Shown here piece after piece: positions 1 through 64,000 of a DNA stretch of 64,000 nt. Below the pieces are notes generated by a model. That model saw only the letters and a list, made by a program, of their open reading frames with translations, was not told the origin of the DNA and did no database searches. Origin of the DNA: Paraburkholderia acidisoli (lineage in GTDB: Bacteria; Pseudomonadota; Gammaproteobacteria; Burkholderiales; Burkholderiaceae); the NCBI RefSeq assembly GCF_009789675.1, contig NZ_CP046914.1, positions 1 to 64,000 of the forward strand. The letters are read 5' to 3'. Within the stretch, counting starts at the first letter, position 1. Each line of letters begins with the position of its first letter. The translations under genes were made by a program, and so were the position numbers.

Positions 1-714
1 ATGCAAAAGAAAACGGTCAATGGCGCTCCGTTGCCGGCCTACGAACAAATCAAGCGTCACGTGCTCGCGAAAATTGAAAGCGGGGCATGGAAGCCCGGCG
101 ACGTGGTGCCGTCCGAGACGGAAATGGTGAAGGAATTCGGCGTGGCGCGCATGACCGTTTCGCGGGCGCTGCGCGAATTGATGGCCGACGGCGTGCTCAA
201 TCGCGTGCGTGGCTCGGGCACCTACGTGGCGCCGCGCCAGTACGAATCCACTGTGCTGCAGATCCGCAATATCGCCGACGAAATCGCGGCACGCGGCCAT
301 CGCCACGCGGCGCGCGTGCTCGCGCTCGAACCGAGCAACGACCCCAACGCGATCGCCGCGCTGGAACTCGAGGCGGGACCGGTATTTCATTCGCGCATCG
401 TTCACCTCGAAGAAGGCGAACCGATCCAATACGAAGATCGCTACGTGAATCCGGAGGTATTTCCCGACTATCTCGCGCAGGACTTCACGGTCGAAACACC
501 CAATCACTATATGGTGCGGCTAGCGCCCATTCAGCGCGCCGAATTCCGTATCTACGCGCAAAAGCCCGAAGCGCGCGTGCGCCAGTATCTCGACATGGAA
601 ATCGGCGAGCCGTGCCTGCTGTTGCTGCGCCGTACGTGGGTGGGCCGGCACGTCGCGACGTCGGTGCGCCTGTGGCATCCGTCGTCGCGCTTTCATCTCG
701 CGGGCACGGTCTGA
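1..714 (+). CDS. hutC: Histidine utilisation repressor HutC (GntR family, UTRA domain)
   Basis: Transcriptional repressor of histidine catabolism; urocanate is the known inducer in this family. The 237-residue protein has a GntR winged helix at about residues 10-78 (ESGAWKPGDVVPSE, then GVARMTVSRALRELMADG) and a UTRA ligand-binding domain from about 95 to 235, which is the normal HutC length. It precedes hutU in the same direction, with the probable operator between them. The ATG lies on the first base of the window, so a start slightly upstream cannot be excluded. The function rests on family features plus the adjoining hut genes. Confidence 0.93.
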   Translation: MQKKTVNGAPLPAYEQIKRHVLAKIESGAWKPGDVVPSETEMVKEFGVARMTVSRALRELMADGVLNRVRGSGTYVAPRQYESTVLQIRNIADEIAARGHRHAARVLALEPSNDPNAIAALELEAGPVFHSRIVHLEEGEPIQYEDRYVNPEVFPDYLAQDFTVETPNHYMVRLAPIQRAEFRIYAQKPEARVRQYLDMEIGEPCLLLLRRTWVGRHVATSVRLWHPSSRFHLAGTV

Positions 715-918
715 GCCTGCATCCCCGCGCTGTCCTTCTTCCCTGAATCTCGACGGGTCCGGCGGCTTCCGCCGGGCTTCGACTCGCCTTCGCTTTTCCC
801 TCGCTTCATGAAGCTGTCTAGTCAATGAGGCGCGCTTCGAACGGCCTCGCCCGCATTTAAACGCCAAAAATCCCGCATTTGGTTCAGGGTAATTACCTAG
901 CCAACTTTTTTGAAAACG

Positions 919-934
919 AGTTGTATATACAACT
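919..934. promoter_or_regulatory. Probable HutC operator (16-bp perfect palindrome)
   Basis: AGTTGTATATACAACT is a perfect palindrome in the 319-bp gap between hutC and hutU. It matches the TTGTATATACAA-like core known for HutC operators in pseudomonads. A weak promoter can be read over it (TTGTAT at 921-926 and TAGACT at 944-949, 17-bp spacer), so bound repressor would block RNA polymerase. The remainder of this gap (715-918 and 950-1033) shows no gene or clear signal. Confidence 0.8.
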
Positions 935-1033
935 TGACGGCGTTAGACTAGGTCCACGTTGCAGCACCCATTGCCCGCGCCGCATCGTCGGGCGCCGCTT
1001 TCAACCTTGCCAAGCCGATTCGACACGGACGCC

Positions 1034-2722
1034 ATGAACCATCCCAACTTCACCGATCCCCGCCTCGACCCGACCCGCACGATCCGCGCACCGCGCGGCC
1101 CGGAAAAGGTCTGCAAGACCTGGCTCGCCGAGGCCGCTTATCGCATGATCCAGAATAATCTGGATCCGGAAGTCGCCGAGCATCCGCATGCGCTCGTGGT
1201 GTATGGCGGCATCGGTCGTGCCGCGCGTAACTGGGAATGTTTCGACCAGATCCTCGCGTCGCTCAAGGATCTCGAAGAAAACGAAACGCTGCTGATCCAG
1301 TCGGGCAAGCCCGTGGGCGTGTTCCGCACGCACGCCGACGCGCCGCGCGTGCTGCTCGCGAACTCGAATCTCGTGCCGCATTGGGCCACGTGGGAGCATT
1401 TCCACGAACTCGACCGCAAGGGCCTCATGATGTACGGCCAGATGACGGCGGGCAGCTGGATCTATATCGGCTCGCAGGGCATCGTGCAGGGCACTTACGA
1501 AACGTTCTATTCGGTCGCGAACCAGCATTTCAACGGCAACCCCAAGGGCCGCTGGATTCTCACGGGCGGCCTGGGCGGCATGGGCGGCGCGCAGCCGCTG
1601 GCCGCGACGATGGCGGGCTTCTCGATGATCGCGGTCGAGTGCGATGAAACGCGCATCGACTTCCGTCTGAAGACGCGTTATGTCGATCGCAAGGCGAAAA
1701 CCATCGACGAAGCGCTCGCTATCGTCGAAGAAGCGAAGCAAAGCGGCAAGCCGGTTTCGGTGGGCCTGCTCGGCAACGCCGCCGACGTGTTCGCCGAATT
1801 CGTCGCGCGCGGCATCACGCCCGACTGCGTGACCGACCAGACCAGCGCGCACGATCCGATCAACGGTTATCTGCCGCAAGGCTGGACCGTCGAGCAATGG
1901 CGCGAGGCGCAGAAGGTCGCGCCGGACAGCATCGTGAAGGTCGCGAAGGCCTCGATGGCGCAACAGGTGCGCGCGATGCTCACGCTGCAGGACCGCGGTG
2001 CGGCCACCCTGGACTACGGCAACAATATTCGTCAGATGGCGCTGGAAATGGGCGTGGAAAACGCGTTCGATTTCCCCGGCTTCGTGCCCGCGTATATCCG
2101 CCCGCTGTTCTGCGAAGGCAAGGGGCCGTTCCGCTGGGTCGCGCTTTCGGGCGATCCGGAGGACATCTACAAGACGGACGCCAAGGTCAAGGAACTGATT
2201 CCCGACGATCCGCATCTGCACAACTGGCTCGACATGGCGCGCGAGCGCATCGCGTTCCAGGGGTTGCCCGCGCGCATTTGCTGGGTGGGCGTGAAGGATC
2301 GTTATCGCCTCGGTCAGGCGTTCAACGAAATGGTCAAGAACGGCGAGTTGAAGGCGCCCATCGTGATTGGCCGCGATCACCTCGACACGGGTTCGGTCGC
2401 GAGCCCGAACCGCGAAACCGAGTCGATGAAAGACGGCTCCGACGCCGTGAGCGACTGGCCGCTGCTCAACGCGCTCTTGAACACGGCGGGCGGCGCGTCG
2501 TGGGTCTCGCTCCATCACGGCGGCGGCGTGGGCATGGGCTTCTCGCAGCACTCGGGCGTGGTGATCGTTGCCGACGGCACGCAGGCCGCGCATGAACGCC
2601 TCGGCCGCGTGCTGCACAACGACCCGGCCACGGGTGTGATGCGTCATGCCGATGCCGGCTACGAACTCGCGCAGCAAACGGCGCGCGAAGCGGGCCTTAA
2701 CCTGCCGATGCTCGGCCGATGA
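1034..2722 (+). CDS. hutU: Urocanate hydratase (HutU)
   Basis: Converts urocanate to 4-imidazolone-5-propionate with tightly bound NAD+, the second step of histidine breakdown in the cytoplasm. The 562-residue protein carries the glycine-rich NAD motif GGLGGMGG near residue 177 and the conserved [12 protein letters not shown] segment near 268, and is of usual family length. I chose the ATG at 1034 ([10 protein letters not shown]) over a TTG at 959, because the extra 25 residues do not resemble the family. Its stop overlaps the hutD start by 4 bp, so translation is probably coupled. Confidence 0.96.
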
Positions 2723-3381
2723 ACGACGCGCACGCGGCGGTGAAAGCCACGCTCACGGTGCTGCGCGGCGCGGATCTCGTGGCGTCGCCGTGGAAGAACG
2801 GCGGCGGCGTCACGCGCGAGATCGCGGCGGGCTCGTCGACTTCGGCTGGCAGCGCGTCGCTCGATACGTTCGCGTGGCGCGTGAGCGTGGCGGACGTCGC
2901 GCAGGCCGGGCCGTTTTCGCGCTTCGCGGGCGTCGATCGCACGCTCGTGTTGCTGGAAGGCGCGGGCATGCTTTTGCACGAAGCGCGCGATGAAAGCGGT
3001 GACGCTGAAAAGACGTACGCGCTCGAAACGCCGCTCGATATCGCGCGGTTTCGCGGCGAGGCGTCCATTAGCGCGCGATTGATCGACGGCCCCACGCGCG
3101 ACTTCAACCTCATGGTGCGTCGCGAGGCGGCGCGCGGTACGCTCGACGTGTGGCGCGACAACGCCACGCGCAGCGTGCAGGCGCAAACCGTGCTGCTGTA
3201 TTGCGCGCAAGGCGAACAACGTATCCGCGTCGATGGCGAGCTCGAAGTGCAACTCGCCACCGGCGACACGTTGCGTATCGACGCACCCGTCGCAACGCTC
3301 GCATCGACGCTCGAAACGCGCGGCGCGGGCGCGCTGCTCGCTATCGCGCTGACGCTCATTCCAACGGATTCGCAGCGATGA
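2719..3381 (+). CDS. hutD: HutD/Ves family protein
   Basis: Small cupin-like protein of 220 residues with the family opening [17 protein letters not shown] (about residues 20-36). HutD is a conserved member of proteobacterial hut operons. It has no proven enzymatic activity and has been proposed to limit hut operon output. It overlaps hutU and hutI by 4 bp at each end, consistent with coupled expression. The identification is from position and the WKNGGG motif; the molecular role is not established. Confidence 0.9.
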
Positions 3382-4616
3382 AACGCACGCTTTGGCACAA
3401 CCTCAATCTGTGCGCGCAGGGCGATCCGCGCGATGTCGTTGAGCACGCAACGATCGCCGTGAACGATGGCAAGATCGCGTGGCTCGGTGCATCGCAGGAT
3501 CTGCCGCACGAGTACGCCGGCTGGTCGCGCGAGGATCTGCAAGGCGCGTGGGTCACGCCGGGTCTCGTCGATTGCCATACACATCTCGTCTACGGCGGCC
3601 AGCGCGCCGACGAATTCGCGCAACGTCTTGCCGGCGTGAGTTACGAGGCCATCGCGAAGCAGGGCGGCGGCATCGTTTCGACGGTACGCGCCACGCGCGC
3701 GGCAAGCGAAGACGCGTTGTTCGAGCAATCGGCGGCACGTCTCGAACCGTTGCTCGCCGAAGGCGTCACGGCCGTCGAGATCAAGTCGGGCTACGGTCTC
3801 GATCTCGCCAGCGAACGCAAGATGTTGCGCGTCGCACGGCGGCTCGGCGAGCGTTATCCCGTCACGGTGCGCACGACGTTTCTCGGCGCGCATGCGTTGC
3901 CGCCGGAATTCGCGGGCCGCGCAGACGCGTATATCGACGAAGTGTGCGAGCGCATGTTGCCCGCGCTCGCGGAAGAGGGTCTGGTCGATGCCGTGGACGT
4001 ATTTTGCGAGCGCATCGGCTTCTCGCTCGCGCAGAGCGAGCGCGTGTTCGAGGCCGCCGCGAAGCGCCGTATCGACGTGAAAATGCACGCCGAACAACTC
4101 TCGAACAGCGGCGGCGCGGCGCTGGCGGCGCGCTACGGTGCCTTGTCCGCGGATCATCTGGAGTTTCTCGACGAAGCGGGTATTGCCGCAATGAAAGAGG
4201 CCGGCACGGTGGCCGTATTGTTGCCGGGCGCGTACTACTTCATTCGCGAGACGCAATTGCCGCCGCTCGATCTGCTGCGCCGCTACGAAGTGCCCATCGC
4301 CATTTCCACCGACAGCAATCCGGGCACGTCGCCCGCCACCTCGCTGCTGCTCATGATGAACATGGCGACCACGCTCTTTCGCATGACCGTGCCCGAGGTG
4401 CTGCAAGGCGTGACGCGTCACGCAGCCCGCGCATTCGGCGACGCGCGGAATCATGGCACGCTCGCCGCCGGACGTCCCGCCGATTTCGCCGTATGGTCGG
4501 TGCAATCGCTCGCGGAACTCGCTTACTGGATCGGCCGTCCGCTGTGCGCGCGCGTGGTGCGCGGCGGCGAAACCGTTTATGAACGGCGCGATCTCGCGCG
4601 TCGCGACTACGCATGA
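3378..4616 (+). CDS. hutI: Imidazolonepropionase (HutI)
   Basis: Hydrolyses 4-imidazolone-5-propionate to N-formimino-L-glutamate, the third hut step. The 412-residue amidohydrolase has the metal-binding pair H67-x-H69 in [11 protein letters not shown], a later [10 protein letters not shown] segment and the [10 protein letters not shown] motif that holds the metal-ligand aspartate. The start [10 protein letters not shown] at 3378 overlaps the hutD stop as ATGA. Longer in-frame starts reaching into hutD would add a basic tail foreign to the family. Confidence 0.96.
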
Positions 4617-6037
4617 ATGCCCCTATCAGAACGAATCCGGATTCAACGTCCCGTGCGCTGTTCGCGGCGCACGCCTGGTTGCCCGAAGGCTGGCGCGAAA
4701 ACGTGCTGCTCGAGTGGGACGCTGCGGGCGCGCTCGTGCGCGTCACGCCCGATCTCGCCGAAGCGCCGCGTCACGTCGCCCATGCGGCGGGTCCGCTGAT
4801 CCCTGGCATGCCTAATCTTCACTCGCATGCGTTTCAGCGCGCGATGGCGGGCCTCACCGAATACCGCGCGAACCCCACCGACAGTTTCTGGAGCTGGCGC
4901 GATCTCATGTATCGCTTTGCCGCGCGCATCACGCCCGACGATCTCGGCGCGATCGCGCGCTGGCTCTATGTCGAGATGCTGAAGGCGGGCTACACGTCGG
5001 TGTGCGAGTTCCATTACGTGCATCACGCGCAGGACGGCCAGCGCTATGCGAGCCCCGCCGAACTCGCGCAACGCGTGGTGGCGGCGGCGGGCGAAGCGGG
5101 CATCGGCATGACCATGCTGCCCGTGCTCTATCAGTACAGCGGCTTCGGCGCGCGCGCGCCGCGCGACGACCAACGCCGCTTCATCAACACGCCGGACCAA
5201 CTGCTCGGTATCGTCGATACCTTGCGTGGCTGGCGTCCCGAGCACGGCGCGTTGCGTTACGGCGTCGCACCGCATTCGTTGCGCGCGGTCTCGCACGATT
5301 CGCTGCGTGCGCTGCTCGCCGGACTCGATGCGATGTCGCCGGGTGCGCCGGTGCATATCCATATCGCCGAGCAAACCGCCGAAGTCGACGCGTGTCTGGA
5401 AACCGAAGGCGCGCGGCCCGTGCAATGGCTGCTCGATCGATTCGACGTGAACCCGCGCTGGTGTCTCGTGCACGCCACGCACATGGATGCCGGGGAAACG
5501 GCGGCGCTCGCGCGCAGCGGCGCGATTGCGGGCCTGTGCCTCACGACCGAAGCGAATCTCGGCGACGGCATCTTCCCCTCGCACGATTATCTTGCGGCGA
5601 ACGGCGCGTTCGGCGTGGGTTCGGACAGCCATATCGGCGTGGATTGGCGCGCGGAATTGCGCTTGCTCGAATACGGCCAGCGTCTGGCGCGCCGCGAGCG
5701 CAACGTGCTCGCCGGGCCGCAGCAAGCGCACGTGGCCGACCGTCTGTTCGGCGCGGCGGTGCAAGGCGGCGCGCGCGCCACGGGACGTGCGACGGGCGCA
5801 TTGCAAGCCGGTGCCCGCGCCGATTTCGTCGTGCTGGACGCGCAGCATCCGAACCTGGCGGAACAACGGCCCGCCACATGGCTCTCGTCGGTTGTCTTTT
5901 GCGAACATGGCGAAACGCCCGTGCTCGACGTCTATACGGGCGGCGAGCGCGTGGTAGCGGCGCGTCGTCATCGCGACGAAGCTCGCCTCTATGCCGATTA
6001 CCGCGCGGCGCTCGCCACGCTGCTGAAGGCGGCGTGA
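4613..6037 (+). CDS. hutF: Formimidoylglutamate deiminase (HutF)
   Basis: Deiminates N-formimino-L-glutamate to N-formyl-L-glutamate and ammonia, which defines the longer HutF/HutG branch rather than the one-step formiminoglutamase route. The 474-residue amidohydrolase has H70-x-H72 in [29 protein letters not shown] and the metal-aspartate motif [16 protein letters not shown]. It overlaps hutI by 4 bp (ATGA) and is followed 30 bp later by hutG. Confidence 0.95.
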
Positions 6038-6067
6038 CGACGCGGGTCACACACGAGACATCGAACC

Positions 6068-6877
6068 ATGAACGACCTCTACTCACTCGAACGCGGCACT
6101 GCGCCGCTCATCATTTCGATTCCGCATCTCGGCACGCAGATTCCCGACTCTCTGCGTGCGCAATACACGGATATCGCGTTGACGGTTGCAGATACCGACT
6201 GGCATCTGGATCGCCTTTACGCGTTCGCGAAGGAGATGGGCGCGACGATCCTGGGCGCGCGTCTCTCGCGCTATGTGATCGATCTGAATCGGCCGCCCAA
6301 CGACGAAAGCCTCTATCCGGGGCAAACCACGACATCGCTGTGCCCGACCGAAACGTTTCGTGGCGAGCCGCTTTATCGTGACCATCGTGCGCCCGACGCG
6401 CAGGAGAAGCAGCGTCGCGTGCAGCATTACTGGCAGCCGTATCACGACACGCTGGCCGCCGAATTGCAGCGCCTGCGTGCGTCCCACGCCAATGTGCTGT
6501 TGTGGGAGGCGCATTCGATTGCGAGCGTGTTGCCGCGCCTGTTCGACGATAAATTGCCCGATCTGAATCTCGGCACGCAGGACGGCCGCACGGCACACGC
6601 GCAGGTTCAGGCGCGCGCGGAACACGCCGCGGCGAACGGTTCGTACACTTGGGTCGCCAATGGACGCTTCAAGGGCGGCTATATCACGCGTCACTTCGGT
6701 GCGCCGCAGGACGGCATTCATGCCGTTCAGCTGGAGATGTGCCAGTCCACCTATATGAGCGAGACCGCGCCGTTCGATTACGTGCCTTCGCTCGCCAATC
6801 GCGTGCAGCCCGTGTTGCGCGAGATGGTGGGCGGTGCGCTCGAAGCGGTACAGGCGCTGAACCACGCGGCGCGCTGA
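6068..6877 (+). CDS. hutG: N-formylglutamate deformylase (HutG)
   Basis: Hydrolyses N-formyl-L-glutamate to glutamate and formate, the last hut step. The 269-residue protein is of usual length and has the family motifs ISIPHLGTQIP near the N terminus, VIDLNRPPND, and LLWEAHSI (putative zinc-binding region). It is the last gene of the operon and is followed 20 bp after its stop by a strong terminator hairpin. No arginase-type HutG alternative is present. Confidence 0.95.
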   Translation: MNDLYSLERGTAPLIISIPHLGTQIPDSLRAQYTDIALTVADTDWHLDRLYAFAKEMGATILGARLSRYVIDLNRPPNDESLYPGQTTTSLCPTETFRGEPLYRDHRAPDAQEKQRRVQHYWQPYHDTLAAELQRLRASHANVLLWEAHSIASVLPRLFDDKLPDLNLGTQDGRTAHAQVQARAEHAAANGSYTWVANGRFKGGYITRHFGAPQDGIHAVQLEMCQSTYMSETAPFDYVPSLANRVQPVLREMVGGALEAVQALNHAAR

Positions 6878-6897
6878 ATCGCGTTGCATCGTCATGG

Positions 6898-6934
6898 AAA
6901 CGGCGCGGGATCTTGCGGTCCCGCGCCGTTTTTC
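6898..6934 (+). terminator. Rho-independent terminator after hutG
   Basis: A perfect 13-bp stem (6898-6910 pairing with 6919-6931; core CGGCGCGGGA/TCCCGCGCCG) with an 8-nt loop, ending in a run of five T. It lies between hutG and the convergent phospholipase D-like gene, closing the hut operon. The symmetric A/T flanks could also let it act on the opposite strand. Confidence 0.9.
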
Positions 6935-6964
6935 ATGGCCATGACAAATGCGGTGGTCAATCCA

Positions 6965-8512
6965 CTACAAAAGCCATTCGATCGGCAGAATGGAGAAGAA
7001 CCACACGCTGAGTCGTTGCTGCCATGTCGTGTTCGGTTCGGTCTCGTAACGCAGCGTTCGACCGCTGGCAACGCGGGTCCAATAGAGCGTACCGCCCGTG
7101 TCGAGATGCGCCTGCCACGCGAGTTGCGGCACCTGGGTCCAGAATGCCGTTTCGATGCGCTGCGCGAGTTCGGGGCTTTCGATCACGAGCCCGAGTTCGG
7201 TGTTGAGATTCGCCGAGCGCGGATCGAAATTGAGCGAGCCGACGAACACGCGTTGGCCATCCACGGCAAAGGTCTTGGCATGCAGGCTCGAACCGGAACT
7301 GCCGAAGGGACTCGCGCCGGTGTCCTGGCTTGCGGACGCCGTGGCGCCCGCCGCGCGGCGCAGCTCGAACAGTTCCACGCCGCCCGCGAGCAAGGCCTTG
7401 CGCCGCCGCGCGTAGCCCGAATGCACGGCGCTCACGTCGGTGGCTTCGAGTGAGTTGGTGAGGACGCGTACCGTCACGCCTTGCGCGGCGAGTTGCGTGA
7501 AATACCCGGTGCCCGTTTCGCCGGGAACGAAGTACGGCGAGACGAGATCGAGTTCGCGCGTGGGCGTGCCGAGTATGTCGCGCAATTGCGCGAGGATGAG
7601 CGATTGCGGCGGCGCCTTGCCGAGCGCTTTCGCCGGGTCGTCGCTCACGAGCCGCGTTTTGGCCCAGACGAGCGGCAGCGTGCCGTCGAGCAGGCGATTC
7701 ACGTCGGTGACCTTGTCAAGCGATGCGACGTAAGCGGCTGCTGCCGGATCGAGCAGGATGGCATGTGCCGCGTCGTCGAGCGCGCGCGCCTGGTCCGTTG
7801 CAGCGGGCTTGACGATGCGCGTCACGGGCCACGCCGAGGCGCTCGCCCAATAACGGTCGAAATCGTGCGCGACGTCGGCGGCGGCGGGGCCGATCGCGAG
7901 CACGTCGAGATCGGCGAACACGATGCCGTCGGTGGCCGCGAAGTATTCGTCGCCGATATTGCGGCCGCCCAGTATCGTCGCCGTGCTGTCGGCCGTGAGC
8001 GACTTGTTGTGCATGCGATGATTGAGCCGCGAGAAGTCCGTCAGGTATCCGATGAATTTCGGGTGGCGTAACACGAACGGATTGAACAATCGCACTTCGA
8101 CGTTGGGATGAGCGTCGAGCGCGGCGAGCGTACTGTCGAGCGAGGCGGGAATGCCGTTGTCGTCGAGCAGCAGCCGCACGCGCACGCCGCGCTCGGCGGC
8201 TTCGCGCAGTGCTTCCAGCAGCAAGGTGCCAGTGAGGTCGTTGCGCCAGATGTAGTACTGCACGTCTAGCGTGCGCTGCGCGCTACGCACGAGACTGACG
8301 CGCGAGGCGAACGATTCGAGCGAATCGGGCAGCGGGTCGATGCCCGTGAAGCCGGGGTGCGCCGCCATCTCCTGCGCGACGGCCTTGCCGAGCGGCGTGC
8401 TTTGCGCCTCGGCCGGGGGCAGTGCGCTGGAAGGCGTGCGCTCGCCGAGCGGCGGCAACTGGCAGGCGGCCAGCAGCAACGTACACAACATCGAGGCCAG
8501 CGATCTCGGCAT
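6965..8512 (-). CDS. Phospholipase D-like / cardiolipin synthase-type lipoprotein
   Basis: A 515-residue member of the phospholipase D superfamily with two HKD motifs: H168-x-K170-x4-D175 (HNKSLTADSTATILGGRN) and a second near residue 420 (HAKTFAVDGQRVFVGSLNF). The N terminus is a lipoprotein signal with lipobox LLAAC at Cys17, so the protein should be anchored in the cell envelope. Relatives transesterify or hydrolyse phospholipids and are often labelled cardiolipin synthase-like, but the envelope lipoprotein form is of unclear substrate. It is monocistronic and convergent with the hut operon. Confidence 0.85.
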   Translation of the reverse strand: MPRSLASMLCTLLLAACQLPPLGERTPSSALPPAEAQSTPLGKAVAQEMAAHPGFTGIDPLPDSLESFASRVSLVRSAQRTLDVQYYIWRNDLTGTLLLEALREAAERGVRVRLLLDDNGIPASLDSTLAALDAHPNVEVRLFNPFVLRHPKFIGYLTDFSRLNHRMHNKSLTADSTATILGGRNIGDEYFAATDGIVFADLDVLAIGPAAADVAHDFDRYWASASAWPVTRIVKPAATDQARALDDAAHAILLDPAAAAYVASLDKVTDVNRLLDGTLPLVWAKTRLVSDDPAKALGKAPPQSLILAQLRDILGTPTRELDLVSPYFVPGETGTGYFTQLAAQGVTVRVLTNSLEATDVSAVHSGYARRRKALLAGGVELFELRRAAGATASASQDTGASPFGSSGSSLHAKTFAVDGQRVFVGSLNFDPRSANLNTELGLVIESPELAQRIETAFWTQVPQLAWQAHLDTGGTLYWTRVASGRTLRYETEPNTTWQQRLSVWFFSILPIEWLL

Positions 8513-8632
8513 GAGTCATTCGCCCGTGGTTTCGTTGCTATCGGCGCGCTTTCATTTCACGCCTAGCTTACGCGATCGGCGTAACGCATTCGTGCTGGAT
8601 GTCCTGCACCGTTGCCTGCCGAATGCGCGGGG

Positions 8633-9496
8633 TTATCCGCGCAACATGTCTGCGATCGTTTCGTTGAGCAACGTGCGCTTGTGCGCTTTACGATGAATCA
8701 TGCCGACGCTGCGCAGAAACGCGCGCCCCGGCAACGGCACGAGCCGCAGATTGGGATCGTTCTGCCAGTTGCCGCCGCGCAAGACGGGCAACACACTCAC
8801 GCCCACGTCGTTGCGCACGAGCGAGACGATGGTTTCGATCGAATTGAGTTCGAGATATTCGAGCGGTTCGATGCGCAACTCACTCAATGCGTTTTCGATT
8901 ACGACGCCCGTGGGCACGCGCCGGTCGAAACGGAGGAAACCGCGTTCGCGCAGAATGCGCCGTGCGTCGTCGCCGTAGGTCGCGCGGCTCGTGACGAGCA
9001 TGAGCGGTTCTTCGTAAAGCGGCGTCCACGCGAGCGAGTCGTGCAATGCGCCGTCTGGCGCGCCCACGACCACCGCGAGGTCGAGATCGCCGTCTTCGAC
9101 CATGCGCGCGAGTTCGTTCGAACGCGCGGAACTCAAACGCACTTCGAGTTCGGGGTGGCCGGTCTTGAGGTGCGCCACCGCGAGCGAGAGCGCGCCGATC
9201 ACCGAGACGACCGCGCCGATGATGATCGAACCGCGCAGGGAGTCGCCGGCGCTCGCGGGCAATTCGTCGACGAGCGCGAGTATGCGTTCGACCTTGGCGC
9301 AAATCTCGCGGCCCTCGCGCGTGAGCGCGACCTGGCGCGCGCGCCGGTCGAAGATCTGGCGGCCGAGCGCCTCTTCGAGACTGCGCATCTGCACGCTCAC
9401 GGCGGCCTGCGTGAGCGCGGTCTTTTCGGCGGCCGTGGCGAACGAGCCGGTGCGGGCCACGGCCTGCAAGGTACGCAGCATACGGAGGGTCAGCAT
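8633..9496 (-). CDS. LysR family transcriptional regulator
   Basis: A 287-residue LysR regulator: winged helix at about residues 1-60 (GSFATAAEKTALTQAAVSVQMRSLE) followed by a substrate-binding domain. It is divergent from the gamma-glutamyltransferase-like gene at 9595 and shares a short AT-rich promoter region with it, so it probably controls that gene and the transporter behind it. A second ATG 15 bp inside is a possible alternative start, and neither has a good Shine-Dalgarno sequence. The inducer is unknown. Confidence 0.88.
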   Translation of the reverse strand: MLTLRMLRTLQAVARTGSFATAAEKTALTQAAVSVQMRSLEEALGRQIFDRRARQVALTREGREICAKVERILALVDELPASAGDSLRGSIIIGAVVSVIGALSLAVAHLKTGHPELEVRLSSARSNELARMVEDGDLDLAVVVGAPDGALHDSLAWTPLYEEPLMLVTSRATYGDDARRILRERGFLRFDRRVPTGVVIENALSELRIEPLEYLELNSIETIVSLVRNDVGVSVLPVLRGGNWQNDPNLRLVPLPGRAFLRSVGMIHRKAHKRTLLNETIADMLRG

Positions 9497-9523
9497 CGCA
9501 AAAAATTTTTAAGTATCGAGAAT

Positions 9524-9539
9524 AAAATATTAATATTTT
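9524..9539. promoter_or_regulatory. AT-rich palindrome in the LysR/ggt divergent promoter
   Basis: AAAATATTAATATTTT is a perfect 16-bp palindrome in the 98-bp divergent gap. LysR proteins bind AT-rich inverted repeats of T-N11-A type in such places, and this site fits that expectation. It is a candidate operator only; it may also be part of a promoter -10 region, as the whole gap is unusually AT-rich for this genome. Confidence 0.45.
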
Positions 9540-9594
9540 TTTGCTTGAACCTTCAACATAATCGTTAGATCGGTTCCATTCATACGGCATTCAC

Positions 9595-11232
9595 ATGACG
9601 CGATTCAACTGGCAAAACCCGTATCCCACACCGCGCTTGCCGGTGTTCGCCCGCAATATCGTCTCCACTTCGCATCCGCTCGCCGCGCAGGCCGGGCTGC
9701 GTATGCTCTGGAAAGGCGGCAATGCCGTCGACGCCGCGCTCGCCGCGGCAGCCGCGATCACCGTGGTCGAGCCGGTGTCGAACGGCTTGGGGAGCGATTG
9801 CTTCGCGCTCGTGTGGGACGGCGCGAAACTGCACGGCCTCAATTCGTCGGGTGTGTCGCCCGCCGCGTGGAATCTCGACTATTTCAAGCGCAAATACGGC
9901 GAGGAAAACGGTCTCGCGAAACAGCCCAGGCGCGGCTGGGACTCGGTCACGGTACCGGGCGCGGTAGCCGGCTGGGAAGCGTTGCACGCGAAGTTCGGCA
10001 AGTTGCCTTTCGCGGACATTCTCGAACCGGCCATCGAGATCGCCGAGCGCGGCCACGCTGTCGCCACGATCGTGCAGCGCAAGTGGAACGCCGCCATTCC
10101 CGAGTTGAAGGATCAGCCCGGTTTTGCCGATACCTTCATGCCGCACGGCCGCGCGCCCGAAGTGAGTGAGTTGGTGCGTTTCCCCGGTCATGCGAAAACG
10201 CTGCGCATGCTCGCGGAAAAAGGGCCGCGCGATTATTACGAAGGCGAGATTGCCGAGCGCATCGCCGCGTTCTCGCGCGAATGCGGCGCGGCGCTGAGCG
10301 CCGACGACTTGCGCAACTATCGCCCGGAATGGGTCGAGCCGATCGGCAAGGATTATCGCGGCTATACGGTTCACGAAATTCCGCCCAATGGGCAAGGCAT
10401 TGCGGCACTGATCGCACTCGGCATTCTCGAACAATTCGATCTGGCTTCGCTCAAGCGCGATTCGGTGGAGTCGCAGCATTTGCAGATCGAGGCCATGAAG
10501 CTCGCGTTCGCGGATGTCTATCGCTACGTGGCCGATCCGCGTTCGATGGAAGTGACGCCCGAGCAAATGCTCGATAGCGCCTATCTGAAGTCGCGCGCCA
10601 AACTCATCGACCCGAAGCGCGCCACGCATTTCGACTTCGGCATGCCGCGCACGGGCGGCACGATCTATCTCTCGGCCGTCGACGAGAACGGCATGATGGT
10701 GAGCTTCATCCAGTCGAACTACATGGGCTTCGGTTCGGGCGTGGTGGTGCCGGGTACCGGTATCGCGCTGCAGAATCGCGGCTGCGGTTTTTCGATGGAC
10801 CCGAAGTCGCCGAACGTGGTGGAGGGCGGCAAGCGGCCGTTCCACACCATCATTCCCGCGTTCCTCACGCAGCAGGTGGAGGGCCGGCAGGAAGCCGTGA
10901 TGAGTTTCGGCGTGATGGGCGGCGACATGCAACCGCAAGGGCACCTGCAGTCGGTCGTGCGCATGCTCGACTACGGCCAGCAGCCGCAAGCCGCTTGCGA
11001 CGCGCCGCGCTGGAAGGTGAACCGCGACTTCACGCTCGACATCGAGTCGACGTTCGACCCGCAATGTTCGCAGGCGTTGCAGGCGCTCGGCCACGAGATC
11101 AAGGGCATCGACGACCCGTATATGGATTTCGGCTCGGGTCAGTTCATCTGGAAGCTCGATCGCAACGACCCGGATCGCGGCTACGTGGCGGCCAGCGACA
11201 CGCGGCGTGACGGTTTGGCGGCCGGGTTTTAA
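9595..11232 (+). CDS. Gamma-glutamyltransferase family protein (cytoplasmic, Ntn-hydrolase)
   Basis: A 545-residue member of the gamma-glutamyltranspeptidase family. These proteins self-cleave before a threonine that becomes the nucleophile; here Thr356 in TGGTIYLSAVDENG sits at the expected subunit border. An early KGGNAVDAALAAAA segment is typical. No signal peptide is present (MTRFNWQNPYPTP), unlike the periplasmic glutathione-degrading GGTs, so it is probably a cytoplasmic acylase-like relative acting on an amide or gamma-glutamyl compound. A divergent LysR gene and a co-directional MHS transporter suggest import and hydrolysis of one substrate. Confidence 0.82.
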   Translation: MTRFNWQNPYPTPRLPVFARNIVSTSHPLAAQAGLRMLWKGGNAVDAALAAAAAITVVEPVSNGLGSDCFALVWDGAKLHGLNSSGVSPAAWNLDYFKRKYGEENGLAKQPRRGWDSVTVPGAVAGWEALHAKFGKLPFADILEPAIEIAERGHAVATIVQRKWNAAIPELKDQPGFADTFMPHGRAPEVSELVRFPGHAKTLRMLAEKGPRDYYEGEIAERIAAFSRECGAALSADDLRNYRPEWVEPIGKDYRGYTVHEIPPNGQGIAALIALGILEQFDLASLKRDSVESQHLQIEAMKLAFADVYRYVADPRSMEVTPEQMLDSAYLKSRAKLIDPKRATHFDFGMPRTGGTIYLSAVDENGMMVSFIQSNYMGFGSGVVVPGTGIALQNRGCGFSMDPKSPNVVEGGKRPFHTIIPAFLTQQVEGRQEAVMSFGVMGGDMQPQGHLQSVVRMLDYGQQPQAACDAPRWKVNRDFTLDIESTFDPQCSQALQALGHEIKGIDDPYMDFGSGQFIWKLDRNDPDRGYVAASDTRRDGLAAGF

Positions 11233-11238
11233 AGCCGC

Positions 11239-11310
11239 TTTAAAGCCGCTCTTTGAAGCGGCTTTAAAAGCGCTTTGAAAAGGGCGCCGCGCGTTGATAA
11301 AACGCGCGGC
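11239..11310. repeat. Two adjacent hairpins between ggt-like gene and transporter
   Basis: The first is a perfect 12-bp stem (11239-11250 with 11257-11268, TTTAAAGCCGCT, loop CTTTGA). The second is a perfect 10-bp stem (11286-11295 with 11301-11310, GCCGCGCGTT, 5-nt loop). The AAAGCCGCTTT unit is also repeated just before the first stem. Neither is followed by a clear T-run, so the pair may act as an mRNA processing or stabilising element, or as an attenuator, rather than a plain terminator. Confidence 0.6.
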
Positions 11311-11358
11311 ATTCCACGCGATTCGATTAGCAGATCAAAATAATAGAAGGTGACAGGT

Positions 11359-12684
11359 ATGGAGAACGGATCGTCGGGCGCGAGCGCGCCACTCAGTCGC
11401 GGCATGGTGCGCCGTATCGTGTTTTCGTCGTCGATCGGCAATGCGCTCGAATGGTTCGACTTTCTCGTGTACGGCTATTTCGCGCCCATCATCGCGAAAC
11501 AGTTCTTTCCCGTGCACGACGAATGGCTCTCCACCTTGCTTGCCGTGGGCACGTTCGGCATTTCCTTTTTGATGCGCCCGCTGGGTGCGATCGTGCTCGG
11601 TATTTACGGTGACCGCAAAGGGCGCAAGGCGGCGCTCACGCTCGCCATCGCCTTGATGATGCTGGGCACGCTCGCCATGGCCGTGATGCCGCCGTACGCC
11701 TCCATCGGGCTGGCCGCGCCCTTGCTGATCTTGCTCGCGCGTCTCGTGCAAGGCTTTGCGGTGGGCGGCGAATTCGGCAGCGCAACGGCGTTCATGGTCG
11801 AGCATAGCCCCGCAAAGCGCGGTTATTACGCGAGCTGGCAATTCGCGAGTCAGGGTGCAGCGGCCATTCTCGCGGCTGCGTTCGGCTCGGTGCTCGCGTG
11901 GTGGCTGCCGCCCGAGCAACTGCAATCGTGGGGCTGGCGCGTGCCGTTCTTCTTCGGGCTCGTGCTCGGCCCAGTGGGTTGGTATATTCGCTCGCATCTC
12001 GACGAAACGCCGGAATTCGTCGCCAATCAAAAAGCGGATGCGGAATCGGTGGTGGTGGAAGCACGGCCGCGTTTGACGCAGCAATGGGTGAATTTGCTGC
12101 TGGCCGTGGGTATCGTCGCGCAATCCACGGTGGGCGTGTATATCCTTCAGCTTTATATGCCGATGTATGCGGTCAAGCAATTGCATATGGCGGCGGCCAC
12201 CTCGTTCGGCGTGGTCGTGCTCAACGGCGGTTTGCAATTCCTGCTTTCGCCCGTAATGGGCGCGCTCTCCGATCGCATCGGGCGCGTGCGCATCATGCTG
12301 ACCACGTCCATTCTGCTGGCCACGCTCACGTATCCGATGTTCTCGATGTTGCAGCGTCATCCCACGCTGGGCTGGCTGCTCGTGCTGCAAGGTGCGGCCG
12401 GCATTTTCAAGGCCGCGTATTCGGGTCCGATGCCCGCGCTGATGTCGGAGATCTTTCCGGTCCACGTGCGCTCGGCCGGCTTGTCGATCGCGTATAGCCT
12501 GGGCGTGACGCTCTTCGGCGGCTTCGCGCCGACCATTGCGGAGTTGCTGATTCATGCCACTGGCGACACGCTCGCTCCCGCTTATTACGTTTCGCTTGCG
12601 GCAGTCGTTTCGGGCGTATCGCTCGCGATCGTCGGCTGGCGCACGATGCGGCAAGCTACGCCGCGCGCGCGTCTCGCGAGTTGA
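11359..12684 (+). CDS. MFS transporter, metabolite:H+ symporter (MHS) family
   Basis: A 441-residue inner-membrane symporter of about 12 helices. Family marks are the opening SSSIGNALEWFDFLVYGYFAP, the loop GDRKGRK between helices 2 and 3, and GFAVGGEFGSATAFMVEHSP. Relatives carry citrate, alpha-ketoglutarate, shikimate or proline/betaine. The ATG at 11359 was chosen because AGAAGG lies at a proper distance; an in-frame GTG lies 9 bp upstream. It follows the gamma-glutamyltransferase-like gene and may bring in its substrate or a related amino-acid derivative. Confidence 0.88.
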   Translation: MENGSSGASAPLSRGMVRRIVFSSSIGNALEWFDFLVYGYFAPIIAKQFFPVHDEWLSTLLAVGTFGISFLMRPLGAIVLGIYGDRKGRKAALTLAIALMMLGTLAMAVMPPYASIGLAAPLLILLARLVQGFAVGGEFGSATAFMVEHSPAKRGYYASWQFASQGAAAILAAAFGSVLAWWLPPEQLQSWGWRVPFFFGLVLGPVGWYIRSHLDETPEFVANQKADAESVVVEARPRLTQQWVNLLLAVGIVAQSTVGVYILQLYMPMYAVKQLHMAAATSFGVVVLNGGLQFLLSPVMGALSDRIGRVRIMLTTSILLATLTYPMFSMLQRHPTLGWLLVLQGAAGIFKAAYSGPMPALMSEIFPVHVRSAGLSIAYSLGVTLFGGFAPTIAELLIHATGDTLAPAYYVSLAAVVSGVSLAIVGWRTMRQATPRARLAS

Positions 12685-12724
12685 GCCGAAGCGGCATTCG
12701 AGCCCTTTAAACGCGGCGTAAACC

Positions 12725-12755
12725 GGACGCAAGCGGACGCAAGCAGGGCGCAAGC
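12725..12755. repeat. Three tandem 10-bp repeats
   Basis: GGACGCAAGC occurs twice in tandem (12725-12744) and a third time one base further on as GGGCGCAAGC (12746-12755). The array lies in the gap after the MHS transporter gene and before the small unknown gene at 12905. It may be a binding array or simple slippage; no function can be assigned. Confidence 0.5.
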
Positions 12756-12832
12756 GCGCCTTGCCCGTGAGTGTGCGACCTTCGCTGAAGCCGTTTCCCG
12801 TTGATGATATATTCGGCATCCTCACCGCTGGT

Positions 12833-12856
12833 CGGCATTGAGTCCGGCATTGAGTC
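12833..12856. repeat. Tandem 12-bp direct repeat upstream of small gene
   Basis: CGGCATTGAGTC is repeated exactly twice, 49 bp before the start of the small protein gene at 12905. A preceding AT-rich TGATATATT stretch (about 12803-12812) may be a -10 region. A repeat of 12 bp close to one helical turn would place two protein-binding half-sites on one DNA face, but this is only an inference. Confidence 0.45.
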
Positions 12857-12904
12857 AATTGGCGGTTCGGGAATTACGTTTTGTCAGGTTTCGGGAGAGT
12901 CAGA

Positions 12905-13150
12905 ATGGCAGTCGAATACCGTGGCTTTCGAGTCACTGTCGATGCAAAAGCAGACGCAACGGATACGCAGTGGCAATGCCGCGCGGAGCTGCAAGGAATC
13001 GAAGCGCAAACGCAACAGGCCACGCTGCCTGCTGTCGTGCTCGAGATTCCCAAGCTGAAGATCGATGTGTTGATGGCACTGAGCGTGGTCGAGCAATCGG
13101 CTAAGCAATCCATCGACGAATGGCACGCGAAGCAACCCGCGGTGGCCTGA
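12905..13150 (+). CDS. Small conserved-type protein of unknown function (81 aa)
   Basis: I do not recognise this protein. It starts MAVEYRGFRVTVDAKAD, has no signal or membrane segment, contains one Cys, and ends in a mixed helix-like stretch (VEQSAKQSIDEWHAKQ). The ATG at 12905 is preceded by GGGAG at correct spacing, and codon use is that of the neighbourhood, so I regard it as real. A TTG at 12881 would add eight residues and lacks support. It stands alone between the transporter and the convergent dehydrogenase gene. Confidence 0.75.
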   Translation: MAVEYRGFRVTVDAKADATDTQWQCRAELQGIEAQTQQATLPAVVLEIPKLKIDVLMALSVVEQSAKQSIDEWHAKQPAVA

Positions 13151-13244
13151 GCGTTATCGCGCGAGCAACCGCTCCGGTTGCCGCGCTTCAGTCTGTCCGG
13201 TGGTCTACCGCTTCACGGATTCCGCTTGAATCAGTCTGCTTGAA

Positions 13245-14228
13245 TCAGTCCGCTTGCATCGTCTCGCCCTGACGCGGCATCACCCCATTGCGCGGTTCGC
13301 CCGCCTGAAACGCCGCGATATTCTCCACGAGTTGATCCGCGAGCGCCTGCATGGCCTCGTCGCTCGCCCATGCCACGTGGGGCGTGAGAATGAACGCCGG
13401 ATGATCGAGAATCGCCTGAAACGGGTGATCGGCCGGCATCGGCTCTTCTGTTGCCACATCGAATCCCGCGCCTGAAATCGCACCGCTTCGCAGCGCGTCC
13501 ACCAGCGCGGTTTCATCGACGAGCCCGCCGCGCGACGTATTGATGAGCAAGGGCCGGCGCTGCATCTGCGCGAATGCCTGCGCGTCGATCAGGTTGCGCG
13601 TTTGCGCGTTGAGCGGGCAATGCAGCGAGACGATGTCGCTTTGCGCAAGCAGCGTGGCCAGCGGTACATAGCCCGCCGGCGTGTCGTTGTGCGAAGCGCG
13701 CGCCGCATACAGCACGCGCAGTCCCAGCGCCTGCGCCATGTGCGCGACGGCGCCGCCCAGCGCGCCGTTGCCGATAATGCCGATGGTCGAACCGGCCAGG
13801 TTGCGGATCGGAAAATCGAAGAAACAGAACTGACCCGATTCGAGCCAGCGGCCCGCGCGCACGGCGTCGCGATACGCGAGCAGGCTGCGGCGCAGGGCGA
13901 AAATCAAGGCGAACGTATGTTCCGGCACGGTGTTGCCGGCGTAGTCGCGCACGTTGCTCACGACAATGCCGCGCGCCGCGCACGCGTGCAGATCGACATG
14001 GTCCGTGCCCGTGGCGGCGACCGCGATCATGCGCACGCGCGGCGCCTCGGCGAGCGCTTCGGCCGTTATGCGCGCTTTGTTCGTGACGACGATGTCGGCA
14101 TGGCGGATGCGTTCGGCCACTTCGGCGTCGGCTGTGCGCTCGAACGTGTCGAGCGTGTGTTCGAAAGGCAGCGTGCGAAGCTGCGTTTGCGGCGCGAGCG
14201 TCGCGCGATCGAGAAAAACGACGTGCAT
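13245..14228 (-). CDS. D-isomer-specific 2-hydroxyacid dehydrogenase
   Basis: A 327-residue NAD(P)-dependent dehydrogenase of the D-2-hydroxyacid family, interconverting a 2-oxoacid and a D-2-hydroxyacid in the cytoplasm. The Rossmann motif GIIGNGALGGAVA, the substrate-binding arginine in NTSRGGLVD, the glutamate in ATEEPMPADHP and the catalytic histidine in LTPHVAWAS are present. The start MHVVFLDRAT has an AGGAAG Shine-Dalgarno sequence 10 bp upstream; a longer frame exists but looks non-coding. It is divergent from the CoA-transferase operon. Glycerate/hydroxypyruvate-type activity is possible, but the substrate is not determined. Confidence 0.9.
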   Translation of the reverse strand: MHVVFLDRATLAPQTQLRTLPFEHTLDTFERTADAEVAERIRHADIVVTNKARITAEALAEAPRVRMIAVAATGTDHVDLHACAARGIVVSNVRDYAGNTVPEHTFALIFALRRSLLAYRDAVRAGRWLESGQFCFFDFPIRNLAGSTIGIIGNGALGGAVAHMAQALGLRVLYAARASHNDTPAGYVPLATLLAQSDIVSLHCPLNAQTRNLIDAQAFAQMQRRPLLINTSRGGLVDETALVDALRSGAISGAGFDVATEEPMPADHPFQAILDHPAFILTPHVAWASDEAMQALADQLVENIAAFQAGEPRNGVMPRQGETMQAD

Positions 14229-14405
14229 GGGCGGCAGGCTTCCTGTTTGGGAGAGTGGGACGAGGCGAGCGCATGCATTGTCGCGCGCGGCGTGCGGGCG
14301 AGAGTTGCGCTTTGGCGGAGCCGACTTTCCGATCGGGAAAATTGGCGCATTCATGACGACGATGGGAAACGCCGCGCCGGACGGGGATGGGTCGAGACTT
14401 TCCAT

Positions 14406-14427
14406 TTGCTCAAGCCAGATTGAGCAA
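14406..14427. promoter_or_regulatory. Inverted repeat between divergent dehydrogenase and CoA-transferase genes
   Basis: TTGCTCAA-N6-TTGAGCAA is a perfect 8-bp inverted repeat 98 bp before the CoA-transferase start. It is the most distinctive element in the 297-bp divergent gap 14229-14525, which has no credible gene. Candidate operator for the LysR regulator encoded at 17472 or for another regulator. Confidence 0.45.
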
Positions 14428-14525
14428 GCATCGATTATCAAGCGCGGCGAACGCGCTCATCATGGCGGTCATGACGGCAATCCGCCCAAGCCGAAGCTAG
14501 CCAGCGACACGTTCAGGAGACAGCC

Positions 14526-15716
14526 ATGCCACGACCGCTCGAAGGAATTCGCGTACTCGAACTCGGACAGCTCATTGCGGGACCGTTCGCGGGCCGCATG
14601 CTCGCCGAGTTCGGCGCGAGCGTCATCAAGGTGGAACCGCCCGGCGTGGGCGATCCGCTGCGCAAATGGCGTCTGCTGCACGAAGGCACGTCGGTCTGGT
14701 GGGCCGCGCAATCGCGCAACAAGCAGTCGCTCACGCTCGACTTGCGCACGCCCGAAGGCCAGGACGTGATCCGCCGTCTCGTATCGGAAACCGACGTGCT
14801 GATCGAAAATTTCCGCCCCGGTACGCTCGAAGGCTGGGGGCTCGGCTGGGACGAACTCAGCGCGATCAATCCGGGGCTCATCATGCTGCGCGTCTCGGGG
14901 TACGGGCAGACGGGGCCGTATCGCGACCGGCCCGGCTTTGGCGTGGTTGCCGAGGCGATGGGCGGCCTGCGCCACCTGAGCGGCGAGCCGGACCGTACGC
15001 CGGTGCGCGTGGGCATTTCGATCGGCGATTCGCTTTCGGCGCTGCATGGCGTGATCGGCATTCTGCTGGCGCTGCGCCATCGCGAACAGCAGGGCGGCCA
15101 GGGCCAGGTCGTGGACGTCGCGCTCTACGAGTCCGTGTTCAACATGATGGAAAGCCTGCTGCCCGAGTACTCGGTGTTCGGCACGGTGCGCCAGCCCGCG
15201 GGCAGCAGTTTGCCCGGCATCGCGCCGAGCAACGCGTACCGTTGCCGCGACGGCAAATACGCGCTCATCGCGGGCAACGGCGACAGTATCTTCCGCCGCC
15301 TGATGGACCTGATCGGCCGCGCCGATCTCGCCAACGATCCCGCGCTCGCGCAGAACGACGGACGCGTCGCGCAGGTCGCGCGCATTGACGCGGCGATCGG
15401 CGAATGGACCGCGCGCCAGCCGCTCGACGACGTGCTCGCCGCGCTCAACGAAGCGCGCATTCCAGCGGGGCGCATTTACGACGTGGCCGATATCGCCACC
15501 GACCCGCATTACCACGCCCGCGAGATGATCGTCGACGACGCGTTGCCCGACGGTACGCGCGTGCAGGTGCCGGGCGTGGTGCCGAAACTCTGCGCGACGC
15601 CGGGCACCATCGAGCACAGCGCACCCGCACTTGGCGAGCACACCGACGCCGTGCTCGAATCGATCGGCGTGGATGCCGCCACGCGTGAAGCCTGGCGCGG
15701 CCGTGGCGTGATCTGA
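14526..15716 (+). CDS. CaiB/BaiF family (class III) CoA-transferase
   Basis: A 396-residue class III CoA-transferase, which moves CoA between carboxylic acids via a covalent aspartyl intermediate. The N terminus MPRPLEGIRVLELGQLIAGP, GASVIKVEPPGVGDPLR, the NKQSLTLDLRTPEG segment and the DRPGFGVVAEAMGG region are standard for the family. An AGGAG sequence precedes the ATG. The next gene is an HMG-CoA-lyase-like aldolase, which suggests that this enzyme charges a hydroxy-dicarboxylic acid, possibly with succinyl-CoA as donor, for cleavage by its neighbour. Confidence 0.92.
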   Translation: MPRPLEGIRVLELGQLIAGPFAGRMLAEFGASVIKVEPPGVGDPLRKWRLLHEGTSVWWAAQSRNKQSLTLDLRTPEGQDVIRRLVSETDVLIENFRPGTLEGWGLGWDELSAINPGLIMLRVSGYGQTGPYRDRPGFGVVAEAMGGLRHLSGEPDRTPVRVGISIGDSLSALHGVIGILLALRHREQQGGQGQVVDVALYESVFNMMESLLPEYSVFGTVRQPAGSSLPGIAPSNAYRCRDGKYALIAGNGDSIFRRLMDLIGRADLANDPALAQNDGRVAQVARIDAAIGEWTARQPLDDVLAALNEARIPAGRIYDVADIATDPHYHAREMIVDDALPDGTRVQVPGVVPKLCATPGTIEHSAPALGEHTDAVLESIGVDAATREAWRGRGVI

Positions 15717-15810
15717 ACCTGAGAGCGGGAAGCCGCGGCAAATGCAATCGACGGACCCAATCGACCAGCGTAACGACCAGCGCAATCGACAAACAAAATC
15801 GGGAAACGAA

Positions 15811-16782
15811 ATGACGACGATCGGAAATCGGGAAAAAAAGCGCTTGTACCTCAACGAAGTGGCGACACGCGACGGCTTCCAGAACGAAGCCGCTTTTATC
15901 GACACCGACGACAAGATCGCGCTGATCGACCGGCTCAGTGCATGCGGTTACGCGAAGATCGAAGTGACATCGTTCACCTCGCCGAAAGCGATTCCTGCAC
16001 TGCGCGACGCGGAAGCGGTCATGCACGATATTGCACGTGCGCCGGGCGTCGTCTACACCGTGCTGGTGCCCAACGTGCGCGGTGCAGAACGTGCACTATC
16101 GTGCAATGTCGATGAAGTGAATCTCGTGATGTCGGTGAGCGAAAGCCACAATCGCGCGAACCTGCGCATGACGCGCGAGCAGTCGTTCGCCCAGTTGCGC
16201 GACGTGATCGACACGGTGCGTGGCACCGGCGTGGCGATCAACGTGTCGCTCTCCACGGCGATGGGTTGCCCGATGGAAGGCGACGTACCGCTCGACACCG
16301 TGCTCGGCTGGATGGAGCGCTTCGCGGCGCTGGGTGTGCAAGGCGTGACGCTCTGCGATACCACCGGCATGGCGCATCCGGCGCAAGTGCGTGAGTTGTG
16401 CAAACGCGCCTCGCAGGCATTCGGCGCGCTCGAACTCACGCTGCACTTCCACAACACGCGCGGCATGGCGCTCGCGAACACGCTCGCGGCGCTCGAGGCG
16501 GGCATCGTGCGTTTCGACGCTTCGCTCGGCGGCCTCGGCGGTTGTCCGTATGCGCCGGGCGCGACGGGCAACGTGTGCACGGAAGAACTCGTGCATATGC
16601 TCGAACTCGACGGCTACGACACGGGCGTCGATCTCGCCGCCGTGCTCGACGCGGCCGCGCGTCTGCCGGGCCTGATCGGTCACGACGTGCCGAGCCAGAT
16701 CCTCAAGGCGGGGCGCCGTCTCGACCTGCACGCGATGCCCGCACACGCGCAAGGCGTACCTGCCGAACGGACGCTTTCATGA
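15811..16782 (+). CDS. Hydroxymethylglutaryl-CoA lyase family protein
   Basis: A 323-residue TIM-barrel lyase of the HMG-CoA lyase type. It has the metal-binding opening VATRDGFQNE, the HFHNTRGMALAN segment with two metal-ligand histidines, and the cysteine loop GGLGGCPYAPGATGN. Family members split HMG-CoA into acetyl-CoA and acetoacetate or cleave citramalyl-type CoA esters. The ATG at 15811 is chosen; an upstream ATG at 15742 adds 23 residues not expected in the family. It lies 94 bp after the CoA-transferase gene, so the pair forms an activation-and-cleavage unit. Confidence 0.9.
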   Translation: MTTIGNREKKRLYLNEVATRDGFQNEAAFIDTDDKIALIDRLSACGYAKIEVTSFTSPKAIPALRDAEAVMHDIARAPGVVYTVLVPNVRGAERALSCNVDEVNLVMSVSESHNRANLRMTREQSFAQLRDVIDTVRGTGVAINVSLSTAMGCPMEGDVPLDTVLGWMERFAALGVQGVTLCDTTGMAHPAQVRELCKRASQAFGALELTLHFHNTRGMALANTLAALEAGIVRFDASLGGLGGCPYAPGATGNVCTEELVHMLELDGYDTGVDLAAVLDAAARLPGLIGHDVPSQILKAGRRLDLHAMPAHAQGVPAERTLS

Positions 16783-16799
16783 CCGCAAAGGAATCCAGC

Positions 16800-17183
16800 A
16801 TGACCTTGATCGACCACCTCGACCACCTGGTGCTGACCTGCGTGGACCCCGAGGCCACGAAGCACTTCTATACCGAAGTCCTGCAGATGCAACTGGAGCA
16901 TTTCGGCGCCGGGCGCCTCGCGTTTCGCTTCGGCAACCAGAAGATCAATCTGCATGTGCGCGGCGCCGAGTTCGAGCCGAAGGCGCACGTGCCCGTGCCC
17001 GGCGCGCTCGATCTGTGCTTTATCGCGGCGGTGCCGCTACAGGCGGTGATCGCGCATCTGGAAGCGATGCAATGGCCCATCGTGGAAGGGCCGGTGGAGC
17101 GCACGGGCGCGACGCAGAAGCTTCGCTCGGTTTATGTGCGCGACCCCGATCTCAATCTCATCGAAATTTCCGAACCAATCTGA
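16800..17183 (+). CDS. VOC (glyoxalase/bleomycin resistance) family protein
   Basis: A 127-residue metal-dependent vicinal-oxygen-chelate protein with the usual opening IDHLDHLVLTCVDPEATKHF and the closing metal ligand in NLIEISEP. Possible roles are dioxygenase, isomerase or lactoylglutathione-like chemistry. Two starts compete: 16779 overlaps the lyase stop by 4 bp but has a poor ribosome site, while 16800 has AAGGA seven bases upstream and was chosen. It is the third gene of the CoA-transferase/lyase operon, and its role there is unknown. Confidence 0.85.
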   Translation: MTLIDHLDHLVLTCVDPEATKHFYTEVLQMQLEHFGAGRLAFRFGNQKINLHVRGAEFEPKAHVPVPGALDLCFIAAVPLQAVIAHLEAMQWPIVEGPVERTGATQKLRSVYVRDPDLNLIEISEPI

Positions 17184-17201
17184 TCCGGCCTGATCCAGCG
17201 T

Positions 17202-17268
17202 TTCGCATCGGCAACCCGCGCGAATGAGCGCGTTTCCGATGCGAATGCCGCGCGCTTTGTCGCGGCAT
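17202..17268. repeat. Two successive hairpins after the VOC gene
   Basis: The first has a perfect 10-bp outer stem (TTCGCATCGG at 17202-17211 with 17236-17245) around an inner CGCGC/GCGCG stem. The second is a perfect 8-bp stem (ATGCCGCG at 17245-17252 with 17261-17268) sharing one base with the first. No T-run follows, so intrinsic termination is uncertain. They fill part of the 288-bp gap before the LysR gene, in which no gene is evident. Confidence 0.5.
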
Positions 17269-17471
17269 CGGGGGGCGCCGGCGCCGCGGCGAACCAGCCG
17301 GACAAGGGTCCGGAATCGCGGGCGTGCAGCGATGCACGCCCGTTTCTCATTGGCGCCGCCCGATCTTTTCTTCGCATCGCAGCATGCGTTCGCCCGAAGG
17401 CGGCCTTTCGCGTCGGCGCGCGATGCCGCACAATCGGGGCTCGCGCTGCTTCGGCTTCGTGCCTTTTCATC

Positions 17472-18377
17472 ATGGTCAATCCTCTTCATTTCGATCTGCA
17501 GTCGCTGCGCGTGTTTCTGCTCGTTGCCGAGCACGGCAGTCTCACCAAGGCTGCGGAACACGGTCAGCTCACGCTCTCCGCGGTGAGCAAGCGCATTGCC
17601 GAACTCGAAAGCGTCACCGACTGTGCGCTCTTTTTGCGGCGCGCGCGCGGCGTCGAACTCACGCCGGCGGGCCACGCCTTGCTCGAACACGCCACGCGCG
17701 TGGTCGATCAGGTGAACCGCATGGCCAACGAAATGAGCGACTACGCGGCGGGCGTGCGCGGGCACGTGCGCATGTGGGCGAATACGTCGTCGATCGTGCA
17801 GTTCCTGCCCGTCGACCTCGCGCGCTTTCTCAGCGAATATCCGGGCATCAAGGTGAGTCTGGAGGAACGCCTGAGTCACGAGATCGTCGAAGCCCTCGGT
17901 TCGGGCAAGGCCGATATCGGTGTCTTCGCGGACAACGTGCCCGCGCCCGGCATCGAGCGGCGTTTGTACCGGCGCGACGAACTCGTGCTATTGGTGCCGC
18001 GCACGCACCGCTTCGCGCAGCACGAGATCATGCGTTTCGCCGATACGCTCGACGAAGACTACGTGGGTCTGAGCGACGGCAGTTCGTTGCTCGCGCGTCT
18101 CACCGACGCCGCATTCGCGCTCGAACGCTCGTTGAAGCTGCGCATTCAGGCGTCGAATTTCGACGGCGTGTTTCGCATGATCGAAGCGGGGCTGGGTATC
18201 GGCATTCTGCCGCGCGAGGCCGTGAGCGACGATCGCGGCAAGGCGGGCGTCGTCAAGGTGAAACTCTCGGACGCGTGGTCGGCGCGCACACTGTGGGTGG
18301 GCGTGAAAGCGGAGAGCGCACGTAGCTCGGACATCGTCAGCCTCTTCGATTACATGTCGAATCGCGTAACCGAATGA
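17472..18377 (+). CDS. LysR family transcriptional regulator
   Basis: A 301-residue LysR protein with winged helix at about residues 8-68 (GSLTKAAEHGQLTLSAVSKRIAELE) and an effector domain with IEAGLGIGILPREAV near residue 238. It is co-directional with and downstream of the CoA-transferase/lyase/VOC operon and convergent with an MFS gene, so it likely regulates one or both. Its architecture closely resembles the LysR protein encoded at 38135 (both have YxxGVRGHVRxxANT-like segments), suggesting paralogues that respond to related CoA-pathway acids. Confidence 0.9.
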   Translation: MVNPLHFDLQSLRVFLLVAEHGSLTKAAEHGQLTLSAVSKRIAELESVTDCALFLRRARGVELTPAGHALLEHATRVVDQVNRMANEMSDYAAGVRGHVRMWANTSSIVQFLPVDLARFLSEYPGIKVSLEERLSHEIVEALGSGKADIGVFADNVPAPGIERRLYRRDELVLLVPRTHRFAQHEIMRFADTLDEDYVGLSDGSSLLARLTDAAFALERSLKLRIQASNFDGVFRMIEAGLGIGILPREAVSDDRGKAGVVKVKLSDAWSARTLWVGVKAESARSSDIVSLFDYMSNRVTE

Positions 18378-18382
18378 AGAAA

Positions 18383-18419
18383 GGGCGGCGCCGCGTGTTG
18401 CAGCAACCGCCCCGTTTTT
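18383..18419. terminator. Terminator-like hairpin between convergent genes
   Basis: GGGCGG (18383-18388) pairs with CCGCCC (18407-18412), followed by CGTTTTT. It directly follows the LysR stop and precedes the 3' end of the convergent MFS gene. The stem is short with a long loop, so confidence is moderate. Confidence 0.6.
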
Positions 18420-18449
18420 GCAAGCCCGGCCGCGCTGCCGGGCGAACGG

Positions 18450-19904
18450 TCAGACCGGGTTGATTTCGTCCTGGCTACGGCGCGTGGTGAGCGGCCCGAG
18501 CGCGCGCAGCGTTACGGCAACAATGGCCAGCGCCGCCGAGATCACGCCGAACATCGCCAGCGGGCCATGCTGCGTGAGCACCGGCAGCAGCACGAAAGGC
18601 AGCGCGGCGCTCACGATGCGCGAGAGCGAATACGTTGTGCCGATGGCGGTCGAGCGCACGCTGGCCGGGAAAATCTCCGCCTGATACACGTGGTATGCAT
18701 TGCTGAACACGTTCGAGGCGCAGGTCGTCAGGACACCGAAGCCTACGATCAGTGTCGAGCTGTCGGAGTAGGCGAAACCCACGCCGAACACCGCGATCGA
18801 CACGAGCGAGGCGATCACCAGCGTGCGGCGCTCGATCCAGTTGAGCAGCGGCACCGAGAGCAGCGAGCCGATCGGGTAGCCCAGGAACGAAAGCGCGACG
18901 AACAACGTGCTGCCTGTCACGTCGAAGCCGCGGCTCTTCACCACGGCGCCCGCAAGCGTGCCGAAGCCGTAATACCCGAAGCCCTGGAACAGGTGGAAGA
19001 TGGTGAGCATGAGGTAACGCTTGCCGTACGGCGCGCGGCGCAGCAGCGCGAGGCGCCCCGCGAGGCCCAGCGGATATTGCTGGACTTTCGGCTCGGCGAA
19101 ACGTTGCGGCAGGCGAGCCCCCGCGCTTTCGGCGAAGCGGCGCGCCGCGGCATAGGCTTCGTCGGCGCGACCCTGCGCGAGCAGCCAGCGCGGGCTTTCG
19201 GGCAGGCGGTGCTGCACGGCCAGCACGAATACGGCGCCGAGCGAGCCGATCGCCAGAATCAGGCGCCAGCCCGCGATACCGCCCAGATGCAGCGGATTGA
19301 GCCACACAGCCAGAAAGCCGACCAGCGGCACGGCCACGTACGAAGTCGTATAGGCCCAGGCGGCGAGGCGGCCGCGCCGGTCTTTCGGCAGGATCTCGGA
19401 GAGAAAGCTGTCGGAGACCGGGTAGATCGCGCCGACGCCCACCCCCGTGAGACAGCGGCAGATGACGAGCATCGTTGCATTCACCGAAAACGCCGCGAGC
19501 AGCGAAAACGCGCTGTACCAGACCAGCGTGAGGAGGAACGCGCGGCGGCGGCCGATACGGTCGGCGAGGCTGCCAAGGCACAGCGAGCCGAAGAACATGC
19601 CGACGAACGCCGAAGCGAGCAGCAGTTTGAACGCGAGGCTATGCGCGTCGAGACCGTATTCGTTTTGCAGCGCCGAGCCGATCGAACTGACGAGAAAGAT
19701 CTCGTACATGTCGAAGAACAGCCCGATCCCGACGATCCAGACGACGAAGCGATGCAGCGAGCCCACTGGCATGTCGTCCATGAAGCTGCCGAGCGTGACG
19801 TCTTGCGCGCCGTGTTGCGATGCGTCGTGTGCGGCATCGGCGGATAGCGGCCGGCGCGGGGCGCCGGGCGTGCCGCTGCCCAGCTCGAGTGGTTGGGTAT
19901 TCAT
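18450..19904 (-). CDS. MFS transporter (sugar/metabolite porter-like)
   Basis: A 484-residue inner-membrane carrier with about 12 helices. The marks LADRIGRRRAFLLTL (loop 2-3), CRCLTGVGVGAIYPVSDS and HRLPESPRWLLAQG (loop 6-7) are typical of the sugar-porter/organic-acid branch of MFS. The ATG at 19904 has AGGAG just upstream. A cytoplasmic tail of about 50 polar residues precedes the first helix. It is convergent with the LysR gene and may import the acid degraded by the CoA-transferase/lyase operon; the substrate cannot be read from sequence. Confidence 0.86.
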   Translation of the reverse strand: MNTQPLELGSGTPGAPRRPLSADAAHDASQHGAQDVTLGSFMDDMPVGSLHRFVVWIVGIGLFFDMYEIFLVSSIGSALQNEYGLDAHSLAFKLLLASAFVGMFFGSLCLGSLADRIGRRRAFLLTLVWYSAFSLLAAFSVNATMLVICRCLTGVGVGAIYPVSDSFLSEILPKDRRGRLAAWAYTTSYVAVPLVGFLAVWLNPLHLGGIAGWRLILAIGSLGAVFVLAVQHRLPESPRWLLAQGRADEAYAAARRFAESAGARLPQRFAEPKVQQYPLGLAGRLALLRRAPYGKRYLMLTIFHLFQGFGYYGFGTLAGAVVKSRGFDVTGSTLFVALSFLGYPIGSLLSVPLLNWIERRTLVIASLVSIAVFGVGFAYSDSSTLIVGFGVLTTCASNVFSNAYHVYQAEIFPASVRSTAIGTTYSLSRIVSAALPFVLLPVLTQHGPLAMFGVISAALAIVAVTLRALGPLTTRRSQDEINPV

Positions 19905-19970
19905 GGTGTCTCCTGGGTTCTGATCGTGCCGCCCCTCGCGCACGCGGACGGGGCGTGATGGCTAGTGTGG

Positions 19971-19996
19971 TCAATTTCCGGGAGCGCGAAAATTGA
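19971..19996. promoter_or_regulatory. Inverted repeat upstream of MFS gene
   Basis: TCAATTT and AAATTGA form perfect 7-bp arms separated by 12 bp, about 67 bp upstream of the MFS start on the minus strand. Arm spacing and position fit a regulator site near a promoter. The surrounding gap 19905-20274 otherwise holds only a questionable 25-codon frame. Confidence 0.45.
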
Positions 19997-20096
19997 ACAT
20001 GCCTCAAGCATGCTTTCCCTGCGAGAAAGGGTAGGAAAGTGCTTTTAAAACAGTGATTTGCTTGGGGCGGGGATGCGATTCGACTGAATCTGGAAC

Positions 20097-20174
20097 CTAG
20101 GATTGGGCGCGCGGATTATCGGCGAACAATGCGGCGAGCACGGCGGCGAGAATCGCGGCGAAAAAAAAGCGCAT
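20097..20174 (-). CDS. Possible 25-residue hydrophobic small protein
   Basis: A short frame reading MRFFFAAILAAVLAALFADN and five further residues before a stop, so nearly all of it would be one membrane helix. It lies in the 370-bp gap between the porin and MFS genes, on the same strand as both. No convincing ribosome site precedes it and the GC-rich Ala/Leu bias can arise by chance, so I list it only as a candidate small membrane protein. Confidence 0.2.
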   Translation of the reverse strand: MRFFFAAILAAVLAALFADNPRAQS

Positions 20175-20274
20175 TACACGACGCAGGGAAACGTCGCGCA
20201 ATGCGCCAATGACACGAAAAGGTAGTAATCCGAACTATTGTGTCAAGACATCGACATGAAGAATATCGCGCCGT

Positions 20275-21312
20275 CTAGAACAGGTGATCGATACCGATGG
20301 TCACGGCCGTCTGGCTCGAGGCCCCCGCCGGGTTGAGTGTGCTGACCACGGCGTGACGGTAGGAGGTGTAATCGGCTTCGCTGTACAGCGTCGTGCGCTT
20401 CGAAAGCAGATACGCGAGCGAGAGTACCGAAAGACCGCGTCGCCCCGCTTTGTCGTTCGATACCGTGGTCTGGTAGTACGCGCCGCGGAACACGAGATAC
20501 GGCGAGATGTTCCAGGAGAGACCGCCAAAGCCGTTGTTCGTGACCGCATGCGTCGTGGTGGGAGTTTGCAGGTCTTCCGACATGAAGCCGCCGGACAGAT
20601 TCACCGGGCCGAGGCGATAACTGCCGCCCACCATGTAGTAGCTGTCGCCCACATAGTTGGTGCCGGAGAGGATGTTGCGGTGCCCGTACACGCCACCCAG
20701 TTTCGCCGGGCCGAGCGAATAGCTCATGCCGATGGCGCGCGTGGCGCCGCTGGCGATATCGCCCGGCACGCCGCCGAACGAATTGTCGACTTCGAACAGC
20801 AGGCTGCCGAACGTGTTCTTGTACTTCACGTCGTTGTTGTTGCGGGTGCCGTCCGAGGCCGTCGTGAGCGGGATGATCGGCGTGAAGTGAAAGTGGAACG
20901 GATCGTAGATGCTGATGATGTCGTGCGCGATCGTGTACTGGCGGCCCAGGTCGAGCGAACCGTAGCGCTTGTTGCCGATGCCCACGAACGCCTGGCGATT
21001 GAATTCCGTGCCGGTGGTGTTGTCGAACTGGCCGTTGCCGAGATTGAAACCGCTTTCCAGCAGGAAGTGCGAGTACCAGCCGTCGCCGAGGTCTTCACGG
21101 CCGCCGAAGTCGAGTTTGTTCGAACTGTAATAGCCGTTCGAGTTCATCGTCACGACCGAACCGCCGCCGGCCGCCGCATTGGATTGGTAGCGGATCCCGC
21201 CGTCCACCGTGCCGTAGAGTTGCACGCTGGTTTGCGCATGCGCCGGCAATGCCATCAGCCCCACCGAGGCGGACAGCCCCAGCCCAATCGTATTCCAGAC
21301 CTTGATCTTCAC
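20275..21312 (-). CDS. Gram-negative porin (Burkholderia OmpC-like family)
   Basis: A 345-residue outer-membrane beta-barrel porin. A signal peptide ends at ALPAHAQ, the mature part begins TSVQLYGTVDGGIRYQ, and the C terminus is IGIDHLF with the terminal phenylalanine used for barrel assembly. The start is a GTG (MKIKVWNTIGLG) preceded by AGGAG. It is the last gene of a minus-strand group with DctA, the decarboxylase-like protein and the amidohydrolase, and probably admits their substrate through the outer membrane. Confidence 0.92.
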   Translation of the reverse strand: MKIKVWNTIGLGLSASVGLMALPAHAQTSVQLYGTVDGGIRYQSNAAAGGGSVVTMNSNGYYSSNKLDFGGREDLGDGWYSHFLLESGFNLGNGQFDNTTGTEFNRQAFVGIGNKRYGSLDLGRQYTIAHDIISIYDPFHFHFTPIIPLTTASDGTRNNNDVKYKNTFGSLLFEVDNSFGGVPGDIASGATRAIGMSYSLGPAKLGGVYGHRNILSGTNYVGDSYYMVGGSYRLGPVNLSGGFMSEDLQTPTTTHAVTNNGFGGLSWNISPYLVFRGAYYQTTVSNDKAGRRGLSVLSLAYLLSKRTTLYSEADYTSYRHAVVSTLNPAGASSQTAVTIGIDHLF

Positions 21313-21425
21313 TGTGAGTCTCCTATGTTGTTTTATCGTTCTGAGTCCGGCGCACCGCAGCATGCGAGATGCCGGATTTACCTGGTATGACTAACTAAAC
21401 AAACTTGCTCGGCTGCGAGGCGAGC

Positions 21426-21455
21426 CTCGGGCGGAGCGAAGGTGCTTCGCCCGAG
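21426..21455. other. Hairpin between dctA-like and porin genes
   Basis: CTCGGGCG (21426-21433) pairs perfectly with CGCCCGAG (21448-21455). It stands just after the dctA stop in the direction of transcription, with no T-run, and so may be an mRNA processing site or partial terminator separating the porin cistron from the genes upstream of it. Confidence 0.5.
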
Positions 21456-21461
21456 CGGGTG

Positions 21462-22817
21462 TCAATTTCCTGCGGAACCGCTGCTCGTTTGCTTGAGATG
21501 GGCAACGGGCGTTTCAGTGGGTATGAAACCCGTCTTCAACTCGTGGCGCAGTGCCTTGCGATCGAGCGCCTTCTCCCAGTTCGCAACGACGATCGTCGCC
21601 ACGCTGTTGCCCACGATATTGGTGAACACGAACCCGCTCGACATCGCCTTGTGGATCCCGAGAATCAACGCGATCGATTCCACGGGGATGGTGTTCGAGG
21701 CGGCCAGCGTGGCGGCCAGCACGGCGATGGCGGCGCCCGACACGCCCGCTGCGCCCTTCGACGTGAGCAGCAGCACGGCGAGCAACACCAACTGGTCGTG
21801 CCAGCTCATCGGCGTATTGGTGGCCTGCGCGAGGAACACCGCGGCGGCCGCGAAATAGAGGCAGGTGCCGTCGTGGTTGAACGTGTAGGCCGTGGGCAGC
21901 ACGAGACCGACCACCGACTTCTCACAGCCGAGTCGTTCGAGCTTGTCGATCAATTGCGGAAACACGGTCTCCGACGAACTCGTGCCGATCACCAGCAGCA
22001 ATTCCGCGCCGATATACCGCATGAGTTTCAGCAAGCTGAAGCCATTGAGCTTCGCGATCGGCCAAAGGATCAGGATCAGGAACAGGGCGCAGGTCAAATA
22101 GAATTCGAGCACGAGCTTGCCGAGCGAGATCAGCGTGCCGAAGCCGAATTTGCTGACCGTGAACGCAATGGCGCCGAATGCCGCGAGCGGCGCCACCTTC
22201 ATGGTGAGACCGATGATCCAGAACAGCGAACCCGAAACCGCGTCGATCAGATTGAGCGCGGGGCGGGCACGTTCGCCAATGGCCGCGAGGCCGAATGCGA
22301 ACAGCACCGAGAAGAACAGCACCTGCAGCACGTCGCCGCCCGCGAACGCGCTGATCGCCGTGTGCGGAATCACGTTGAGCAGGAATTCGCTCGTCGTGAC
22401 CACGTGGTGCGCTTTGGCGACATACGCGTCGACCGCGGAGGAGTGCACGGTGCTCATGTCGACGTTCATGCCCACGCCGGGCTTGAGCACATTGATGACG
22501 ACGAGCCCCAGCACGAGTGCGAGCGAGGTGACCACTTCGAAGTAGAAGAGCGCCTTGATCGCGACGCGGCCCACCTTCTTGAAGTCGTTCACGCCCGCTA
22601 TGCCGCTACACACCGTGCAGAAGATGATCGGGCCGATCAGCATCTGGATCACGCGAATGAACGCGTCGCCGAGCGGTTGCAGCGAGATGCCGAACTTCGG
22701 GAACACGTAGCCCGTGACGATGCCGAGCGCCATGCCGGCCAGCACCTGGAACGACAGGTCCCGGTAGAACGGCTGGCGGCCCTTGGGTTTCGTGGCGTGC
22801 GCGCCTGGCAAACTCAT
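21462..22817 (-). CDS. dctA: C4-dicarboxylate/cation symporter, DctA type (DAACS family)
   Basis: A 451-residue inner-membrane carrier of the glutamate/dicarboxylate symporter fold. Family signatures include GTSSSETVFPQL (hairpin loop 1), PTAYTFNHDGTCLYFA (the NxDGT substrate/cation motif, here with His where Met or Leu is usual) and SKGAAGVSGAAIAVLAATL (hairpin 2). AAGGAG precedes the start. DctA normally imports succinate, fumarate and malate with protons. Its place between a porin and putative aromatic-acid enzymes suggests a dicarboxylate other than a simple C4 acid. Confidence 0.9.
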   Translation of the reverse strand: MSLPGAHATKPKGRQPFYRDLSFQVLAGMALGIVTGYVFPKFGISLQPLGDAFIRVIQMLIGPIIFCTVCSGIAGVNDFKKVGRVAIKALFYFEVVTSLALVLGLVVINVLKPGVGMNVDMSTVHSSAVDAYVAKAHHVVTTSEFLLNVIPHTAISAFAGGDVLQVLFFSVLFAFGLAAIGERARPALNLIDAVSGSLFWIIGLTMKVAPLAAFGAIAFTVSKFGFGTLISLGKLVLEFYLTCALFLILILWPIAKLNGFSLLKLMRYIGAELLLVIGTSSSETVFPQLIDKLERLGCEKSVVGLVLPTAYTFNHDGTCLYFAAAAVFLAQATNTPMSWHDQLVLLAVLLLTSKGAAGVSGAAIAVLAATLAASNTIPVESIALILGIHKAMSSGFVFTNIVGNSVATIVVANWEKALDRKALRHELKTGFIPTETPVAHLKQTSSGSAGN

Positions 22818-22900
22818 GACGTCTCCTTCTCAAACGGCGGCGAACTCGGGTTCGCTCGAAAATCGGCAAAACTTCTGCGGCAATCTGCGCGAGCGCTGCA

Positions 22901-23812
22901 TCAACGCGCGGCCTCGCCGAGAATGTCGAGGGTGTCGGCGAAAATCTCGTCGACGGTCAGCTTGCGCGGCAGCAACTGCTGGGCCTCGCACTGGGCAATC
23001 GTTTCCTCGAGCGGCCCGCGCAGCGCGTCGTAACCGAACAGCAGCTTGTCCGGTTTGCCCGCATTTTGCTCCGCCACCGCGGCCTTGCCGCGCTTGAGCA
23101 GGTCGTACACGGCGCGCACGGCTTGCGGTTGCGAACGCAGCAGCGCTTCGGTCGCGACCACCACGTGGTTGATCGGCACGTAATGGTGTTGCGCGTACCA
23201 TTCGCGGTCGGCGGCCGCGGCGTTTTCGATCAGCGGTTCCAGACCGGCTTCGTCGGGCAGATCGTTGCCGAGAATCGCGGCATCGAGCTCGCCCGCGCGC
23301 AGCATCGGCAACATTTGCTGACCCGGCGCGGCGGCACGCACGAACGAGGGCGACGAATATTCCTCGAGATGCGCGCCTTCGAACGTCACCCAGTCGATCT
23401 GTTCGAGCGGCACGCCGTAGGTTTGACCGAGAATCGCGCGCACCCACATACCCGTGGTTTGCGAATACGCCCGCACGCCGATCTTCTTGCCCGCGAGCTG
23501 ACTCACGTCGAGTTTGCCCCGACGCGCATTATAAATAATGCAGCCTTGCTGAAAGCGCGCCGCCACGACGGCCGGCAGCAGCACGAGCGGCTTGCCGTAC
23601 GCCTTGGCCTGCAGATACGTGACGATGGCGAGTTCGCTCACGTCGAAGGCCTGCTCGCGCGCCATCGGTGCGAAGGCGCGGTGGATCGGCTCGACTTCGT
23701 CGAAAACCAGATTCACGGCGGGATCGGTGAATTCGCCGTCGAGCAGCGGTTGCGTATGCGGATAGCGCTTCAGCGCGATGGTCACTTTCGGCGCGTTCGG
23801 ATTCGTACTCAC
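22901..23812 (-). CDS. 4,5-dihydroxyphthalate decarboxylase-like / periplasmic-binding-fold protein
   Basis: A 303-residue protein of the Pht5 (4,5-dihydroxyphthalate decarboxylase) superfamily, which shares the fold of ABC substrate-binding proteins. Characteristic segments are FDVSELAIVTYLQAKAYGKP, LAGKKIGVRAYSQTTGMWVR and GQTYGVPLEQIDWV. No signal peptide is visible, so it should be a cytoplasmic enzyme rather than a binding protein. The GTG start (STNPNAPKVTIAL) is favoured by AAGGA nine bases upstream. It sits between an LigI-like hydrolase and a dicarboxylate carrier, consistent with decarboxylation of an aromatic dicarboxylate. Confidence 0.75.
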   Translation of the reverse strand: MSTNPNAPKVTIALKRYPHTQPLLDGEFTDPAVNLVFDEVEPIHRAFAPMAREQAFDVSELAIVTYLQAKAYGKPLVLLPAVVAARFQQGCIIYNARRGKLDVSQLAGKKIGVRAYSQTTGMWVRAILGQTYGVPLEQIDWVTFEGAHLEEYSSPSFVRAAAPGQQMLPMLRAGELDAAILGNDLPDEAGLEPLIENAAAADREWYAQHHYVPINHVVVATEALLRSQPQAVRAVYDLLKRGKAAVAEQNAGKPDKLLFGYDALRGPLEETIAQCEAQQLLPRKLTVDEIFADTLDILGEAAR

Positions 23813-23880
23813 GATCTGCGGTCCTTTCAATTACCTGGGAATGCCTGGCGTTCTTCGAGCGTTGGCGATCGAACGGCGAT

Positions 23881-24732
23881 TTACGCGGCGAGCACGGGGT
23901 AGATCGCGCGTGCGGTGCCGCCAAAAATGGCTTCCTGCGCGGCTTCGGGCAGCATCGCGAGGCTTGCGCGCGCTTGCGTCAGCAGTTCCGGCAGCGAGCC
24001 TTCTGCGGCCGGGAAGTTCGAGCCCCACGCAATACGGTCGGCACCGAAGGCTTCGAGCACGCGCGGGAAGAAGGCTTCCGGCGTGGACGCGCCGCGCGCG
24101 GCTTCCGCGATGGTGCGATTCGTGAGCTTGAGATACACGCCGCGATGCGAGGCGAGGCTGAACAGGGGCGCCGCGGCTTCGTACGGAGGACCGCCTGCGA
24201 GTTCGGGGCGCGCGAGGTGGTCGAGCAGCACGCGTACCTGGGGGAAGCGGCCGAGCATGTTGAGCAGCGCCGGAATGCCTTGCGCCGTCATCTGCAGGCA
24301 GATCGAGACGTTGTGGCGCTGGGCGTATTCCCAGACGGGGAACGAGCGCTCGTCGTCGAGCCAGCCGGCCTGGCCCGGCATGGTGCTGCCCGTGGTGAAG
24401 AGGCGCAGGCCGCTCAGGCCCGCGTCCAGCCAGCGCTGCAATTGCGTGACGGCGTCGGCCGCGAGCACGTCGATCGAGAACACGCCCGCGAAGCGGTCCG
24501 CGTGGTGGCGCACCGCTTCGACGACATAACTATTGTCGTTGCCATAAACCGTGGATGCCTGCACGACCACGGCGCGATCAATGCCGGCGGCATCCATCGA
24601 CGAAAGCAGGCCTTCGATACTGACCGGTCGCTTGGCCGACCATTCCGACTGGTGGCCGCCCACCGGCGCGAGCGGATAGCGCTGCGTATCCGGGGAAATA
24701 ACATGAGTATGCGTATCGATGACGACCGACAT
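23881..24732 (-). CDS. Amidohydrolase family protein (2-pyrone-4,6-dicarboxylate lactonase-like)
   Basis: A 283-residue amidohydrolase_2 (COG3618-like) TIM-barrel protein. The metal-binding IDTHTHVI lies at the N terminus, LLDHLARPEL gives the mid-protein histidine, and the C-terminal WGSNFP replaces the WGTDWP-type aspartate motif of LigI with an asparagine. Homologues hydrolyse lactones or decarboxylate aromatic acids. It is first in the minus-strand unit, divergent from the tandem-HTH LysR gene. Lactone or ring-fission-product hydrolysis is the most likely role; the substrate is unknown. Confidence 0.8.
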   Translation of the reverse strand: MSVVIDTHTHVISPDTQRYPLAPVGGHQSEWSAKRPVSIEGLLSSMDAAGIDRAVVVQASTVYGNDNSYVVEAVRHHADRFAGVFSIDVLAADAVTQLQRWLDAGLSGLRLFTTGSTMPGQAGWLDDERSFPVWEYAQRHNVSICLQMTAQGIPALLNMLGRFPQVRVLLDHLARPELAGGPPYEAAAPLFSLASHRGVYLKLTNRTIAEAARGASTPEAFFPRVLEAFGADRIAWGSNFPAAEGSLPELLTQARASLAMLPEAAQEAIFGGTARAIYPVLAA

Positions 24733-24754
24733 GGATCAGGCTCCTGGCTGAAAA

Positions 24755-24780
24755 CACTGTGATGCGATGTGCGTCACTGT
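24755..24780. promoter_or_regulatory. CACTGT direct repeats in a divergent promoter
   Basis: CACTGT at 24755-24760 and again at 24775-24780, exactly 20 bp apart (two helical turns), within the 113-bp gap between the amidohydrolase gene and the LysR gene. This arrangement would suit a regulator with two DNA-binding domains. The right part of the gap is AT-rich and probably carries promoters. Candidate only. Confidence 0.35.
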
Positions 24781-24845
24781 AAGTGAGAAGCCGTCAACTG
24801 CCTTAATATGAAGTACGACCTATGGCATAAATTATTGTTAAGCTA

Positions 24846-26150
24846 ATGGTTTATGCGGATGCAACTGTCAACACAATGAAAGCACAAAATGCCGTGGATG
24901 AAGACAATCTTGCCGAAGACGATCTGACGCGATTAAGGCGTCTGTTTCTCTTCGACGCCGTGTGCGAAGCGGGCGGCATCGGTCAGGCGGCGGCACGGGC
25001 CGGGCGCACGCAACCGGCCGTGAGCCTCGCCATCGGCAAGCTGGAAGCGGGTTTCGGCGGGGCGTTGTTCAAGCGCGGCTTCGGCGGCAGCGAACTCACG
25101 ACCGAAGGTGCGATCCTGCACCGGCGCGTGCGGCGCATGCTCGATCAGATGGAGCGCGGCGTGGCGAGCCTGATCGGTCAGGCGCCGCCCTCCAGCGCGG
25201 CCAGTCATATTTGCCGGCACCTCACGGATGCGCAAGTGCGTTGCCATATCGCCATCGCCAACGCGGGTTCGGCCGTCGAGGCGGCGCAGCAGCTCGGCAT
25301 TTCTCAGCCCGCCGTGCATCGGGCAGCGCGGCAGCTCGAGCAGATCGTGGGCGTTTCGCTGTATCGGCGCCGTGTGCACAATGTCGCCGCCAATCCGGCC
25401 GGTGTCGAGTTCGCGCGCTGCCTGAGCCTCGCGCTCTACGAAATCGCGCAGGCGCGCGAAGACCTCGCCTATGCACGCGGCTTGCAGACCGGGCGCGTGT
25501 CGATCGGTGTGCTGCCGATGATGCCGCCGCGTCTCGTTGCGCGCACGGTCGAGCGGCTTCGTGCGCGCTATCCCGCCGCGCGCGTGACGATCGACGAGGG
25601 CTCGCACGAACGCTTGCTGCGCGAATTGCGCATGGGCGCGATCGACGTGATCATCGGCGCGCTGCGCGATCCGCGCCTCACGGGCAGTGTTCAGGAAACC
25701 GAATTATTCGCCGACCCGTACGTGGTCGCCGTGCGAAAAGGGCATGGGCTCGCGGGAAAGAAGTCGCTCGCGGCGGGCGATCTCGCGCCCTACGACTGGG
25801 TCGTGCCACAGCGCAACGTGCCGCGCCGCGCGGTGATCGATTCGATTCTCGCCAGCCTCGCGGTCAAGCCGCGCCACGTGGCCGAGACGAGCTCCATGCC
25901 GATGATGATGGCGATGCTGGTGGAAAGCGATTGCATTACGCTGCTGGCGCGCTCGCTGATTCGTGAGGGCTATCCGGGCATGGACATGGTCGCGCTCGAA
26001 CTCGCGGTGCAGACGCCCGAAGCGAGCCGCACGGTGGGCTACACGGTGCGCGGCGACTGGCTGGGCACGGCGGTGCAGGAAGCGTTTGTCGAATGTCTGC
26101 GCACGGAATGCGCGGCGCTCGGAGACGCACCGAAAAGTTCGGATATCTAA
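24846..26150 (+). CDS. LysR family regulator with two tandem helix-turn-helix domains
   Basis: At 434 residues this is about 130 longer than a usual LysR protein. Two separate LysR winged helices are visible: residues 29-91 (GGIGQAAARAGRTQPAVSLA, ending in LTTEGAIL) and 127-190 (GSAVEAAQQLGISQPAVHRA, ending in ANPAGVEF). A normal effector-binding domain follows from about 217 to 415. The start is uncertain (24846, or ATG 24876). It is divergent from the amidohydrolase/decarboxylase-like/DctA/porin unit, which it presumably controls. Confidence 0.85.
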   Translation: MVYADATVNTMKAQNAVDEDNLAEDDLTRLRRLFLFDAVCEAGGIGQAAARAGRTQPAVSLAIGKLEAGFGGALFKRGFGGSELTTEGAILHRRVRRMLDQMERGVASLIGQAPPSSAASHICRHLTDAQVRCHIAIANAGSAVEAAQQLGISQPAVHRAARQLEQIVGVSLYRRRVHNVAANPAGVEFARCLSLALYEIAQAREDLAYARGLQTGRVSIGVLPMMPPRLVARTVERLRARYPAARVTIDEGSHERLLRELRMGAIDVIIGALRDPRLTGSVQETELFADPYVVAVRKGHGLAGKKSLAAGDLAPYDWVVPQRNVPRRAVIDSILASLAVKPRHVAETSSMPMMMAMLVESDCITLLARSLIREGYPGMDMVALELAVQTPEASRTVGYTVRGDWLGTAVQEAFVECLRTECAALGDAPKSSDI

Positions 26151-26166
26151 GCAGGCGAAACGAAAA

Positions 26167-26198
26167 AAACCGCATGGGTCTCGCGACGCATGCGGTTT
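26167..26198 (-). terminator. Terminator for the downstream porin gene
   Basis: A perfect 10-bp stem (AAACCGCATG at 26167-26176 with 26189-26198). Read on the minus strand it ends in seven T, which suits termination of the porin transcript. On the plus strand it may also end the LysR transcript, with a shorter T-run. A second 7-bp hairpin (GCCCGGC-AGC-GCCGGGC, 26220-26236) sits between it and the porin stop. Confidence 0.85.
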
Positions 26199-26243
26199 CG
26201 TGTCGATAGCGATCGACAAGCCCGGCAGCGCCGGGCCGCGACA

Positions 26244-27329
26244 TCAGAAGATGTTGCGGAGGCCGACGGCAACGCCGGTCTGGTTGTTGCGGCCCGGGTA
26301 GTCCGCGAGGTACGCACCCGTACCGCGCGTGAAGTCGACCGTGCCATAGACTTCGGTGCGCTTCGAGAGCGAGTACTCGGCGAGCAGCGTGGCCGAGTAG
26401 TTCGTGCCAACGCCGAGCGAGCCGTCTTCCATTGCCGCGTTGCGAGCATGACCGTAGTAGCCGGCCAGCGTGATCGCGAGCGGCACGGTGGCTTGCCACG
26501 TGGTGCCCAGGTAGAAGTTGTCGTCGATACGGTTCGGGCTCACGCGCAGCAGATTCGGTGCACCCGATTGCTGGCTGGCCTTGTCGACCGTACCCGAGTT
26601 GTCTTGCGAATGCATCCAGCCGGCCAGCAGGCGCAGGCCCGGCGTGAACGCGTACACCGCGCCCACGTTGGTGATGTTGAACTTCTTGCCGGCCACGTCG
26701 TTCTGCTGGAAGCCCACGAGCGCCTGGAGCGGTCCGAGCGCGTACGAAGCCGTGAAGCCGAACATGCTGTTCATGCCCGTGCTGCCCGCCACGCCGCCGA
26801 AGCCGTACATGCCTTCGACATGCAGGCCGCCCACCGTGTTCGTGTACTTGACCGAGCTGTTCGTGAACAGGAACGGACCGACCGGGTTGTACGCCCAGCT
26901 GTCTTGCCAGTAGTCGGCAACGGTCAGCGGGTCGAACGTGTTGCCCATTTCGTCGAAGAACGGCGTTTGTTGACGGCCGAGCGTCAGCGTGCCGTATTGC
27001 GTGTTCGACAGACCGACGTACGCATTACGCTGGAACAGCGTGTTCGAGGTGTTCGAGAGTTGGCCGTTCCACAGGTTGAACTGGTTTTCCAACTTGAAGA
27101 TCGCCGACGTACCGTTGCCCAGATCTTCGGTGCCCTTCACGCCCCAGCGGCTCGGCGTCACGGCGCCTTCACGCATCGAAACGAGGCCGTCGTTAGCCGA
27201 GTTCGCGTTGGTCTGATAACGGATAGCCGTATCGACGAGGCCGTACAGCGTGACCGAGCTTTGTGCAAAAGCGGATTGAGCAGAGAGAGCAAGCAGGCTG
27301 ACGGCGAAAGCCGCGGCGGTCTTCTTCAT
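26244..27329 (-). CDS. Gram-negative porin (Burkholderia OmpC-like family)
   Basis: A 361-residue outer-membrane porin: signal peptide to SAQSAFAQ, mature start SSVTLYGLVDTAIRYQTN, an RWGVKGTEDLGNG segment and C terminus VGLRNIF with the terminal phenylalanine. It is monocistronic, ended by a strong hairpin, and preceded by an AT-rich upstream region (27330-27557) compatible with a strong promoter. Its codon use is the cleaner, highly biased kind of an abundant protein. It is a second, more conventional porin than the one at 20275. Confidence 0.94.
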   Translation of the reverse strand: MKKTAAAFAVSLLALSAQSAFAQSSVTLYGLVDTAIRYQTNANSANDGLVSMREGAVTPSRWGVKGTEDLGNGTSAIFKLENQFNLWNGQLSNTSNTLFQRNAYVGLSNTQYGTLTLGRQQTPFFDEMGNTFDPLTVADYWQDSWAYNPVGPFLFTNSSVKYTNTVGGLHVEGMYGFGGVAGSTGMNSMFGFTASYALGPLQALVGFQQNDVAGKKFNITNVGAVYAFTPGLRLLAGWMHSQDNSGTVDKASQQSGAPNLLRVSPNRIDDNFYLGTTWQATVPLAITLAGYYGHARNAAMEDGSLGVGTNYSATLLAEYSLSKRTEVYGTVDFTRGTGAYLADYPGRNNQTGVAVGLRNIF

Positions 27330-27468
27330 GGAATCCCCGATTCTATTTGTAAGTGCACACCCTGTAGGGCGCGAACTCCGTGGGTGATTAATCTAATGCG
27401 TCAGTGGGTACTGGCGCGCTGAAGGTGGCGATCATAAGCTGGCTTCTAAAAATTATTAACAAAAATTC

Positions 27469-27506
27469 AAAAAAGCTGTCTCGCCGTTACAACGCTCGTT
27501 GACAGC
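27469..27506 (-). terminator. Terminator after the GcvA-like LysR gene
   Basis: On the minus strand GCTGTC (complement of 27501-27506) pairs with GACAGC (complement of 27475-27480) around a nested CGTT/AACG stem and is followed by six T. It ends the LysR transcript before the porin promoter region. Confidence 0.75.
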
Positions 27507-27557
27507 CTATTTGCGGCGGGTTTTTAGCGCGGGATTCCATTACGTTATTGCGGCGCA

Positions 27558-28484
27558 TTAATTAACGGCGGCTTGCGGTTCGGCGCGCGCCTGATCGATT
27601 AGCCACGCGCGCAGCAGCGCGACCGGCTCCGGGTGCCGGCTTTTGCGCGGCGAGACGAGATAAAAGCCGGCCCCCGTGTTCAGCTCTTCCGTGAATACGC
27701 GCATGAGGCGGCCTGCGGCAATGTCGCGCGCGACAAATGCGTAATGGGAAAGGGCGATGCCCTGGCCTTCGGAAGCGGCGTCGATGGCGAGTGACGTCTG
27801 ATTGAAACGAATGTGTTTTCCCTGGGTTGCGGACTTGGGGTGATGCAGTTGCGCGAGGAATTGCGGCCATTGGTCGTGCGCGTCGTGCAAGAGCGCATGG
27901 CGCTCGAGCAGACGGCCGATGGCGCGCGTCGTGCCAGGTGCGCCACGCGCGTTGCCAACGGCACGCGGGCTCGCCACGGCCACGAGGATGTCGTCGAATA
28001 GCAGTGCCGTATTGAGTCCCGGACCGAAGGGCGGAAAGCCGTAACGCACGGCGAGGTCGACACCGTCCGCCTGAAAATGCGAATTGCGTTCCGTCGCCAC
28101 GATACGCAGGTCGATCTCGGGATGCGCCGCGGTGAAATCGGGCAAACGCGGGATCAGCCATTTCGCCGCGAAAGTGGGCGTCACGCTCACGGTGAGTTTG
28201 AGCGACTCGGGACGCAATGCCTGAGTGGCTTCCACCAGTAGATCGAAGGCACGCCTCACGCTCGCCGCATACGTTTGCCCGTTCCCGGTGAGCGTGAGCC
28301 TGCGCGGCTTGCGCTCGAACAGTTTCAGTCCCAGCGCGGCTTCCAGACCGCGAACATGCTGACCGACGGCGCCTTCCGTCACGCGCAATTCCTCGGCGGC
28401 GCGGCGAAAGCTCAAATGCCGGCTCGCGGCCTCGAAGGCACGCAGTGCGTTGAGCGAAGGCAGGGTGTCGTGCGGGTCGTTCAT
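27558..28484 (-). CDS. LysR family transcriptional regulator, GcvA-like
   Basis: A 308-residue LysR protein with the GcvA-type opening LPSLNALRAFEAASRHLSFRRAAEELRVTEGAVGQHVRGLE and effector-domain segment SVTPTFAAKWLIPRLPDF. It is divergent from the short-chain dehydrogenase gene at 28618 with a 133-bp gap and most likely regulates it. The effector is unknown. Confidence 0.9.
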   Translation of the reverse strand: MNDPHDTLPSLNALRAFEAASRHLSFRRAAEELRVTEGAVGQHVRGLEAALGLKLFERKPRRLTLTGNGQTYAASVRRAFDLLVEATQALRPESLKLTVSVTPTFAAKWLIPRLPDFTAAHPEIDLRIVATERNSHFQADGVDLAVRYGFPPFGPGLNTALLFDDILVAVASPRAVGNARGAPGTTRAIGRLLERHALLHDAHDQWPQFLAQLHHPKSATQGKHIRFNQTSLAIDAASEGQGIALSHYAFVARDIAAGRLMRVFTEELNTGAGFYLVSPRKSRHPEPVALLRAWLIDQARAEPQAAVN

Positions 28485-28617
28485 GCGATAGTTTTTCTAC
28501 TGCTATTGGCTAGGGAAACTACGGCGTCGCGAGGCGTTCGCGATGCTATTCTTTTGAATCGTTCCAGCGTGTTTGCGTTGGTTTTACGGCACTTTCAACC
28601 TGTGGGAGATTATCACC

Positions 28618-29319
28618 ATGGCAGCAGAAAAAGTGGCAATCGTGACGGCAGCGGGCAGCGGCATGGGCGCAGCGGCGGCACGCCGTCTGGCAGCGGACGG
28701 CTTCAAGGTGGCGATCCTGTCCTCGTCGGGAAAAGGCGAGGCGCTCGCGGCGGAACTGGGCGGCGTGGGCGTGACGGGCTCGAACCAGTCCAACGACGAC
28801 CTGCGCAAACTCGTCGACCTGACCGTGGCGCGCTGGGGCCGTATCGACGTGCTGGTGAATAGCGCGGGCCACGGGCCGCGCGGGCCGATCCTCGACATCA
28901 CCGACGAAGACTGGCATCGCGGCATGGACACGTATCTGCTGAACGTCATCCGTCCCACGCGGCTCGTCGCGCCCATCATGCAGAAGCAGGGCGGTGCGAT
29001 CATCAACATCTCCACGGCATGGGCTTTCGAGCCGAGCGAGCAATTCCCCACCTCCGCGGTGTTTCGGGCGGGTCTCGCGGCGTACACGAAACTCTTCGCG
29101 GACAGCCAGGCGCGCCACAACATGCGCATGAACAACGTGCTGCCCGGCTGGATCGACAGCTTGCCTGCAACGGAAGCGCGCCGCGAAAGCGTGCCGTTGC
29201 AGCGCTACGGCACGAGCGAAGAGATCGCGGCGACCGTCGCCTTTCTCGCTTCGGAAGGCGCGGCGTATATCACCGGCCAGAATATTCGCGTCGATGGCGG
29301 CCTGACCCGCTCCATTTGA
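28618..29319 (+). CDS. SDR family protein with substituted catalytic triad
   Basis: A 233-residue short-chain dehydrogenase/reductase with the cofactor motif TAAGSGMG (residues 10-17), VNSAGHG (80-86) and C-terminal ITGQNIRVDGG. Aligned without gaps to FabG, the usual Ser-Tyr-Lys triad reads Thr133-Ser146-Arg150 (segment NISTAWAFEPSEQFPTSAVF, then Arg150); only the fourth tetrad residue, Asn109, is kept. It may bind NAD(P) without standard reductase chemistry, or use another mechanism. The ATG at 28618 has a GGGAG site. It is divergent from a GcvA-like regulator and precedes the large acyl-CoA cluster. Confidence 0.85.
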   Translation: MAAEKVAIVTAAGSGMGAAAARRLAADGFKVAILSSSGKGEALAAELGGVGVTGSNQSNDDLRKLVDLTVARWGRIDVLVNSAGHGPRGPILDITDEDWHRGMDTYLLNVIRPTRLVAPIMQKQGGAIINISTAWAFEPSEQFPTSAVFRAGLAAYTKLFADSQARHNMRMNNVLPGWIDSLPATEARRESVPLQRYGTSEEIAATVAFLASEGAAYITGQNIRVDGGLTRSI

Positions 29320-29327
29320 ACGAGTGA

Positions 29328-29384
29328 GCGAATCGGCATTCGCCGCGCGCGTTTTTTCGCCAGGCTTTAGTGCGGCGGCGAATG
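29328..29384. repeat. Inverted repeats with T-run after SDR gene
   Basis: GCGAAT-CGGC-ATTCGC (29328-29343) is followed nine bases later by six T. The same segment can instead pair in a longer 10-bp stem (CATTCGCCGC at 29337-29346 with 29375-29384). Either fold could terminate the SDR transcript. The remainder of the gap to 29550 shows no gene; GAGGGAA before 29551 is the ribosome site of the next gene. Confidence 0.5.
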
Positions 29385-29550
29385 TCGAATAGCCCGCGTC
29401 TCCAGTTCACGCGCAGCGCCCCGCGCACGAGCCCGGTCCGGGTATCTCCCAGGTTAAGCGACGCCTAAACCCCACTTCGGGCAAAACGAATTGTCCCCGT
29501 AAGGTCTTCCAGCGACACTGGCTTCCAATCGCAATACAGAGGGAAGCCGA

Positions 29551-31101
29551 ATGAGTACAGGTGCGCAGACCACGCCGGCCACGATGCAGGCGCGTATCAG
29601 CGATATTCCGCGCCGTTGGGCCGGGCAGTTGCCCGACGCGCCTGCGATCCGCGAAGAAGAGGGCGGCACGACGAGTTTCGCGCAGTTGTGGCGCAACGTG
29701 AGCGACGCGATCGCGTTTCTGCGCGAGCATGGCGTCGGCACCGGCGACCGCGTGATGATCGTCACCGAGAACTGCGCGGCGTCCATCGTGCTGCTGTTCG
29801 CGTTGTCGGAACTGGGTGCGTGGCCGGCGGTCGTCAACGCGCGGCTCTCGGAGCGCGAGATCGAAGTGATACGCGCGCATTGCCGGCCGCGCCTCATGGT
29901 GTTCACGCATTCGGCTTCGCCCGACGCGGTGCGCCATGGCGTGCGCTATCGCGCACGGGAGATCGCGCCGCGCGGCCTCGGTCCGCTGATGATCGGTGCC
30001 GTCGACACGGCCAGCCCGCGCGAGGCGGAAACGCTCGCCCGCGAAGTCGCGCTGCTGATCTATACCTCGGGCACGACCGGCGATCCCAAGGGCGTGATGG
30101 TCACGCATCGCGGGTTGATGCATTTCGCGCGCGTCTCGTCGCGTTCACGCAATCTGACGCCCGACGACTGCGCTTACGCGGTGATGCCCATCTCGCACAT
30201 CTTCGGTCTCGCCACGCTGCTGCTCGCGACCTTCGAGGCGGGTGCGAGCCTGCTGCTCTACGCGCGTTTCAAACCCGAAGACGTGGTGCGCGCGCTGGCC
30301 GACAGCGAAATCTCCATTCTGCAAGGCGTGCCCACGATGTTCACGCGTGTGCTCGCGCACATTCGCGAGCAGCAGGTGGACGTGCGGGCGCCGCGCCTGC
30401 GCTATCTCTACACCGGCGGCGGCCCGCTCGATCCGACCTTGAAACGCGACGTCGAAGCCACGTTCGGCCAGCCGCTGCATCACGGCTACGGCATGACCGA
30501 ATACGCGGGATCGCTGTTCATCACGCGCATGGACGCGCCGCGCAGCGACACGTCGTCGGGGCAGATCGTCGAGGGCGCGGCGTTGCGCGTGGTCGACGCG
30601 AACGGCGAGGACGCCGCGCCGGGCGAGGCGGGCGAACTCTGGGTGCGCGGGCCGGGCGTGATGCGCGGCTACTATCGCGCGCCCGAGCAGACCGCCGAAG
30701 TGCTGAGCGCCGACGGCTGGCTCAATACCGGCGATCTCGGCCGGCTCGGCGAGGACGGCGCGCTCTTCATCGTTGGCCGCTCGAAGGATCTCATCATTCG
30801 CTCGGGCTTCAACGTGTATCCGATCGAAGTCGAATCGGTGATCAACACCTTCGAGGACGTACGGCAGTCGGCCGTGGTCGGCAAACGCACCGAGGACAAC
30901 AACGAGGAAGTGATCGCCTTCGTCGAAATGAAGAGCGGCGCGGAACTCGATGCCGACAACTTGCAGCGCTATCTCGCCGAACGCCTCTCGCCGTACAAGC
31001 GGCCTTCGCGCGTCGTGCAACTGCCGATGCTGCCGACCACCGCGAGCGGCAAGCTGCTCAAGCAGCGTTTGCGCGCGATGCTGGACGACGTGACGTCATA
31101 A
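29551..31101 (+). CDS. AMP-binding acyl-CoA synthetase
   Basis: A 516-residue ANL-superfamily ligase that activates a carboxylic acid with ATP and CoA. Phosphate-binding loop YTSGTTGDPKG begins at residue 171; YGMTEYAG, WLNTGDLGRLGEDG and RSKDLIIRSGFNVYPIEVE follow; the adenylation lysine is Lys501 in TTASGKLLK. All core motifs are intact, so an active ligase is expected. It opens the first operon of the large cluster and is followed by a substrate-binding protein gene, suggesting activation of the imported acid. Confidence 0.92.
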   Translation: MSTGAQTTPATMQARISDIPRRWAGQLPDAPAIREEEGGTTSFAQLWRNVSDAIAFLREHGVGTGDRVMIVTENCAASIVLLFALSELGAWPAVVNARLSEREIEVIRAHCRPRLMVFTHSASPDAVRHGVRYRAREIAPRGLGPLMIGAVDTASPREAETLAREVALLIYTSGTTGDPKGVMVTHRGLMHFARVSSRSRNLTPDDCAYAVMPISHIFGLATLLLATFEAGASLLLYARFKPEDVVRALADSEISILQGVPTMFTRVLAHIREQQVDVRAPRLRYLYTGGGPLDPTLKRDVEATFGQPLHHGYGMTEYAGSLFITRMDAPRSDTSSGQIVEGAALRVVDANGEDAAPGEAGELWVRGPGVMRGYYRAPEQTAEVLSADGWLNTGDLGRLGEDGALFIVGRSKDLIIRSGFNVYPIEVESVINTFEDVRQSAVVGKRTEDNNEEVIAFVEMKSGAELDADNLQRYLAERLSPYKRPSRVVQLPMLPTTASGKLLKQRLRAMLDDVTS

Positions 31102-31196
31102 GGCAGCCGCATTCAGGCGGCACGGAAGCAGCACGAGAAGTCGCAGTAAAGCGGCGCGTCGACAGAGCGCGTCGAAACAACAATCTGGAGACGACG

Positions 31197-32381
31197 ATGA
31201 AACCCTTAGCCGCCGCCGCGCGCGTGCTGTTCGGCACGCTCGCGCTCAGCGCCTTGAGCGCACTCAACGCGCATGCCGCCGAATACAAGGTTGGCGTGGA
31301 ATTGCCGATGACGGGCTCGCTCGCGCAGGCGGGCACCGAGATGTATCGCGGCATCCAGGTGGCCGCCGATCTTTACAACCAGCGCCATCCCGGCGATCGC
31401 ATCACGCTCGTGGCGATCGACGACGAGTCGAATCCCGCCAAGGCCGTCGCGGCCGTCGAGAAGCTCGCCTCGCAGAACGTGGTCGCCATTGCGGGCGCGG
31501 CCAATTCGAACTGCGCCGGGCCCGCTTCGGAAGCCGCCGACAAGGCGGGCCTCGTGTACGTCACTTCGGGCGGCACCAGCGACGACCTCATCAAGCGCAA
31601 TCTCAAGACCTTCTTTCGCGTGAGCGGCACGCCGGGCTACGCGAAAGGCATGCTCGGTCTGTTCGATCAGCTCGGCGTGAAGTCGGTGTCGATCGTCTAT
31701 TCGACGAAGGACGCGACCAGCGATCTCGCGCAGCAACTCGACGCCGCGCTGAAAGCGAAAGGCGTGAAGACCGCGATGCATCCGTTCGATCCGTCGATGA
31801 GCGATTTCAAGCCCGTCATCAACAAGGTGAAGCTGCAGGACAAGTCGGAGGCGATGGCGATGGTCGGTTACGAGAACGATTACGTCGGCATTCTGCGCGC
31901 CGCGAAAGTGCTGAAACCGCCGTTAAAAGCGATTGCCGCGCCGTGGGCGTTCGCGAGCCCGAAGATGGCCGCGTCGTTCCCCGACCTCGTGCCGAACACG
32001 TATGGCGCGACCGTGCTCGCCTCGCCGGCGGACTATCGCTCGGCGGACCAGAAAGCGTTCTCGGAAACGTACCAGCGTCTCTTCAAGACCGAGTCGAACT
32101 ACCAGTCGCAGACCTCGTTTGCCTACGCGCAATTGCTGTTCGACGCGATCGGCAAATCGGCGCAGGCGGGCACGCTCGCGAAGGGCGGCCTGGCGGACAC
32201 GCTGCGCGCGACGCAAACCGGCGACTCGTTCCTCGGCAAGGTCGCGTTCGACGCGCGCGGCGACAACCCCGGCTATGTCGCGCACATGGGCCAGTTCCGC
32301 GGCGACGGCAAACTCGTCGTGGTTTCGCCCGCCGACTATGCAACGGGCAAGCCGCAATATCCCGGCGTGCCGTGGCAGTGA
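31197..32381 (+). CDS. Branched-chain-type ABC transporter substrate-binding protein
   Basis: A 394-residue periplasmic binding protein of the LivJ type. The signal peptide ends near ALNAHAAEY; the mature part starts KVGVELPMTGSLAQAG and carries TLVAIDDESNPAKAV and the HPFDPSMSDFKPVINK segment. A GGAG site precedes the ATG. It delivers an unknown small acid to a Liv permease. It is clearly a paralogue of the protein encoded at 33596 (shared YENDYxGILRAAxVLKP), with an acyl-CoA dehydrogenase gene between them. Confidence 0.92.
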   Translation: MKPLAAAARVLFGTLALSALSALNAHAAEYKVGVELPMTGSLAQAGTEMYRGIQVAADLYNQRHPGDRITLVAIDDESNPAKAVAAVEKLASQNVVAIAGAANSNCAGPASEAADKAGLVYVTSGGTSDDLIKRNLKTFFRVSGTPGYAKGMLGLFDQLGVKSVSIVYSTKDATSDLAQQLDAALKAKGVKTAMHPFDPSMSDFKPVINKVKLQDKSEAMAMVGYENDYVGILRAAKVLKPPLKAIAAPWAFASPKMAASFPDLVPNTYGATVLASPADYRSADQKAFSETYQRLFKTESNYQSQTSFAYAQLLFDAIGKSAQAGTLAKGGLADTLRATQTGDSFLGKVAFDARGDNPGYVAHMGQFRGDGKLVVVSPADYATGKPQYPGVPWQ

Positions 32382-32412
32382 GTTTTCATTCAATCGCAAA
32401 GCGAGGCGAATC

Positions 32413-33570
32413 ATGATCCGCGATCAGGAAACGATGAACGTGCTGCTCGCCAACGTTGCGCGCTTCGTGCGCGAACGTCTGGTGCCGAACGAGGAGCGCG
32501 TGGCCGAAACCGACGAAATTCCGGCCGAACTCGTCGACGACATGAAGCAGCTCGGTCTGTTCGGTCTGACGATTCCCGAGCGCTTCGGCGGTCTCGATCT
32601 GACGATGGAAGAAGAAGTGCTCGTGATGTTCGAACTCGGCAAGACCTCGCCGGCGTTTCGCTCCATTATCGGCACGACGGTGGGCATCGGCTCGCAAGGC
32701 ATCGTGATCGACGGCACCGACGCGCAGAAGGCGAAGTGGCTGCCGAAGATGGCCACCGGCGAAGTGATCGCGAGTTTCGCGCTGACCGAACCGGAGTCGG
32801 GTTCCGACGCGGCCTCGCTGAAGACGCGCGCGGTGCGCGACGGCGACCACTATGTCGTCAACGGCACCAAGCGCTTCATCACGAACGCGCCGCAAGCGGG
32901 CATCTTCACGTTGATGGCCCGCACCAACCCGGACGACCCGCGCGCGGGCGGCATCACGGCGTTCATCGTCGACGCGAAAGCGCCGGGTATCGGTTTCGGC
33001 AAGCGCGACAGGAAGATGGGCCAGAAAGGCGCGCACACCTGCGACGTGATCTTCGAAAACGTGCGCGTGCCGGCGGAGAACGTGATCGGCGGCAACGAGG
33101 GCGTTGGCTTCAAGACCGCGATGAAGGTGCTCGACAAAGGCCGCATTCATATCGCGGCGATCTGCGTGGCGGTGGCTCAGCGCATTCTCGACGACGCGTT
33201 GCGTTACGCGATGGAGCGCAAGCAGTTCGGGCAGCCGATCGCCGAATTCCAGCTGATCCAGGCGATGCTCGCCGACAGTCAGGCGGAACTCTACGCGGCG
33301 CGCTGCATGGTGCTCGACGCCGCGCGTCGGCGCGACGACGGCCACAACGTCAGCACGGAGGCGTCGTGCGCGAAGCTGTTCGCCTCGGAAATGGTGGGGC
33401 GCGTTGCGGATCGCGCGGTGCAGATTCATGGCGGCGCGGGTTACGTGGCCGACTACGGCGTCGAGCGTTTCTATCGCGACGTGCGCTTGTTCCGCATCTA
33501 CGAGGGCACCACGCAGATCCAGCAACTGGTGATCGCGCGCAACATGATTCGCGCGGCGGCCACGCTCTGA
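32413..33570 (+). CDS. Acyl-CoA dehydrogenase
   Basis: A 385-residue FAD-dependent dehydrogenase that introduces the alpha,beta double bond of an acyl-CoA. It has the FAD/substrate motif ALTEPESGSDAASLKTRA, the QIHGGAGYVADYGVERFYRD segment and the catalytic base Glu364 in RIYEGTTQIQQ. The length is usual. ATG 32413 gives MIRDQETMNVLLANVARFVRERL; upstream in-frame sequence belongs to the previous gene. It lies between two transport genes, linking uptake with the first oxidation. Confidence 0.95.
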   Translation: MIRDQETMNVLLANVARFVRERLVPNEERVAETDEIPAELVDDMKQLGLFGLTIPERFGGLDLTMEEEVLVMFELGKTSPAFRSIIGTTVGIGSQGIVIDGTDAQKAKWLPKMATGEVIASFALTEPESGSDAASLKTRAVRDGDHYVVNGTKRFITNAPQAGIFTLMARTNPDDPRAGGITAFIVDAKAPGIGFGKRDRKMGQKGAHTCDVIFENVRVPAENVIGGNEGVGFKTAMKVLDKGRIHIAAICVAVAQRILDDALRYAMERKQFGQPIAEFQLIQAMLADSQAELYAARCMVLDAARRRDDGHNVSTEASCAKLFASEMVGRVADRAVQIHGGAGYVADYGVERFYRDVRLFRIYEGTTQIQQLVIARNMIRAAATL

Positions 33571-33595
33571 AACCCGACAACAATAAAGAGGCAGC

Positions 33596-34813
33596 ATGGA
33601 GACTCGCTTTCGTTTCAGCTTTCGCTTGCACGTTGGCCTTCGTCCGGCGCATGCGCTCGCGGCCTGCGCTTCGGCGACCGTGGCACTGGCCGCACTCGTC
33701 GCGCCCGCGGTGCACGCGGCCGAATTGCCGGTCGGCGTGGAACTGCCGTTGACGGGCGCGATGGCGCGCGCGGGCAACGCGCAGCTCGAAGGCATCAAGG
33801 TGGCCGCCGATCTCTTCAACGCGCGCGGCGGTGCGAACACGGTCAAGCTCACGGTGATCGACGACGAAGCGCAGCCGGCCAAAGCCGTGGCCGGGGTCGA
33901 AAAGCTCGCGTCGCAAGGCGTGCTCGCGATCACGGGCGGCTATGGATCGAATGCGGTCAGCCCCGCCTCCGAGGCCTCCGACAAGCTCGGGCTCGTGTAC
34001 ATCACCTCGGGCGGCGTGGATAGCGCGATGACCTCGCGCGGCTTGAGGAACTTCTTCCGCATCGGCCCGGCCTCGGGTTACGCGAAGGCTATCGTCGGCC
34101 TGCTCGGCGAGATGAAGGTGCAGTCGGTGTCGATCGTTTCGTCGACGAAGCAAGCGACCTCCGATCTTTCCGGCGACGTTGCCGCGACGCTGCAAAAGCA
34201 GGGCATCAAGGTGGTCCAGCATCCGTTCGATCCCGCGATGACCGACTTCAAGCCCGTCATCAACAAGATCAAGCTGCAGGACAAGCCGGACGCGATGCTG
34301 ATGATCGGCTATGAAAACGACTACATCGGCATCCTGCGCGCGGCGCGCGTGCTCAAGCCGCAACTGAAGGCGGTGGTGGGCGCGTGGTCGCTGGCCACGC
34401 CGAAGATGGCGGCGGAATTCGGCGAACTCGTGGATGGCGCGATCGGCACGGCCATGTTGCCGTATCCGGTGCAATTCGCGAGCGCGGACGGCAAGGCCTT
34501 CGTCGCCGCGTATCAGAAGGCGTATCACAAGGAACCGGACTATCTCGCCGAGTTCGCCTACGTGCAGTCCATGTTGCTGTTCGATGCCGTTGCGAAGGCC
34601 GCCGCGAACAACACGCTCAAGAGCGGCGGTATCGCCACCGCCTTGCGCGCGCAATCGTTCGACACGCTGATCGGCCCCGTGCACTTCGACGCGCGCGGCG
34701 ACAACCCGGCGTTCCTGAACAACATGGCGCAGATGCAAGGCGGCAAGCTGGCCATCGTCTGGCCGAAGGACAAGGCCACCGGCACGCTCAAGTACCCGGC
34801 CGTGCCGTGGTGA
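33596..34813 (+). CDS. Branched-chain-type ABC transporter substrate-binding protein
   Basis: A 405-residue LivJ-type periplasmic protein. The first about 41 residues form a long arginine-rich signal ending VAPAVHAAE; the mature part begins LPVGVELPLTGAMARAG. It resembles the binding protein at 31197 throughout (for example HPFDPAMTDFKPVINKIKLQ) and lies directly before the permease genes, so it is the likelier dedicated partner of this transporter. A GAGG site precedes the ATG. Confidence 0.92.
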   Translation: METRFRFSFRLHVGLRPAHALAACASATVALAALVAPAVHAAELPVGVELPLTGAMARAGNAQLEGIKVAADLFNARGGANTVKLTVIDDEAQPAKAVAGVEKLASQGVLAITGGYGSNAVSPASEASDKLGLVYITSGGVDSAMTSRGLRNFFRIGPASGYAKAIVGLLGEMKVQSVSIVSSTKQATSDLSGDVAATLQKQGIKVVQHPFDPAMTDFKPVINKIKLQDKPDAMLMIGYENDYIGILRAARVLKPQLKAVVGAWSLATPKMAAEFGELVDGAIGTAMLPYPVQFASADGKAFVAAYQKAYHKEPDYLAEFAYVQSMLLFDAVAKAAANNTLKSGGIATALRAQSFDTLIGPVHFDARGDNPAFLNNMAQMQGGKLAIVWPKDKATGTLKYPAVPW

Positions 34814-34839
34814 CGCTCTGACCAACTGGAGGACGCGAC

Positions 34840-35712
34840 ATGTCCGATCTGGTGCTGCAATCGCTCTATTCCGGCGTGCTGATGGGCGGCACGTATGCGC
34901 TCGTCGCGCTCGGGCTCGCGCTCGTGTTCGGCGCGATGCGCGTGATCAATCTCGCGCACGGCGAACTCGTGCTGCTCGCCGCGTATATCGCGTTCACGCT
35001 CGAAACGCGCACGGGTCTCAATCCGATGTTCGCGATTCCGTGCGCGATCCCCGTCGTGTGCGCGTGCGCGGCCATCGCGTATTGGCTCGTGAGCCGCATT
35101 CGCCGCGACCGCGAACTGAACTCGCTGATCCTCACGTACGGCCTCGGCATTATCGGCACGAATGCGGTGCTGATGATCTGGAGCGCCGACGTGCGGTCGA
35201 CGGGCTCCGCGTGGCTGCAGGACAGCGTGAGCCTCGGCAACGTGATGAGCATGAACAGCGAGTTGCTCGCCTTCGGCATCAGCGTGGTGCTGATGGGCGC
35301 GCTGTGGTGGTGGCTGTCGAAGTCGTGGTACGGCCGCGCCGTGCGCGCGGTGTCCAGCAATCGCGACGCGGCGGGACTCATGGGCATCAACCCGCGCCGC
35401 ATCGAACTCGTCACGTTCCTCGTCGCGGGCGTACTCGCGTCGTGCGCGGGCGTGTCGATCTACGCGAGCAGCGCGGTGCAGCCGTCCATCGGCGAGGCGC
35501 TCACGGTCAAGGCGTTCATCATCACCGTGCTCGCGGGCGTCGGCTCCATTCCGGGCGTTCTGCTCGGCGCGATGTTGCTCGGCATTGCCGAGGCCCTCAC
35601 GGTCACGCTCTATAGCTCGGCGATGCAGGAACTTGCAGGCATGCTGCTGTTTCTGCTGGTGCTCTACGTGTTGCCCAACGGGTTGTTCGGCGTGGCAAGG
35701 AGGCGGGGATGA
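34840..35712 (+). CDS. Branched-chain-type ABC transporter permease (LivH family)
   Basis: A 290-residue integral membrane permease with about eight helices. It has LYSGVLMGGTYALVALGLAL and MRVINLAHGELVLLAAY near the N terminus, and the cytoplasmic loop SNRDAAGLMGINPRRIELVTF that couples to the ATPases. GGAGG precedes the start, and the stop overlaps livM by 4 bp. Together with the following genes it forms a complete importer. Confidence 0.93.
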   Translation: MSDLVLQSLYSGVLMGGTYALVALGLALVFGAMRVINLAHGELVLLAAYIAFTLETRTGLNPMFAIPCAIPVVCACAAIAYWLVSRIRRDRELNSLILTYGLGIIGTNAVLMIWSADVRSTGSAWLQDSVSLGNVMSMNSELLAFGISVVLMGALWWWLSKSWYGRAVRAVSSNRDAAGLMGINPRRIELVTFLVAGVLASCAGVSIYASSAVQPSIGEALTVKAFIITVLAGVGSIPGVLLGAMLLGIAEALTVTLYSSAMQELAGMLLFLLVLYVLPNGLFGVARRRG

Positions 35713-36680
35713 AAAGCGGCATGAAAAATGGGGTGATCGGCGCGATCGTGGTGCTGGTGTTGTACGGCGGCGTGCCGCTCTTGATGCGCGGCGACCTCTA
35801 TCTCATGAGTCTGATCGTTGCCTCATTGACGATCGCGGGCATCTCGCTCGCGTGGTCGCTGCTCGGCAATCTCGGCGGCATGGTGAGCTTCGGGCACGCG
35901 GCATTCTTCGGCGTGGGTTCGTATATCTCCGCGCTCCTGACGATGAAGGCGGGCTGGCCCGTGTTTCCGGCCATGCTCGCGGGCGGCGTGGGCGCGGTGG
36001 TCGCGTCGGTCGCGATGCTGCCCGCGTTGCGCCTCAAGGGCCCGTATTTCGCGCTGGCGATACTCGCTTATGCGCAGATCTTCCGCATTCTCGCCACCGA
36101 ATGGACGAGCATGACGAACGGTCCCGCGGGGCTGTCGAGCATTCCCGCGTTGCCGAAGCTGTTTGGTTTCGACTTCGGCAGCAAGACCGGCGGCTATCTG
36201 GTGATCGTCACGCTGGTGCTGATCTTCGCGCTCGTGTATCAGCGCTTGCGCGCGAGCGATACCGGGCTGGCGTTGCGCGCCATGCAGGAAAGCGAAGACG
36301 CCACGCGCGTGGTGGGCGTGAACAGCACGGCGTTGAAGGCGGGCATGCTGATGTTGTCCGCGCTGATGACCGGGATTGTAGGTGCGTTCAATGCGCACGT
36401 GATCAACTTTCTCGAACCCGACTACGCGTTCAACGCCACGTGGTCCGTGGTGCCGATCATCGCGGCCATTTTCGGCGGCTATCGCTCGATCATTGGCGCG
36501 TTGGCGGGCGCGGTGGTCGTGTATCTCGTCGACCAGCTCGTGCTCAAGAGCATTCTGCCGGGCAGCCACCAGATCGTGCTGGGCGCGCTGCTGGTCGCGA
36601 TGATCATCGTGAGCCCGTCGGGATTGACGGCGCTGCGCCTGAAAAAACGTGCGAGGGCCGACGCGTATGCCGCAAGCTGA
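35709..36680 (+). CDS. Branched-chain-type ABC transporter permease (LivM family)
   Basis: A 323-residue permease with multiple helices, the LivM mark LLGNLGGMVSFGHAAFFGVGSY and the coupling loop MQESEDATRVVGVNSTALK. It overlaps livH by 4 bp and livG by about 14 bp. A second ATG lies 12 bases inside, so the true start could be 35721. The partner permease at 34840 completes the channel. Confidence 0.93.
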   Translation: MKSGMKNGVIGAIVVLVLYGGVPLLMRGDLYLMSLIVASLTIAGISLAWSLLGNLGGMVSFGHAAFFGVGSYISALLTMKAGWPVFPAMLAGGVGAVVASVAMLPALRLKGPYFALAILAYAQIFRILATEWTSMTNGPAGLSSIPALPKLFGFDFGSKTGGYLVIVTLVLIFALVYQRLRASDTGLALRAMQESEDATRVVGVNSTALKAGMLMLSALMTGIVGAFNAHVINFLEPDYAFNATWSVVPIIAAIFGGYRSIIGALAGAVVVYLVDQLVLKSILPGSHQIVLGALLVAMIIVSPSGLTALRLKKRARADAYAAS

Positions 36681-37395
36681 ACTCGAACTGCGCAACGTGA
36701 CGATCCGCTTCGGCGGACTCACGGCGGTGAACAACGTTACGCTGTCGATCGGCACCGGCGACCTCGTCGGCTTGATCGGCCCGAACGGCGCGGGCAAGAC
36801 CACGCTCTTCAACGCGATCTCGGGCCTCGTGCGTCCCACGCAAGGCGAGATCGCGTTCGAGGGCCGCGACATTCTGCGCGCCTCGCTGCACCAACGCGCG
36901 CGGCTCGGTCTGGGCCGCACGTTTCAGGTGCCGCAGCCGATGCACGAACTCACGGTGCGCGAGAACCTGCGCGTTGCGCAACGCTTCGGCGCGGGCAAGA
37001 TCGACGAGGCGCGGCTCGACGAAATTCTCGCGTTCGTGGGCCTCGACACCAAAGCGCATCGCAACGCGGCAACCGAACTCGCGCTGACCGAACTCAAGGC
37101 GCTCGAAGTGGGCAAGGCGCTCGCGACGCAGCCGAAACTGCTGCTGCTCGACGAAGTACTCGGCGGGCTGGAAACCGCGAGCAAACGCCGTTTCATGTCG
37201 ATGCTGCAAGAAGTCCACGAGCGTTATCAGATTGGCATCCTGATTATCGAACACGACATCGAGACGGTGATGAACTTGTGCCGCCGCGTGTGCGTGCTGA
37301 ACTTCGGCGAACTGATCGCCGATGGCCCGCCCGCGGAGGTGTTCCGCGATCCGGCGGTCGTGAAGAGCTATACGGGCGAGGCGATCGATGCTTGA
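36667..37395 (+). CDS. ABC transporter ATP-binding protein (LivG family, degenerate signature)
   Basis: A 242-residue ATPase with Walker A GPNGAGKTT (residues 38-46), Walker B LLLLDE (158-163) and switch histidine in IIEHDIETVM. The ABC signature, normally LSxGQ, reads LTELKALEVGKALA (140-153), so it lacks the Gly-Gln core. The start at 36667 (MPQAELELRN) was preferred to a GTG 18 bp upstream. It pairs with the LivF protein at 37388, whose signature is intact. Confidence 0.92.
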   Translation: MPQAELELRNVTIRFGGLTAVNNVTLSIGTGDLVGLIGPNGAGKTTLFNAISGLVRPTQGEIAFEGRDILRASLHQRARLGLGRTFQVPQPMHELTVRENLRVAQRFGAGKIDEARLDEILAFVGLDTKAHRNAATELALTELKALEVGKALATQPKLLLLDEVLGGLETASKRRFMSMLQEVHERYQIGILIIEHDIETVMNLCRRVCVLNFGELIADGPPAEVFRDPAVVKSYTGEAIDA

Positions 37396-38089
37396 ACTCA
37401 ACGGCGTGCGCGCGGGCTACGGCGCGATCAACGTGCTGTGGGACGTGACGATGCAGTTCGCGAAGGGCGAGGTCACGGCCATCGTCGGACCGAATGGCGC
37501 GGGCAAGACCACGCTGCTGCGCGCGATCATGGGCCTGCTGCCGCTGCAACGCGGCCAGATCGAGCTGGCGGGCAAGTCGCTCGCGGGCGTGGCGACGTGG
37601 GACATGCTCGAACGCGGCATGGCGATGGTGCCCGAGGGGCGGCTGATTTTCCGCGACATGACGATCGAGGAAAACCTGATGCTCGGCGCGTTCCCGAAGG
37701 CGCGGCGGCATGGCGCGAAACGCCAGCTCGACGAAGTCTACGCAATGTTTCCGCTGCTGAAAGAACGGCGCGCCGCGCAGGCGGGCACGCTGTCAGGCGG
37801 CCAGGCGCAGATGCTCGCGCTGGGGCGCGGCTTGATGTCGTCGCCGGACGTCATGTTGATCGACGAGCCTTCGCTGGGACTCGCGCCGGTGATGGTGCAG
37901 GAAGTGTTCGCGATTCTCGCGAAGCTGAAGGCGTTGGGCCGCACCATCGTGCTGGTCGAGCAGAACACGCGTGTGGCGCTGCGTCTCGCCGATCAGGTCT
38001 ATCTGATGCAGGGCGGCAAGCTTACGTTCGCCGAACGCGCGGCGAATGTCGACGTGGAAGCGCTGCACGACCGCTATTTCGCGCGTTGA
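37388..38089 (+). CDS. ABC transporter ATP-binding protein (LivF family)
   Basis: A 233-residue ATPase of the Liv system with Walker A GPNGAGKTT, intact signature LSGGQAQML, Walker B VMLIDEPSLGLAP and LVEQNTRVAL. It overlaps livG by 8 bp and is the last gene of the first transport operon. The 45-bp gap to the convergent LysR gene contains GC-rich pairing sequence but no clear T-run terminator. Confidence 0.94.
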   Translation: MLELNGVRAGYGAINVLWDVTMQFAKGEVTAIVGPNGAGKTTLLRAIMGLLPLQRGQIELAGKSLAGVATWDMLERGMAMVPEGRLIFRDMTIEENLMLGAFPKARRHGAKRQLDEVYAMFPLLKERRAAQAGTLSGGQAQMLALGRGLMSSPDVMLIDEPSLGLAPVMVQEVFAILAKLKALGRTIVLVEQNTRVALRLADQVYLMQGGKLTFAERAANVDVEALHDRYFAR

Positions 38090-38134
38090 GCGCCGGGTTC
38101 GATGCCGGGCTCGGTGTCGGACTCGGCGCCCGGT

Positions 38135-39037
38135 TCAGTCGAGCCGGCCCACGCCGTCCGCGACGAGCACGTCGACGAGCTTGCGCGCGAACAGCGGCAA
38201 CGCATTGAGATCGGCAACCACGATTTGCAGATTGCGCACGGCCCACGCGTCTTTCAGCGGGAGGATCTTGATGGCCATCATTTTCGCGTGACGTAGCGCC
38301 GTTGCCTCGGGCAGCACGCCAATGCCGATGTTCGCTTCGATCATCCGGCACGCGGTTTCGAAGTTGCTGACCTGAATGCGCCAGCGCAGCGGCCGCTGCA
38401 CTTCGGCGGCGGCGCGCTTGAGAAAGCCGTAGATCGCGCTCTGTTCGGGCGGCCCGACGAAGTCGTAGTCGAGCGCCTCTTCGAACGAGAGCTTCTTCAG
38501 GTCGGCGAGCGGGTGGCTCAAGGCCGTCGCGAGCACGAGGCGGTCGCGCCGGTAGGGCATCGTCTGCACACCGTCGGTGCGCACGTTGCCCGCCGCGAGG
38601 CCGATATCGACCGTGCCTTCCTGCACCGCGCGCACCACGTCGCCGGACAGCCGCTCGTGCAGATCGACGTTGACGTCGGGATAGTTGACCAGATACGTGC
38701 GCAACACGGCCGGTAAAAATTCGCTGGTCGCGGTGGTATTCGCCGCAATCCGCACATGGCCTTTCACACCGTTCGAGTACTCGTGCAGATCGCCGGAAAG
38801 CTGTTCGAGCTGCTGCAACACGCGCCGCGCATGCAGCAACAGCGTCTCGCCCGCACCCGTGAGCGTGACGCCGTGACTCGTGCGGCTGAGCAGTTTCACG
38901 CCGACCTGTTCCTCGAGATTCTTGATGCGCGTGCTGGCCGCGGGCAAGGACAGGTGCGCGCGTTCGGCGCCGCGCGTGAGGCTGCTGTGTTCCGCGATGT
39001 GGGTGAAGAGCCTGAGATCGACCAGATCGAAATGCAT
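38135..39037 (-). CDS. LysR family transcriptional regulator
   Basis: A 300-residue LysR protein with winged helix at about residues 3-62 (SSLTRGAERAHLSLPAASTR) and effector domain with IEANIGIGVLPEATAL. CGGAGA stands before ATG 39037; a longer frame to 39163 is unlikely to be translated. It is divergent from the SDR gene at 39263 and located between the two transport/degradation operons, so it is the best candidate for their pathway regulator. The effector may be a CoA ester or the free acid. Confidence 0.9.
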   Translation of the reverse strand: MHFDLVDLRLFTHIAEHSSLTRGAERAHLSLPAASTRIKNLEEQVGVKLLSRTSHGVTLTGAGETLLLHARRVLQQLEQLSGDLHEYSNGVKGHVRIAANTTATSEFLPAVLRTYLVNYPDVNVDLHERLSGDVVRAVQEGTVDIGLAAGNVRTDGVQTMPYRRDRLVLATALSHPLADLKKLSFEEALDYDFVGPPEQSAIYGFLKRAAAEVQRPLRWRIQVSNFETACRMIEANIGIGVLPEATALRHAKMMAIKILPLKDAWAVRNLQIVVADLNALPLFARKLVDVLVADGVGRLD

Positions 39038-39262
39038 GGTTCTCCGCGTAAGAGTGGCGAGAAAGGCAGAGGCGAGCGCGAGCGCAAAAGCGAAACACGC
39101 ACGGCGCAAGCGTGCACGCCGAGTATTGCACTGCATCGTAAAGGTTTGCATTAGGCGTTTCACGGGTTAAGCCGAGCCGAAACGGGCCTTCGGGAATCGC
39201 AAATTGTTTCGCGCGCGCGCTTGGGTCAAGCTGATTGCCAACTACAAACCGGAGACAGGTCG

Positions 39263-40183
39263 ATGGCAGCGCAGCAATTGCTCGAAGGCAAAGTGGCGAT
39301 CGTGACGGGCGCGGGCGGCGGCATCGGGCGCGACATCGCGCTGCTGATGGCGAAGGAAGGCGCGCGGGTCGTCGTCAACGACGTGGGCGCCACGCTCGGC
39401 GGCGAGGGCCGCAGCGAGGGTCCCGCGCACGACGTGGTGAAGGAAATCGCAGCGGCGGGCGGCGTGGCCACCGCGAATACCGACAGCGTGGCCGAGTCCG
39501 CGAGCGCCGCGCGCATCGTGCAGAACGCGCTCGATGTGTTCGGCCGCGTGGATATCGTCGTGAACAACGCGGGCATTTTGCGCGATCGCTTCTTCCACAA
39601 GATGAGCGACGAAGAGTGGGATGCCGTACTCAAAGTGCATTTGTACGGCAGCTATTACGTCTCGCGCGCGGCCGCCGAGCCGATGAAGGCGCAGGGCTCG
39701 GGCGCCTTCGTGCACATGACGTCGACCTCGGGCTTGATCGGCAATCTCGCGCAGGCGAACTACAGCGCGGCGAAACTCGGCATTGCGGGGTTGTCGAAGT
39801 CGATCGCGCTCGACTTGCAGAAGTTCGGCGTGCGGTCGAACTGCATCGCGCCGTTCGCGTGGAGCCGCATGATTTCGTCGATCAAGATCGATTCGGACGA
39901 ACAGGCCGCGCGCGTCGAAAAGATCAAGCAGATGACGCCCGCGAAGATCGCGCCGCTCGCCGTGTATCTCGCGAGCGACGCCGCGCGCGACGTGAACGGG
40001 CAGATCTTCGCGGTGCGCAACAACGAGTTGTTCGTGATGAGCCAGCCGCGCCCGCTGCGTTCGGTGCAGAAGAGCGAAGGCTGGACGCCGCAAAGTATCG
40101 CCGAGCACGCAATGCCCGCGCTGCGCGCGTCGTTCCACACGCTCGATGTTTCCGCGGACGTGTTCTCGTGGGACCCGGTGTGA
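39263..40183 (+). CDS. SDR family dehydrogenase (3-hydroxyacyl-CoA dehydrogenase-like)
   Basis: A 306-residue SDR resembling the dehydrogenase domain of peroxisomal multifunctional enzyme 2. Cofactor motif TGAGGGIGRDIA (15-26), NNAGILRD (101-108) and the full triad Ser154-Tyr167-Lys171 (YSAAKLG) are present. The additional C-terminal part (RNNELFVMSQPRPLR) is typical of this branch. Predicted to oxidise a (3R)-hydroxyacyl-CoA, matching the MaoC-type (R)-hydratases in this cluster. Its stop overlaps the next start as GTGA. Confidence 0.9.
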   Translation: MAAQQLLEGKVAIVTGAGGGIGRDIALLMAKEGARVVVNDVGATLGGEGRSEGPAHDVVKEIAAAGGVATANTDSVAESASAARIVQNALDVFGRVDIVVNNAGILRDRFFHKMSDEEWDAVLKVHLYGSYYVSRAAAEPMKAQGSGAFVHMTSTSGLIGNLAQANYSAAKLGIAGLSKSIALDLQKFGVRSNCIAPFAWSRMISSIKIDSDEQAARVEKIKQMTPAKIAPLAVYLASDAARDVNGQIFAVRNNELFVMSQPRPLRSVQKSEGWTPQSIAEHAMPALRASFHTLDVSADVFSWDPV

Positions 40184-41481
40184 GCGCACTGTGCGCGTCG
40201 TCCGGTCGCGAAGCGGCGAAGCGCGCGGCGCGTCCGGTCGAGATCGGCGCACTCGATTTCGCGCGTTACGTGCGTCCCGGCGATCTGGTCGCCTGGGGTC
40301 AATGCGGGGCGGAGCCTTGCACGCTCACGCGCGCGCTCGTCGAGCAGCGCCATGCGGTGGGCGGCCGCTTCAGCGTGTTCGTCGGCACGCAGTGGTCGGA
40401 CACGCTGCAAGCGGCGCACGCCGATGCGATCGACTTCGTTGCGTACACCGGCGGCGGCCAGAATCGCGCGCTCGCCCAGGCGGGCGTGCTCGACATCCTG
40501 CCCTCGCATTACTCGCAGTTCGAACAACTGATCGACGTGGACGTGCTGCTCGTGCAAGTCGCGGCCGCCGACGAGCACGGCCACTACAGCCTGTCCATCG
40601 CGCACGAGTATTTGCTGCCGTTTCTCGACCACGCTCGTGTGGTGATCGCCGAAGTCAATGCGCAGGCGCCGTGGACCCACGGGTCGCGACCCTTGCGCGC
40701 CGACGACTTCGACGTGCTGTTCCACACCAATCGCAAGCCGCTGGAAAGCGCGCGCGCCGCGCCCGGCGAGATCGAAACCCGCATCGCGCAGCACGCGGCC
40801 GCCTTCATCGAGGACGGCGCGACGCTGCAATTCGGCCTGGGCGCCATGCCCGAAGCGATTCTCGCGACGCTCGCCGACCGTCGCGATCTGGGCGTGCATA
40901 GCGGCATGTTCAGCGACGCCGCCGCCGACCTGCAAACGCGCGGCGTCATCACCAACGCGCGCAAGCGCCTCGACAGGAACGTTTCCGTTGCGGGCGTGCT
41001 GATGGGCAGCGAACGCGTGTACCGCTTCGCGCACCGCAATGCCGCGTTGCAGATGCGCGGTACCGCCTATACGCACGACATCGGCGTGCTTTCGCGCATC
41101 GATCGTTTCGTCGCGATCAATTCCGCGCTCGAAGTCGATCTCACGGGCCAGGTCAATGCCGAGGCCGTGAACGGGCGCTACGTGGGTGCCGTGGGCGGCG
41201 GCGTGGACTTTCTGCGCGGCGCCGCGAAATCGCGCGGCGGCGTGCCGATCGTCGCGTTGAGCGCGCGCGGCCGCGAAGGCAGCCGGATCGTCGCGCAGTT
41301 GCATGGACCGGTGAGCACGCCGCGCGTGGATGCGGGCGTGATCGTCACCGAATTCGGCGCGGCCGATTTGCGCGGGCTCACGCTCGCGAGGCGCGTGCGC
41401 AGGATGATCGACATCGCGCCGCCCGAACAGCGCGCCGAACTCGAAGCGCAAGCGCACACGCATACGTTGATGAAGCGTTGA
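40180..41481 (+). CDS. Acetyl-CoA hydrolase/transferase family protein (4-hydroxybutyrate CoA-transferase-like)
   Basis: A 433-residue class I CoA-transferase-like protein. It has the AWGQCGAEPCTL opening, a QFGLGAMPEAIL segment, and LTGQVNAEAVNG carrying the expected catalytic glutamate. Starting at the GTG 40180 gives a 4-bp overlap with the SDR gene and fits coupling. The likely role is exchange of CoA between acyl-CoA and acetate or another acid, or product release. The substrate is not known. Confidence 0.87.
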   Translation: MSALCASSGREAAKRAARPVEIGALDFARYVRPGDLVAWGQCGAEPCTLTRALVEQRHAVGGRFSVFVGTQWSDTLQAAHADAIDFVAYTGGGQNRALAQAGVLDILPSHYSQFEQLIDVDVLLVQVAAADEHGHYSLSIAHEYLLPFLDHARVVIAEVNAQAPWTHGSRPLRADDFDVLFHTNRKPLESARAAPGEIETRIAQHAAAFIEDGATLQFGLGAMPEAILATLADRRDLGVHSGMFSDAAADLQTRGVITNARKRLDRNVSVAGVLMGSERVYRFAHRNAALQMRGTAYTHDIGVLSRIDRFVAINSALEVDLTGQVNAEAVNGRYVGAVGGGVDFLRGAAKSRGGVPIVALSARGREGSRIVAQLHGPVSTPRVDAGVIVTEFGAADLRGLTLARRVRRMIDIAPPEQRAELEAQAHTHTLMKR

Positions 41482-41517
41482 GCGCTTCATCAGGACAACC
41501 GATAAAGGAGACATTGC

Positions 41518-42717
41518 ATGAGAAGAGCAGCCATCGTCGCGCCGATGCGCACGCCGGTCGGAACCTTCGGCGGCACGTTGCGGCCGGTGAGCGTGGAAGC
41601 GCTCGCGGCCACCGCGTTGCGCGCGACACTCGCGAAGAGCGGCATCGACCCGGAACGTATCGAAGACGTGGTGTTCGCGCAGTCGTATGCGAACAGCGAG
41701 ACGCCTTGCGTGGGCCGCTGGGCCGCGCTCGAAGCGGGCTTGCCGGTGCATGTGCCGGGCATGCAGCTCGACCGGCGCTGCGGCGGCGGCCTGCAGGCCG
41801 TGGTGACCGCCGCGATGATGGTGCAGAGCGGCGCGGCCGACGTAGTGGTCGCGGGCGGCGTGGAGAGCATGAGCAATATCGAGTACTACACGACCGACAT
41901 GCGCTGGGGCGCGCGCGCGGGCACGGTGAAACTGCACGATCGGCTCGACCGCGGGCGCGAACGTTCGCAGCCGGAGCAGCGGTTCGGCTACATCTCCGGG
42001 ATGATCGAGACCGCCGAGAACCTCGCGCGCGACTATGGCATCACGCGTGAAGAAGCCGACGCGTACGCGGCGCGTAGTCATCAGCGCGCGGCGGCCGCGT
42101 GGGAAGCGGGCCGCTTCGACAACGAGATCGCGCCGGTCAGCGTGCCCCAACGTAAGGGCGACGCGGTGCTGTTCGCGCGCGACGAAGGTTTTCGCGCGGA
42201 TGCCACCGAGGCGTCGCTGGCGAAGCTGCGCACGCTCTCGAAGGACGGCACGGTAACGGCGGGCAACGCGAGCCAGCAGAACGACGCGGCCGCCGCCTGC
42301 CTCGTGGTGGCGGAAGACAAGCTCGACGAACTGGGTTTGACGCCCATGGGCTATCTGGTCGGCTGGGCCGCGAGCGGCTGCGAACCGGCGACGATGGGGA
42401 TCGGCCCCGTGCCCGCCGTGCAAAAGCTGCTGAAGAAGACGGGCCTCTCCTTCGACGATTTCGATCTCGTCGAACTCAACGAGGCGTTCGCCTGCCAGGT
42501 GCTCGCCGTGCTGAAAGGCTGGGGCTGGCGCGACGACGATCGCCTCAACGTGAACGGTTCCGGCATCTCGCTCGGTCACCCCATTGGCGCGACCGGCGTG
42601 CGCATCATGACGACCTTGCTGCACGAATTGCAGCGCCGTAACGGCCGTTATGGTCTGGAGACGATGTGCATTGGCGGCGGTCAGGGCATCGCCGCGGTGT
42701 TCGAACGCGCCGCATAA
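41518..42717 (+). CDS. Thiolase family protein (acetyl-CoA acyltransferase)
   Basis: A 399-residue thiolase that cleaves 3-oxoacyl-CoA with CoA. The nucleophilic cysteine is Cys88 in RRCGGGLQAV, the histidine lies in GHPIGATGVR, and the second cysteine is Cys384 in MCIGGGQG; NEAFACQ is also present. The length and motifs are fully normal, so it should be active. It provides the last beta-oxidation step in this operon and lies 24 bp before the PaaK-like gene. Confidence 0.95.
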   Translation: MRRAAIVAPMRTPVGTFGGTLRPVSVEALAATALRATLAKSGIDPERIEDVVFAQSYANSETPCVGRWAALEAGLPVHVPGMQLDRRCGGGLQAVVTAAMMVQSGAADVVVAGGVESMSNIEYYTTDMRWGARAGTVKLHDRLDRGRERSQPEQRFGYISGMIETAENLARDYGITREEADAYAARSHQRAAAAWEAGRFDNEIAPVSVPQRKGDAVLFARDEGFRADATEASLAKLRTLSKDGTVTAGNASQQNDAAAACLVVAEDKLDELGLTPMGYLVGWAASGCEPATMGIGPVPAVQKLLKKTGLSFDDFDLVELNEAFACQVLAVLKGWGWRDDDRLNVNGSGISLGHPIGATGVRIMTTLLHELQRRNGRYGLETMCIGGGQGIAAVFERAA

Positions 42718-42741
42718 AAAGCCTTCGAAAAAGGAGGAGAC

Positions 42742-43914
42742 ATGCTCGATCAGCTCAACGCGCAACTTGCGCGTCTTGCGGATCATCCGTTCTATCGCGG
42801 GCGTTTGCCGCGTGAGGTCGCGAGCCTCGAAGCGTTCGCGCGCGAGGTGCCGTTGATGAAGCGCGCCGATCTCGTAGGCGAAATGCAGCAGCCCGGTTAT
42901 GGCGCGTTCGCGCCGCCCGTGCCGCCCGTGCGTATCAATCTCACGCCCATGGGCGCGTCGCTCGTGCCCATCCTGCACAGCGCGAACGACCTGCGTGCCA
43001 TCGAAGCCGCCTGCGCGACGCACCTCGACGCCTGCGGCATTGGTCCCGGCGACGTCTGCATGGTGACGTTCGGCTATCACCTGTTCGTCGCGGGCCTGTT
43101 CTATCAGAGCCAGATGGAGGCGCGCGGCGTGGCGTGCATTCCGCACGGGCCCGGCGAAACCGAACGCGCCGCCGAGGTCGCGCGCCGCTGCGGCGTGACG
43201 GTGCTCGCGGGCAATCCCTCGCACGCCATCAAGCTGATCGAGGCGGGCTGTCCGGTGCCGCGCGTGTTCTTCGCGGGCGGTGAAGCGTTCACTAGCAATC
43301 CCGCGTTGTATGCACGGGTGCAGGCGGCCATGCCGGGCGCCGTGCTGATCGACAGCTTTTCGTTGTCCGAATGTTTGCCCGTTGCGCGCACGTTTCCGGG
43401 CGGCGAAGGCGTACACGTATTCGACGAACTGCTGTACGCCGAGGTCATCGATCCGCACAGCGGCGAGCCGGTCGCGGACGGCGAGCGCGGCGAACTCGTG
43501 CTCACGCATTTGCGCAAGGAGTTGCAGCCGCTCGTGCGCTACCGCACCGGCGACCTCACGGCACTCGTGCGCACGGCGCCCGTGCATGGCCGCACGGTTT
43601 CGCTGCCCGGCGTGGTGTTCGGCCGCACCGACGCCATGGTGAAAGTGAAGGGCGTGAAGCTCTATCCCTCCGAGTTCGCGACCGTGCTGCTCGGCGTGGA
43701 CGGCGCGCGCCGCCTGCAACTCGAACTCACGCAAAAGCCGAATGGCGGCGACCACGTGCTGCTGCGCATCGAAGGCCAGCTTGCTCATGACGCGCTGACG
43801 CACATTGCCGAACGCTTCAAGCGCCAGACGCTGGTGAGCGCGGACCATATCGAATCGAACGACACGCTCGCGAACGCGGACGCGGTGATCGACAGGAGAC
43901 ACGACACGCGATGA
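42742..43914 (+). CDS. PaaK-like protein lacking key adenylation motifs
   Basis: A 390-residue protein of the phenylacetate-CoA ligase fold (LADHPFYRGRLP at the N terminus; RYRTGDLTAL; GRTDAMVKVKGVKLYPSEF). Where PaaK has the ATP loop SSGTTGKP it reads NLTPMGASLVP (66-76), and the C-terminal catalytic-lysine region GKAKRVxDRR reads ANADAVIDRR, so both the A3 loop and the A10 lysine are missing. It may bind an acyl group or CoA without normal ATP-dependent ligation. It overlaps the lipoate-ligase-like gene by 4 bp and is probably its functional partner. Confidence 0.8.
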   Translation: MLDQLNAQLARLADHPFYRGRLPREVASLEAFAREVPLMKRADLVGEMQQPGYGAFAPPVPPVRINLTPMGASLVPILHSANDLRAIEAACATHLDACGIGPGDVCMVTFGYHLFVAGLFYQSQMEARGVACIPHGPGETERAAEVARRCGVTVLAGNPSHAIKLIEAGCPVPRVFFAGGEAFTSNPALYARVQAAMPGAVLIDSFSLSECLPVARTFPGGEGVHVFDELLYAEVIDPHSGEPVADGERGELVLTHLRKELQPLVRYRTGDLTALVRTAPVHGRTVSLPGVVFGRTDAMVKVKGVKLYPSEFATVLLGVDGARRLQLELTQKPNGGDHVLLRIEGQLAHDALTHIAERFKRQTLVSADHIESNDTLANADAVIDRRHDTR

Positions 43915-45035
43915 ATACGAATGCCAATGCACCGTGGCGCTTTATCGACAGCCACGCCGGTTACGCCGACTTCTCCATCTCCGTTTCGCCCGCCATCGAG
44001 CGCGCGGTCGTGAGCGGCGAAGCGCCGCCCACCGTCTATCTCAACGTGTTCGACGGCGACAGCATCACGATCGGCGTGAACGAAGATCCGTATCAGGTGC
44101 TCGACGTCGCGTTTTGCGAGGGGCGCGATATCGTCGCGCGGCGGCGTATCAACGGCGGCGGTGCGATTTACGCGGGCGCGGGCTCGGCGTTCCTGTGCTT
44201 TTATTTGCCGCTCTCGCTGAACGGCGTGCCGCAAACGGCCACCGAGGCGTTTCCGTCGATCCTCGGTCATGTCGCCGAAAGTTTGCGCGAGCGCTTCGGG
44301 CTCGCGGCGTCGTATCGGCCGCTCAACGACGTCGAGATCGACGGCAGAAAGCTGATCGCGACCTCGCTAAAAATCGAGGGCGGTGCGATGACGTTTCGCA
44401 TTCTGCTCAACGTGAAAGCGATCGACACCGAGACCGCCGCGCGCGCGATGCCGATGGCACCCGAGAAAGTGCGCGACAAGAAACACAAGGATCTCGGTTC
44501 GCGCTACACGTATCTGGAGCACGAATTGCAGCGGCCGGTGGAGCACCGCGAACTGGTGGAGTGGGCGCACGATTGCGTGCGGCGCGCATTCGGCGGCGTG
44601 ACGCTGTCGCGCGGGGCGTTGAGCGAACGCGAGCATGCGCTGGCGCGCGATGCCGCCGCGCAATTGACGGATCGCGCGTGGTTCGTCGGCAAGAGCGAGG
44701 CGACCCGCTACGAGCCGTTCATGCTCGAAGGCGACCGCATCGGCCGCGGCCGGCGCAAGGCGCCCGCGGGTCTGATCTGGCTGAGTCTGTTGACGCGCGA
44801 CGGCACGATCGTGCGCGCCATCGTCAATGGCGATTTTCATCCGCGTCCGACCGCTTCGATCGACTGGCTCGAAGACGGCTTCGCCAATCTGCCCGCTGAA
44901 CGGGCGGCGTGTGTCGCGCACATCGAAGCGTTCATGCAACGCGGCGATGTCGAACTCGCGGGCGTCGAGGCCTCGCATCTGATCGACGCGCTCGACCTCG
45001 CGCTCGCCGAACTCGCGCGCGAGGTGGCCGCATGA
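43911..45035 (+). CDS. Lipoate-protein ligase A family protein
   Basis: A 374-residue LplA-type protein with both domains. The catalytic domain has VARRRINGGGAIYAGAG (75-91; LplA has RRSSGGGAVFHD) and NDVEIDGRKLIATSL (139-153), with Lys147 at the catalytic position. The C-terminal accessory domain shows GTIVRAIVNGDFHPRP. Family members adenylate lipoate, octanoate or biotin-like acids and transfer them to lysine. No lipoyl-domain protein is encoded nearby, so its place within an acyl-CoA degradation operon is unexpected. It overlaps both neighbours by 4 bp. Confidence 0.85.
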   Translation: MNTNANAPWRFIDSHAGYADFSISVSPAIERAVVSGEAPPTVYLNVFDGDSITIGVNEDPYQVLDVAFCEGRDIVARRRINGGGAIYAGAGSAFLCFYLPLSLNGVPQTATEAFPSILGHVAESLRERFGLAASYRPLNDVEIDGRKLIATSLKIEGGAMTFRILLNVKAIDTETAARAMPMAPEKVRDKKHKDLGSRYTYLEHELQRPVEHRELVEWAHDCVRRAFGGVTLSRGALSEREHALARDAAAQLTDRAWFVGKSEATRYEPFMLEGDRIGRGRRKAPAGLIWLSLLTRDGTIVRAIVNGDFHPRPTASIDWLEDGFANLPAERAACVAHIEAFMQRGDVELAGVEASHLIDALDLALAELAREVAA

Positions 45036-45814
45036 GCGACGAACTGTTGATCGATCACGCCGAAGGCATTACGACGCTCACGTTCAATCGCCCGCATGCG
45101 AAGAACGCGCTCGACTTGCCGATGCGCGCCGCACTGCGCGAAGCGGTCCATGCGATTCGCGCCGATCGCAACGTGCGCGCGGTGATCCTGCGCGGCAGCG
45201 AAGGCAACTTCTGCTCGGGCGGCGACGTGCGCGGCATGAACGTGGAAAGCGCCGAGGCGGGTCGCAATCGCGTGGACGATCTGCATGGCTGGGTCGCGCA
45301 ACTGCTCGAACTCGACCGCCCGGTGATCGCGGCCGTGGATGGCGTGGCGTATGGCGCGGGCTTCAGTTTCGCGCTCGCCGCCGACTTCGTGATCGCCACG
45401 CCGCGCGCGCGCTTTTGCATGCCCTTCATGAAAGTGGGCCTCGTGCCCGACTGCGGCGCGCTCTATACGCTGCCGCGCATCGTTGGGATGGCGCGCGCGC
45501 GCGACCTGATCTTCACCGCGCGCGAAGCGAATGCGGAGGAGGCGCGCGCGATGGGTATCGTGCTCGAAATCGCGGGGGCCGAAGCGCTCGACGCCCGCGC
45601 CAACGCGATCGCGCGCGCGCTCGCGAGCGCCTCGCCGGCCGCGTTCGCCTTGACCAAGCGCGCGCTGAACGCCTCGCTGACGAGCGATCTGCGCACCATG
45701 CTCGAACTCGAATCGCTCGGGCAGGGGCTCGCGTTTTCCACCGACTTTCATCGCGAAGCCGTGCAGCGTTTCCGTGACAAGGCGACGCCGCTGTTTCACT
45801 GGCCACAATCATGA
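45032..45814 (+). CDS. Enoyl-CoA hydratase/isomerase, PaaG-like
   Basis: A 260-residue crotonase-fold protein with oxyanion segments FCSGGDVRGM and GVAYGAGFSFALAAD. The hydratase glutamate of the QPE motif is replaced (MPFMKVG), whereas Asp140 in GLVPDCG matches the catalytic aspartate of PaaG and related enoyl-CoA isomerases. An isomerase or ring-opening role is therefore more likely than simple hydration. ATGA overlaps connect it to the LplA-like gene before and the MaoC gene after. Confidence 0.9.
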   Translation: MSDELLIDHAEGITTLTFNRPHAKNALDLPMRAALREAVHAIRADRNVRAVILRGSEGNFCSGGDVRGMNVESAEAGRNRVDDLHGWVAQLLELDRPVIAAVDGVAYGAGFSFALAADFVIATPRARFCMPFMKVGLVPDCGALYTLPRIVGMARARDLIFTAREANAEEARAMGIVLEIAGAEALDARANAIARALASASPAAFALTKRALNASLTSDLRTMLELESLGQGLAFSTDFHREAVQRFRDKATPLFHWPQS

Positions 45815-46689
45815 TCGACTATCTGACGCTCAAGCACTGGCATTTCGAACCGCTCGAACGCACTTACGGGCCGCACGACGCGATGCTCTACGGTCTCGGC
45901 ATCGGTTATGGCGCCGATCCGCTCGATCAGGACGATCTGCGTTTCGTCTACGAGAAAGAGCTGCGCGTGTCGCCGACCTTCGCGAACGTGCTCGGCTATC
46001 CGGGCTTCTGGGCCAAGGACCCGCGCACCGGTATCGACTGGGTCAAGCTGCTGCATGGCGAGCAGACCTTGCGCATTCACCGGCCGCTGCCGAAGGCGGC
46101 GACGGTGGTCGGCCAGTCGCGCGTCGCGCGCCTGATCGACAAAGGCGAGGGCAAGGGCGCGCTGCTGCTGATCGAACGCACGATCGTCGACAAGACGAGC
46201 GGCGAACTGCTGGCGACCGTCGAGCAACTGAACTTTCTGCGCGGCGACGGCGGCTTCAGCGCAAGCGGTCAGCCGAGCGACGACCCCATCGCCAGCCCGC
46301 CGCCGATGCCCGAGCGCGCGCCCGACGTGATCTGCGACTTGCCCACGCGTGCCGAGACCGCGCTCATCTACCGCTTGTCCGGCGACGACAACCCGTTGCA
46401 CGCGGACCCGTCGGTCGCCCGCGCGGCGGGCTTCGAGCGGCCCATTCTGCACGGTCTCGCGACCTATGCCGTCGCGGGCCGCGCGGTGCTCAAGCATGCG
46501 TGCGAGAGCGATCCCGCCCGGCTGGCGCTGCTGCACACGCGCTTCACCGCGCCCGTGTATCCGGGCGAAACGATCCGCACCGAACTGTGGATCGACGGCA
46601 GCACGGTGCGCTTTCGCGCGAGATCGCTCGAACGCGACGTGATCGTGTTGAACAGCGGCACCGCCGAACTGCGTGCAACCGGAGACTGA
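45811..46689 (+). CDS. MaoC family dehydratase (double hot-dog)
   Basis: A 292-residue (R)-specific enoyl-CoA hydratase-type protein. An N-terminal MaoC-like half (about 1-145) is followed by the catalytic hot-dog with Asp192 and His197 in GDDNPLHADP and GFERPILHGLATYA. Expected to add water to a 2-enoyl-CoA giving a (3R)-hydroxyacyl-CoA, in step with the SDR at 39263. It is translationally coupled to the PaaG-like gene. Confidence 0.92.
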   Translation: MIDYLTLKHWHFEPLERTYGPHDAMLYGLGIGYGADPLDQDDLRFVYEKELRVSPTFANVLGYPGFWAKDPRTGIDWVKLLHGEQTLRIHRPLPKAATVVGQSRVARLIDKGEGKGALLLIERTIVDKTSGELLATVEQLNFLRGDGGFSASGQPSDDPIASPPPMPERAPDVICDLPTRAETALIYRLSGDDNPLHADPSVARAAGFERPILHGLATYAVAGRAVLKHACESDPARLALLHTRFTAPVYPGETIRTELWIDGSTVRFRARSLERDVIVLNSGTAELRATGD

Positions 46690-46693
46690 CGCC

Positions 46694-47497
46694 ATGCCTC
46701 GCCAACCGAAACCGCTCGTGCGTTCCGATATCGCCTACAGCACGCCCGAGCGCATCAGCGTACGCGGCAAAGACTTGCCGAACGAGATTCTCGGTCACAT
46801 GAATCTGGGCGATTTCGCCTATTTCCAGCTGACCGGCAAGACCGCGACGCCGCAGCAGTCGGCCATGTTCAACGCGCTCGTCATCACGCTCGTGGAGCAC
46901 GGCATGACCCCCAGCGCGATCGCGGCGCGCATGACCTATGCGGGCGCGCCCGAGTCGTTGCAGGCGGCCGTGGCGGCCGGTTTGTGCGGACTCGGCTCGG
47001 TGTTCGTGGGCAGCATGGAAGGCGCGTGCCGCATGCTGTACGAAGCGTTGCCCGCCGATCGCGGCGACGACTCCGATCTGGCAACGCTCGCGCGCGACAC
47101 GGTCGCCGCGTATCGCGAGCGCGGCGCGATCGTGCCGGGGCTCGGCCATCCGCTGCACAAACCCATCGATCCGCGTACGCCGCGCCTCTTCGAACTCGCC
47201 GCGCAAAACGGCATGTCGGGCCGCTACGTGAAGTTGATGCAATTGATCGGCGACGAAGCGGCGCGCGTGACGGGCAAGGCGCTGCCGGTGAACGCCACGG
47301 GCGCGCTCGGCGCGATTTGCTGCGAGTTCGGTTTTCCGTGGCGCATCGTGCGCGGCTTCGGCGTGATGGCGCGCGCGATCGGACTCGTCGGTCATATTCT
47401 CGAAGAAGGCGAGCGGCCGATGGCGGTCGAATTGTGGCAGCGCGTGGAAGACGAGGCGTCCGCGCATTTGCGCGAGCCGCACGAGGAAAAGCCCTGA
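46694..47497 (+). CDS. Citryl-CoA lyase-like protein (citrate synthase superfamily)
   Basis: A 267-residue, short citrate-synthase-fold protein. The loop GLGHPLHKPIDPRTPR (149-164) holds the conserved His152. The first catalytic histidine of citrate synthase (LHGGANE region) is absent: the equivalent stretch reads GSVFVGSMEG (101-110). The C-terminal part VNATGALGAICCEFG and GLVGHILEE resembles the lyase domain of ATP-citrate lyase. It probably cleaves or forms a citryl- or citramalyl-type CoA ester. The gene follows maoC by 4 bp with a GGAG site and closes this operon segment. Confidence 0.8.
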   Translation: MPRQPKPLVRSDIAYSTPERISVRGKDLPNEILGHMNLGDFAYFQLTGKTATPQQSAMFNALVITLVEHGMTPSAIAARMTYAGAPESLQAAVAAGLCGLGSVFVGSMEGACRMLYEALPADRGDDSDLATLARDTVAAYRERGAIVPGLGHPLHKPIDPRTPRLFELAAQNGMSGRYVKLMQLIGDEAARVTGKALPVNATGALGAICCEFGFPWRIVRGFGVMARAIGLVGHILEEGERPMAVELWQRVEDEASAHLREPHEEKP

Positions 47498-47653
47498 AAA
47501 CGCGGCACTTTCACGTGGCTTAAGCGGGCGTTCACGAGAAAGAAAGCCACGCACGCGCGGCACGCGTGATACTCGCCACCACGTCGTGCGGAACCTGAGA
47601 GACACGATCGCGAAAAGCGAACCACAACAATCAGAACCACGGAGACACGACCC

Positions 47654-48847
47654 ATGTCATCGACGAAGCGAAGGCTTCGCGCCGCGTGGGGCAGGCGCGC
47701 GCTCGCGCTTGCCGCGCTCACGGCTTTCACGGCGCTCACGGCGTTGAGCGCGCTCACGGCGCAAGAAGTGCGAGCGGTGCAAGCCGAACCGCCCGCGCCG
47801 CTCACCCTGGGCGCGCTGTTGCCGCTGAGCGGGCCGAACGCCGAATACGGTCAGACGTTCGGCTCGGGCGCCGACCTGGCGGTGGCGCACGTGAACGCCG
47901 ACAAGCTGCTGAAAGAACCGCTGGCGCTGCGTTACGAAGACAGCCAGGCTTTGCCGATGCAAGGCGTGCTCGGCATGAACAAGCTCGTGAACGTGTACGA
48001 GACGCCGTTCGTGCTGACCGGTTTCACCGGCGTTTCGAAAGCCATCGCGCCGCTCGCGCGCCGCAGCAAGACCGTCGCGGTGAATGGCGGCGGCGTCGGT
48101 CCCGACCTCGCGCAACTCGGCCCGTACTTCTGGAACGTGATCCCGCTCGCCAACTCCGAAGTGCGCGCGATCGTGCCGTATCTCGTCACGCAGAAGCACT
48201 TGAAGCGCTTCGTGCTGATCTATGTGGACGACCCGCTCGGCCAGTCGATCAATCAGGAACTCGCGCAGGATTTGCCGCCCGCAGGCGGCCAACTCGTGTC
48301 GTCGTTCGCGGTGCCCGCGGCGGCGCAGCAGTTCGGCGGCGTGGTCGCGCGCGTGCGTGACGCCAGGCCGGACCTGATCTTCATCGCCTCGTACGGCGCG
48401 CAGCAATCGCAGATCGTCAAGCAGTTGCGCGACAACGGCGTGAACCAGCAGCTCGCGAGTTATTCGGCGTTCAGCATTCCGGCCATCAACGCGCTGCCCG
48501 AGGCGAAGGGCGCGCTCTACACCACGCAGCGTTTCGACTGGAACGCGCCGGACAAGCTGACACAGCGTTTCGTGGCCGACTACCGCGCGAAGTACGGCCG
48601 CAAGCCAACGGCATACGCGGCGAACTACTACAACGCGGTGCGTCTCTTCGCGATGCTCGCGGCCAGACTCGAGGCGCAGGGCGAGCCGGTGACGGGCGCG
48701 AATCTGCTCGCGGCCCGCAATGCCATGCAGCATTTCGATCTCGTGGGCGGCAGCGTCTCGTTCGATGCCAACGGCACCGTGCGCGCGCCCATCCAGATCA
48801 ACGAGATCGACGGCGCGGGCGGCACGGTCGTGTCGACCACGCAGTAA
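47654..48847 (+). CDS. Branched-chain-type ABC transporter substrate-binding protein
   Basis: A 397-residue LivJ-type periplasmic protein. The signal region is long and repetitive (ALTAFTALTALSALTA) because of repeated GCGCTCACGGC units in the DNA; the mature part starts near APLTLGALLPLSGPNAEYG. It differs clearly from the two binding proteins of the first transporter, so this importer should have another specificity. The 156-bp gap before it shows no clear terminator or promoter. Confidence 0.92.
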   Translation: MSSTKRRLRAAWGRRALALAALTAFTALTALSALTAQEVRAVQAEPPAPLTLGALLPLSGPNAEYGQTFGSGADLAVAHVNADKLLKEPLALRYEDSQALPMQGVLGMNKLVNVYETPFVLTGFTGVSKAIAPLARRSKTVAVNGGGVGPDLAQLGPYFWNVIPLANSEVRAIVPYLVTQKHLKRFVLIYVDDPLGQSINQELAQDLPPAGGQLVSSFAVPAAAQQFGGVVARVRDARPDLIFIASYGAQQSQIVKQLRDNGVNQQLASYSAFSIPAINALPEAKGALYTTQRFDWNAPDKLTQRFVADYRAKYGRKPTAYAANYYNAVRLFAMLAARLEAQGEPVTGANLLAARNAMQHFDLVGGSVSFDANGTVRAPIQINEIDGAGGTVVSTTQ

Positions 48848-48860
48848 CGGAGGCGACCGC

Positions 48861-49733
48861 ATGCTCTTCATTCAACTGCTCGTCAACGGCATTCAGCTCG
48901 GCGCGCTCTATGCGCTGACCGCCGGCGGTTTCTCGCTCATTTTCGGCGCGACGCGCATCTTCCACTTCGCGCATGGCGCGGCGTTCATGGTCGCCGGCTA
49001 CGGCTTCTACGAGATTTACGCGAAGCTGCATTGGCCCTGGTATGTCGCGCTGGTGATCGCGGCGCTGGTGACGGTGGCGTTCGGCGTGCTGCTCGACCGG
49101 CTCGTGTATCAGCCGATCAAGCGTCACGAGAACTCGTTCTTCACGCTGTTCGCGGGCGCGTTCGGCGTGGGCATCGTGGTGCAGAACCTGATCGCCTTCT
49201 TCTTCGGGCGCGGCTTCGTGGCGATTCCTTCGCCGTTGTCCAAGGGCGTCGAAGTCGCGAGCGGGCTTTACGTTTCGCCGCTCGCGGGCATCGCGGTGGT
49301 CACGGCCATCGTCGGCTTCATGGCGCTCTCCACGTTTCTTTCGCGCAGTCAGACCGGCATTGCGTTGCGCGCGCTCGCCGATAGCCCCGAACTCGTGCGC
49401 GCGTTCGGCATGTCGCCGCAGCGGTTGTCGCAAGTCGCCTTCGCACTCGGTTCGCTCGCGGTCGTGCCCGCGGCCATTCTGTCCGGCGCGAGCGCGGGGC
49501 TGAACCCGGCGGCGGGCAGCCACGTGATGCTCATCAGCCTCGCCGCGACCATCGTGGGCGGGGTGGGCAGTCTGCGCGGCGCCGCGTGCGCGGGTCTGCT
49601 GCTCGGCCTCGCGGAAAGTCTCGCGCTCGCGTGGTTCAGCTCGCAATGGAGCGAAGCCGTGGTGTTCGTCGTGCTGTTCCTGTTCATCCTGTTCCGTCCG
49701 TCCGGCTTCTTCGGACGCGCGCTGGTTCACTGA
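48861..49733 (+). CDS. Branched-chain-type ABC transporter permease (LivH family)
   Basis: A 290-residue inner-membrane permease. LLVNGIQLGALYALTAGGFSL and ATRIFHFAHGAAFMVAGYG identify the LivH family, and the coupling loop is ALADSPELVRAFGMSPQRL. GGAGG precedes the ATG. It is followed 15 bp later by the livM-like gene and belongs to the second complete importer. Confidence 0.93.
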   Translation: MLFIQLLVNGIQLGALYALTAGGFSLIFGATRIFHFAHGAAFMVAGYGFYEIYAKLHWPWYVALVIAALVTVAFGVLLDRLVYQPIKRHENSFFTLFAGAFGVGIVVQNLIAFFFGRGFVAIPSPLSKGVEVASGLYVSPLAGIAVVTAIVGFMALSTFLSRSQTGIALRALADSPELVRAFGMSPQRLSQVAFALGSLAVVPAAILSGASAGLNPAAGSHVMLISLAATIVGGVGSLRGAACAGLLLGLAESLALAWFSSQWSEAVVFVVLFLFILFRPSGFFGRALVH

Positions 49734-49748
49734 CGCGAGGGCGCTTCC

Positions 49749-50648
49749 ATGCTGGCTTATTTGCAGAATCTCGCGGTGCTCGTCTGCGTGAACGCGATCC
49801 TCGCGATGACGCTCAATTTCCTGATGGGTTACGCGGGCATTTTTTCGCTCGCGCATGCGGTGTTTTTCGGCGTTGGCGCGTATACGGCGGCGGTCGTCTC
49901 GATGCACGTGACGCCCGACGTGTTCGTCTGCGCGATTGCGTCGATGGCGCTCTCGGGCGCGTTGTCGCTCGCGCTCGCGTTGCCCGCGTTGCGCGTGCGC
50001 GGCGAGTATTTCGTGGCGGCCTCGCTCGGCTTGCAGATGCTCGGCGTGACCGTGTTTTCCGAATGGCGCTCGGTCACGGGCGGCCTTGGCGGGATCACCA
50101 ACATTCCGTCGCCCACGGTGTTCGGTCACGCCATCGACACCTCGAACGGCTTCTTCCTGCTCGCGGTCGCGTTTCTCGCGCTGGTGGGCGTGGTGTTGTG
50201 GCTGCTGGTGCGTTCGAGCTTCGGCCGCAATCTGCAGGCGATCCGCGACAGCGAGTCGGCGGCGCTCGCGCTCGGCAAGAACGTGAAGGCGATCAAGACG
50301 CTCTCCGTGGTGGTGTCGGCCGCGCTCGCCGCGACGGCGGGCGTGGTCTACACGTTCTATCTCAGCTTCATCAACGTCGAAGGCTTCACGCTCGATCTTT
50401 CCGTGTTGCTGATGGCGATGGTCATCATCGGCGGCACCGGCTCGCTGTTCGGTCCGCTGATCGGCGCGGCGCTGCTGATGCTGCTGCCCGCCGCGCTGAG
50501 CTTCGTGCCGGGTCTGCCGCAGGCGGAAGTCGGCCTCGTGCAGCAGGCGGTCTACGGCCTCGTGATGGTGCTCCTGATGATCTACCGGCCGGGCGGGATC
50601 GTCGGCGCGGGCAAGCGGCAACGTACGGTGAAAGGAGGCGCGCAATGA
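49749..50648 (+). CDS. Branched-chain-type ABC transporter permease (LivM family)
   Basis: A 299-residue permease with the LivM mark LMGYAGIFSLAHAVFFGVGAY and coupling loop IRDSESAALALGKNVKAIK. Its stop overlaps the next ATPase gene by 4 bp. It forms the membrane channel with the LivH protein at 48861. Confidence 0.93.
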   Translation: MLAYLQNLAVLVCVNAILAMTLNFLMGYAGIFSLAHAVFFGVGAYTAAVVSMHVTPDVFVCAIASMALSGALSLALALPALRVRGEYFVAASLGLQMLGVTVFSEWRSVTGGLGGITNIPSPTVFGHAIDTSNGFFLLAVAFLALVGVVLWLLVRSSFGRNLQAIRDSESAALALGKNVKAIKTLSVVVSAALAATAGVVYTFYLSFINVEGFTLDLSVLLMAMVIIGGTGSLFGPLIGAALLMLLPAALSFVPGLPQAEVGLVQQAVYGLVMVLLMIYRPGGIVGAGKRQRTVKGGAQ

Positions 50649-51439
50649 GCACGACCCCGCTTGCCGATGTGTCTCCCGCGCAGGATGCGGCCACGCAGCC
50701 GGTGCTGCTCGAAGTGCGTCAACTGGGCAAGCGCTTCGGCGGCTTGCAGGCGGTGTCGGACGTATCGCTCTCGCTGCGCGGCGGCATCGTGACCACACTG
50801 ATCGGCCCGAACGGCGCGGGCAAGACCACGCTGTTCAATCTCATCACCGGCCATCTGAAGCCGAGTACCGGCGACGTGCTGTTGCGCGGCGAGTCGATCG
50901 CGGGCCGCGAGCCGTGGCGTATCGCGCGCGCGGGCGTTGGCCGCACGTTTCAGGACTTGCGCCTGTTTTCGCAGATGACGGTGCGCGAGAACATCTTGAC
51001 CGCGATGGAACAAAGCTCGTGGTTGTGGCAACCGGGCGGGCGCGGCGCACGCGACGCGCGCGACGAGAAAGTGCGCGCGATTCTCGACACCACGCACTTG
51101 CAGTCTCTCGCTGAGGCGCGCGCCATCGATCTCGCCTACGCCGAGCGCAAGTTTCTCTCGGTGGCGCGGCTGATCGCGAGCAACGCGAAGATCTGGCTGC
51201 TCGACGAACCCGCGTCGGGTCTCGATCCGCGCTCGTACGAGCGCTTCGTCGCGCTGCTGCGCGCGCAGGTGAAAGAGGGCGTGACGGTCTGCATCATCGA
51301 GCACAACCTCGACGTGGTGTCGAACGTGTCCGACCGCGTGGCGTTCCTCGATCAAGGGCGCCTGCTTGCCGAAGGCGCGCCGCAAGACGTGCTCGCCGAT
51401 GCACGGCTCGCATCGATCTATTTCGGGGAGACCGCATGA
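50645..51439 (+). CDS. ABC transporter ATP-binding protein (LivG family, degenerate signature)
   Basis: A 264-residue ATPase with Walker A GPNGAGKTT (54-62), Walker B IWLLDEPASGLD and switch IIEHNLDVV. As in the other LivG-type protein of this window the ABC signature is altered, reading LAYAERKFLSVARLIA (163-178) instead of LSxGQ. It carries an extra polar N-terminal stretch of about 18 residues. It overlaps both neighbouring genes by 4 bp. Confidence 0.92.
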   Translation: MSTTPLADVSPAQDAATQPVLLEVRQLGKRFGGLQAVSDVSLSLRGGIVTTLIGPNGAGKTTLFNLITGHLKPSTGDVLLRGESIAGREPWRIARAGVGRTFQDLRLFSQMTVRENILTAMEQSSWLWQPGGRGARDARDEKVRAILDTTHLQSLAEARAIDLAYAERKFLSVARLIASNAKIWLLDEPASGLDPRSYERFVALLRAQVKEGVTVCIIEHNLDVVSNVSDRVAFLDQGRLLAEGAPQDVLADARLASIYFGETA

Positions 51440-52149
51440 GCGCACCGATCCTGCAAACGCGCGCGCTGACGGCCGGTTACGGCGGCCGCGCGGTGCTCAA
51501 CGGCATCGACATGACCTTGCGCGAGAACGAAGTACTGTGCCTGCTCGGCCATAACGGCGCCGGTAAATCGACGCTCGTGAAAACGCTGTTCGGCCTGATG
51601 GCGCAAAGCGGCGGCGAGGTGTTCGTCGACGGCGCGAAGCGCGAGCGGCAGAGCGTGCGCGCTTCCACGGCGGCGGGCATCGCGCTCGTGCCGGAAGGGC
51701 GTGGCGTGTTTCCGAGTCTTTCTGTCGAAGAAGTGCTGAAGCTTGGCCTCTGGTCCGCCGACGTGCCGCCTGCCGAACACGCGGCGCGGCTCGACTGGGT
51801 CATGGCCGTGCTGCCCGACATCAAGCGCTTCTACAAACAGCGCGCGGGGTCGCTCTCGGGCGGCCAGCAGCAGATGGTGTCGATCGGCCGCGCGTTGCTG
51901 TCGCGGCCGCGCTGCCTGCTGATGGACGAACCGTCGATCGGTCTCGCGCCCAAGCTGTTCCAGGATCTGCTCGGCCCGATCCGCCAGTTGCAGCAGGACA
52001 CCCGCATGTCGATCCTGCTCGTCGAACAGAACGTGCGCGAAGCGCTCAAGGTCAGCGACCGCGTCGTGGTGATGAAGTCCGGCTCGCTGATCCGCGAGGC
52101 GCTGCCGGGCGAACTCGATACCAATGCGAAACTGATGGAGCTTTACTGA
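51436..52149 (+). CDS. ABC transporter ATP-binding protein (LivF family)
   Basis: A 237-residue ATPase with Walker A GHNGAGKST, intact signature LSGGQQQMVSIGRAL and Walker B CLLMDEPSIGLAPKL. It completes the second importer with a normal catalytic site that can compensate for the degenerate partner at 50645. Its stop overlaps the acyl-CoA synthetase start by one base, tying transport to substrate activation. Confidence 0.94.
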   Translation: MSAPILQTRALTAGYGGRAVLNGIDMTLRENEVLCLLGHNGAGKSTLVKTLFGLMAQSGGEVFVDGAKRERQSVRASTAAGIALVPEGRGVFPSLSVEEVLKLGLWSADVPPAEHAARLDWVMAVLPDIKRFYKQRAGSLSGGQQQMVSIGRALLSRPRCLLMDEPSIGLAPKLFQDLLGPIRQLQQDTRMSILLVEQNVREALKVSDRVVVMKSGSLIREALPGELDTNAKLMELY

Positions 52150-53780
52150 TGTCCGACTCTTCCACTGAGGTTGCCCCGGCACCGGTCGCCACGCTGAACA
52201 CGCTGCTTGCCGATCATCTCGCGGCGCATGCCACGCGCACCGCCTTCGTCGACGGCGGCGCCACGCTCAGCTACGCGCAATTCGACGCGCTCGCCGAAGG
52301 CGCCGCGCGCTGGCTCGAGGAACACGGGATTGGCGCGGGCGATCGCGTGGCCGTGTGGCTCGTGAACCGCATCGAATGGCTCGCGCTGCTGTTCGGCGCG
52401 GCGCGCATTGGCGCGACGGTCGTGGCCGTCAACACGCGGTATCGGCGCGCGGAACTCGAACACATTCTGGGCAAGTCGCAAGCGAAGCTGCTGGTGTTTC
52501 AGCCGAATTTCCGCAAGATCGATTTTCCGGCGGAACTGGCCGGCATCGATGCTCACGCGGTCGCGTCGCTGCGCAAGATCGCGGTGATCGACGCGGACGC
52601 GAGCACGCCGGAAGCGCTCATCGGCAAACCGGTGGTGCATTGCGCGTTCGAACCGGCGACCGCGCCGCGCAGGCGCCGCCCGGGCGAAACCGCCGAGGCG
52701 CCGCTGATCCTCTTCACGACCTCGGGCACGACGAAGGCGCCGAAGCTCGTGGTGCATCCCCAGCGCACGATCACGGGTCACAGCCAGCGCGCCGCGCGCG
52801 CCTACGGCTTCGACGCGCACGACGCGGTCATGCTCGCGGCGCTGCCGTTCTGCGGCGTATTCGGTTTGAACGGCGCGCTCGCGGCGTTCGCCGGCGGCGC
52901 GCCGGTCGTCCTGATCGACACGTTCGACGCGCGGGAAGCGGCGCGGCTGGTGCAGGCGCATCGCGTGACGCACACCTTCGGCAGCGACGAGATGTATCGG
53001 CGTCTGCTCGAAGCGGGCGAGGGCGAGCGGCCGTTTCCGTCCGCGCGCGTGTTCGGCTTCGCGGCGTTCCAGCCGGGGCTGGCGAGCTTCGCCGCCTACG
53101 CGCAAACGCGCGGCATGCCGCTCACCGGGCTGTACGGCTCGAGCGAAGTGCAGGCGCTCTTTTCGTGCCAGAAGATCGACATGCCGTTCGACACGCGCAT
53201 CGAAGGCGGCGGCTATCCGGCAGCGGGCGAACTCGCCACGATCCGCATTCGCGACATCGAAAGCGGCAAGCTGTTGCCGCACGGCGAAAGCGGCGAGATC
53301 GAAATTGCCGCGCCGGGCAATTTTCTGCACTACCTCGACAACGCGGATGCGACCGCCGAAGCCCTCACGCCCGACGGCTTTTTCCGCACCGGCGACATCG
53401 GCTTTCTGCGCGAAGACGGCAGCTTCGTGTATCAGACGCGCAAGGGCGACGCGATCCGGCTCGCGGGCTTTCTCGTGAGCCCGGTCGAGATCGAGGACGA
53501 GATCAAGGCGATCGAGGGCGTCGACGACGCGCAGATCGTCGCGGTCGAGATCGACGGGCAGCAGCGCGCGGTCGCATTCGTGATCGCCGCCGCGCAACCG
53601 GGCTTGAACGCCGAAAGCGTGCGTCACGCGCTGGCCGGGCGCATGGCGGCGTTCAAGGTGCCCGCGCGCGTGTGGTTCGTCGACGCGTTCCCGGTCACGC
53701 AAAGTTCGAACGGCGTGAAGATCCAGCGCGCGCGGCTGCGCGACATGGCGGTCGAGCGCGTGCAAGGCGAAACCGTTTGA
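52149..53780 (+). CDS. AMP-binding acyl-CoA synthetase
   Basis: A 543-residue ANL-family ligase. The phosphate loop reads TTSGTTKAPKLVV, followed by LYGSSEVQAL, FFRTGDIGFLREDG and DAIRLAGFLVSPVEIE; near the C terminus SSNGVKIQRARLR keeps a lysine at the usual adenylation position. It probably activates the substrate of the second importer. It is a different subfamily from the ligase at 29551, so the cluster may handle two acids or act at two points of one pathway. Confidence 0.9.
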   Translation: MSDSSTEVAPAPVATLNTLLADHLAAHATRTAFVDGGATLSYAQFDALAEGAARWLEEHGIGAGDRVAVWLVNRIEWLALLFGAARIGATVVAVNTRYRRAELEHILGKSQAKLLVFQPNFRKIDFPAELAGIDAHAVASLRKIAVIDADASTPEALIGKPVVHCAFEPATAPRRRRPGETAEAPLILFTTSGTTKAPKLVVHPQRTITGHSQRAARAYGFDAHDAVMLAALPFCGVFGLNGALAAFAGGAPVVLIDTFDAREAARLVQAHRVTHTFGSDEMYRRLLEAGEGERPFPSARVFGFAAFQPGLASFAAYAQTRGMPLTGLYGSSEVQALFSCQKIDMPFDTRIEGGGYPAAGELATIRIRDIESGKLLPHGESGEIEIAAPGNFLHYLDNADATAEALTPDGFFRTGDIGFLREDGSFVYQTRKGDAIRLAGFLVSPVEIEDEIKAIEGVDDAQIVAVEIDGQQRAVAFVIAAAQPGLNAESVRHALAGRMAAFKVPARVWFVDAFPVTQSSNGVKIQRARLRDMAVERVQGETV

Positions 53781-53797
53781 CGATGGGGGAGACTGAC

Positions 53798-54250
53798 ATG
53801 ACTTCGCTGTACTTCGAGGATTTTCACGTGGGCCAGACGTTCGAAAGCGGCGGCCGCACGATCACGGAAAGCGATCTCACGCTGTTTTCGATGCTGTCCG
53901 GCGACTGGAACCCGATTCACGCCGACGCCGAATTCGCGGGCAAAACGCGCTTCAAGCAACGCGTGGTGCATGGCACCCTGGGCATTGCCGTGGCCACTGG
54001 CATGCTGCATCAGCTGGGTATCTTTCACGACAGCGTGATCGCGATGATGTCGCTGAACGACTGGAAGTTCGTCACGCCGATCTTCGTCAACGACACCTTG
54101 CGGTTGCGGCTCGACATTCTCGCACTCGACGGCGGCAAGAGCGAACGCGCGGGCAAGCTCACGCGCCGCTTCGTGATGCTCAATCAGCGCGACGAAATCG
54201 TGCAGGACGGGATCAGCGACATGCTGATCAAGAAGCGCGGCGCGGCGTAA
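53798..54250 (+). CDS. MaoC family dehydratase
   Basis: A 150-residue single hot-dog protein with the (R)-hydratase signature Asp36/His41 in SGDWNPIHADAEFAG and RVVHGTLGIAVATGML. The ATG at 53798 is preferred over 53783 because GGGGAG lies seven bases upstream. It ends the second transport operon. It likely hydrates a short or cyclic enoyl-CoA, complementing the double hot-dog protein at 45811. Confidence 0.92.
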   Translation: MTSLYFEDFHVGQTFESGGRTITESDLTLFSMLSGDWNPIHADAEFAGKTRFKQRVVHGTLGIAVATGMLHQLGIFHDSVIAMMSLNDWKFVTPIFVNDTLRLRLDILALDGGKSERAGKLTRRFVMLNQRDEIVQDGISDMLIKKRGAA

Positions 54251-54269
54251 GCCCTTTTCGGCACGGTGT

Positions 54270-55724
54270 TCAGCCGGGCGATGGAGTCGGGTTCGCCAAT
54301 GCTCGCGCGCGGACGAGCGCGCGCGTGATGTCGCCGAGCACGGTGTCGCGCGCGCTCTCGTCCTGCTGGCGCAATGCGAACGAAGGATGCCAGGTGGCGA
54401 CGGCCCAGCCGCCATGGATCTCGAACGGCGCGCTCACGTAGTCGCGCAGGCTGACCTTCTCGCGCAGCAAGGCGGTGAGCGCCGTTGCGCCGAGCGCCAC
54501 GATCACGGCGGGCCGCACCGCGTTCAGTTCGCGTTCGAGCCAGTAGTAGCACGCTTCGACCTCGCGCTGCGCCGGCGTTTTGTGCAACCGGCGTTTGCCG
54601 CGCGGCTCCCACTTGAAATGCTTCACGGCATTGGTCAGATAAACCTGCTCGCGCGACAAGCCCGCTCGCTCGATGGCAACGCTGAGCAGTTGCCCCGCCG
54701 GTCCGACGAACGGTTGCCCGCTCAGGTCTTCCTGATCGCCCGGTTGTTCGCCGAGCAACATGATTCGCGCACGGGCGGGTCCCACGCCGCTCACCGCCTG
54801 CGTGGCGTGACGCCACAAGTCGCAACGCCGGCAAGCGTCCAGCGAAGAGGGTGGTTCGCGAACGGGTTGCGCCGTCTCGGCCTCGACCGCGATCACCTTG
54901 CCGTCCAGCGAGCCCACACCGCTTGCCTGGGCGAGCCGCCGCGCGCCGCTTCTGGCTTCGCTGATCATGCCGGGAATCAGGTGGGCCTCAGGCAAGCCCT
55001 TCCAGAAACGCACCGGCATATGCTGCTCCAGCGCTTCTTCGTTCAAGCGCGCCGGGTTGAAGGTGCTGCGGTAGTACGCGATCCACAGCGCCTCGGCCTC
55101 GTCTTCGGAGTCGTAGCGGTGATCGCCCGGCAACGCGCCGCGTGCGTCCAGATGCAATGCGCCGCCGTCCCAGAACGCGGCGCCGCGAGGTGTGGTGATG
55201 AGCCACGAAGATCGGCCCATGCGCTGCGCGAAATGCTCCGCCGCCCATTCGAGCACGTCGTGGTCGGGCTCGTACCACGCCACGTATTCGGGCACGGCCT
55301 GGGTGTCGCGCTGCTTGCGAAAGCGCACATAGGCGATCATGTCGTGCTGCGCGCGGCGCACGCTTTTGGCCATGCGATACAGGCGAGAGCCGTCGATATC
55401 GGCGGCCGATGCCACCGAGCGGTCGCCGTGATGCCAGCGCCACAGCACCTTGTACAAAAACGCCCAACGCTCCGGGTCGCGAAACGACGCGGCGTCTTTG
55501 AGCAAGGCGGCGAGTTCCTTCGACACCTGCACTTCGGCCATGCGAGGCGATGCCGCGGCGGGACTGCGCGAATCCGGCGTGTAGTCGAGCGATGCTTGCT
55601 GCTGTGGCGCTCCGGTCTCCGCGAGGCGCCATTGAATCGACTCCGGCCGGAGGTCTTCCGCGAGCGCCGCCAGCGAGGCCGCGCGCCACGCGGCAAAGCG
55701 ATCTTCGATCACGATCGTGCGCAT
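54270..55724 (-). CDS. Fused DUF4130 - UdgX family uracil-DNA binding/glycosylase protein
   Basis: A 484-residue two-domain protein. Residues about 1-255 are the DUF4130 domain that accompanies radical SAM partners (WAFLYKVLWRWHHG). Residues about 290-475 are a UdgX-type uracil-DNA glycosylase domain with LLGEQPGDQEDLSGQPFVGPAG and the distinctive KRRLHKTP loop; His381 corresponds to the histidine that bonds covalently to the abasic sugar in UdgX. Cys298, Cys301 and Cys392 could bind Fe-S, while the expected fourth position is Ala410. It lies 9 bp behind the radical SAM gene in a probable LexA-controlled operon. Confidence 0.9.
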   Translation of the reverse strand: MRTIVIEDRFAAWRAASLAALAEDLRPESIQWRLAETGAPQQQASLDYTPDSRSPAAASPRMAEVQVSKELAALLKDAASFRDPERWAFLYKVLWRWHHGDRSVASAADIDGSRLYRMAKSVRRAQHDMIAYVRFRKQRDTQAVPEYVAWYEPDHDVLEWAAEHFAQRMGRSSWLITTPRGAAFWDGGALHLDARGALPGDHRYDSEDEAEALWIAYYRSTFNPARLNEEALEQHMPVRFWKGLPEAHLIPGMISEARSGARRLAQASGVGSLDGKVIAVEAETAQPVREPPSSLDACRRCDLWRHATQAVSGVGPARARIMLLGEQPGDQEDLSGQPFVGPAGQLLSVAIERAGLSREQVYLTNAVKHFKWEPRGKRRLHKTPAQREVEACYYWLERELNAVRPAVIVALGATALTALLREKVSLRDYVSAPFEIHGGWAVATWHPSFALRQQDESARDTVLGDITRALVRARALANPTPSPG

Positions 55725-55733
55725 GAACCGGCC

Positions 55734-56945
55734 TCACAACAACGCGAGTTGCACCGGCGGTGGCGTGAGCGCGCGGCGCAGTTGCTCGGACGAGGCATCT
55801 TGCTGGGCCGCGCGATAATCCTGCGTCACCACGAACGGGCGGATCTTGTCCATGGGGCAGCGCAGGCGCACGAGATCGTCGTAACGGACGCGCCGCGTAC
55901 GCCGCAGTTCCACGAGACGTTTGGCGTTACGCATGCCGATGCCGGGCACGCGCGCGATCATGCGCAGCGGCGCGCGGTTGAGGTCGACCGGAAAATGTTC
56001 GCGATGCGCCAGCGCCCACGCGAGCTTCGGGTCGATTTCGAGCGCGAGGTCGCCGCTGTTTTCGAACAGTTCGTTTGCATTGAAGCCGTAGCCGCGCAAC
56101 AGGAAGTCGGCTTGATACAGCCGGTGTTCGCGCAGCAGCGGCGGCGCCTGCGCGGGCAAGGCGGACGGACTGTCGGGGATGGGGCTGAACGCCGAGTAAT
56201 AGACGCGCTTGAGCTTGAACGCGCTGTAGAGCGATTCGGCCGTTTGCAGGATGGTGCGGTCGTTCGTGGGGTCGGCGCCAACGATCATTTGCGTGCTTTG
56301 CCCGGCCGGCGTGAAGGGCGGCGCCTTCGTTTCGGCCTGCGCTTCTTCCTGACCGAGCCGGATCGTTCCCATCGCCAGCTTGATGGTGCGCACGTTCTTT
56401 TCGGGCGCGAGGCGCGCGAGACCGCCGTCGGTTGGCAATTCGATATTCACGCTCAGACGGTCCGCATAGCGTCCGGCTTGCGCAATGAGCTCGGGGTCGG
56501 CGTCGGGAATGGTCTTGAGATGCAGATACCCGCGGAATTGATGGTCTTCGCGCAGCGACTGCGCCACGCGCACCAATTGTTCCATCGTGTAGTTGGACGA
56601 CTGGATCACGCCCGAACTCAGAAACAGGCCGTCGATGTAATTGCGCCGGTAAAAGTCGAGCGTGAGGTCGACCACTTCCTCGGGCGTGAAGCGCGCGCGC
56701 GGCACATTGCTCGAGCGCCGGTTCACGCAGTACTGGCAGTCGTACAGGCAAAAGTTGGTGAGCAGGATCTTGAGGAGCGACACGCAGCGCCCGTCTGGCG
56801 TGAAGCTGTGGCAGATGCCCGCGCCGGTGCTCGCGCCCAGCCCCGAAACGCCGCGTGAACCGCGTTTGGGCGCGCCGCTGCTGGCGCACGAAGAGTCGTA
56901 TTTCGCCGCGTCAGCCAGAATCTCGAGCTTTTGTTGCAGTTCCAC
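55734..56945 (-). CDS. Putative DNA modification/repair radical SAM protein (UdgX partner)
   Basis: A 403-residue radical SAM enzyme of the type found beside UdgX/DUF4130. The 4Fe-4S motif is C66-x3-C70-x2-C73 (NFCLYDCQYCVNRRSS), with further cysteines at 20, 45 and 54. A C-terminal helix-hairpin-helix (MIARVPGIGMRNAKRLVELR) suggests DNA contact. The reaction is not established for this family. It is first in the operon, and a LexA box ends 11 bp before its start codon, so expression upon DNA damage is expected. Confidence 0.9.
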   Translation of the reverse strand: MELQQKLEILADAAKYDSSCASSGAPKRGSRGVSGLGASTGAGICHSFTPDGRCVSLLKILLTNFCLYDCQYCVNRRSSNVPRARFTPEEVVDLTLDFYRRNYIDGLFLSSGVIQSSNYTMEQLVRVAQSLREDHQFRGYLHLKTIPDADPELIAQAGRYADRLSVNIELPTDGGLARLAPEKNVRTIKLAMGTIRLGQEEAQAETKAPPFTPAGQSTQMIVGADPTNDRTILQTAESLYSAFKLKRVYYSAFSPIPDSPSALPAQAPPLLREHRLYQADFLLRGYGFNANELFENSGDLALEIDPKLAWALAHREHFPVDLNRAPLRMIARVPGIGMRNAKRLVELRRTRRVRYDDLVRLRCPMDKIRPFVVTQDYRAAQQDASSEQLRRALTPPPVQLALL

Positions 56946-56956
56946 TTTGGCACCAA

Positions 56957-56976
56957 TACTGTATATCTATACAGTA
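56957..56976 (-). promoter_or_regulatory. LexA (SOS) box
   Basis: TACTGTATATCTATACAGTA, with CTGT-N8-ACAG core at 56959-56974. It differs at one position from the 20-bp Escherichia coli LexA consensus and fits the CTGT-N8-ACAG form used by beta-proteobacteria. It lies immediately upstream of the radical SAM start, where bound LexA would block transcription. No other gene starts nearby, so the box serves this operon only. Confidence 0.92.
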
Positions 56977-57093
56977 TTCTACGTGGGCGCTCAGCGAGTG
57001 CAAGCGGAAAATGCGAGGGATTTTGGGGTGGAATCGCGGGAAACGTCCGGTTCTTCCGCTCGCCGCGCGCCGCTAGCCGCGCGCCGCTAGCCG

Positions 57094-57777
57094 CTAGACA
57101 TTCAGGCGGAATCCCGCGCCATAAACCGATTGCACCAGTTCCTCGTTCGGCGCGATCGCTTCGAGCTTGCGGCGTATCTTGCGCACATGACTGTCGATAG
57201 TTCGATCGTCCACGATACGGCCGTCCGTATAGAGGCGGTCCATCAACGCATTGCGCGAAAAAATCTGCGCCGGCCGGCTCGCCAGCGTGGCGAGCAACCG
57301 AAACTCGATGGGCGTGAATTCCACCGCAACGCCGTGATACGTCACGCTCAACGCCGCCTCGTTCAATTGCAGCGGGCTGCTCTCGGCCCGCGCATCCGCG
57401 CGCACGCGCCGCAGAATGGTTTTCACGCGCGCCACCAGTTCGAGCAGACTGAACGGCTTGCAGATGTAATCGTCCGCGCCCAGTTCGAGGCCTAGCAGCC
57501 GGTCCACTTCCTCCACCTGCGCGGTCACCATGATGATGGGCACGTCGCTGTACGCGCGCAGGTCGCGGCAGATATCGCGGCCGTCGCGGCCCGGCAGCAT
57601 CAGGTCGAGCACGATCATGTTCGGCATGCGTTCCGCCACCGCCTTTTCCACGTCGAGTCCGTTGCGCACCCAGCGCGTGGAGAAACCCGCCGAACGCAGG
57701 AAGTCGGTCATCAGCATGGCGAGTTTCGGCTCGTCCTCGACCAGCAGGATTTCGGCGGTGGGATCGTTCGCGCTCAC
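57094..57777 (-). CDS. OmpR/BaeR-type response regulator
   Basis: A 227-residue two-component regulator. The receiver domain has ILLVEDEP at the N terminus, phospho-acceptor Asp58 (MIVLDLMLPGRDG) and KPFSLLELVARV; the C-terminal winged helix has TPIEFRLLATLASRPAQIFSR and DDRTIDSHVRKIRRKLE. A GTG start with AGGAG upstream overlaps the kinase stop by 4 bp. It is encoded divergently from an RND efflux operon and probably activates it, as BaeR does for multidrug pumps. Confidence 0.92.
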   Translation of the reverse strand: MSANDPTAEILLVEDEPKLAMLMTDFLRSAGFSTRWVRNGLDVEKAVAERMPNMIVLDLMLPGRDGRDICRDLRAYSDVPIIMVTAQVEEVDRLLGLELGADDYICKPFSLLELVARVKTILRRVRADARAESSPLQLNEAALSVTYHGVAVEFTPIEFRLLATLASRPAQIFSRNALMDRLYTDGRIVDDRTIDSHVRKIRRKLEAIAPNEELVQSVYGAGFRLNV

Positions 57778-59204
57778 GGCGTCTCCTCGGGGCAAGGGAG
57801 TTGGATGGCGATCCAGAGTCCGCCTTGCGGCGCCCGGGCGGCGGAAATGGCGCCCCGGTGCGCTTCCATGATGCTCTTGCAGATCGGCAAGCCGAGCCCC
57901 GCGCCGCCCGTGGAGCGGCTGCGCGAGCCTTCCACGCGATAGAAGCGGTCGAACAGCGCGGCATGGGCCGTGTCCGGCACGCCGGGGCCGCTGTCCAGAA
58001 TGTCGATATGAATGCGCGCGGCGTCCTGGCGGATGCGAACCTGCACCGCCGCGCCTTCGGGCACGTAGCGCAAGACGTTCTGGAAGATATTGAAGAACAC
58101 TTGCTGCAGGCGCCGCTCGTCGCCGTGCACCCAGCACGGTTCGCCGGGAAGGTCGGTGGTCAGCGCGATGCGCGCCTCGGCAAGCGGCCGCCGGATCGTG
58201 CTCAACACTTCTTCCATGGCTTCGGCGACGTCGACGAGACCGAAGTGATAGCGCAACGCGCCCACGTCCGAAAGCGAGAGCTGGTACAGATCGTCCACGA
58301 GACGATTCAGGCGCGCGACCTCGGTGGAGAGCGAGCGCATGGCTTCCGTCGACATTTCGCGCACGCCCACTTCGAGCGCCTCCACTTCGCCGCGAATGAC
58401 CGCGAGCGGCGTGCGCAGCTCGTGCGAAATATCGGCGAATAGCGCGGCGCGCACGCGCTCGTTGCGTTCGAGCGTTTGCGCGAGGTTGTTGAAGTCCGCC
58501 TCGAGTTGCCCCAGTTCGCCCGCCGACACCACGGGAATGCGCGCCTGAAAGTCGCCGCCCGCGAGCACGTGCGTCGCGCGCGCGATGCGCTGCAAGGGCA
58601 GGCCGAGCGCGCGCGCGATCCAGAGCGAGATCATCACGGCCGTGAGCATGGCCGCCACCGCAAGCGCCCAGCTGGCGTCGCGCTGCGTGCGTTGCAACCG
58701 CAGGTCGCCGGCTTCCGTGACTTCCTGCACGGGCACGATCACGAGCCAGCCCACCGTTTTGCCGTCGACGACCACCGGCCGGCGCGGCGCGCCCGCGGCG
58801 ATCTCGCGGTTGCCCGAGAGATACGCGCCGTTCGCATCGAGCAGCGAAAAGCGCAGGTTCGCGCCCACGAGGTCGGCGATGGGCGGCGGCGGAAAGTTGC
58901 TGTCCACGAGCGAGGTGCGCGGATTGGGCAGCATCAGCTGATGCCAGACATGGCGGTTCGCGCGCAGGAACGCCCAGCTGCCGTGCTCGCGATACGCGGC
59001 TTCCAGCGGGGCCACGCTCGCGTCGAGACGCTTGATGTCCTGCTGCTCCAGATAGCCGAGAAAGCCGTGCTCGAAGCTGATGCGCGCGCCTAGCGACATC
59101 GCGCCGATCAGCACGATATTGACGACCACCATGGCGACGAACAGTTTGGTCGTGAGGCCGAGCGGGTGTTTGGCGAGCACCGATCGAAGGGCGGCAGAGA
59201 TCAT
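57774..59204 (-). CDS. Sensor histidine kinase (BaeS-like)
   Basis: A 476-residue membrane kinase: TM helix 1 at about residues 19-39, a periplasmic loop to about 177, TM2 at 178-200, HAMP near 200-250, dimerisation helix with His261 in FADISHELRTPL, and an ATPase domain with NVLRYVPEG, DSGPGVP and GGAGLGLPICKSIMEAH. The ATG 59204 (MISAALRSVL) is the likely start; a longer frame to 59240 is possible. It senses an envelope stimulus and phosphorylates the coupled regulator at 57094. Confidence 0.9.
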   Translation of the reverse strand: MISAALRSVLAKHPLGLTTKLFVAMVVVNIVLIGAMSLGARISFEHGFLGYLEQQDIKRLDASVAPLEAAYREHGSWAFLRANRHVWHQLMLPNPRTSLVDSNFPPPPIADLVGANLRFSLLDANGAYLSGNREIAAGAPRRPVVVDGKTVGWLVIVPVQEVTEAGDLRLQRTQRDASWALAVAAMLTAVMISLWIARALGLPLQRIARATHVLAGGDFQARIPVVSAGELGQLEADFNNLAQTLERNERVRAALFADISHELRTPLAVIRGEVEALEVGVREMSTEAMRSLSTEVARLNRLVDDLYQLSLSDVGALRYHFGLVDVAEAMEEVLSTIRRPLAEARIALTTDLPGEPCWVHGDERRLQQVFFNIFQNVLRYVPEGAAVQVRIRQDAARIHIDILDSGPGVPDTAHAALFDRFYRVEGSRSRSTGGAGLGLPICKSIMEAHRGAISAARAPQGGLWIAIQLPCPEETP

Positions 59205-59250
59205 GAAGCCGGATTTTACGCTGGCCGCCCGCACTGGCAATACACCTGGC

Positions 59251-59276
59251 TTGACTTCCTAATTTCTTGCGAAATT
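59251..59276 (+). promoter_or_regulatory. Candidate promoter/operator of the RND operon
   Basis: TTGACT at 59251-59256 could serve as a -35 element. It is followed by the inverted repeat AATTTC-TTGC-GAAATT (59261-59276) inside the likely spacer. The 127-bp gap separates the kinase gene from the divergent efflux operon, so this repeat may bind the response regulator or a repressor. No good -10 match could be fixed. Confidence 0.4.
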
Positions 59277-59331
59277 GATTTGCATAATCCGCGAATCGGG
59301 CGTGGATCGCGCTCTCGGCATTGAGGCCACT

Positions 59332-60567
59332 ATGCAAATTCGACTTTCCGCGCACTGCCGCACGGGCGTGCTTGTTTTGACGGTTGCGCTGGCGGCATGC
59401 TCGCACGACAAGAAGAGCGAGCAGAAAAAAATTCAGTCGGTTTCCGTGCAGACGGTAAAAACCGTGCCGTACGCGCAATCGGTGTCGCTGCCGGGGCGCA
59501 CCACTTCGTACCTCACCTCGCCGGTCACGCCGCAGGTCACGGGCGTGATCCAGAAGCGGCTCTTCACGGAAGGCGGCGTGGTGCGCGCGGGGCAGGTGCT
59601 GTACCAGATCGATCCCGCGCCGTATCAGGCCGCTTACGACGCCGACAAAGCCGACCTCGAAAAAGCGCAGGCCGCCTTGTTATCGGCAAAGCCGATTGCC
59701 GAACGCGACCGCTCGCTCGCCGCCATCGACGCGATCAGCAAGGAAACGCTCGAAGAAGCCGAAGCCACGCTCAAGCAGGACGAAGCCACCATCGACGCCG
59801 ACAAGGCCGCGCTCGAAAGCGCCCGCATCAATCTCGGCTACACGCGCGTGGTGGCGCCCGTCACCGGCACGATCAGCGCTTCGGCCTATACGCCGGGCGC
59901 GCTCGTGACCGCCGACCAGACCACGCCGCTCGCCACGATCTATTCGTACGATCCGATGTATCTCGACGTGACGCAATCGAGCACCGACGTGCTCGCGCTG
60001 CGCAAGAAACTCGCTGACGGGTCCGTGAAAACCGATGCGAACGGCAACGCCCAAGTGAAGATCACGCTCGAAGACGGCACCACCTACGCGCACGAAGGCA
60101 CGCTGCAATTCGCGGGCGTGGGCGTCGACCCGACCACGGGCACGATCACCTTGCGCGTGATCGTGCCGAACCCGGAAAAGCTGCTGCTGCCCGGCGAATA
60201 TCTGCACGCCGTGGTCGAGCAGGGGATCGACCAGAACGCCATACTCGTGCCGCAGCAGTCGGTCACGCACGATCAGCGCGGCAATGCCACGGCGTTGATC
60301 GTCGACGCCCAGAACAAGGTCGAGCAACGTTCGCTCACGCTCGCGGGCACCGCCGACAACAACGAATGGGTCGTGACGAACGGCCTCGCCGATGGCGACC
60401 GCGTCGTGGTGGCGGGTTCGCAGTACGCGAGCGTGGGCGACACGGTGAATCCCGTGCCGGTTGCCGATGGCGCGGCGGCCACGAGCGACGCGGCTCCGGC
60501 AATGGCAACCGCTGCGGCGAGCTCCGCTGCGAGCGCGACGGCCCCGGCCGCGGCCGCGTCGAACTAA
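59332..60567 (+). CDS. RND efflux periplasmic adaptor lipoprotein (MexA/AcrA family)
   Basis: A 411-residue membrane fusion protein. Signal with lipobox LAAC at Cys23, lipoyl/barrel-sandwich part (VTPQVTGVIQKRLFTEGGVVRAGQVLYQIDP), a coiled-coil hairpin rich in Ala/Glu/Lys (about 95-165), then beta-barrel and proximal domains (PTTGTITLRVIVPNPEKLLLPGEY). The C terminus is an Ala/Ser-rich tail of about 40 residues. GAGG precedes ATG 59332. It links the pump at 60580 to the outer-membrane channel. Confidence 0.94.
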   Translation: MQIRLSAHCRTGVLVLTVALAACSHDKKSEQKKIQSVSVQTVKTVPYAQSVSLPGRTTSYLTSPVTPQVTGVIQKRLFTEGGVVRAGQVLYQIDPAPYQAAYDADKADLEKAQAALLSAKPIAERDRSLAAIDAISKETLEEAEATLKQDEATIDADKAALESARINLGYTRVVAPVTGTISASAYTPGALVTADQTTPLATIYSYDPMYLDVTQSSTDVLALRKKLADGSVKTDANGNAQVKITLEDGTTYAHEGTLQFAGVGVDPTTGTITLRVIVPNPEKLLLPGEYLHAVVEQGIDQNAILVPQQSVTHDQRGNATALIVDAQNKVEQRSLTLAGTADNNEWVVTNGLADGDRVVVAGSQYASVGDTVNPVPVADGAAATSDAAPAMATAAASSAASATAPAAAASN

Positions 60568-60579
60568 GGGAGCCGCGCA

Positions 60580-63500
60580 ATGCGTATCGCTCACTTCTTC
60601 ATCGACCGGCCCGTGTTCGCGTGGGTGCTGGCGATCATCGTTTCGCTGGCGGGCGCGTTCGCCATCACGCAGCTGCCGCTCGACCAGTACCCCGACATCG
60701 CGCCGCCCACCATCCAGATCGCGACCACCTACAACGGGGCTTCGGCGCAGACCAATCAGGACGCGGTCGTGCAGGTGATCGAGCAGCAGATGGTCGGCCT
60801 CGATCACCTGATGTACATGTCGTCCTCGGCGAACTCCGAAGGCAACATCTCGATCAAGCTCACGTTCGCGGCGGGCACGAATCCCGACACCGCGCAGGTG
60901 CAGGTGCAGGACCAGTTGCAGTCGGCGAACGCGCTGCTGCCCACCGAAGTGCAGGAAAGCGGCGTGACGGTGCGCAAGGCCTCGCCGGACACGTTCCTCG
61001 TCTTCAACCTCGTTTCCGAAGACGGCAAGATGAGCAAGGCCGCGATCGCGGACTATCTCTACAGCAACCTCGAAGAATCCATCGAACGTTTGCCGGGCGT
61101 GGGGCAGGCGCAGCAATTCGGCTACGAATACGCCATGCGCGTGTGGCTCGATCCGAACAAGCTGCAGAAGTACTCGCTCATGCCTTCGGACGTGGTGAAC
61201 GCCATCGACGCGCAAAACAACGACGTGGCGGCGGGCGAAGTGGGCGCCGCGCCCGCGGTCAAGGGGCAGGAACTCGACGCCACCATTACCGCGCGCAGCC
61301 GCCTGACCACCGCGCAGCAGTTCCGCGACATCGTGCTCAAGACCCAGACGAACGGCTCGCAGGTCTTGCTCGGCGACGTGGCGCGCGTGGCGCTCGGGCC
61401 GCAGGAATACACGGTCGAAACCAACTTCAACAACAAGCCCGCCTCGGGCCTGGGCCTGCAGCTCGCGCCGGGCGCGAACGAAGTGCAGGTCGACAAGGAA
61501 GTGCACGACTTTCTCAACAAGCGCGCCGCGAGCTTTCCGGCGGGGCTGAAAGTCGAATATCCGTACGAGATGGTGCCGTTCATCAAGACGTCCATTTCGG
61601 AAGTGGTGAAGACGCTGGTTGAGGCGATCGTGCTGGTCGTGGCGATCATGTTCCTGTTCCTGCAGAATCTGCGCACCACGCTGATCCCCGCGATCGCGGT
61701 GCCCGTGGTTCTGCTCGGCACGTTCGGCATACTCGAAATGGCCGGCTATTCGATCAACATGCTGACGATGTTCGGCGTGGTGCTCGCGATCGGCCTGCTC
61801 GTGGACGACGCCATCGTGGTGGTGGAAAACGTCGAGCGCATCATGTCGGAGGAGCATTTATCGCCGCGCGAAGCCACCAAAAAGTCGATGACCGAGATCA
61901 GCAGCGCGCTCGTGGCCATTGCGATGGTGCTCTCCGCCGTGCTGTTGCCGATGGCGTTTTTCGGCGGCTCGACCGGCATCATCTATCGACAGTTTTCGGT
62001 TTCGGTCGTTTCGGCCATGGCGCTCTCCGTGGTCGTGGCGCTCACGTTCACGCCCGCGCTCTGCGCGACGCTGCTCAAGGACGGTCACGAGAAGCCGAAG
62101 GGCCGGTTCTTCAGCCGCTTCAATCACGGCTTCGACGTCTCGACCGGCAAATACCGGCGCGCCGTCGACAAGATCCTGCACCATCGTAAAGCGGCCATCG
62201 TCGTGTATGCGCTGCTCGTGGTGGGCGCGGGCATTCTGTTCGTGCGTCTGCCCACCTCGTTTCTGCCGACCGAAGATCAGGGCGTGCTGATGGTGACCGT
62301 CACCGCGCCCGTGGGCGCCACGCGTCAGCGCACCGAAGCCACCATGGCCAAGGTCGAGGACTATCTGCTCAAGCAGCCGGCCGTGTCCGAAGTGTTCAAC
62401 GTGGCGGGCTACGCGGTGGGCAGCAACGGCCAGAACGTCGGCATGATGTGGGTGAAGCTCAAGGACTGGAGCCAGCGCACGGCCGCGAACGACACGGCGC
62501 AAGGCTTCGTGACGAAGGCCTCGCGCGATCTCTCGCAGCAGATTCGCGACGCGAAGGTATTCGTGCTGCAACCGCCCACGGTGCGCGGGCTAGGCATCAG
62601 CTCTGGTTTCGATATGCAACTGCTCGACGAAGGCAACCTCGGCCATGCCGCGCTTTCGGCGGCGCGCGATCAGCTCATCAAGATGGCGAATCAGAGCGGC
62701 GTGGTGCGGCAGGTGCGTTTCAACGGCTTGAGCGATACGCCGCAGCTCGCGCTCAGTATCGACGACCGCAAGGCGAGCGCGATGGGCCTCTCGCCGAGCG
62801 ACATCGACACGACGATCGAAGACGCGCTCGGCGGCGAATACGTGGACGAATTCCTCGACAACCAGCGCATCAAGAAAGTCTATGTGCAAGGCGACGCGCC
62901 GTTCCGCATGACGCCGGAGTCGCTGGAGCAATGGTACGTGCGCAATGCGTCGGGGACGATGGTGCCGTTCTCCGCGTTCGCGACTTCGCACTGGACCTAT
63001 GGGCCGCCCGAACTCGACCGCTACAACGCCGAGTCGTCGTTCGAAATCGTGGGCGATCCCGCGCCCGGCGTGAGTTCCGGCCAGGCGATGAAGACCATGG
63101 AGCAACTCGTCGGCAAGCTGCCCAAGGGCATCAGCTATGCATGGACGGGACTCTCGTATCAGGAGCAGCTGTCGGGCGGTCAGGCGCCGTATCTCTACGC
63201 CGTTTCCGTGCTGTTCGTGTTCCTGTGTCTCGCGGCGCTGTACGAAAGCTGGTCCGTGCCGCTGGCCGTGTTGTTGATCGTGCCGCTCGGCGTGCTCGGG
63301 GCTTCGCTCGGCACCACCTTGCGCGGGCTGTCGAACGACGTGTACTTCCAGGTGGGCCTGCTCGTGACCGTGGGGTTGTCGTCGAAGAACGCGATTCTGA
63401 TCGTCGAATTCGCGACCATGCTCGAGAAGGAAGGCAAGAGCACGTTGAAGGCGATCGAGCAGGCGGTGGCATTGCGTATCCGGCCGATCATCATGACCTC

Positions 63501-63888
63501 GCTGGCGTTTCTGCTGGGCGTGGCGCCGCTCGTGATCGCGAGCGGGGCGGGCGCGGCGGCGCGCCAGTCGATCGGCACGGGGGTGTTCGGCGGCACGCTG
63601 GCCGGTACGCTGCTGGCGATCTTCTTCACGCCGCTCTCGTATTTCATGGTGCGCAAGCTGAGCCGCAAGGGCACCGATCCGGAAGGTCCGCGCGGCGCGC
63701 ACGGTCCCGGCGGTTCGGGCGATCCGGACGACGACCCCGACGGCGATCCGGGCGCGTCCGATACGGCGGCAACGCGCGAAGCGGAACACGCGCGGGAAGC
63801 GGAGCACGCCGAAGCGGAAACGGCGGGCAGCGAGTACGAGGCGGCGAACCGGACTGCGAATCGGACTGCAAGCGGAGGAGCGGCATGA
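60580..63888 (+). CDS. RND efflux pump inner-membrane transporter (HAE1, AcrB/MexB family)
   Basis: A 1102-residue proton-driven multidrug transporter with 12 helices and two periplasmic loops. The opening MRIAHFFIDRPVFAWVLAII is typical, and the proton-relay pair Asp409-Asp410 lies in GLLVDDAIVVVENV. The C-terminal tail after the last helix is 77 residues (AcrB has about 20) and is rich in Asp/Gly, then Glu/Ala/His repeats (EAEHAREAEHAEAE) and an NRTANRTAS duplication. Its stop overlaps the outer-membrane gene by 4 bp. Confidence 0.95.
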   Translation: MRIAHFFIDRPVFAWVLAIIVSLAGAFAITQLPLDQYPDIAPPTIQIATTYNGASAQTNQDAVVQVIEQQMVGLDHLMYMSSSANSEGNISIKLTFAAGTNPDTAQVQVQDQLQSANALLPTEVQESGVTVRKASPDTFLVFNLVSEDGKMSKAAIADYLYSNLEESIERLPGVGQAQQFGYEYAMRVWLDPNKLQKYSLMPSDVVNAIDAQNNDVAAGEVGAAPAVKGQELDATITARSRLTTAQQFRDIVLKTQTNGSQVLLGDVARVALGPQEYTVETNFNNKPASGLGLQLAPGANEVQVDKEVHDFLNKRAASFPAGLKVEYPYEMVPFIKTSISEVVKTLVEAIVLVVAIMFLFLQNLRTTLIPAIAVPVVLLGTFGILEMAGYSINMLTMFGVVLAIGLLVDDAIVVVENVERIMSEEHLSPREATKKSMTEISSALVAIAMVLSAVLLPMAFFGGSTGIIYRQFSVSVVSAMALSVVVALTFTPALCATLLKDGHEKPKGRFFSRFNHGFDVSTGKYRRAVDKILHHRKAAIVVYALLVVGAGILFVRLPTSFLPTEDQGVLMVTVTAPVGATRQRTEATMAKVEDYLLKQPAVSEVFNVAGYAVGSNGQNVGMMWVKLKDWSQRTAANDTAQGFVTKASRDLSQQIRDAKVFVLQPPTVRGLGISSGFDMQLLDEGNLGHAALSAARDQLIKMANQSGVVRQVRFNGLSDTPQLALSIDDRKASAMGLSPSDIDTTIEDALGGEYVDEFLDNQRIKKVYVQGDAPFRMTPESLEQWYVRNASGTMVPFSAFATSHWTYGPPELDRYNAESSFEIVGDPAPGVSSGQAMKTMEQLVGKLPKGISYAWTGLSYQEQLSGGQAPYLYAVSVLFVFLCLAALYESWSVPLAVLLIVPLGVLGASLGTTLRGLSNDVYFQVGLLVTVGLSSKNAILIVEFATMLEKEGKSTLKAIEQAVALRIRPIIMTSLAFLLGVAPLVIASGAGAAARQSIGTGVFGGTLAGTLLAIFFTPLSYFMVRKLSRKGTDPEGPRGAHGPGGSGDPDDDPDGDPGASDTAATREAEHAREAEHAEAETAGSEYEAANRTANRTASGGAA

Positions 63889-64000
63889 AGGCGATACGAA
63901 ATGGTGTGACGGCGAGCGCCGTGGCGGTGCTGTTGAGCGCGTGTATCGACCTGTCGCCGGCCTACCAGCGGCCGGCCGCGCCCGTGCCCGCTTCATGGCC
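63885..64000 (+). CDS. RND efflux outer-membrane lipoprotein (OprM/NodT family), 5' part only
   Basis: The first 38 codons of an outer-membrane factor, cut by the window end. A short signal leads to lipobox LLSAC with Cys20, followed by IDLSPAYQRPAAPVP, the typical start of OprM/NodT proteins. GGAGGAG before the ATG and the ATGA overlap with the transporter gene indicate coupled expression. It completes the tripartite pump with the adaptor and transporter. Confidence 0.9.
   Translation, partial: MKAIRNGVTASAVAVLLSACIDLSPAYQRPAAPVPASW

Follow-up and report, generated by a model that had tools for sequence, protein, structure and literature searches.

A LexA-type box and a DUF4130-UdgX fusion in a predicted SOS operon of Paraburkholderia acidisoli

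Described relatives and the layout of the operon

The closest described system is the COG1573-COG4277 operon, which excerpts of PMC8565304 place in Bacteroidetes SOS networks, citing reports from Verrucomicrobia and Alphaproteobacteria. According to the same excerpts (PMC8565304), other phyla already provide reports or predictions of SOS control for a gene pair made up of a radical SAM protein (rSAM) and its partner. A passage of PMC3765255 predicts that DUF4130 is an enzyme with a part in mutagenesis, associated with SplB-like radical SAM proteins and with uracil-DNA glycosylases (UDGs). UdgX has found use as a tool for base editing and for mapping uracil, and its cellular role is called largely unknown in passages of PMC10359453. 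In a literature search that covered few subscription papers, PMC3765255 was the only paper with the word DUF4130, and no paper containing both 'UdgX' and 'radical SAM' was found; the latter agrees with an earlier note on this DNA, which had held that the chemistry of the radical SAM protein is not established.

We analysed a window of P. acidisoli DNA, meaning the whole stretch of 64,000 nucleotides, in which the earlier note had described a minus-strand pair of genes 9 bp apart. The coordinates and the family models agree with that description, placing a gene for an rSAM/helix-hairpin-helix protein first and, after a 9 bp gap (55725-55733), a gene for a DUF4130-UdgX fusion. The features are as follows.

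56957..56976, no strand assigned: LexA (SOS) box TACTGTATATCTATACAGTA, one mismatch to the 20-bp consensus
55734..56945, minus strand: rSAM/helix-hairpin-helix protein (TIGR03916 rSAM_link_UDG; COG4277-type), GTG start, 403 aa
55896..55991, minus strand: helix-hairpin-helix motif, rSAM residues 319-350, presumed DNA contact (Pfam HHH_3, E 2.2e-4)
54270..55724, minus strand: DUF4130-UdgX fusion protein, ATG start, 484 aa
54984..55712, minus strand: DUF4130/TIGR03915 part, residues 5-247 (200.7 bits, cut-off 112.25)
54339..54980, minus strand: UdgX/TIGR03914 part, residues 249-462 (245 bits, cut-off 189.95)

The rSAM belongs to TIGR03916 (555.6 bits against a cut-off of 343.5), its sole NCBIfam match, and Radical_SAM was its sole Pfam match over the cut-off; HHH_3 reached 21.7 bits, under its cut-off of 27. 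The fusion protein belongs to both DUF4130/TIGR03915 (Pfam DUF4130, 123.2 bits against 27) and UdgX/TIGR03914. All three linked families are thus over their cut-offs here, with no difference at family level. The models themselves do not state SOS control. The closest database proteins were from Paraburkholderia.

The P. acidisoli operon shares with the COG1573-COG4277 SOS operon the same gene-family pair and a LexA-type repressor, but it differs in its beta-type palindromic box and in the fusion of DUF4130 to UdgX; in the Bacteroidota partners examined, DUF4130 comes without a UDG domain. Relative to the literature searched (a set without a betaproteobacterial LexA paper), the extension to Burkholderiales, the split into core and accessory parts and three extra invariant cysteines in rSAM appear to be new.

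The LexA box and its conservation

The earlier note had placed a LexA box, one base off the E. coli 20-bp consensus, 11 bp upstream of the first start codon, and our motif scan bore this out (spacer 56946-56956). It was found that TACTGTATATCTATACAGTA is the window's sole match to the 20-bp consensus at up to three mismatches, with none in 100 shuffles. The window has no other CTGT-N8-ACAG site either; for this pattern 0.23 were expected by chance and one appeared in 22 of 100 shuffles. Genome-wide, this shorter pattern occurs at 28 sites compared to 26 for a reversed control; because it is near chance level, the significance of the box rests on the 20-bp match. The neighbour on the upstream side is a response regulator gene (57094-57786) on the same strand as the operon, and the box therefore points to the rSAM-DUF4130-UdgX operon alone. 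A promoter scan upstream of rSAM returned no promoter-like site on the minus strand.

The box was also scored with a matrix built from eight sites that lie close to SOS-type genes in this genome, the operon's own site excluded. Its score of 28.8 falls inside the range of the same-genome lexA, recA, dinB and imuA boxes (training sites, 21.2-29.1); no other position in the window exceeded 6.2. Besides the window's own, 21 of the 28 CTGT-N8-ACAG sites were examined, in 20 stretches. Several of them precede genes that family models identify as lexA (two boxes), recA, dinB, imuA and a PA0069-family rSAM; a uvrA-like gene beside another box fell below the UvrA cut-offs because its stretch was cut. 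An imuA-like gene, judged by eye, was seen beside a box on contig C5. Both lexA (L002) and recA (L005) of the same genome carry a box. The operon is predicted to belong to the SOS regulon, and we regard its SOS control as very likely.

The TIGR03916 rSAM is patchily distributed: within the order it passed the cut-off in 10 of 150 genomes, within the family in 37 of 200 and within the phylum in 84 of 398. The family search matched 38 of 200 genomes (G313 and G325, with the gene in pieces, were excluded), the order search 11 of 150 (G015, weak, and G073, in pieces, were excluded) and the phylum search 99 of 398 (15 under the cut-off were excluded); the union of the three gave 119 intact loci. 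A strict box was defined as CTGT-N8-ACAG or as a GAAC-N7-GAAC/GTTC-N7-GTTC direct repeat within 120 bases of the rSAM start.

Conservation of the box before orthologous operons had been set beforehand as a refuting test, and when it was run strict LexA-type boxes were found at 106 of the 119 same-phylum loci (52 CTGT-N8-ACAG, 54 direct repeats), counts that are not independent observations because the loci are related. Elsewhere in these 119 loci, 534,073 bases contained seven CTGT-N8-ACAG and 11 direct-repeat sites. By kinship, the palindrome was present at 36/36 same-family, 6/10 other same-order and 10/19 other same-class loci, and direct repeats of the GAAC/GTTC-N7 type at 54/54 loci in the remainder of the phylum, which are probably mainly Alphaproteobacteria. 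The excerpts of PMC8565304 give GTTC-N7-GTTC as the LexA motif of Alphaproteobacteria. At 24 of the 52 palindromic loci the box lies 13 bases from the start. Among the 13 loci without a strict box, six had one half-site mismatch (mostly CTGT-N8-CCAG) and seven had none of these boxes. The box is genuine and its position is kept in orthologous operons, in line with the earlier claim that it ties the gene pair to the damage response.

Two further candidates were rejected. A divergent LexA motif, CTGNACGANCGTACA, in the same-order family f26 (L021, L022 and L024, without a strict box) was not regulon-like, since it occurred only at this locus in three genomes and at one other place. The palindrome TCTCAT-N3-ATGAGA of family f57 (L099, L100, L104) was a single site per genome in three genomes and looked more like a terminator hairpin. 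Both groups remain box misses.

Further loci were taken as the best 80 of 591 confirmed, 70 of them Bacteroidota; because they were ranked by likeness to L057, a locus with DUF4130 alone, this sample is biased, and 198 Bacteroidota genomes served as the unbiased check. Published Bacteroidetes SOS motifs were found before 35 of these best 80 of 591 loci, all 35 Bacteroidota: CTAA-N5-TTAG before 24 (0.6 expected from background) and GGA-N5-TCC before 12 (3.4 expected). Both are given as motifs of non-canonical Bacteroidetes LexA proteins in the excerpted text of PMC8565304. At 12 Bacteroidota loci the divergent neighbour belonged to one protein cluster, of which one scanned member had HTH_3 and Peptidase_S24 domains, a repressor type, and GGA-N5-TCC lay upstream of rSAM at 11 of these 12. 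A Heliobacterium locus carried GAAC-N4-GTTC. The strict-motif scan returned none at 40 of the best 80 of 591 loci, and the Moraxellaceae loci (L147-L150, L191, L192) had neither a scanned motif nor a palindrome common to them. It was noted that strict GAAC-N7-GAAC occurred at three Chryseobacterium loci and one Clostridiales locus, and that some 130 bases upstream in L147-L149 there is an inverted repeat, CGACA...TGTCG, which is absent from L191 and L192.

Long-term SOS control, together with repair-type neighbours, argues against a role of the operon in anti-phage defence, in which phage DNA that contains uracil would be trapped. UdgX does bind uracil-DNA, and similar rSAMs were found in 10 phage and 158 plasmid records; a PADLOC search up to E 1, however, gave no defence family for either protein, and we consider such a role very improbable indeed.

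DUF4130 and UdgX across the loci

Profiles built for DUF4130 and UDG were applied downstream of rSAM, on the same strand, at 199 loci that include the best 80 of 591. We found DUF4130 beside rSAM at 193 of the 199, and a UDG/UdgX domain at 94, fused in 93. rSAM-DUF4130 without UdgX was seen at 99 of the 199 loci, at least three of which lie in stretches that end too early for UdgX to show. The stretches ending soon after DUF4130 were L096, L136, L165 and L025, with L136 and L025 covered by a genome-wide UdgX search. The DUF4130-only proteins are mostly 250-265 aa, and in all five that were scanned with Pfam DUF4130 was present and UDG absent. The fusion was found at 36/36 same-family loci and at 49/54 loci in the remainder of the phylum.

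The genome-wide UdgX search covered 32 genomes, representing 30 of the 99 DUF4130-only loci and two proteobacterial loci without a nearby DUF4130. TIGR03914 was over the cut-off in none of the 30 genomes whose locus has DUF4130 alone, and in the two others, where UdgX lies about 3.5 kb further on. Weaker UDG-family matches were present in 11 of the 30, three at about 150 bits, and a separate UDG could therefore act in trans there. Among the 198 Bacteroidota genomes, TIGR03915 was over the cut-off in 62 and TIGR03914 in none, with weaker matches in 146, where again a separate UDG could act in trans, and no UDG domain was found at the 70 Bacteroidota loci among the best 80 of 591.

Because DUF4130 is near-constant and many of these genomes have no UdgX over the cut-off, the SOS-linked core appears to be rSAM-DUF4130 with UdgX as an accessory, and it is highly probable that rSAM-DUF4130 is the core unit. 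The earlier note had treated rSAM and UdgX as the unit. That part of its reading is not sustained, the constant partner being DUF4130, while its LexA box and the tie to the damage response stand. UdgX likely matters in the family of P. acidisoli, given its fusion at every same-family locus. Its catalytic motifs are listed here.

54738..54752, minus strand: UdgX motif A GEQPG, residues 325-329, with Q327 in 91/93
54582..54596, minus strand: UdgX R-loop KRRLH, residues 377-381, with H381 in 92/92

The UdgX domain aligns with the solved M. smegmatis UdgX (6ajo, E 4.4e-45), and the GEQPG, KRR[I/L]H and HPS motifs align with those of 6ajo and other entries. H381 aligns with H109, given as the covalent residue of the M. 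smegmatis enzyme in passages of PMC10359453, with KRRLH in place of KRRIH. By motif A and an R-loop that holds the covalent histidine, the domain is a UdgX. It differs from M. smegmatis UdgX in being fused to DUF4130 and adjoining an rSAM gene.

These observations bear on a possible action of rSAM in undoing or resolving the covalent adduct between UdgX and DNA, which would make UdgX the heart of the system. The conserved covalent histidine and the frequent fusion within the phylum are consistent with this, and UdgX needs adduct removal, for which RecA-dependent pathways or proteases are named in passages of PMC10359453. It is countered by the 99 loci with rSAM-DUF4130 alone (at least three in stretches that are too short) and by the lack of any UdgX over the cut-off in the 30 such genomes and the 198 Bacteroidota genomes searched. 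We judge this explanation quite improbable, and action on the adduct as the main pathway step cannot be the general function of rSAM.

Radical SAM features and the proposed mechanism

The rSAM sequences carry six cysteines (C20, C45, C54, C66, C70, C73) and H46 that are invariant in all 199 proteins, which include the best 80 of 591. In the P. acidisoli gene they fall in two stretches.

56784..56888, minus strand: rSAM codons C20, C45, H46 and C54, invariant in 199/199; candidate second metal cluster
56727..56750, minus strand: rSAM codons C66-C70-C73, the CX3CX2C radical SAM cluster motif, invariant in 199/199 aligned loci

The assignment of C20, C45 and C54 as ligands of a second Fe-S cluster is drawn from sequence, and we are evenly divided on it. 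The structure model of rSAM (pLDDT 76, below 50 at residues 15-55 and 66-80) is a radical SAM barrel, nearest to lipoyl synthase and HydE among the matches listed, which also include NifB, biotin synthase and viperin. A single-sequence search of solved structures found no relative of rSAM at E 0.001; the best matches were to a helix-hairpin-helix protein related to ComEA (E 0.01) and to HydE (E 0.1), and a profile search gave the ComEA-related 2duy at E 0.0025. Identity to lipoyl synthase/HydE-type barrels is about 14%, and we know of no helix-hairpin-helix tail in these. The DUF4130 model (pLDDT 82) has a weak, unconfirmed likeness to the DHH phosphoesterase fold (RecJ/Cdc45-like).

SplB, another radical SAM protein with a link to DNA damage, is a precedent for lesion repair by such enzymes, and a radical SAM protein under SOS control would suit direct reversal of UV lesions in the manner of spore photoproduct lyase. 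This is improbable, given the three extra invariant cysteines, the fold matches listed above, and family matches limited to TIGR03916 (NCBIfam) and Radical_SAM (Pfam, over the cut-off). No spore-lyase family model matched rSAM at E 0.001 (NCBIfam) or E 1 (Pfam), and the helix-hairpin-helix tail is a further difference from SplB.

It is also conceivable, if unlikely, that rSAM-DUF4130 is a thymine/uracil-modifying or mutagenesis enzyme altering DNA bases during SOS. A role of this kind was proposed for DUF4130 from gene neighbourhoods in a passage of PMC3765255. Neighbours resembling imuB, judged by eye, were present at four loci. Sequence searches, however, gave no solved relative of rSAM or DUF4130. 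We know of no modified base for the pair, which also counts against this explanation.

The reading that we favour, and consider likely, is a LexA-repressed SOS operon with an rSAM-DUF4130 core acting on damaged DNA and UdgX as an add-on. LexA would repress the operon at the box; upon RecA activation it would leave, and rSAM and its partner would be produced together. The working unit would comprise rSAM, its helix-hairpin-helix tail probably holding DNA, and DUF4130, and its most likely task would be a radical-SAM reaction on the damaged DNA that remains after SOS repair or translesion synthesis; for DNA-lesion chemistry by rSAM itself we see roughly even chances. In the family of P. acidisoli, where DUF4130 has a C-terminal UdgX, this domain is expected to remove uracil and to remain covalently attached at the abasic site; during SOS it would in this way recruit the unit to uracil or abasic sites, or shield them. 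More tentatively, rSAM-DUF4130 might be an unrecognised, widespread SOS repair enzyme, with a two-cluster rSAM contacting DNA by its helix-hairpin-helix tail and performing new lesion chemistry, DUF4130 as the lesion reader, and UdgX as a later-fused covalent trap delivering the complex to uracil or abasic sites.

These results place UdgX, in a soil-type bacterium, within a predicted SOS operon whose constant core is rSAM-DUF4130, and its partners and inducing condition thereby become testable. What is taken for a uracil-DNA glycosylase of the Bacteroidetes SOS response may be a DUF4130 protein filed under COG1573 and not a glycosylase, since the 70 Bacteroidota loci had no UDG domain and the 198 genomes none over the UdgX cut-off. 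As a conserved unit, rSAM-DUF4130 would shift the question from uracil excision to a radical reaction in the damage response, with the radical SAM chemistry of rSAM as the main prize.

Upstream elements of the rSAM operons

A strict LexA box (CTGT-N8-ACAG, GAAC-N7-GAAC or GTTC-N7-GTTC within 120 bases of the rSAM start) was sought upstream of the rSAM relatives at loci L021, L022 and L024 and at L099, L100 and L104, all of the same order or class, and none was found. Each of these two boxless groups was found to possess its own conserved upstream element, nearly unique to the rSAM locus. Separately, it was noted that three Chryseobacterium loci (L151-L153; Bacteroidota) carry GAAC-N7-GAAC repeats 67-78 bases 5' of the rSAM gene, where a different SOS motif is expected for Bacteroidota.

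At 12 loci (L166, L167, L169, L170, L175, L178, L187, L193, L195, L201, L215 and L219), the rSAM-DUF4130 operon is adjoined by a divergent gene for an S24-type repressor (HTH plus peptidase S24, one cluster member scanned). Mostly 2-4 GGA-N5-TCC sites, one of two published Bacteroidetes SOS motifs, were found between the two.

By-eye inspection of relatives' operons suggested repair-type neighbours: imuB-like genes at four loci (L067, L074, L076, L094), UvrA-like ATPases at seven Bacteroidota loci, and genes resembling LigD-type ATP-dependent DNA ligases at four (L119, L164, L213, L214).

Other genes behind LexA boxes in the P. acidisoli genome

The following genes and open frames lie behind LexA-type sites (L numbers denote genome stretches):

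L004:879-2057 (contig C1 ~2213078-2214256), second rSAM gene, PA0069 family NF033668
L007 ~2030-2443, small uncharacterised open frame directly downstream of a near-perfect LexA box
L013 ~2094-2375, small uncharacterised open frame, likewise directly downstream of a near-perfect box

The PA0069-family gene is preceded by the box TACTGTACGAATATACAGTA, with 13 bases from the 16-bp core to the start. No NCBIfam match was found for either small frame.

rSAM relatives on phages and plasmids

Relatives of the rSAM protein (~49-58% identity) were detected in 10 phage records (CAKLQH020000003.1, CAKLQF020000004.1 and eight human-gut phage contigs) and in 158 plasmid records, many from Rhodobacter-type bacteria such as Phaeobacter.
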